Virus record (IMG/VR): IMGVR_UViG_3300023082_000260
Location: 1-24,828 of that record
Strand: one strand, 5' to 3'
DNA from: a virus
DNA: 24,828 nucleotides
Below, in pieces: positions 1 through 24,828 of the stretch (within the stretch, counting starts at the first letter, position 1; the number at the start of each line of letters is the position of its first letter). The position numbers were made by a program, and so were the translations under genes. The notes under the pieces were generated by a model. It was not told where the DNA came from. It made no database searches and saw only the letters and a list, made by a program, of their open reading frames with translations.

Positions 1-108
1 CGCGGCGATATGGTGCTGTTCTGGGATCGATCTAACTGGCAATCGCTGTGCAAGCCTTGCCACGACATTGTGAAGAAGCGGGAAGAGGCGCGTATGCCTC
101 GGTCATGA
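1..108 (+). CDS. HNH endonuclease, 3' end only (phage packaging-associated)
   Basis: The window opens inside this gene; only the last 35 codons and the TGA stop are present. The visible peptide contains LFWDRSNWQSLCKPCHDIVK. This is the usual end of small phage HNH nucleases, where a Trp-rich segment is followed by a CxxCH zinc and metal-binding motif. In HK97-like cos phages an HNH protein encoded next to the terminase is needed for cos cleavage together with terminase (established for the family). Its place just before the terminase small subunit fits that role. The start codon and catalytic H-N residues lie left of the window. Confidence 0.8.
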   Translation, partial: RGDMVLFWDRSNWQSLCKPCHDIVKKREEARMPRS

Positions 109-290
109 CGACTGGCTGTTGATTGACCGCTCGTCAGTGTGTTGCACGCCAACTCCCCGAATCCCGCACCGAACTGGTGCGGCACGTCAGTGCCCCGACC
201 CGGGGGGGGTAAATTTTTGAGAAGTCGAAAGCTTCTAGACCACTCGCCCCCGCACGGACAGATTTTTTTCCTCTCATAGGTTTTTTGTTA
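109..290. other. Probable cos / packaging-initiation region with two hairpins and a G8 run
   Basis: This is the gap between the HNH and terminase small subunit genes. It holds a perfect hairpin (CCGCACC at 164-170, GGTGCGG at 176-182, 5-nt loop). A second hairpin (GGCAC 181-185, GTGCC 190-194) shares bases 181-182 with it. A CCC-G8 tract at 200-209 runs into an AT-rich stretch. In cos-type phages with an adjacent HNH gene, the cos site commonly lies here. The assignment is by position and sequence character only; the cleavage point cannot be read from the sequence. Confidence 0.45.
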
Positions 291-776
291 ATGGCATTAA
301 CACCCAAACAGCAGGCATTTGTGAATGCTGTTAGGGAAGGTGCGTCCAATAAAAATGCAGCCATCGCCGCGGGATACGCGGTCGACAGCGCATCGGTCGC
401 CGGTTCAAGATTGGCCAAACATCCAAACGTCATGGCTGCCCTTGCAGCGTCAGGCGTTAACAAAATTGTTAAAGCCCGCTCACCTCGGTCTGCGCCAGCC
501 TCCGACGCCGGCGAAGCGTTCGAAGAAGCTACCGAGGCCGGTTTTGATCTCGCCCAGGCGATGCGACACAGTGACCCAAAAGACTTTTTGCTCGCCGTAA
601 TGAACGACTTCGGCAGCGCCGCCAAGCTTCGAGTCGATGCGGCAAAGGCACTGATGCCTTTCGTTCACCAGCGCAAGGGCGATGCTGGGAAAAAACAGGA
701 CAAGCAGGACGCCGCGAAGCAGGCCGGTAGCGGTCGCTTCGGCACCGGTGCGCCACCGCTACGCGCGGTGAAGTGA
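291..776 (+). CDS. terS: Terminase small subunit
   Basis: This is the DNA-recognition subunit of the packaging motor, 161 aa from ATG 291. The N-terminus, LTPKQQAFVNAVREG followed by NAAIAAGY and SRLAKHPNV, matches the terminase_2 small-subunit pattern: a helix-turn-helix that binds cos or pac DNA. The C-terminal third is charged (K/D/Q-rich) and probably contacts the large subunit. An in-frame TTG at 285 also exists, but ATG 291 places LTPKQQ at the usual distance from the N-terminus. The Shine-Dalgarno is weak (TAGG, followed by a T run). The stop lies one base before the large-subunit ATG, which suggests translational coupling. Confidence 0.9.
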   Translation: MALTPKQQAFVNAVREGASNKNAAIAAGYAVDSASVAGSRLAKHPNVMAALAASGVNKIVKARSPRSAPASDAGEAFEEATEAGFDLAQAMRHSDPKDFLLAVMNDFGSAAKLRVDAAKALMPFVHQRKGDAGKKQDKQDAAKQAGSGRFGTGAPPLRAVK

Positions 777-777
777 T

Positions 778-2472
778 ATGGAATGGACAACAGCTTGCCC
801 TGATTGGGAAAAGCGCATTTTGGCGAGCGAGTCGCTGGTGCCAGTTGTTCCACTGTTCCCTACAGAGCGCACAGAAGCGATGGAGGTTTTCAAACAGCTT
901 CGTGTGGCTGACATGGCCGGCAAGCCAACGATGGGCGAAGTCTCCCGCGACTGGATCATCGATTTTGTTGGTTCAGTGTTCGGCTCGTATGATCCGGAGC
1001 AGGGTCGACGTCTGATCACTGAGTTCTTCCTTCTGATTTCGAAGAAGAACACCAAGTCGACGACCGCCGCCGGCATCATGCTCACTGCGCTGATCCGCAA
1101 CTGGCGTCACTCGGCAGAGTTTCTGATCCTGGCGCCGACGATCGAGATCGCCAACAACAGTTTCTTCCCTGCCCGCGACATGGTGAACAGCGACGACGAA
1201 CTGTCGGAATTGCTCCAAGTGCAGGACCACACACGGACCATCACTCACCGCCTGACCGGCGCCACATTGAAAGTAGTGGCCGCCGACAGCGACACGGTTG
1301 GCGGCAAGAAAGCCACCGGCGTTCTGATTGACGAGTTGTGGTTGTTCGGCAAGCGGCCCAACGCCGAGAACATGCTGCGCGAAGCCTGCGGCGGCCTGGC
1401 CTCACGGCCTGAAGGCTTTACAATCTTTCTCTCCACCCAATCCGACGAACCTCCCGCTGGCGTATTTCGGCAGAAGCTGAACTATGCCCGCGGCGTTCGG
1501 GATGGGCGCATCAACGACAAGCGCTTTCTTCCGGTGATTTATGAATTTCCGGAAGAGATGATTAAAGCCAACAAACACCGGGACCCTGCGAACTTCTTTG
1601 TCACCAACCCCAACATGGGTGCTTCGGTCGACACCGAGTTCCTGCTTCGTGAGTTTCAGAAGGCGAATGAGGACGGCGAGGAATCAATGCGGGGCTTCCT
1701 TGCGAAGCACCTGAACGTTGAGATCGGTTTGGCTCTGCGCTCGGATCGCTGGGCCGGCGCCGAGTTCTGGGAAGCGCAAGCGCGCCCCGCTGGAGTCAGC
1801 TTTGAATACCTGATCGACCGCAGCGAAGTCATTGATGTGGGAATCGATGGCGGCGGGCTTGATGACTTGCTCGGCTTTGCCGCGATCGGCCGTGACCGCG
1901 ATACGAGGGAGTGGTTGTTGTGGACCCATGCCTGGGCACACCCATCGGTGCTGATTCGCCGCAAAAGCGAGGCAGCCAGGTTCCACGACTTCGCTCGCGA
2001 TGGGCATCTGACACTGGTGAAGGCTATCGGTGATGACGTAACTGAGGTGGCGGAGTTGGTCGCCCGCGTCGAAATGGCGGGGCTGCTGGACAAGGTCGGT
2101 GTCGACCCGGCGGGCGTCGGGGCGATCCTCGACGCACTGGTCGCCGCAGAAGTGCCGGAGGAAAAGGTCATTGGCATTTCTCAAGGTTGGAAGCTGGGCG
2201 GTGCCATCAAGACGACCGAGCGCAGACTGGCGGAGGGAGGGTTGGTCCACGGCGGTCAACCGCTGATGAACTGGTGCTGTGGTAATGCTCGAGTGGAGCC
2301 CCGCGGCAACTCGATCCTCATCACCAAACAAGCATCGGGCTTCGCCAAAATTGACCCGCTGATGGCCACCTTCAACGCCGTATCGCTTATCTCGCTGAAC
2401 CCGCAGCCCCAAGGCGGCCTCGACAATTACCTCTCCGACGGATTCTTCGGACTCATCGGCTCGAACTCATAG
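778..2472 (+). CDS. terL: Terminase large subunit
   Basis: This is the ATPase and nuclease that cuts the concatemer and pumps DNA through the portal; 564 aa, full length. The N-terminal ATPase has a Walker-A-like loop SKKNTKST (residues 88-95) in place of the classic GxxGxGK[ST]. Its Walker B is VLIDE (182-186), with catalytic Glu186, and a coupling-type motif IFLSTQS follows near 217-222. The C-terminal RNase-H-like nuclease begins at VGIDGGG, with candidate metal-binding acids Asp357, Asp443 (VGVDPAG) and Asp526. The arrangement matches the terminase_1 (HK97-type) family. It is encoded immediately after terS and before the portal gene. Confidence 0.95.
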   Translation: MEWTTACPDWEKRILASESLVPVVPLFPTERTEAMEVFKQLRVADMAGKPTMGEVSRDWIIDFVGSVFGSYDPEQGRRLITEFFLLISKKNTKSTTAAGIMLTALIRNWRHSAEFLILAPTIEIANNSFFPARDMVNSDDELSELLQVQDHTRTITHRLTGATLKVVAADSDTVGGKKATGVLIDELWLFGKRPNAENMLREACGGLASRPEGFTIFLSTQSDEPPAGVFRQKLNYARGVRDGRINDKRFLPVIYEFPEEMIKANKHRDPANFFVTNPNMGASVDTEFLLREFQKANEDGEESMRGFLAKHLNVEIGLALRSDRWAGAEFWEAQARPAGVSFEYLIDRSEVIDVGIDGGGLDDLLGFAAIGRDRDTREWLLWTHAWAHPSVLIRRKSEAARFHDFARDGHLTLVKAIGDDVTEVAELVARVEMAGLLDKVGVDPAGVGAILDALVAAEVPEEKVIGISQGWKLGGAIKTTERRLAEGGLVHGGQPLMNWCCGNARVEPRGNSILITKQASGFAKIDPLMATFNAVSLISLNPQPQGGLDNYLSDGFFGLIGSNS

Positions 2473-2479
2473 GTTGAAT

Positions 2480-3691
2480 ATGGCATCTCGTTGGTACAAC
2501 CCGCTGACATGGCGCATGTTCGGCTACAACGACCCTGCGACCGGAGAATATGTCGAAGTAGAAATGTTGGCCGGTGGAAAGCGCACGAAGTCCGGAGTAA
2601 CCATCACACCCAAGACAGCCCTAACGATTCCGATCGTTTGGTCCTGTGTGAAGATCCTGAGCGAATCCGCTGCCGGACTACCGCTGAAAATCTTCGAAGA
2701 TACCCCGACAGGCCGGGTGCTGGCTGATACCAAAACTCGGCAGGCCCGAGTGTTGCGGAAGCCAAACCCCTACATGACCAGGCTGAACTTTCTCAAGTGC
2801 GCCGTGGTGAACATGGCGTTGCGGGGAAACGGATACAACATCATTGAGAGGGCTGATAACGGCGATTGGATCGGGCTCATCCCGGTAAGTGCTGACAACG
2901 TAGAGGTCGATACCTCGGACGATTTGATCTACTGGGCAACGGTAGGCGGTAAACGTTTTCCGGTCTCACCTGAAAACATGCTGCATTTTAAACTGTTCAG
3001 CGGCGACGGGATCATCGGCCTATCGCCTGTCGAGTACATGGCCGAGTCCATGGGCTTGGCGAAGACGGCACAAAACTGGTCCGCAATGTTCATGCGCAAG
3101 GGCGGGTTCACCGGTGGCTATGTTATCTACGACCAGTTCCTGACCAAGACCCAGCAAGCGCAGATCATGGAAAAATTCCCGGATGTGCGCAAAGGCGACG
3201 TCAATGATATTGGCTCGATGGGCATCCTGCAGGGGGGGCCAAAGATCGTGCCCGCCGGGCTGAGCCAGAAGGACAGCCAGTTCATCGAGTCGCAGCAGTT
3301 TCAAGAAGAAGCGCTCGCTGGCTGCTATGGCGTTCCGCTTTACCTGGCCAATCGCGCCGGGAAGACCTCAATCATGGGTTCGAACCTGGAGCAGCAAACC
3401 AGCGGCTTCGTCACGTTCGGGCTCAAGCCATACCTCGATGCCATCGAGGACGAAATCAACGACAAGCTTTTTCGCGACAAGCCGCAATTTGTGGAGTTTG
3501 TCGTGGAGGGTTTGCTGCGAGCTGATAGCGCCGGCCGGGCCACTTACTACCAGGCGGCGCTCGGCGGTTCGGGCGGCTCGGGCTGGATGTGCATCAACGA
3601 GGTTCGTGACAAGGAAAACCTGCCGCGCCTGACGGGCGAAGAGTACAGCCGGGTCACCCGGTGGGAGATGCAATCAAATGTCAAAGCTTGA
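2480..3691 (+). CDS. Portal protein, HK97 type
   Basis: This forms the dodecameric ring at one capsid vertex through which DNA enters and leaves; 403 aa from ATG 2480. Features of the phage_portal family include IPIVWSCVKILSESAAGLPL near the N-terminus, an LRGNGYNII segment, and the GIIGLSPVEYMAESMGLA and GVPLYLA regions. A TTG at 2474 in frame would add two codons; ATG 2480 is preferred. The 3' end overlaps the protease gene by 14 bases, so the two are probably co-translated. The HK97 order of terminase, portal, protease and capsid is intact. Confidence 0.95.
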   Translation: MASRWYNPLTWRMFGYNDPATGEYVEVEMLAGGKRTKSGVTITPKTALTIPIVWSCVKILSESAAGLPLKIFEDTPTGRVLADTKTRQARVLRKPNPYMTRLNFLKCAVVNMALRGNGYNIIERADNGDWIGLIPVSADNVEVDTSDDLIYWATVGGKRFPVSPENMLHFKLFSGDGIIGLSPVEYMAESMGLAKTAQNWSAMFMRKGGFTGGYVIYDQFLTKTQQAQIMEKFPDVRKGDVNDIGSMGILQGGPKIVPAGLSQKDSQFIESQQFQEEALAGCYGVPLYLANRAGKTSIMGSNLEQQTSGFVTFGLKPYLDAIEDEINDKLFRDKPQFVEFVVEGLLRADSAGRATYYQAALGGSGGSGWMCINEVRDKENLPRLTGEEYSRVTRWEMQSNVKA

Positions 3692-4319
3692 AGTACCGTT
3701 TGAACTCAAGGCGGTCGATGACGCCGGCAACTTTGAAGGCTATGCCGCGGTGTTCAATAACGTTGACCTCGGCGACGACGTGATCCTGCCTGGGGCTTTC
3801 ACCAAAGTGAAAACCACCCGCGGTGGAAAGCTGAAGCTCGCCCTCTACCACGACCTGACGCGCTTAGTGGGCTCAGCCGATTACACGCAGGACGATCACG
3901 GGTTGCTGCTGAAGGGCCGAGTGAACCTGGCGGTCAGCTACGCGCGCGACGCCTACGAGCTGATGAAGGCGGAGATCCTCGACAGCATGTCGATCGGGTT
4001 CAACACTATCAAGGCGGACTTCGAAGAGCGTGCCGGCCGCCGCATCCGGATCATCAAGGAAGCCGAGCTCTGGGAAGCGTCCTTCGTGCCGTTCGGCATG
4101 AATCCAGCGGCTCAAGTACTCACTGTGAAATCTGACATTCGACTTTTCGAGAACGCTCTGCGTGAACGCATGGGGCTTTCCCAGAAGGAAGCGGCAGCAG
4201 TCGCTTCGCTCGGCTATCCCGCGCTCCGCCGTGACGGCGGAAGCGAGGCCACGGCGATCGTGGAAGAGCTGAAAACACTCTCCAACACTTTTGACCAATT
4301 TTTTAAGGTGTCGCCATGA
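3678..4319 (+). CDS. HK97-family prohead protease
   Basis: This serine protease removes the scaffolding part of the capsid protein during head maturation; 213 aa. The N-terminus reads FEGYAAVFNNVDLGDDVILPGAF, typical of the U35 family. Likely catalytic residues are His58 in the ALYHD segment and a Ser in LDSMSIGF (Ser105, less likely Ser103). The third acidic residue probably lies in the downstream EAELWEASFVPFGMNP block. It overlaps the portal gene by 14 bases, and its stop overlaps the capsid ATG (ATGA). The C-terminal 50 residues are less conserved and may be removed by self-cleavage, which is an inference. Confidence 0.93.
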   Translation: MSKLEVPFELKAVDDAGNFEGYAAVFNNVDLGDDVILPGAFTKVKTTRGGKLKLALYHDLTRLVGSADYTQDDHGLLLKGRVNLAVSYARDAYELMKAEILDSMSIGFNTIKADFEERAGRRIRIIKEAELWEASFVPFGMNPAAQVLTVKSDIRLFENALRERMGLSQKEAAAVASLGYPALRRDGGSEATAIVEELKTLSNTFDQFFKVSP

Positions 4320-5521
4320 CCGATCCAATCCAAGAAGTAAAAAGCTCTCTCGAGAACCAGCTGAAGGAAGGCTTCAGTGGTTTGCAGAAAAAATACGACA
4401 ACGTTGCCGATGAGCTGCAGAAGGGCAACAAGGTCACCGGCGAAATGAAGTCGCAGATCGAAACCCAGAAGGGCGAGATCGAGCGGGTCATCGAGCAGGT
4501 CCAGAAGCTTGAAGAGAAGGGCATCAAGCTGCGTAGCCAGCCGGGTGAGGCCAAGAGCTTCATCGACTTGGTGAAAAATGACGATGCCTATAAATCGTTG
4601 CAGGCGAAGAGCGTTTCCTTGGCCGATATCGAAGTGACCAAGTCCGACATGGCCACCATGAAGGAAATGAAGGTCACCAGCGCCGGCATCGTTGCCCCGA
4701 ATTATGACCCGGTAATTCAGCCGGGGATCCGCCAGGAGCTGCGCATCCGCGATCTGCTGACCACCGTTCCGGTAACGGGCCAGCAATACACCTTCTTCAA
4801 AGAAAACCTGCACACCCGCGGCGCGGCACCGGTTGCTGAAGGCGGCTTGAAACCCACCAGCAACGTGACTTTCACGACCCAAACCGACCGGGTCAAGAAG
4901 ATTGCCGTCTGGATGCCCGTGACGGATGAGGCGCTGGACGACGTTCCTCAGCTGATGGCCTACCTGCAGGAGCTGCTGCGCTACGACCTGAAGCTCGAAG
5001 AAGAGCGCCAGATCCTGAAGGGCGATGGCACCGGTGAGAACCTGAACGGCCTGATGACCCAGGCCACCGTGTACGACACGGCACTGACGAAGGCAGGTGA
5101 TACGGCCATCGACCTGGTGCGTCGGGCGATCTACCAGGTTCGCAAGCAGTCGATGCTGTCCGCCGACGGGATTGTGATGACCGAGCTTGACTGGATGAAC
5201 ATCGAGCTGCAGAAGGACGGAGAGAACCGCTATCTCTTCGCCAACTTGCAGGGCCTGGTCACACCGGTCCTCTGGGGCCGGCCGGTCGTCACCTCCGACA
5301 GTGTCGACGAGGGTGACGAGGATACCGGCGGCGAATTCTTGGTAGCGAACTTTGCTCGGTCCTCGGTGCTGTTCGATCGCATGTCGTTCCTGTTCAAGAT
5401 GGGCCTGATCAACGATCAGTTCATCAAGAACGAGCGCGCGCTGCTGGTGGAAGAGCGTCTCGGCCTGGGTGTGCGCCGCCGTGAAGGTCTGGTCAAAGGG
5501 CGCTTCGCCGTCGCGGCCTAA
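4316..5521 (+). CDS. Major capsid protein, HK97 fold
   Basis: This is the shell subunit, 401 aa. Residues 1-75 are strongly helical and charged (repeated E/K/Q with VEx-type heptads), matching the delta domain that serves as built-in scaffold and is cut off by the protease. The HK97-fold body starts near residue 110-125 (TSAGIVAPNYDPVIQPGIRQ) and continues through the E-loop (NLHTRGAAPVAEGGLKPTSN). It ends with FARSSVLFDRMSFLFKMGL and a basic C-terminus. No separate scaffold gene is seen, as expected for this type. Whether chain cross-links form cannot be judged here. A stem-loop follows the stop. Confidence 0.95.
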   Translation: MTDPIQEVKSSLENQLKEGFSGLQKKYDNVADELQKGNKVTGEMKSQIETQKGEIERVIEQVQKLEEKGIKLRSQPGEAKSFIDLVKNDDAYKSLQAKSVSLADIEVTKSDMATMKEMKVTSAGIVAPNYDPVIQPGIRQELRIRDLLTTVPVTGQQYTFFKENLHTRGAAPVAEGGLKPTSNVTFTTQTDRVKKIAVWMPVTDEALDDVPQLMAYLQELLRYDLKLEEERQILKGDGTGENLNGLMTQATVYDTALTKAGDTAIDLVRRAIYQVRKQSMLSADGIVMTELDWMNIELQKDGENRYLFANLQGLVTPVLWGRPVVTSDSVDEGDEDTGGEFLVANFARSSVLFDRMSFLFKMGLINDQFIKNERALLVEERLGLGVRRREGLVKGRFAVAA

Positions 5522-5536
5522 CACTCGCATCATTCG

Positions 5537-5560
5537 AAGGCCGGCCCCTGCGCCGGCCTT
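5537..5560 (+). terminator. GC-rich hairpin after the capsid gene
   Basis: A perfect 9-bp stem (AAGGCCGGC at 5537-5545 with GCCGGCCTT at 5552-5560) has a 6-nt loop. The downstream T tract is short and interrupted (TTTACGTTT), so full termination is unlikely. It may instead be a partial terminator or a 3' stabiliser of the highly expressed capsid mRNA. It lies between the capsid stop and the strong SD of the next gene. Confidence 0.6.
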
Positions 5561-5578
5561 TACGTTTCGGGAGGCAAT

Positions 5579-5923
5579 ATGAAGATCAAAGTAGTTTGGG
5601 GTTTTGTCGGCAATGCATTGCTGTTGGGTTCCGCGACGACTGCGGTAAAGGCTGGGCAGGTGTTCGACAACGTCGAAGATGAATATGCCCATGCCTTGAT
5701 CGGCAAAGGGCTTGCTGTCGAGCTCGACTCCAATGGCAAGCATCGAGTGGCAAATCCCGAGGAAAATAAAACCGCTGCTCCAAAGGAGGATAAGGCCGCT
5801 GCTGACAAGGCTGCCGCCGCCAAAGCCGCAGCGGATAAAGCAGCAGCCGATAAGGAAGCTGCCGACAAAGCACTGGCTGATAAGGCCGCTGCTGACAAGG
5901 CTGCCGCGAAAGAGACCAAATGA
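5579..5923 (+). CDS. Head-module protein of unknown function with Ala/Lys/Asp pentapeptide tail
   Basis: This 114-aa protein has a clear SD (GGGAGG at 5569-5574) before ATG 5579. Residues 1-60 form a small mixed domain (MKIKVVWGFVGNALLLG, then GQVFDNVEDEYAHALIGKG). Residues 71-110 are an almost strict DKAAA-type pentapeptide repeat that should form a long charged helix or flexible tail. Small proteins of this kind often sit between the capsid and connector genes in Pseudomonas prophages. A head-decoration or neck-accessory role is possible but unproven. Its stop overlaps the next gene's ATG. The high GC of the repeat creates long antisense open frames that I do not regard as genes. Confidence 0.8.
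   Translation: MKIKVVWGFVGNALLLGSATTAVKAGQVFDNVEDEYAHALIGKGLAVELDSNGKHRVANPEENKTAAPKEDKAAADKAAAAKAAADKAAADKEAADKALADKAAADKAAAKETK
5789..5907 (+). repeat. Internal direct repeat encoding the pentapeptide tail
   Basis: A 29-base exact repeat occurs at 5789-5817 and 5879-5907, 90 bases apart. The DNA between them is a degenerate 15-base repeat (five codons per unit). Slippage or recombination between copies would change the tail length in steps of five residues without breaking the frame. Confidence 0.8.
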
Positions 5924-6231
5924 TGATCGAACTATCCCTGGTGAAGCAGCATTTGCGCGTCGATCACGATGATGAGGATGGCCTGATCCAGGGGTATATC
6001 GACGGCGCTCTCGCTCACGTCGAGCAACATTGCGATCGCGAGCTGGTGGAGGGTATCCCGGTCCTGCCCGAGCAAATGGCTCTGACCAAGGATGTCATCC
6101 AAGCCGTGCTGCTGTTGGTCGGTCATTGGTACTCCAATCGCGAGGCTGTAATGATTGGCTCGAACGGTGTCTCCGCGTCGGAGGTGCCGCTCGCTTATGA
6201 GCGGTTGCTCTGGTACCGAAAGCGTTTTTGA
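5920..6231 (+). CDS. Head-tail connector, gp6-like
   Basis: This 103-aa protein matches the HK97 gp6-like connector family, whose ring binds under the portal and completes the DNA channel. The N-terminal pattern (LVKQHLRVDHDDEDGLIQGYIDGALAHVEQ) is the typical helix pair of that family. The C-terminus has the characteristic AVLLLVGHWYSNREAV helix. It overlaps the previous gene by four bases at the ATG. A second ATG at 5923 is equally possible and shortens the protein by one residue. Confidence 0.88.
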   Translation: MMIELSLVKQHLRVDHDDEDGLIQGYIDGALAHVEQHCDRELVEGIPVLPEQMALTKDVIQAVLLLVGHWYSNREAVMIGSNGVSASEVPLAYERLLWYRKRF

Positions 6232-6240
6232 GGAATTGCC

Positions 6241-6651
6241 ATGGCTGCCTATCGTGAACCCGGCGCCGGTGAGTTAAATCACCGACTGGCGATCCGCCGC
6301 AGAACCGATCTGCCAGCTGGCGACATGGGATTGGATTCGGTCTTCTCTGCGCTGACCGCTCGGTGGGGAAAGATTCAACCGGTGGGTACAGCCGTGTATG
6401 CCGAAGGCGTACAAACTGAGGTTAAGGTCACACACCGCATCTGGTTCAGGATCGTCAAAGGCGTTACCGACACGCATGAAATTGTGCATGTAACGCAGAC
6501 TCCGGGGTTGCCAGGCGTCTACGAGGTAGTACCTGAAACGCCAATTTATCGCGTGAAGCGCTCCGCAGATATGAATGGCTCCCGTCGGTTTACGCTGCTG
6601 GAGGTCGAAGAGTTAAGCCCGTCGCAATCTGGAGCAGGGATCTATGTCTAA
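6241..6651 (+). CDS. Head closure protein (head-tail joining family)
   Basis: This 136-aa, largely beta-sheet protein of the SPP1 gp16 / phage_H_T_join family stops the DNA exit channel and forms the tail docking surface. Visible signs are ELNHRLAIRRRT at the N-terminus, the RWGKIQPV strand and the VTHRIWFRIVKG strand. The SD GAGGAA lies at 6230-6235, just after the stop of the connector gene. Its end overlaps the next gene by eight bases. Confidence 0.85.
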   Translation: MAAYREPGAGELNHRLAIRRRTDLPAGDMGLDSVFSALTARWGKIQPVGTAVYAEGVQTEVKVTHRIWFRIVKGVTDTHEIVHVTQTPGLPGVYEVVPETPIYRVKRSADMNGSRRFTLLEVEELSPSQSGAGIYV

Positions 6652-7165
6652 TTCCGCATCGATTGACGGCTACCTTCACGTTGAAGGGTTCGACAACTGG
6701 GAGCGTGACGCCTTCGACAAAAAGGAAATTCGCAAGGGGATGCGCAAGGTCGGTTTGCTTATCACGCAGCGCGCCCAGATGAACCTGGTGTTGGGCAAGG
6801 GCCAGGACGGGTACCCTGTGAACCGCACAGGCGCGACCGTCGAGTCGGTGACCTTCAAGGTTTCCCGCGCTGGATTTCTGGTCCGCATATCCCCAACGAA
6901 AACATCGGCCATGGAAGAGTTCTATCCGGCCTATCTGCACTACGGCGTGAAGAAGGGCCGCAAGCTTGGAAAGCTGGCCCCCGGAATGGGCAAAGGTAAA
7001 TCGAATCGGCGAGCCATAGGTGTTCGCGCTGCGGCAATCGCTGAACGTGCCGCCGGTGAGTGGCGCATAAAGCCGCGTGACAACTACATGGCCGACGCCC
7101 TGCAGGACTCGGCATCGCAAGTCCAATCCATCCTTTCCGCTGCATTCGCCGCTGCCCTGGGCTGA
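6644..7165 (+). CDS. HK97 gp10-like neck/tail-junction protein
   Basis: This 173-aa protein of the HK97-gp10-like family acts at the junction of head and tail during assembly. Typical segments are FDKKEIRKGMRKVGLLITQRA, GYPVNRTGATVESVTFKVS and the PAYLHYGVKKGRK block. The last segment resembles the family's usual ...EFGT.....P motif region. The protein is basic and probably contacts DNA or other neck rings. It overlaps the head-closure gene and is followed by a 23-base gap. Confidence 0.85.
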   Translation: MSNSASIDGYLHVEGFDNWERDAFDKKEIRKGMRKVGLLITQRAQMNLVLGKGQDGYPVNRTGATVESVTFKVSRAGFLVRISPTKTSAMEEFYPAYLHYGVKKGRKLGKLAPGMGKGKSNRRAIGVRAAAIAERAAGEWRIKPRDNYMADALQDSASQVQSILSAAFAAALG

Positions 7166-7188
7166 TCGCCACAACACCGGACAAACAC

Positions 7189-7779
7189 ATGAAGCTGAAC
7201 CCGCTTGTCGCGCACTTGCGGCTGGCTTGCCCGTCCTTTGCTGGTCGAGTAGCCGGCGGCATCGACTGGGATGCTGTCGTCGAGAGCGCTCAGTTGGCTT
7301 TGCCCGCCGCGTACGTGATTGCAACCGCGGATGCTGCGACCCCGACCAAAGCCCAAAACATGATCATTCAGGACATCACTGATCAGTTCAACGTGGTGAT
7401 AGTGCTGGATACGACGGACGAGCGTGGCCAAGCCGCGAATGACCAGCTGCACGATATACGCGCCGAGCTATGGCGCGCCTTGCTGGGGTACATCCCATCA
7501 CCGGAATACACGCCCATCGAGTATGGCAAGGGCGCCTTGCTGCACATCAGTCGCGCCCGGGTGGTTTACCAGTTCACCTTCTTCTCAGAATTCCAGGTTG
7601 GGCGTAATCGTCCTGACCAGCCGGCCGAGACCTGGCAAGAGCTTGAGCTCGACGGGCTCGCCGGGTTTACCGGTGTCGAATTCCAAATGGACTGCATCGA
7701 CCCAGCAGATCCAAACCTGCAATCACCCGGCCCGGATGGGCGTATCGAAGCGCATTTCTCAGGAGACGTAACACCATGA
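7189..7779 (+). CDS. Tail terminator protein
   Basis: This 196-aa protein resembles the phage tail-terminator/gp37-like proteins that cap the tail tube and sheath and join the tail to the head. The N-terminus (MKLNPLVAHLRLACPSFAGRV) and the AYVIATADAA...ITDQFNVVIVLD core follow that family. The acidic C-terminal third contains PDQPAETWQELELDG. Its place between the gp10-like gene and the DUF2635/sheath genes matches the Mu-like order. The SD is weak. The stop overlaps the next ATG (ATGA). Confidence 0.75.
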   Translation: MKLNPLVAHLRLACPSFAGRVAGGIDWDAVVESAQLALPAAYVIATADAATPTKAQNMIIQDITDQFNVVIVLDTTDERGQAANDQLHDIRAELWRALLGYIPSPEYTPIEYGKGALLHISRARVVYQFTFFSEFQVGRNRPDQPAETWQELELDGLAGFTGVEFQMDCIDPADPNLQSPGPDGRIEAHFSGDVTP

Positions 7780-7982
7780 CCAAGCGCATCACTGTGGTGC
7801 CGGCCAAAGGCCGCTCTGTGCCCGATCCGGAGGCTGGCGACCTGTTGCCTGTTGAAGGCCGGGACGTACCCGACAACGTCTGGTGGCGCCGCCGCCAAGC
7901 TGACGGCGACGTCAAGTTGAAAGACGTTGAACCCACTACCACCAAAGCTGCAGTCGCGGCGAAAACCGAGGTCGCCAAATAA
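7776..7982 (+). CDS. DUF2635 small tail-module protein
   Basis: This 68-aa protein belongs to the DUF2635 type, found just before the sheath gene in Mu-like and related contractile-tailed phages. The family is recognised by VPAKGRSVPDPEAGDLLP and VPDNVWWRRRQADGDV. The function is unknown. The C-terminus is Ala/Thr/Lys-rich. The gene overlaps both neighbours by a few bases (ATGA before, TAATG after), so it is translationally coupled to the sheath. Confidence 0.88.
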   Translation: MTKRITVVPAKGRSVPDPEAGDLLPVEGRDVPDNVWWRRRQADGDVKLKDVEPTTTKAAVAAKTEVAK

Positions 7983-9478
7983 TGCCTATCGGATTCAGCA
8001 ACATCCCGGCCGATATCCGTGTGCCGCTGTTCTATGCGGAGATGGATAACTCGGCAGCTAACAGCGCCTCGTCGGCCATGCGCCGGCTGATCGTCGGCCA
8101 GGTGAACGACAGTGCCGTCGGTGAAAGCATCGGCAAACTGGTGCTGGTAACCAGTCTGGCCCTGGCTAAGGAAATTGGCGGGCAGGGCTCCATGCTCGCC
8201 GCAATGTACGAAGCCTGGCGCAAGACTGACCCGATCGGCGAGATCTGGTGCCTGCCGCTGCAAAACGAAACCGGCGAGGTCGCCTCTGCGACTATCACCA
8301 TCACCGGCACTTCCACCGAAGCTGGCTTGCTGAACCTGTATGTCGGCGGTGTGCGAGTGCAATCCGTGGTGCCGTCCGCTGCAACACCTACGGCTGCGGC
8401 CGCCGCCCTTGCGGTAAAGATCAACGCCTCACCAGATCTGCCGGTGACAGCGGCCGCAGTGGCGGGCGTGGTTACTTTGACCTGCAAATGGACCGGCGAA
8501 AGCGGCAACGACATCAGCATCGCGCTTAATCGCCTGGGCAAGTCCAATGGCGAAATGACGCCGGCCGGTATGACCGTTGCGGTCACGCAAATGACCGCAG
8601 GCGTCGGCACTCCAGACCAGGTGGACGCAATCGCCGCACTGGGTGATGAACCCTTCGAGTTCCTGTGCCAGCCGTGGACCGACACGACTTCGCTGAATGC
8701 CTGGAAGGATGCGATGGACGACAACGTCGGTCGCTGGAGCTGGGCCAAGCAGCTGTTCGGACACGTCTACAGCGCGAAGCGCGGAACGATCGGCACTTTG
8801 GTCGCTGCTGGCCAGGCCCGTGACGATCAGCACATGACCATCCAGGCGGTGGAAGTTGGTGTTCCTCAGCCAGTGTGGGTGCAGGCCGCCGCTTTGGCCG
8901 CGCGTACCGCCGTCTTTATCTCTGCCGATGCCAGCCGTCCAACCCAAAGCGGCAGCATGCCAGGCCTTGATCCGGCCCCTGCGAGCGACCGTTTCACACT
9001 GACCGAGCGTCAGTCTCTGTTGAACTACGGCTTGGCCACGGCGTACTACGAGGGCGGTTACGTGCGCATTCAGCGCTCGATCACCACCTATCAAAAGAAC
9101 GCCTACGGCCAGGCGGATAACTCCTACCTGGACAGCGAGACCATGCACCAGTCGGCGTACATCATCCGCCGCATGCAAAGCGTCATCACTAGCAAGTACG
9201 GCCGCCACAAGCTGGCCAACGATGGCACCCGCTTCGGCGCTGGCCAGCCGATTGTCACGCCGAGCACCATTCGCGGGGAGCTGATTGCCCAGTACGCGAA
9301 GCTCGAGCTGGAAGGTCACGTCGAGAACGCTGATCTGTTCGCTGAGCACCTGGTGGTGGAGCGTGATACCCAGGACCCGAGCCGGGTCAACGTGTTGTTC
9401 CCGCCGGACTACATCAACGGTCTGCGCATCTTCGCGATGCTCAACCAATTCCGTCTTCAGTACGACGCCGCGGCGTAA
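7982..9478 (+). CDS. Tail sheath protein (Mu gpL-like)
   Basis: This is the contractile sheath subunit, 498 aa, about the size of Mu gpL. The N-terminus (IGFSNIPADIRVPLFYAEMDNSAA) is the conserved entry of Mu-type sheaths. An inserted beta-rich domain (TITITGTSTEAGLLNLYVGG, roughly residues 100-200) is typical of this family. The C-terminal half holds the conserved core, with SYLDSETMHQSAYIIRRMQS and the terminal VNVLFPPDYINGLRIFAMLNQF strand. That strand takes part in the extended mesh between subunits. The presence of a sheath defines the phage as a myovirus. A strong terminator-like hairpin follows. Confidence 0.95.
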   Translation: MPIGFSNIPADIRVPLFYAEMDNSAANSASSAMRRLIVGQVNDSAVGESIGKLVLVTSLALAKEIGGQGSMLAAMYEAWRKTDPIGEIWCLPLQNETGEVASATITITGTSTEAGLLNLYVGGVRVQSVVPSAATPTAAAAALAVKINASPDLPVTAAAVAGVVTLTCKWTGESGNDISIALNRLGKSNGEMTPAGMTVAVTQMTAGVGTPDQVDAIAALGDEPFEFLCQPWTDTTSLNAWKDAMDDNVGRWSWAKQLFGHVYSAKRGTIGTLVAAGQARDDQHMTIQAVEVGVPQPVWVQAAALAARTAVFISADASRPTQSGSMPGLDPAPASDRFTLTERQSLLNYGLATAYYEGGYVRIQRSITTYQKNAYGQADNSYLDSETMHQSAYIIRRMQSVITSKYGRHKLANDGTRFGAGQPIVTPSTIRGELIAQYAKLELEGHVENADLFAEHLVVERDTQDPSRVNVLFPPDYINGLRIFAMLNQFRLQYDAAA

Positions 9479-9497
9479 CGCTGACCCTGATCACCCG

Positions 9498-9519
9498 GCC
9501 CGCCTTGAGCGGGCTTTTT
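9498..9519 (+). terminator. Intrinsic terminator between sheath and tube genes
   Basis: The stem GCCCGC (9498-9503) pairs with GCGGGC (9509-9514) around a 5-nt loop and is followed directly by five Ts. This is a textbook rho-independent terminator in the middle of the tail operon. It probably acts partially, setting expression of downstream genes, or is overridden by an antitermination-type late activator. The next gene has its own strong SD (AGAGGAAAAG). Confidence 0.8.
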
Positions 9520-9538
9520 CATTCCAGAGGAAAAGACC

Positions 9539-9886
9539 ATGGGTCAAAAAGTAGCGGGTACCGCCTACGTAAAAGTGGACGGCACGCAGCTCACTATCAC
9601 CGGCGGCGCGGAAGCCCCGTTGATGGAAGTGAAGCGGGAGACGGTTTATCCGGGCTTCTTCAAGGAAGAAGAACTGGCGCCCTACTTGAAGATGACAGCC
9701 ATCGTGGAGGCGGGCTTTCCGATCAAGACGCTGGCGAATGGCCGCGACATGACGGTCACGTGCGAATTCAACAACGGTCGCGTCTACGTGCTTTCGGGTG
9801 CCTACCTGGTCGATGAGCCATCGTTCAAGGCTGACGACGGCACGGTAGAGCTGCAATTCGACGGCATCAAAGGGAGTTGGCAATGA
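9539..9886 (+). CDS. Tail tube protein (Mu gpM-like)
   Basis: This 115-aa protein polymerises into the rigid inner tube that the sheath drives into the cell. It matches the Mu gpM-like tail_tube family: AGTAYVKVDGTQLTITGGAEAP at the N-terminus, a GFFKEEELAPYLKMT middle and a short beta-rich end (GTVELQFDG). The SD AGAGGAAAAG (9526-9535) is the strongest in the region, as expected for a protein needed in many copies. Its stop overlaps the start of the chaperone gene. Confidence 0.92.
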   Translation: MGQKVAGTAYVKVDGTQLTITGGAEAPLMEVKRETVYPGFFKEEELAPYLKMTAIVEAGFPIKTLANGRDMTVTCEFNNGRVYVLSGAYLVDEPSFKADDGTVELQFDGIKGSWQ

Positions 9887-10179
9887 GTGATTCCGTAAAG
9901 CTGCAGGCGCCTATTGAAGCGCATGGCGAGCCCCTGACCGAACTGAACCTGCGCCGCCCGACCGTGCAGGAAGTTCGGGCCATCAAGGCCTTGCCGTACA
10001 AGATCGACAAAAACGAAGAGGTCAGCCTCGACATGGACGTCGCCGCGAAATACATCGCGGTGTGCGCAGGCATCCCTCCGTCGTCGGTCAACCAGCTCGA
10101 TCTGGCGGACCTAAACACGCTGAGCTGGCAGGTGGCCGGTTTTTTCATGAGCGCGGCATCAGCACAACCGAGCAGCTGA
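9883..10179 (+). CDS. Tail assembly chaperone, short form (Mu gp41-like)
   Basis: This 98-aa protein uses ATG 9883, which overlaps the tube stop (ATGA). A TTG six bases upstream is also in frame. The sequence (LTELNLRRPTVQEVRAIKALPYK, then VAAKYIAVCAGIP and LDLADLNTLSWQVAGFFM) matches the Mu gp41-like tail assembly chaperone family. These proteins coat and stretch the tape measure before tube polymerisation. Eleven codons before the stop, the frame crosses a slippery T TTT TTC heptamer. An overlapping -1 frame there continues into a GpE-like domain, so this is probably the non-shifted, major product of a programmed-frameshift pair. Confidence 0.9.
   Translation: MSDSVKLQAPIEAHGEPLTELNLRRPTVQEVRAIKALPYKIDKNEEVSLDMDVAAKYIAVCAGIPPSSVNQLDLADLNTLSWQVAGFFMSAASAQPSS
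10140..10146 (+). promoter_or_regulatory. Probable -1 ribosomal frameshift site (T TTT TTC) with downstream stem-loop
   Basis: In the chaperone frame the heptamer reads T TTT TTC, an ideal X XXY YYZ slippery sequence. Eleven bases after it, ATCAGC (10158-10163) can pair with GCTGAT (10175-10180) to form a stem-loop that could stall the ribosome. Slipping back one base joins the chaperone to the -1 frame open to TAG 10307. Frameshifting between tail assembly chaperone genes just before the tape measure is widely conserved in tailed phages. Confidence 0.8.
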
Positions 10180-10307
10180 TTGAGGTCGCGTATGACCTGG
10201 CGTGGTTCTGGAAAGTTGATCCAGAGCTATTGATGGCCCGGCCACTGGACGTGCTCCTTGAATCTCTGGAGCACGCCCAGCGCATTAACCAATCCCAGCA
10301 GGTGTAG
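10146..10307 (+). CDS. Frameshift extension of the tail chaperone (GpE-like C-terminal domain)
   Basis: This -1 frame has no plausible start codon of its own near the homologous part; the only ATG in frame (10062) lies deep in the chaperone gene. Its product, TTEQLIEVAYDLAWFWKVDP followed by ELLMARPLDVLLESLEHAQR, resembles the short GpE family tail proteins of P2-like phages. Made by slippage at 10140-10146, the fusion would have 88 residues of the upstream chaperone plus 53 new residues (141 aa). By analogy with lambda gpG-T and P2 E-E', the extension should recruit the tape measure to tube subunits. The tape-measure ATG follows three bases after this stop. Confidence 0.8.
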   Translation, partial: HERGISTTEQLIEVAYDLAWFWKVDPELLMARPLDVLLESLEHAQRINQSQQV

Positions 10308-10309
10308 TG

Positions 10310-12367
10310 ATGGCGGACAAGTTCCAGCTCAAGGCGTTGATCACCGGCGTCGACAAGCTGTCGCCGACGCTGGCGGGGATCCGGAAGAACGTTGCGGGCT
10401 TCACCAAGCAGATGAACAACTCGGGCCTTGGCAAGATCGGGTTCAAGGAAGCTTTGCAGGGCGGCGCCCTGGCGGCCCCGTTTATTGCTGGCGCCCGGGC
10501 GGCCATTGAGTTCGAAACCGCCATGGCGGACGTGAAGAAGGTGGTGGACTTCGACACCCCGCAGCAGTTCAAGCAGATGGGGCAGGACGTACTCGACCTG
10601 TCGGAAAACATGCCGATGGCGGCAAGCGGCATTGCCGCAATCGTCGCCGCCGGCGGCCAGGCGGGCTTTGCTCGTGGTGAGTTGAAGCAGTTTGCCGAAG
10701 ACGCCGTAAAGATGGGCGTTGCCTTTGATCAGACCGCCGAGCAGTCGGGCGACATGATGGCCAAGTGGCGCACCTCGTTCAAACTGACCCAGCCCGAAGT
10801 GGTCAAGCTGGCGGACCAAATCAACTACCTGAGTAACGTTGGCCCGTCTTCGGCCGCGCAGATCTCCGACATCGTCACGCGCATCGGCCCACTTGGCGCA
10901 ATCGCTGGCCTGGCTTCAGGCCAGATCGCTGCGATGGGCGCGACCCTGGCGGGCGTGGGCGTGCCGAGCGAGGTTGCTGCAACCGGCATGAAGAACTTCA
11001 TGCTGGCCCTGACCAAGGGAAGTGCAGCAACGAAGCAGCAGGCCCAGGCCTTCAAATCTCTGCGACTCGACGTGACGAAGGTTGCCAAGAGCATGCAGAA
11101 GGATGCACAGGGCACTATCGAGGATGTGCTCGCTCGCATCGCGATGGTCGCGCCGGAGAAGCAGGCCGGCCTCTTGACTCAGTTGTTTGGGTCGGAGTCG
11201 GTCACCGCGATCGCTCCGCTGCTGACAAACCTTGATCTTCTGAAGAAGAGCTTCCGGGATGTAGCCGAGGGGTCAGGCTACGCCGGATCCATGCAAAAGG
11301 AATATGCCGCGCGTTCGGCCACCACGGCCAACGCGATGCAGCTGCTGCAGAACAAAGTGACACGGCTGGGTGTTGAGGTGGGTAGTGCACTGCTGCCACC
11401 GTTTAACGACTTCCTGACGATCATCGGCCCGCTGGTATCCAAGCTTGCCACCCTGGCTGCTCAGCACCCGGGTTTGATCAAAGGCATCGTCGCAGCAGCA
11501 TTGGCCTACGGCGTGCTGCGCGTGGCTGTGATAGCCACCACCATGGCGATGACACTCTTCAATGCCGTGACCAAGAAGTCGATTGTCGGCTTGGTTATCA
11601 GGGGGATCGCCCTGGCTGCCGGCCTGCTCATCGCGAACTGGTCGAAGGTCGCACCGTTCTTCGAAGCGGTGTGGGCAAAAATAGGAGGGCCTGTGATGCA
11701 GGCCTGGGAGTGGTTCAAGAAGTTCGCCGAGTACACGCCGCTCGCGCTGATCACGGCGAACTGGGAGCCGCTGACGAAGTTCTTCGGTGCGCTGTGGGAT
11801 CTGCTGGAAGCTCTGTCCGTTCCCGCCATGGACTTCTTGAAGTTGATCTTCGACTGGAGCCCCCTGGGCTTGATCGTCAAGCACTGGGAACCCATCACCG
11901 CCTGGTTCCAATCGTTGTGGGCAAAGCTCAAGCCAATCATTGAGCCGATCATGAAATGGTTCGGCGGTGGGGATGGGGGGGACGGGATTATCCAGACCGC
12001 GACCAACAAGGTGAACGCTTTCACCGAGGCCCAGCAGAAACGGAATGCCGGCGCAGGCGGAGGCACAGGTGAGTTTCTCCAGTCCGATGCAGCGTTGGCC
12101 GCTCAGTCGCGTCGCGCGGCCAACAATGAAGCCTTTGGCATCGACAACAACCGACTGCTGAGCCGGCCGGGGCAATTGCCGCCTTCTGGCAGCCTGCTGC
12201 AGCAAACCGCCGCTACCCAGGCGCAGAAGGTCAATGGCGAGATAAACGTAAATATCAAAGGCGCGCCGCCCGGCACGACCGTAGATCAGCCGCAGGCCAG
12301 CCAAACCGGTTTGAAAATAAAGCCCAACGTCGGTACGCGAACCGTTGGCGTGATGAGGGCGCAGTAA
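10310..12367 (+). CDS. Tail tape measure protein
   Basis: This sets tail length and is ejected on infection; 685 aa from ATG 10310 (a GTG at 10307 overlaps the preceding stop). Residues of about 50-330 form the conserved tape-measure core (FETAMADVKKVVDFDTPQQF, MPMAASGIAAIVAAGGQAGF, then GAIAGLASGQIAAMGATLAG). Hydrophobic segments at about 391-415 and 424-443 probably insert into the host membrane. Residues 444-550 contain repeated Trp-rich modules (NW.KVAPFFEAVW, NWEPLTKFFGALW, HWEPITAWFQSLW). The last 100 residues are polar and low-complexity. The length suggests a tail of roughly 100 nm by the usual 1.5 angstrom per residue rule (inference). Confidence 0.95.
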   Translation: MADKFQLKALITGVDKLSPTLAGIRKNVAGFTKQMNNSGLGKIGFKEALQGGALAAPFIAGARAAIEFETAMADVKKVVDFDTPQQFKQMGQDVLDLSENMPMAASGIAAIVAAGGQAGFARGELKQFAEDAVKMGVAFDQTAEQSGDMMAKWRTSFKLTQPEVVKLADQINYLSNVGPSSAAQISDIVTRIGPLGAIAGLASGQIAAMGATLAGVGVPSEVAATGMKNFMLALTKGSAATKQQAQAFKSLRLDVTKVAKSMQKDAQGTIEDVLARIAMVAPEKQAGLLTQLFGSESVTAIAPLLTNLDLLKKSFRDVAEGSGYAGSMQKEYAARSATTANAMQLLQNKVTRLGVEVGSALLPPFNDFLTIIGPLVSKLATLAAQHPGLIKGIVAAALAYGVLRVAVIATTMAMTLFNAVTKKSIVGLVIRGIALAAGLLIANWSKVAPFFEAVWAKIGGPVMQAWEWFKKFAEYTPLALITANWEPLTKFFGALWDLLEALSVPAMDFLKLIFDWSPLGLIVKHWEPITAWFQSLWAKLKPIIEPIMKWFGGGDGGDGIIQTATNKVNAFTEAQQKRNAGAGGGTGEFLQSDAALAAQSRRAANNEAFGIDNNRLLSRPGQLPPSGSLLQQTAATQAQKVNGEINVNIKGAPPGTTVDQPQASQTGLKIKPNVGTRTVGVMRAQ

Positions 12368-13621
12368 ATGGCAGAAAGAACGTGGCGTGATGAACTGCTG
12401 CCGGCCTCGTTCCGGGGGATCAGTTTCTTGATCCCCCAGGCCACGGTGCCGGTGGGCATGAAAGGCCAGTTGCACGAATTCCCTCAAAGGGATGAGCCTT
12501 ACTTCGAGCAGTTGGGCAAGCAGTCCCAGGTCCACCGGCTCACGATTTGGATCATCGGCGACGATTGTTTCGAGCGGCGTGACAAGTTCCTCGAGGCAAT
12601 TCAAACGCCAGGGGCGGGCGAGCTGGTTCACCCTTGGCTGGGTCGAATGCAGGTCAAGGCTGGCGAAGCCGAGCTGACCCACGACTACCAGCAGGGCGGC
12701 ATGGTCAGCATGCTGGTCACGTTCTATCCGGATACGCCGCTCAAGTTTCCCGTGGCCAGGGTCAATACCCAGCAGCAGGTGGTGAAGGCTTCGGAGAGCA
12801 TGTGGGAATCGGCGCTGGCGCGATACAAGGCTGCGATGGCCAAGGTTGACCAAGCACGCCTGGGTCTGGCCCGGCTGCGCAACAACCTGTCTGCGGTGTA
12901 CACCGTAATCCAGCGCCAGTTCGCACCGTTCGTGGCCGTCTTCACAAACCTGACCGGGTTGGCGCAGTCGATCATGAATGCTCCCGGCTCGCTGTCGGCA
13001 CTGTTCTCCAGCTATTTCAGCGATTTTTCAGTTCAGGATTACCTGGGCAACGACTCCAGCTATCGCAACACCGTAGCCACAGCAAGCCAGCAGGCCGAAG
13101 CGGTGAGCAGCATTAATACCGTCAGCACGATCGGCGGTGTCGACTCGGCCGCTGCATCGAAGGCCACGGCCGATCTGGTGCAGGACGCACTGCTCGTTCA
13201 GATTGCCCTGATCGTCAGCGAAATGCCGATCGCCTCGCAGCCTGTGTCCACAGACACAACGCCATCTGCTGATCAACAGGCCGTGCAGCCCTTCGAAAGG
13301 CCTGAGGTGCCGGTGGCAGATGATGTGCTCGAGCTGCGCGACGGATTGAACGAGGCGATGCTTGAGGCATCACTTAAAGCCGACTCGGCTCATTACCTGG
13401 TGCTCAATGCCCTGCGGCAGACAATCGTCAAGCACCTGACGGCGGTCGCTGCTTCCGGCGTTCGCCTGGTGGAAATTACCCCGCCGGAAACCCTTTCTGC
13501 CCTGGTCCTGGCGTACCGGCGCTTCGGCGACGCTACGCGTGAGTCCGAGGTCGTGGAGCGAAACCGCATTCACCACCCAGGGTTTGTGCCCGCACGGCCG
13601 ATCAAAATAGCCCAGAGGTAA
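12368..13621 (+). CDS. gpN-like tail/baseplate protein with DNA-circularisation N-terminal domain
   Basis: This 417-aa protein starts at the ATG directly after the tape-measure stop. The N-terminal 100 residues (WRDELLPASFRGISFLIPQA, LHEFPQRDEPYFEQLGKQS, HPWLGRMQVKAGEAEL) match the DNA_circ_N domain of Mu gpN. The name comes from an older circularisation hypothesis; in Mu-like phages the protein is a tail-tip or baseplate component. The middle and C-terminal parts are helical and variable. It lies between the tape measure and hub genes, the usual position. Confidence 0.88.
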   Translation: MAERTWRDELLPASFRGISFLIPQATVPVGMKGQLHEFPQRDEPYFEQLGKQSQVHRLTIWIIGDDCFERRDKFLEAIQTPGAGELVHPWLGRMQVKAGEAELTHDYQQGGMVSMLVTFYPDTPLKFPVARVNTQQQVVKASESMWESALARYKAAMAKVDQARLGLARLRNNLSAVYTVIQRQFAPFVAVFTNLTGLAQSIMNAPGSLSALFSSYFSDFSVQDYLGNDSSYRNTVATASQQAEAVSSINTVSTIGGVDSAAASKATADLVQDALLVQIALIVSEMPIASQPVSTDTTPSADQQAVQPFERPEVPVADDVLELRDGLNEAMLEASLKADSAHYLVLNALRQTIVKHLTAVAASGVRLVEITPPETLSALVLAYRRFGDATRESEVVERNRIHHPGFVPARPIKIAQR

Positions 13622-13624
13622 CCC

Positions 13625-14740
13625 GTGGACGAAGATGAAAACACCGTGACGCTCAGCGTCAACGGTTCGGATTACTCTGGCTGGAAATCGGTTGAAATTG
13701 CCCCAGGCCTCGAGGATCAGGCCCGCTCGTTCAATTTGAGCATCACATGGAAGTGGCCAGGGCAGACCATAGGGAGGCCGATCAAAGAGGGTGACAAGTG
13801 CCAAATTCGAATCGGGGATGACCTGGTGCTTACTGGATGGGTGTTCGCCTCGCCGATCGATTACGACGACAAACAAATCACCATGTCCATCAGCGGGAGG
13901 TCGCTGACCGCCGACCTGGTCGATTGCGCGGCAATCAATGAGCCGGGCCAGTGGAACAATCAGAGCGTCTTGTCAATCGTTTCAGCGCTTGCGGCTCCGT
14001 ATGGGTTGAAGGTGCGCAGCGAGATTCCTGAAGGCGCAAAGCTCTCTGATCACACCATCGAGCCTGGCGAGACAGTCTTCGAATCCATCGATCGACTGCT
14101 CACTCTGTTCAGGGTTTTCTCTACTGACGACGCCACCGGCATGGTGGTGCTGGCCAGGCCCGGAAGCGAGGAGCGGGCGTTCGACGCGCTTGAGGTGGGC
14201 AAGAACATCAAGACCGGCAGTGCCGGGCTCGACTTCTCTGCGGTGTTTTCTGAGTACCGAGTGCTCGGGCAGAAGAGCGGAACCGATGATGAGTTCGGCG
14301 CCGCGGCTGCCGAGGTTTCGGCAACGGTCACTGATCCCCGGGTTGCCCGTCGGCGGGTGATGGTGATTCAGCAGTCCGGCCAGCTTACGACTGAGCTGGC
14401 CCAGGCAAGGGCGCACTGGGAAAGCGTCACGCGCATGGGCAAGGCGCTGACCACCACGTATGAGGTTCAGGGGTGGAGGCAAACAAACGGCCAACTCTGG
14501 AAGCACAACATGCTGGTCCGGGTCATCGACCCGATCATCGGATACGACCGTTGGATGCTCATAGCCCGGGTGACATACATCCTGGGCGAGGGCGGCATGG
14601 TCACAAAAATGGAAGTCGGCCCACCTGACAGTTACGAGCCGGAACCGAATGACTCGCTGAAAAACCGCAAGCTGAAAAAGGGCGGGAAGGGCGACAACTT
14701 CGAATACCTCATCCCAGCAGACTACGAGCCAAAACAATGA
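13625..14740 (+). CDS. Baseplate hub protein (Mu gpP-like, late control D superfamily)
   Basis: This 371-aa protein forms the ring at the tube tip to which the spike attaches. The start is GTG 13625, supported by SD AGAGGT six bases upstream; no ATG is in frame nearby. The N-terminal barrel (VTLSVNGSDYSGWKSVEIAPG, CQIRIGDDLVLTGWVF) and the middle VRSEIPEGAKLSDHTIEPGE segment are typical of the gpP/gp44/gpD hub family. The C-terminus is Lys-rich and acidic. It overlaps the next gene's ATG by four bases. Confidence 0.9.
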   Translation: MDEDENTVTLSVNGSDYSGWKSVEIAPGLEDQARSFNLSITWKWPGQTIGRPIKEGDKCQIRIGDDLVLTGWVFASPIDYDDKQITMSISGRSLTADLVDCAAINEPGQWNNQSVLSIVSALAAPYGLKVRSEIPEGAKLSDHTIEPGETVFESIDRLLTLFRVFSTDDATGMVVLARPGSEERAFDALEVGKNIKTGSAGLDFSAVFSEYRVLGQKSGTDDEFGAAAAEVSATVTDPRVARRRVMVIQQSGQLTTELAQARAHWESVTRMGKALTTTYEVQGWRQTNGQLWKHNMLVRVIDPIIGYDRWMLIARVTYILGEGGMVTKMEVGPPDSYEPEPNDSLKNRKLKKGGKGDNFEYLIPADYEPKQ

Positions 14741-15246
14741 GCCTGAAAAGCATGCTGGCCCGCGGCACCGTCGTGCTCGCAAACGCCGGGAAGAAGATGC
14801 AGTCGCTGCAAATTCGCCTGACGGCAGGCGAGCTGAAAGACGGTGTCGAGCATTTCGAACCCTACGGCTTCACAAGCAATCCGCTGGCGGGCGCCGAGGT
14901 GCTGACTGCGTTCCTGGGTGGTGATCGCTCCCACGCGGTTGTTGTGGTCGCTTCTGACCGCCGCTACCGCATCAGCGAAGTCGCCCCAGGTGAGGTGGTC
15001 ATCTTCACGGATGAAGGGGACAAGATCCACTTCAAGCGCGGCCAGGTCATCGACATCGAAACCCAAACGCTGAACATCAAGGCCGGTGCGTCCGTGAATT
15101 TTGACACCCCGTTGATCACGCAGACCGGGCGGATCGTTTCCGAGGGAGACCAGGTGGCAGGCGGTATCAGCCAAATTAACCACCCCCATAGCGGGGTGAT
15201 GCCCGGCAACGGACAAAGTGGTCCAGCTGTGCCGGAGGCTGAATGA
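14737..15246 (+). CDS. Baseplate spike, Mu gp45 / assembly protein V family
   Basis: This 169-aa membrane-piercing spike forms a trimer. The N-terminal OB-like domain (LQIRLTAGELKDGVEHFEPYG) is followed by a beta-helix region (VIDIETQTLNIKAGASVNFD). The C-terminal apex has an H-P-H motif at residues 149-151 (QINHPHSG). Related spikes are known to bind a metal ion, usually iron, through such HxH motifs near the tip. The last 15 residues are Gly/Pro/Ala-rich. It overlaps both neighbours at ATGA-type junctions. Confidence 0.93.
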   Translation: MSLKSMLARGTVVLANAGKKMQSLQIRLTAGELKDGVEHFEPYGFTSNPLAGAEVLTAFLGGDRSHAVVVVASDRRYRISEVAPGEVVIFTDEGDKIHFKRGQVIDIETQTLNIKAGASVNFDTPLITQTGRIVSEGDQVAGGISQINHPHSGVMPGNGQSGPAVPEAE

Positions 15247-15641
15247 TTATTTCAAACACAGTGGAGGCCGGTCTCACGCGTGCGGTGATGATCAGCCTTT
15301 TCACCTGGCGCCGCGCGGCGACGGATGACCTGGTCGATGACGAGGAGCGCTATGGCTGGTGGGGTGACAGCTATCCAGCGACCGCTGACGACAAGATCGG
15401 CTCCCGCCTGTGGCTGCTGCGCCGGGTAAAGCTCACCGAGGCCACTCAGCGCGATGCCGAGTTTTACGCCGACGAGGCGCTGCGCTGGTTGCTCACTGAT
15501 GAGCAGGTGGTGGGTATCGATATCAGCAGTGAGAAGGCCGGAATTAACCGTCTGAACCTGGTAGTGATCCTGACGATTCTTGGCGGCGCTCGGCTCGAAA
15601 TCAAACCCTCTTCTTCATGGCAGGTGATCTATGCCGTTTGA
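15243..15641 (+). CDS. Baseplate protein GP46 family (gp25-like wedge)
   Basis: This 132-aa protein of the Mu gp46 family is probably the wedge or sheath-initiator component corresponding to T4 gp25. Recognisable parts are LTRAVMISLFTWRRAATDDLV, RYGWWGDSYPA, IGSRLWLLRRVKLTEAT and the EALRWLL...VVGIDISSEKAG stretch. It overlaps the spike gene by four bases and the baseplate J gene by eleven bases, indicating tight coupling. Confidence 0.92.
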   Translation: MIISNTVEAGLTRAVMISLFTWRRAATDDLVDDEERYGWWGDSYPATADDKIGSRLWLLRRVKLTEATQRDAEFYADEALRWLLTDEQVVGIDISSEKAGINRLNLVVILTILGGARLEIKPSSSWQVIYAV

Positions 15642-16668
15642 AACGCCGTCTCTGCCGGTACTCATAAGCCGCACCCAAAGCGACCTTGCCAGTGATGTGC
15701 TACGCCGATCTGACGCCCAGGTGCTGGCCAGGACCCTGAGCGGCACCGCGTACGGGCTGTACGGATACCTCGACTGGATCGTTGACCAGATCCTGCCAGA
15801 CCGCGCTGACGAGGAAACGCTCGAGCGCATAGCGATCCTTAGACTGAGCCAGCCTCGCAATCCGGCGCAGCCCGCCGAAGGCTCGGTCGGATTCACTGCT
15901 GCCGCGCTGGCGGTGCTCGATGTCGACGTGGTACTCCAGGCCGATGACGGCCGAACCTACAAGGTCACTGCCGGGTTAACGACCGCGGCAGGGGTAAACA
16001 CCACCACCATAGCTGCCGTTGATGCGGGTGTTCTCGGAAATGCCGACGCAGGCCTGACGTTGAAGTTGATCCAGCCAGTGGAGGGCGTGGTGAATACCTT
16101 CACCGTGCTCGCTCCAGGGCTCACTGGGGGAATTGCTCAAGAGAGCGTTGAATCGCTCCGCGCGCGCGTTGTTCGGTCCTACCGCGTGATCCCGCATGGC
16201 GGTTCAAAAGATGACTACGAAACCTGGGCACTTGAGGTGCCCGGTGTCACTCGAGCATGGTGCCGTGGCAATTACCTTGGGCCAGGCACCGTTGGTTTGT
16301 TCGTGATGCGTGATGGCGACGTTGAACCAGTGCCGAATCCAACCCAGCTAGCTGAGGTGAAAGCCTATATCGAGCCACTACGGCCAGTTACTGCTGAGCT
16401 TTATGTGCTAGCTCCAGTCGAAGTGCCGGTGGTCTACCAGATCCACGCCGTACCCGACACGTCAGCAGTACGCGCCGCTATCCAGGCTCAGCTTGTGGAC
16501 CTTCACGAGCGTGAAGCGGGGCTCGGCGAAACGCTCCTGCTCACCCATATAGCCGAGGCTATCAGTGGGTCTGCAGGCGAGACTGATCACCAGCTCATCG
16601 CGCCGTCTGCAAACGTTGTGCCCGCTGCCAACCATCTTCTGACCTTCGGGGGTATCACATGGCTGTGA
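15631..16668 (+). CDS. Baseplate J family protein (Mu gp47-like)
   Basis: This 345-aa wedge protein surrounds the hub and links the baseplate to the fibres. An AGGTGAT SD precedes ATG 15631. The N-terminal helices (FETPSLPVLISRTQSDLASD, GYLDWIVDQILPDRADEETL) and the conserved SLRARVVRSYRVIPHGGSKDDYETWALEVPGV core are diagnostic. The C-terminus (LLLTHIAEAISGSAGETDHQ) also fits. It overlaps the gp48-like gene by ten bases. Confidence 0.95.
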   Translation: MPFETPSLPVLISRTQSDLASDVLRRSDAQVLARTLSGTAYGLYGYLDWIVDQILPDRADEETLERIAILRLSQPRNPAQPAEGSVGFTAAALAVLDVDVVLQADDGRTYKVTAGLTTAAGVNTTTIAAVDAGVLGNADAGLTLKLIQPVEGVVNTFTVLAPGLTGGIAQESVESLRARVVRSYRVIPHGGSKDDYETWALEVPGVTRAWCRGNYLGPGTVGLFVMRDGDVEPVPNPTQLAEVKAYIEPLRPVTAELYVLAPVEVPVVYQIHAVPDTSAVRAAIQAQLVDLHEREAGLGETLLLTHIAEAISGSAGETDHQLIAPSANVVPAANHLLTFGGITWL

Positions 16669-17258
16669 TTAGAACGGCGGAAGAGTATCGGGTGCAGCTT
16701 CAGGGGCTGCTCCCGCCCGGCCCTGCCTGGGATCCTGAGCTTGTGCCAGAAGTCGCGCTGGTGCTATCCGGCGTGGCTCTGGAGTTCTCACGCGTGGATG
16801 CGCGCGCCGTGGCGCTGCTGAACGAAATGGACCCGGCAGGGGTGAGCGAGCTCGTTCCAGATTGGGAGTCGATTATGGGCCTGCCGGACACCTGCCTCGG
16901 CCCGAACCCAGCGTTTGAGGATCGACGCCTGGCGGTTCGCCGAAGATTGGTGGAGGTTGGCGGGCAGAGCCGCGCCTACTTCATTGAGATTGCGGTGAGC
17001 CAGGGTTATCCAAACGCAAATATCACCGAGCACAGAGCGCCCCGTATGGGGCGTTCTCGTTTTGGCTCCGCTCATTTCGGTACCTGGAACGCCCAGTTTA
17101 TGTGGACGCTGAACACCGGAGGCCGGCAGCGGCAGGGCCGACGCTTCGGTGTCAGCTATTGGGGCGAGCGTTTCGGCACCAATCCGGGCAATGCCCTGGA
17201 ATGCCTAATCCGGCGGCCAGCGCCGGCACACACCGTTGTGCACATCAATTACGACTGA
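16659..17258 (+). CDS. Baseplate protein, DUF2313 / YmfQ family (Mu gp48-like)
   Basis: This 199-aa protein corresponds to gpI of P2 and gp48 of Mu at the outer baseplate, where it anchors the tail fibre. The N-terminus (YRVQLQGLLPPGPAWDPE) and the PDWESIMGLPDTCL segment are characteristic. The C-terminal third is rich in Gly/Arg/aromatic residues (GRSRFGSAHFGTWN, then RRFGVSYWGERFGT). It ends twelve bases before the tail fibre start. Confidence 0.92.
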   Translation: MAVIRTAEEYRVQLQGLLPPGPAWDPELVPEVALVLSGVALEFSRVDARAVALLNEMDPAGVSELVPDWESIMGLPDTCLGPNPAFEDRRLAVRRRLVEVGGQSRAYFIEIAVSQGYPNANITEHRAPRMGRSRFGSAHFGTWNAQFMWTLNTGGRQRQGRRFGVSYWGERFGTNPGNALECLIRRPAPAHTVVHINYD

Positions 17259-17269
17259 GGGGTAAAACC

Positions 17270-18703
17270 GTGGATTTTCCGAAAAGTGTGCCCAGCGTTG
17301 GGTTGGTAGATGGCAAATTTATTGATGAGGATGCAGTCGCCGGCACGCCCGGCTCGCTGATTCCATCCGCCTGGGGCAATGCTGTAACCCAGGAAATCCT
17401 CAAAGTAATTCAGGAAGCCGGGCTCGAGCCGGACGAAGACGACAACACGCAGTTGAATGCCGCGATCGATCAAAAGATAACTGAAGGGGCGGTGGTATTC
17501 GCTACTCAACCTGAAGCGGAAGCTGGTGAATCAAGCACAAAAGCGATGAGCCCTCTGCGCGTGTTTCAAGCAATCGCCAAGGTGGTTGCTCAGGCCACAG
17601 AAAGTGCTTTCGGTTGGCTTAAAATTGCTGCCCAGACCCAGGTTGTGGCTGGTACAGACGACGCAACGGCTGTGACGCCGAAGAAGCTGGCCACCGCCAG
17701 TCAGGTGCAGGTTCACGCAGCCTTTACGGCTGGCGGTACTTCCACGGCGCTTACCTTAACGCCGAGCCCGGCGATCTCTGCATACGCGCTGAACCAGCGG
17801 TTCGCAGTGAAGTTCCCCGTTAGTTCGGGCTTAAACCCTACGATTAACGTTTCCGATAAAGGGGCCAAGAATCTAAAACAATACGATGCTGGCGGAGCGA
17901 AGATTTCTGCAGCGTTTGCGGCTGATCAGATATCTGACGTGATTTACGACGGGGTCGATTGGGTTTTGATGGATCAGCTACCGTCGTTAAGTTTGGTAGG
18001 AGTTCAAGGATCTTTCACTAATCTAAAAGGAGGAGCTACTGGTCTCAGTGCCGTATCCACTATTACTGCTGATGAGCTCGTTCTTGAGTCGCCGGCAGGC
18101 TCATATATGACCGTCCGTAACGTAAACCTTTCTCCGTCCTTTGCGAATGCGAACGGACTAAATGGACTTGATACCGGAACGGTGCAACCCAGTAGCTTTT
18201 ATGACCGATGGGTTATTTCCAACGGGACTACCGTTGGGGCATTGTTTTGCGCCTATGGTAACTTGCCAGTAATGCCAGCTGGTTACACATTCAAAGCCCG
18301 CGTAGGACCGGTTCGAACAGATTCTACTGCTAACAGATTTCCCCTCCCGTTTATTCAGTCCGGGCGTCGTTTTAGTTACGTTCCTAAGCCGGCCACAAAT
18401 TTAACCGCGCCACCACAGATTGCCACTGGAGTGGTAGCGTTCCCATCTGCCGTTGGTTGGCAAGGTTATGCCCCGCCTGGGGCTGCACTTGTTGTTTTAA
18501 AAATAATACATGCTCAACAAGCTGCGGGATGGTTATCAAACTCCCCAGACTACGTTTATCAATACACACAATCCGTAAGCGGCAATAGTTCTGAATTTAC
18601 TCTACAGCTTGCGCCAATTACGGCATCTGTTTATTGGGGAGCTAACTCTGGAACAGCTGGAATCCCAGCACTGTATTTGATGGGGTGGGAGGAAAACCTA
18701 TGA
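17270..18703 (+). CDS. Tail fibre (receptor-binding) protein
   Basis: This 477-aa protein starts at GTG 17270, supported by a GAGGGG SD at 17257-17262. An open frame extends upstream to 17102, but that part overlaps the baseplate gene. The N-terminus (PSVGLVDGKFIDEDAVAGTP, then SAWGNAVTQEILKVIQEAG) is the conserved baseplate-attachment part of Pseudomonas prophage fibres. Two copies of a fibre repeat follow (VFATQPEAEAGESSTKAMSP and VVAGTDDATAVTPKKLATAS). From about residue 240 onward the DNA becomes visibly more AT-rich and codon use shifts, consistent with an exchanged receptor-binding domain. The end (PALYLMGWEENL) is typical of such fibres. The gene is coupled to its chaperone by ATGA. 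Confidence 0.9.
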   Translation: MDFPKSVPSVGLVDGKFIDEDAVAGTPGSLIPSAWGNAVTQEILKVIQEAGLEPDEDDNTQLNAAIDQKITEGAVVFATQPEAEAGESSTKAMSPLRVFQAIAKVVAQATESAFGWLKIAAQTQVVAGTDDATAVTPKKLATASQVQVHAAFTAGGTSTALTLTPSPAISAYALNQRFAVKFPVSSGLNPTINVSDKGAKNLKQYDAGGAKISAAFAADQISDVIYDGVDWVLMDQLPSLSLVGVQGSFTNLKGGATGLSAVSTITADELVLESPAGSYMTVRNVNLSPSFANANGLNGLDTGTVQPSSFYDRWVISNGTTVGALFCAYGNLPVMPAGYTFKARVGPVRTDSTANRFPLPFIQSGRRFSYVPKPATNLTAPPQIATGVVAFPSAVGWQGYAPPGAALVVLKIIHAQQAAGWLSNSPDYVYQYTQSVSGNSSEFTLQLAPITASVYWGANSGTAGIPALYLMGWEENL

Positions 18704-19089
18704 GCGGATATGCGGTAAGCGTTGATTTGTCATACAACAGGATGGTGCAAGGCCCGCACCCAAAAGAAGGGGATCCTGAAGGGGCAACATACCCTGATTA
18801 CTCGATTGAAACATATCTTCCATTTGAAGAAGGGCCGCCGCCTAAACCGATATCACTTCCACCTACCGCCGAAGAGGCTCGCGAATCTGCGCTCTTGGAG
18901 CGGGACAGGTTGTTAGTGACAGCAGCCATACGAATAGCGCCTCTTCAGGATGCAGTAGAGTTGGGGGATGCCACACCTGCTGACCAAGCCAACCTAAAGA
19001 AGTGGAAGCAATACCGGGTTGCACTGAATCGCATCGATCAGCAGGCAGGGTTTCCTGAAATTATCGAATGGCCGTCGTCCCCCACCTGA
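18700..19089 (+). CDS. Tail fibre assembly chaperone
   Basis: This 129-aa protein uses ATG 18700, placed by the strong GGGAGGAAA SD at 18687-18695. An upstream GTG at 18685 is rejected because it would bury that SD. The C-terminal half (TPADQANLKKWKQYRVALNR, then FPEIIEWPSSP) is the signature of Caudo_TAP-type chaperones that help the fibre trimerise. The N-terminal half is variable and matches the paired fibre; here it is AT-rich like the fibre's end. The pair therefore probably moved as a unit. Confidence 0.9.
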   Translation: MSGYAVSVDLSYNRMVQGPHPKEGDPEGATYPDYSIETYLPFEEGPPPKPISLPPTAEEARESALLERDRLLVTAAIRIAPLQDAVELGDATPADQANLKKWKQYRVALNRIDQQAGFPEIIEWPSSPT

Positions 19090-19142
19090 CCTTTGGCTCA
19101 TGCCAGCGTCACCTCGCGCCGCTTTTCCGATTGGAGGAAGTC

Positions 19143-19676
19143 ATGCCGATAACCCAGCAGCAGTTGCTGCAGATACTCCCTAGCGCCGGCCGCAATGCCG
19201 GCGTTTTTGTTCCTGCTATAAATACCGCCATGAATCGCTATGGCATTGTTGGGGCGGCCCGTGCTGCGGCGTTCATTGCCCAAGTTGGGCATGAGTCCGG
19301 CCAGTTGCTCTGGGTTCGCGAGATATGGGGGCCCACGGCGCAGCAAGTCGGGTACGAGGGGCGCGATGATCTGGGAAACACGGTCAAGGGCGACGGTTCC
19401 AAGTATCGCGGCCGTGGCCTGCTCCAGATCACCGGACGTGCAAACTATGCGGCGTGCGGGGAGGCTCTGGGCCTGGATCTAGTAAACCACCCTGATCTGC
19501 TCGAACTGCCACAGCATGCCGCGATGTCGGCGGCCTGGTTTTGGTCTATGAAAGGCCTGAACACGTTGGCTGATCAGGGGGATTTCCAGAAGATCACCCG
19601 CCGCATAAATGGCGGACTCAACGGCTTGGAAGATCGCGTGCAACTGTGGGAGCGCGCGAAAAAGGTCCTGGCATAA
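19143..19676 (+). CDS. Endolysin, glycoside hydrolase family 19 (chitinase-like lysozyme)
   Basis: This 177-aa peptidoglycan hydrolase releases progeny. ATG 19143 is chosen for its GGAGG-type SD (19133-19140); the frame is open back to 19068 but overlaps the chaperone gene. The catalytic signature is AFIAQVGHESGQLLWVRE, with Glu51 the likely acid and Glu60 the second carboxylate. YRGRGLLQITGRANY and the AAWFWSMKGLN helix follow. There is no signal peptide or membrane segment, so it needs a holin, which is not seen nearby. A terminator-like hairpin lies inside the first 21 codons. Confidence 0.93.
   Translation: MPITQQQLLQILPSAGRNAGVFVPAINTAMNRYGIVGAARAAAFIAQVGHESGQLLWVREIWGPTAQQVGYEGRDDLGNTVKGDGSKYRGRGLLQITGRANYAACGEALGLDLVNHPDLLELPQHAAMSAAWFWSMKGLNTLADQGDFQKITRRINGGLNGLEDRVQLWERAKKVLA
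19184..19208 (+). terminator. Terminator-like hairpin inside the endolysin gene
   Basis: The stem CGCCGGC (19184-19190) pairs perfectly with GCCGGCG (19197-19203) across a 6-nt loop and is followed directly by TTTTT (19204-19208). It lies 41 bases after the endolysin ATG. By sequence it would work as an intrinsic terminator or attenuator, although translating ribosomes should normally prevent it from folding. Confidence 0.55.
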
Positions 19677-19699
19677 AGGCTATGCAGGAACTGGCCTTT
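19675..19699. terminator. Weak hairpin between converging genes
   Basis: AAAGGC (19675-19680) and GCCTTT (19694-19699) form a 6-bp stem with a 13-nt loop. It lies between the endolysin stop and the end of the leftward two-gene unit. It could serve both directions, but the stem is short and there is no real T tract. Confidence 0.3.
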
Positions 19700-19709
19700 G
19701 GAGTGAGAT

Positions 19710-19877
19710 TTACGGGTAACGGTTGAACGGATTGAAGGTTGTAAACCCGTAATGGTGAGATATTGCGACAATAGCTACCACTGATAGAAGCAGGATGATC
19801 AGGCCGGGGAGGGCCTTTTTAGTCGTCGGTCCAGGCTCTGAATCGTTGAAGCCTATATCATTATTTTCTCTTGCCAT
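19710..19877 (-). CDS. Small single-span membrane protein (55 aa), second gene of SOS-box unit
   Basis: This leftward ORF starts at ATG 19877-19875 with a good SD (GAGAGG, six bases away) and ends at TAA 19712-19710. The polar N-terminal 20 residues (ARENNDIGFNDSEPGPTTKK) are followed by one hydrophobic span (residues 23-39, LPGLIILLLSVVAIVAI). A short aromatic, periplasmic-looking tail ends in NPFNRYP. It lies 71 bases after the 123-aa gene on the same strand and probably shares its LexA-controlled transcript. I recognise no family. Its size and layout would suit a small toxin, lysis or envelope-stress protein, or an inhibitor of a membrane target; this is speculation. It is too short for many gene finders. 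Confidence 0.6.
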   Translation of the reverse strand: MARENNDIGFNDSEPGPTTKKALPGLIILLLSVVAIVAISHHYGFTTFNPFNRYP

Positions 19878-19948
19878 GAGGTGCCTCTCAATTAGTCCAT
19901 GATCTGCCTAGTTTTTGCGCCGTGCCGGCTGCACAGATCTTTAGCGGG

Positions 19949-20320
19949 TTAGTCTATATCAGATTCGCTTTTTTTTTCGGAAAGCCGACGCAGCTCGCCC
20001 AGCAGTCGCTGGTTCTCTCTGAGAAGGTGGTCGCGCTGACCTGTGACCAGGTCGATCGGTCGAAAGCTCACGTTGTCAGGTGCCTCGCCGCTCAATGCCG
20101 ATATGCGTTCAAGGGCATCCCTCAACCGGGTCTCTGCCGCGGCTTTGCCCGTGGCGAGCAGGTCATTCATCTGCACCAGGCCGGCCACATTGGCCCGGGC
20201 CTTTCGCAGTATCGCCTCGGTCTGGATGAGCTCGTCCTCGAGCAGGGCGCACTGGTGTTGGTACATTTCCAGGGGCGTGGGGCAGCCAAGCCAGTCATCG
20301 GTATCCATGTCAACGTTCAT
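19949..20320 (-). CDS. Coiled-coil protein of unknown function (123 aa), SOS-box controlled
   Basis: This runs leftward, opposite to the late operon. The N-terminus is acidic (MNVDMDTDDWLGCPTPLEMY). Residues of about 20-75 form a long helix (ALLEDELIQTEAILRKARAN, then AETRLRDALERISALSGE), and a second helix ends the protein (RDHLLRENQRLLGELRRLSE). The heptad patterns suggest a coiled-coil dimer. There is no membrane segment or known motif. A nearly perfect LexA box ends 16 bases upstream of the start, so expression should rise on DNA damage. The SD is weak. A run of nine A's in the coding strand near the 3' end could allow slippage. By position (right prophage end, LexA-controlled) it recalls Tum, the antirepressor of phage 186, but I see no sequence similarity. 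The rightward overlapping frame looks like a shadow. Confidence 0.75.
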   Translation of the reverse strand: MNVDMDTDDWLGCPTPLEMYQHQCALLEDELIQTEAILRKARANVAGLVQMNDLLATGKAAAETRLRDALERISALSGEAPDNVSFRPIDLVTGQRDHLLRENQRLLGELRRLSEKKSESDID

Positions 20321-20335
20321 ATTTCGAAACTCATA

Positions 20336-20355
20336 TACTGTATGTGCGTACAGTA
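20336..20355 (-). promoter_or_regulatory. LexA-binding site (SOS box)
   Basis: TACTGT-ATGTGCGT-ACAGTA is a symmetric match to the gammaproteobacterial LexA consensus CTGT-N8-ACAG, and the outer TA bases also match. On the minus strand a TATATG just downstream could act as -10, so LexA would block RNA polymerase. The only gene placed to use it is the leftward 123-aa ORF (start 20320). Confidence 0.88.
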
Positions 20356-20419
20356 ATCGAGGTGTTGCAGATTTGGGAGTGGTGTTCGTCGGCAGGACGC
20401 CGGGAGAGGGGGGTAATCA

Positions 20420-20491
20420 TTTCCGCAACCTGATACGCACTCCTTGATCTGCGCGGCTTTCAGCTCGCTCACATTTTCTCAAGTGCGGAAA
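20420..20491. repeat. Inverted repeat near the prophage end
   Basis: TTTCCGCA (20420-20427) is repeated inverted as TGCGGAAA (20484-20491), separated by 56 bases, just inside the attachment site. It could be a pair of integrase or accessory-protein arm sites, or could be chance. It lies in the gene-free stretch between the LexA box and the tRNA fragment. Confidence 0.35.
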
Positions 20492-20530
20492 CTATTGCAG
20501 GCTAAGCTGTTGTTAAATATGAAATAATCG

Positions 20531-20594
20531 CCAGTCTTGAAAACCGGCGGACGTTAAGAGCGTCTCCAGGGTTCGAATCCCTGGTTTCCCGCCA
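20531..20594 (+). other. attR: 3' fragment of a tRNA-Ser(UGA) gene marking the prophage right end
   Basis: The segment contains the anticodon loop CTTGAAA (anticodon TGA). It also has an imperfect anticodon stem (CCAGT/ACCGG, with one mismatch) and a long class-II variable arm (GACG...CGTC). The T-arm (CAGGG-TTCGAAT-CCCTG), the acceptor 3' strand GTTTCCC, the discriminator G and the encoded CCA (20592-20594) complete it. The acceptor 5' strand and D-arm are absent upstream, replaced by AT-rich phage-like DNA. This is how a tyrosine-recombinase prophage integrated at a tRNA anticodon loop looks at attR. The intact tRNA should be at attL, left of the window. Confidence 0.85.
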
Positions 20595-20606
20595 AGATTC
20601 AAACGA

Positions 20607-20630
20607 AAGCCCCGCGAAAGCGGGGCTTTT
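20607..20630 (+). terminator. Intrinsic terminator of the tRNA-Ser transcript
   Basis: A 9-bp stem AAGCCCCGC (20607-20615) / GCGGGGCTT (20620-20628) with a GAAA tetraloop is followed by T residues. It lies 12 bases after the tRNA CCA end. It is host DNA that has been separated from the original tRNA promoter by the prophage. Confidence 0.9.
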
Positions 20631-20985
20631 GTGTTTCTGGGGTTTGGGTGGGGTTCGACGGCTTTCCATTGGGCGTCCATAACGCTTGAGGTGTTCCAGA
20701 ACTTTCCTATCTTGATGCCTTGTCCCGGCGCAAGCGCAACACAATCAGGGCGCATGCGCAGCGCGATCCCACGGTCATTACCCCATCAATTTTGTGACTT
20801 TTCTGACGAGCTTTTTCTCGTCATCTCATTGTTTTTTTACTATTATCGTCCATCTGCGAACTCAAGGAAGAGAGGCTGAGCGCCTTGAGACTGGTAGAAA
20901 ATTCACACTTGATCATTGACGGTGTCATGACTTTTACCCAGAACCTAACGACTCAGCCAACCATAAAGACCTCTTGGTGAAACCG
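20631..20985. other. Gene-free stretch between tRNA terminator and lipoprotein gene
   Basis: I see no convincing gene here; the rightward open frame at 20631-20879 has no recognisable content or SD. It holds a perfect hairpin TGACGAG (20802-20808) / CTCGTCA (20815-20821) with a T-rich stretch 8 bases later, possibly a weak terminator. It also holds one member of an imperfect 20-bp repeat (20625-20644) whose other copy is at 21709-21728. A lipoprotein promoter must lie in the last 100 bases, but no strong -35/-10 pair stands out. Confidence 0.5.
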
Positions 20986-21483
20986 ATGGATAAAATGTGT
21001 GGCGTCGTTGTAGTGGTAGGCCTTGCTCTCTCGGGATGCGTTACTAAAACTCCAGAAAAACCTAAAGTGGCTCCCCCTCCTGCCGTCGTCCAGCAAGCAC
21101 CCTCTGAAGTCGCACCTTCGACACCCGCAAAATCGCCTGAGGGCTATGAGGCCGTCCCTGCTAACGCCAGTGCTGACGTCCCAATCGCTACCTATCCCAA
21201 AGCCGCTCCGGCGGAATCAGAGACAGGCCTGAACCAGAATCGCGCTGAGCAATGCCGTAAAGAGCTGGATGTCTTGAGGCTCTACAACAAAGCGTCTTAT
21301 GCCAAATACGAAGCGGAATACCAGACCATTGCTGTCAAGACTGCCAAATACATGGAAGTCAAAGACTCGTTGGGTCCCGATCTAAACTACATGGTAATGC
21401 CCGCCTATCAATTCCAAATTCGTGAGTTCTGCTTCCGCGTCAAGACTCGTCTGTCGGAGCTGGTGCTTCGCCAAGCCAAGTAA
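20986..21483 (+). CDS. Predicted lipoprotein of unknown function
   Basis: This 165-aa protein uses ATG 20986 (alternatives are TTG 20974 and ATG 20995). The signal peptide MDKMCGVVVVVGLALSGC carries a lipobox LSGC, with lipidation predicted at Cys18. Next is a Pro/Ala-rich linker (KPKVAPPPAVVQQAPSEVAP) of about 60 residues, as in proteins that reach through the periplasm. A helical domain follows, with two cysteines (AEQCRKELDVLRLYNKASYA and REFCFRVKTRL) that could form a disulfide. I recognise no family. It is the first gene outside the prophage and is probably host chromosomal. Confidence 0.8.
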   Translation: MDKMCGVVVVVGLALSGCVTKTPEKPKVAPPPAVVQQAPSEVAPSTPAKSPEGYEAVPANASADVPIATYPKAAPAESETGLNQNRAEQCRKELDVLRLYNKASYAKYEAEYQTIAVKTAKYMEVKDSLGPDLNYMVMPAYQFQIREFCFRVKTRLSELVLRQAK

Positions 21484-21949
21484 GTATTCCGCGTCAGGGT
21501 GCGTCTTTACGCGTCAACGAAGCTCTGAATATGGCATCTATGTCTGGTGAAATGCTCGTTTCATGCGGCATTCAGCAAATAGTTTTCACTCGTTCGGCGG
21601 GAAAGCGCGCTTTATTTATACAAGACCGCGAAAGTAAAGGCCCCGACTAGTCGGGGCCTTTACTTTGAGCCGGCGCGGACTGCGTTTTCACACAGCCAGA
21701 ATTGCGCAGCTTTGGTGTTTCTGGGGTTGAGTCGAAGCGTGGCGAAAACTGCAGGCTTATGTACATTTATGCCTAAGGTTTGCGAAACATCCGGCCAACC
21801 GACGTATGTGCGACGCGACGTCTCGACGTACACCCAATAACCATGTCAACGCTGGTTGGACCTTCGGTGTTGAAACGCGAGGCAGTGCCTTGCGTAGGTT
21901 GAGACCCGCAGTGACGCGCTGCCTCCTCCGACAAAAATGAGCAATTTAG
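21484..21949. other. Gene-free stretch with palindromic terminator
   Basis: No supported gene is found. The notable element is the 36-bp palindrome at 21631-21666 (listed separately). The second copy of the 20-bp imperfect repeat lies at 21709-21728. A short open frame around 21770-21940 has no start, SD or recognisable content. The stretch looks like eroded or recombined DNA. Confidence 0.5.
21631..21666. terminator. 36-bp perfect palindrome, probable bidirectional terminator
   Basis: Bases 21631-21648 are exactly the reverse complement of 21649-21666. The RNA would form a stem of up to 16 bp with a CTAG loop, GC-rich in the middle (GGCCCCGA) and flanked by A-rich and T-rich arms. This suits termination in both directions. 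It lies 148 bases after the lipoprotein stop. Confidence 0.75.
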
Positions 21950-22147
21950 TGTATTAAGTTTATTGGAGTGCTAAAGAGAAACCATCCTGATCTTGTGGTT
22001 TTTGACCCTGAACCTTGCTTCTGCCCAAGCGGAAAATGCTCGCTATTTAAAGATAGAAAGTTACTGCTAAATGATTTTGACCATCTTTCAAAACATGGCA
22101 GTAAGCTTTACATCGATAGCCTTCTCATCAGAAATGAGCAACCTTAG
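21950..22147 (+). pseudogene. 3' remnant of an acyltransferase/SGNH-domain gene
   Basis: The frame ending at TAG 22145-22147 encodes about 65 residues, IKFIGVLKRNHPDLVVFDPE, then CFCPSGKCSLFKDRKLLLND and FDHLSKHGSKLYIDSLL. This matches the conserved end of OafA-type acyltransferases with an SGNH domain: two Cys, then D-x-D-H-L-S-x-x-G with the catalytic Asp and His. An in-frame TAG at 21947, no start and no upstream transmembrane part show it to be a truncated remnant. It is clearly diverged from the complete acyltransferase downstream, so it comes from a different gene of the same family. Confidence 0.75.
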
Positions 22148-22830
22148 GTAGCAATCAGTGCGTTGATAGGGGGGCACGTACGGTTGTAGGTGCTCAGCGC
22201 GATCAATCCTTGGTGCACAATCGATGCCGGTAGCCAAGGAGTGAATACCTTGCCAGCCAGTCAGGGTTACGCGAAAGAAGTTTTCGCACTTAAGTCAAGG
22301 CGCCCACTCATTGAATCACGCATCATACCGTCAGAGACCACTTCTCACGAATAATCCTGCAAGGGGCATGCTGTGCTCCATGCAAAAAAGTGAGCGGCGT
22401 AGCCCCCAAGGAAGAAGCACCTGAATCCATAAGTGGAATAGCCGATGCCCAAAAAATGGGTTGACAGCGTCGTGGTTTCCAAAAAAAGCAAGGGTCGAGA
22501 AAGACTGTGCAGTGTCTGTACTAAAAATACGGTAAATCACGCAATTCTTCTGGTATCAAATTGACAGGCGTACAGGTGGTAGTTCATTCTTCGCAGCTTT
22601 TCGATAGCCATGTAATTGCATTTTCTATTTTGGTCGCGGCAAGGGCGAGTTATTGAGGTGACGGGCAGGCAGTTAAAGTCATTTTTAGGCGCTGCTATAG
22701 GTGAAAATTGTTTGATCGGGTGCACATCGTGTCTCGGTTACCAGTGCTTTAAGTCATCGTTGCTCTGTATTGTTGATCTTTCTTAAGTGTGAAAGAAGTA
22801 TTGAGTCGATATTAAATCGTGAGCCTTGGA
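22148..22830. other. AT-richer stretch without a supported gene
   Basis: About 680 bases separate the acyltransferase remnant from the complete acyltransferase. Two short leftward open frames (22331-22540 and 22537-22725) have no SD, known motif or plausible neighbours, and I do not call them. The base composition is lower in GC than the prophage. The last 80 bases must contain the promoter of the acyltransferase; TATTAAAT at 22810-22817 is too close to the start to be a confident -10. Confidence 0.5.
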
Positions 22831-24828
22831 ATGTTACCAAAAAAGCAGCAAGCGTTTAGAAAGGATATCAATGGGCTTCGCGCTTGGGCTGTCCTTACCG
22901 TTGTACTCTACCATTTTTCCGTTTTCGGTTTTAGAGGTGGATTCATCGGCGTTGATGTGTTCTTTGTCATTTCCGGATTTTTGATGACGGGGATTATATA
23001 CAGAGCATTGAGCGCTCCGGGAGGCTCTCAGTTTTCCTTTATCAACTTTTATTTGGCCCGGGCTCGCAGAATAATTCCTGCCTTGTTAGCGGTGTGTATA
23101 GCACTTCTGATTGCAGGATGGTTTTATTTGCCCGCTGTTGATTATGGTGTGTTAGGCAAGCATGTCGCGAGTGCGTTGGGGTTTTATTCTAATTTTCAGT
23201 TTTTGAGTGAGGCCCGGTATTTTGATGCTGAGTCTTACGACAAATGGTTGCTTCATACCTGGTCTCTTTCGGTAGAGTGGCAATTTTATATTTTACTTCC
23301 ATTATTCATGGCTGTGCTCTGGAAGCTCAGGCCCAGTAAAGCAGTGATGACGTTCGGTCTGGCTACATTGTTTGTTATGTCACTCTGTATTTCAGTGATT
23401 TTTTCCATCTCTTACCCGTCAGCCGCGTTTTATCTATTGCCCACGAGAGGGTGGGAGATGGCAGCAGGCGGCTTGGTTTATCTAACGGCGGAAAAATGCG
23501 ACCTCCCTCAGAGGATGCGTCAATGTATTGAGCTAATTGGGTTTAGCCTGATAGTTGTTTCGGTGGCGATGCTGGATGTCACTGATGTATGGCCCGGTTC
23601 GCTCGCATTGATTCCTGTGCTTGGAACAATGATGGTTTTGATTGCTTCCAGGGAACGTTCGATATTGACATCGACTGCAATCGCTCAATGGTTGGGGAGT
23701 CGTTCTTATTCTATCTATTTGTGGCACTGGCCCATCGTAGTAGCGCTGGTCTATACCGAATATCAGAGTTCCGCAGTCGCTATCGGTTTAGGATTGTTAG
23801 GCACATTCGTTTTGGGCAGCCTGTCCTATTCAATGATTGAGAAAAGCAAGCTGTTCCTGTTCAGCCGTTTTTCGTCCCTGGTGACGTTGATCGTCTTTGT
23901 GATTCTTTCTGCCGTTTTCGCGGGTGTAGGTCTTTTTGTTAGCTTTGTCGGTGCGAATGTTGAAGGCAGGATTCCGCCTCGAGCGAATGCCGCGTTCGAG
24001 CAAGCGAATAATGTGGATGCCCGACATGAGCTGTGTAAGCATTTCGATCATTCTAAAATATACGACGCGGCCTCCATCACGGGTTGCACTTTTGGAGGCG
24101 AACACTTGGCAGCGATCACAATAGGTGATAGCCATGCTGGGGCGCTGGTAAAAGCCGTGGAGTTTGCGCTGCCGAGTAAAAACGATCATGTCTTGCAATG
24201 GACGCTGGATGCGTGCCCTACGGTACTGTCGAGTAAAACGACGGATGGGCTTGACGAGTGTGGTAAGTTTGTCGCCTGGGCGTTAGAGCAACAGAAAGTA
24301 TTACCGAAAAACGTACCCCTGATCATTGTGAATAGGACTTCACTGTATGCGTTTGGACCCAACGAGTCCGATGATATCCTTAAGCGACTGCTAGCACCCA
24401 TGTATTTTGAATCGCCCGATTCCCATGGGCTGCCAGAGCATCTGGAAAAAATGCGTGCTGGAATTATAGACACGGCGTGTGCATTCAAAGCAGACCGGGA
24501 AGTGTATTTAGTCAGGCCCATACCAGAGCAACGTATCAATGTGCCGAAATTCACCGGCCGAGCGTTACTATTCGGGGTAGAGCGAGATATTTCCGTTTCC
24601 ATGGAGGAATACAAAAAGCGTAATGCGTTTGTTTGGGAGGCGCAGGATGCAGCGGTGGCCGCATGTGGCGTTAAGGTTCTCGACCCTCTGCCATTTCTGT
24701 GCGAAGAGCGTGCATGTCATGGTTCAAATGGGGGATTGCCCATCTATTACGATGATGATCATTTGAATCTGCGAGGTGCTGCATTGTTGGCGCCAATGTT
24801 TTCAACGGTATTTAAAAATAAAGAGTGA
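22831..24828 (+). CDS. OafA-type membrane O-acyltransferase with C-terminal SGNH domain
   Basis: This is a 665-aa protein from ATG 22831; a GTG at 22819 would add four residues, and both have poor SDs. It probably O-acetylates a surface polysaccharide (O-antigen or similar). Residues 1-350 form an acyltransferase-3 domain of about ten membrane spans. Signatures are RKDINGLRAWAVLTVVLYHF (Arg and His28), FIGVDVFFVISGFLMTG, HTWSLSVEWQFYILLPL and SRSYSIYLWHWPIV. One more span leads to a periplasmic SGNH domain. It has GDSH at 432-435 (nucleophile Ser434) and a DDDHLN block with catalytic Asp and His644. Such two-domain proteins pass an acyl group across the membrane and then onto the sugar. Its stop is the last codon of the window. 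Codon use is more AT-rich than the prophage, as is usual for surface-polysaccharide genes. Confidence 0.93.
   Translation: MLPKKQQAFRKDINGLRAWAVLTVVLYHFSVFGFRGGFIGVDVFFVISGFLMTGIIYRALSAPGGSQFSFINFYLARARRIIPALLAVCIALLIAGWFYLPAVDYGVLGKHVASALGFYSNFQFLSEARYFDAESYDKWLLHTWSLSVEWQFYILLPLFMAVLWKLRPSKAVMTFGLATLFVMSLCISVIFSISYPSAAFYLLPTRGWEMAAGGLVYLTAEKCDLPQRMRQCIELIGFSLIVVSVAMLDVTDVWPGSLALIPVLGTMMVLIASRERSILTSTAIAQWLGSRSYSIYLWHWPIVVALVYTEYQSSAVAIGLGLLGTFVLGSLSYSMIEKSKLFLFSRFSSLVTLIVFVILSAVFAGVGLFVSFVGANVEGRIPPRANAAFEQANNVDARHELCKHFDHSKIYDAASITGCTFGGEHLAAITIGDSHAGALVKAVEFALPSKNDHVLQWTLDACPTVLSSKTTDGLDECGKFVAWALEQQKVLPKNVPLIIVNRTSLYAFGPNESDDILKRLLAPMYFESPDSHGLPEHLEKMRAGIIDTACAFKADREVYLVRPIPEQRINVPKFTGRALLFGVERDISVSMEEYKKRNAFVWEAQDAAVAACGVKVLDPLPFLCEERACHGSNGGLPIYYDDDHLNLRGAALLAPMFSTVFKNKE

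Follow-up and report, generated by a model that had tools for sequence, protein, structure and literature searches.

A probable C-terminal relic of an AT3-SGNH O-acyltransferase gene in a variable interval next to a tRNA-Ser(UGA) integration site

The virus record IMGVR_UViG_3300023082_000260 comprises 24,828 bases, and this whole stretch of DNA was analyzed and is called the window in the following. Near its right end, on the plus strand, 65 codons without an internal stop are followed by a TAG stop codon (positions 21950–22147), and after a gap of 0.67 kb a complete acyltransferase gene follows. This raises the question of what the short frame is and how it came to lie there. Very probably, it is what is left of the C-terminal end of an AT3-SGNH (OafA/OafB-type) gene, without function and located in foreign DNA of a variable interval. 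By itself, the fragment is an ordinary gene remnant of little significance.

A preliminary description had assigned the 65 codons to the C-terminal end of an SGNH-type acyltransferase with a Cys...Cys...DxxH motif, and a profile search verified this assignment. The fragment matched the Pfam family SGNH (PF19040) with an E-value of 1.7e-8 and 34.9 bits, above the curated cut-off of 27, and the match was confined to profile positions 198–243 of 248, the last fifth of the profile. The match to PHROG 6705 ("O-antigen acetylase") was weak (E 9.1e-4). As a control, a profile was built from 13 relatives with the fragment left out, and it was scored on the 472 stop-to-stop segments of at least 30 amino acids from both strands of the window. 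The fragment ranked first with 68.4 bits, a segment of the complete acyltransferase was second with 31.5 bits, and the third segment reached 8.1 bits. The top score of 20,000 shuffled versions of the fragment was 19.6 bits. An alignment of 14 sequences showed no variation at Cys 25, Cys 30, Asp 42, and His 45; the block V DxxH and the Cys pair in front of it are thus retained. The Cys pair, five residues apart, corresponds to C567/C572 of Salmonella OafA and the DxxH to D587/H590; when these residues are exchanged in OafA, 50% of the activity is left for the Cys pair, 10% for the Asp, and <1% for the His (PMC7448272).

The fragment shares the C-terminal profile with the OafA/OafB-type AT3-SGNH proteins (PF01757 plus PF19040); in contrast to them, it consists of the last 65 codons only and lacks both the AT3 domain and the GDS nucleophile block. 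Judged by its sequence, it is a remnant of the AT3-SGNH O-acyltransferase family and not a working member. In a functional parent, the AT3 domain would carry an acyl group across the membrane, and the periplasmic SGNH domain would put it on a surface sugar. The relic is roughly the final tenth of such a gene and retains the catalytic Asp/His block. As the AT3 domain and the nucleophile block are missing, the chemistry of the family, and with it the activity of the parent, would not be expected from this scrap, given the known anatomy of the family.

The 5′ side was analyzed with tblastn, using parts of 30 relatives (233–754 amino acids) as queries against both strands of 21301–22830. The queries began about 500 residues before the match, and the first part of the AT3 domain lay outside of them. 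The fragment was matched by 29 of the 30 relatives, and none of them revealed convincing homology further upstream in any frame. This included the block I GDS nucleophile as well as the AT3 domain, the latter with queries devoid of its first part. Two weaker signals were seen, a gapped extension to 21839 with 33% identity by L043 alone, and a match of L050 at 22211–22327 (E 0.007). An in-frame stop is located just before the fragment (21947–21949), and the G+C content steps from 0.556 (21716–21931) to 0.375 (21932–22147). The A+T-rich lead-in at 21932–21949 has no recognisable coding homology and, given the G+C step and the homology limit, is the probable truncation junction. By composition, the foreign stretch starts nearer to 21932 than to 21950, which is a minor correction. 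The proposed cut on the 5′ side was thus verified, and the fragment is a truncated relic, not a frameshifted gene. A frameshift or an assembly error that hides an intact gene in another frame was set aside, because tblastn gave no convincing homology beyond the fragment.

A deletion after, or during, transfer would have cut the gene. Several points argue against the relic as the best explanation. The 65 codons are uninterrupted up to a natural end, and decay after the truncation is not visible. The parent was not retrieved, and the signals of L043 and L050 extend beyond the fragment. In addition, the window is a single record, and its assembly may be chimeric at the junction.

The left 20.5 kb of the window are a tailed prophage with a tail sheath. 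Genes for the terminase, the major head protein, the sheath, the tape measure protein, a fibre with its assembly protein, and an endolysin were recognized with PHROGs; for the fibre, the top family is of unknown function, and tail-fibre families are next in the list. The prophage ends at about 20.6 kb with the 3′ part of a tRNA-Ser(UGA) gene (20531–20595), which together with its terminator forms the right-hand half of the prophage's attachment site (20531–20640, plus strand). The tRNA gene is incomplete, and its reading as a whole tRNA was rejected, as ARAGORN found 0 genes. Further to the right are a gene for a lipoprotein-like protein of 169 amino acids (20974–21483, plus strand; LSGC motif read in the sequence), then 1.3 kb without recognised intact genes, and then the complete AT3-SGNH acyltransferase gene (669 amino acids, 22819–24828, plus strand), the end of which is the end of the record. 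The spacer between the relic and the complete gene (22148–22818) contains no recognised genes; its two minus-strand frames yielded no Pfam match, and its best match to the fetched loci was not significant (E 0.087). A search of plasmids with 21700–22830 gave zero matches, a search of phage DNA with 20400–24828 gave short pieces from 5 of 50,697 records, each with 3% coverage, and Rfam returned only matches under the gathering score for 20300–22900. Both acyltransferase sequences are located beyond the prophage, and their presence in a virus record is no ground for labeling them as phage cargo. This boundary is a useful correction of the annotation.

The 3′ ends of tRNA genes act as attachment sites, and gene remnants at tRNA-linked hotspots are common. 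To view the site in relatives, loci with the lipoprotein gene, which is present in 25 of 398 Pseudomonas genomes, were collected. The first set contained 25 loci (23 from genome contigs and two viral), including P. marginalis, P. fluorescens, P. simiae, and P. viridiflava, and reached up to 8 kb downstream; in the two viral loci, the DNA extends 1.2 and 2.1 kb past the gene. The second set contained 19 stretches around lipoprotein matches, 18 of which contain the locus and one (L160) the left flank only. It partly overlaps with the first set, with several strains in common, and 7 of the 25 genomes with the lipoprotein gene are outside of it. An intact tRNA-Ser(UGA) gene of 91 nt was present in 9 of the 25 loci; the copy in L006 starts 27 nt before the shared part. 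An att-like copy is located just to the right of the lipoprotein gene in ten of the 25 loci (L004, L005, L006, L008, L010, L012, L013, L018, L026, and L027). With the exception of L005, which has the right copy only, these loci have a left one as well (9/25), so that the lipoprotein-like gene is flanked on either side by an att-like copy of the tRNA-Ser(UGA) end; it resembles the minimal remainder of an element or a cassette that has been retained.

A conserved gene follows downstream in 17 of the 25 loci and in 16 of the 18 further stretches, and the interval up to it measures between about 0.7 kb (L012) and 13.7 kb (L163). Its contents vary as well and include a gene for a fimbrial-type protein (L017), a PAS-GGDEF gene (L003), a chemotaxis receptor gene (L018), and a gene for a LysR-type regulator (L021); in L003 a gene for a TonB receptor comes after the conserved gene. 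Within the DNA covered, an AT3-SGNH gene was found at the site in none of the 25 loci and in none of the 18 partly overlapping stretches. The comparison of strains that had been proposed to reveal which acyltransferase each of them carries yielded a single AT3 gene. This gene is AT3-only, comes from a strain contained in both sets (L013, L163), and is located on that side of the attachment site where the prophage is. In L013 this gene (PF01757; 6099–7391, minus strand) adjoins the tRNA-Ser end at the border of the prophage. Profile searches for AT3 and SGNH in 23 stretches related to the right edge of the prophage (L194–L216) gave no match. The suggestion that the neighbouring tRNA is a hotspot held for the locus, where tRNA-Ser(UGA) is indeed a hotspot of integration; it did not hold for an intact tRNA in the window, which has only the 3′ part. 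As in other tRNA-linked hotspots, the 3′ part of tRNA-Ser(UGA) is repeated around integrated DNA and the cargo varies among relatives; the difference is that the right-hand att copy of the window has shrunk to a 25-nt tail adjoining an IS end. A literature search found no paper on AT3/SGNH genes with prophages or on tRNA-Ser with murB.

The genome G184 turned out to be a sibling. Its lipoprotein-gene product is 99% identical to that of the window, and its DNA is 97.3% identical over 20531–21547, where the match ends. The order in G184 is a murB-like end, an intact tRNA-Ser gene, the lipoprotein gene, a degenerate tRNA-like tail, a PAS-like gene on the minus strand, and the conserved gene; murB, the tail, and the PAS gene were named by sight in G184, and MurB was profile-scanned in L006 only. 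The PAS-like gene occupies the position of the PAS-GGDEF gene of L003. No match to the prophage of the window was found in 37.5 kb around the G184 site, and no acyltransferase match was found at the site. As the match stops at 21547 and the acyltransferases are missing, the window contents to the right of about 21.57 kb are not common to G184. The foreign DNA with the relic would have replaced the usual contents of the variable interval downstream of the block of murB, tRNA-Ser(UGA), and the lipoprotein gene, in a host that is probably a Pseudomonas close to P. fluorescens/P. marginalis.

Between the lipoprotein gene and the relic, the window contains debris of mobile elements (21596–21728). 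The sequence 21596–21700 (plus strand) had a match in 14 of 398 Pseudomonas genomes, and in 19 loci it was found with 76–87% identity over 53–110 nt. In 7 of the 19 loci a DUF772/DDE transposase gene (DUF772/DDE_Tnp_1) is located beside the matching end, two of the seven being interrupted; the short DNA covered at the remaining 12 loci revealed no transposase. Because of the seven loci, 21596–21700 was interpreted as the right-hand end of an IS, which we take to be IS1182-like. In the window no transposase match and a single terminal-repeat-like site were found, and therefore it is a solo end. It has a terminator-like hairpin (21631–21666) and, at 21681–21695, TGCGTTTTCACACAG, which may be read as a terminal repeat. 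The same IS end is present at the same place in L015 (4233–4339; 80% over 107 nt). It is followed by a probable decayed copy of the downstream (att) tail of tRNA-Ser (21704–21728, plus strand), which is 88% identical to 20620–20644 over 25 nt, a short and statistically weak match (best E against the att regions of relatives 2e-4). In the simplest reading, the IS would have entered the second att copy and then decayed.

The preliminary description had called the downstream gene complete but different from the relic, and BLASTP between the two indeed gave no match at E ≤10. As the complete gene was second in the profile control, both belong to one family in spite of this result. Relatives of the complete gene are present in 185 of 398 Pseudomonas genomes at E ≤1e-60 (best identity 52%) and in 57 loci of viral records. 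The prophage records L088, L092, and L125 share DNA of the endolysin region with the window prophage (70–83%) and carry a gene that is 42% identical to 22819–24828; in L088 and L092 this full AT3-SGNH relative has fibre-like DNA on one side and endolysin DNA on the other and is encoded on the opposite strand. L141, which shares the endolysin region at 67%, carries a relative that is more distant. O-acetyltransferases on phages that alter the O-antigen are known (PMC9558356). Together with the relatives in L088, L092, and L125, this makes transport by phages plausible.

The search for the full-length parent of the fragment with tblastn did not retrieve it. In 59 of 398 Pseudomonas genomes the fragment had matches at E ≤0.001, in 66 places, and the best place by E-value showed 42% identity. 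A search across the wider order gave matches in 4 of 293 genomes at E ≤1e-5. The fragment also matched 13 of the 57 viral loci in which a relative of the complete gene is present, at E ≤0.01 with 29–44% identity. The only tblastn match in phages at E ≤0.01 was DBA08743.1, an O-antigen acetylase of Pseudomonas phage vB_PaeS-D14O (41.7% over 48 columns); that gene is of full length and inside a phage record, whereas the relic is outside of the prophage, past the attachment-site half. Plasmids gave zero tblastn matches, and peptide-pattern scans of the genome and viral contig collections gave no confirmed relatives. The top identity of any relative was 49%, in local alignments over 39 and 45 columns, and at this level none of them qualifies as the parent.

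How the relic and the complete gene came together can be explained in more than one way, and the complete gene may have arrived in the same or in another event. As for the origin of the ACYLTRANSFERASES, judged from one record, a single event is at least as likely as two, because neighbouring AT3-type frames occur in other genomes. That one transfer brought a segment in which a truncated and an intact acyltransferase gene were already joined is compatible with the relic and has close to an even chance. L191 has three AT3-type frames within 6.3 kb (the middle one weak, 31.7 bits), and in L178, L179, L180, and L183 a weak frame (17–19 bits) directly follows the relative of the intact gene; against this, the same gene order was seen at no other locus, and the spacer is without significant similarity.

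The preliminary description had favored repeated replacement of surface-modification genes. In its site-specific form, successive tRNA-Ser elements would each have brought such a gene, with the relic as an earlier loser, which is also compatible with the relic and is rather unlikely. Two dissimilar AT3-SGNH genes at most 0.7 kb apart, the att-like copies around the lipoprotein gene, the AT3-only gene at the L013 prophage edge, and the 42% relatives in the L088, L092, and L125 prophages are in favor of it. However, no AT3-SGNH gene was found in the loci of either set, the interval contains other types of genes there, and the right-hand att is a short tail scar, so that delivery by site-specific integration is not demonstrated. 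Replacement was thus not supported as stated, and what speaks for it as a repeated process comes from this window; overall, the earlier observation was confirmed and its interpretation was partly supported. It is tempting to speculate, with a similarly low probability, that the block of murB, tRNA-Ser(UGA), and the lipoprotein gene is a double attachment array in this group of Pseudomonas. The small lipoprotein gene would be enclosed by two att copies, and foreign cargo such as the two surface acyltransferases would be exchanged beyond the second copy, with phage-borne acyltransferases like those of the related prophages as one source.

It is very improbable that an intact gene was broken up by an error of assembly or sequencing: the record is single and without reads, but neither strand of 21301–21950 has convincing homology, the IS-end scar is nearby, and a simple frame error fits poorly. 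A live small protein of 59 codons starting with GTG at 21968 is hardly credible, since, in spite of the open frame with conserved residues, no spaced ribosome-binding site was seen by eye, the Ser block is missing along with most of the fold, and 65 of the 66 matches in the 398 genomes are in frames of at least 590 amino acids (the other in one of 234 amino acids, L058).

Two minor observations were made in addition. Relatives of the intact gene with one or two internal stops were found at least six times among the matches listed (G392, G324, G128, G208, G031, and G200), and decaying copies of this family seem not to be rare in Pseudomonas. The IS ends, with or without transposase (the window, L015, and L064–L082), precede a G+C-rich, terminator-like sequence with a T-run in several loci, as seen by eye, and it seems as if this IS with a DDE transposase might target terminators.
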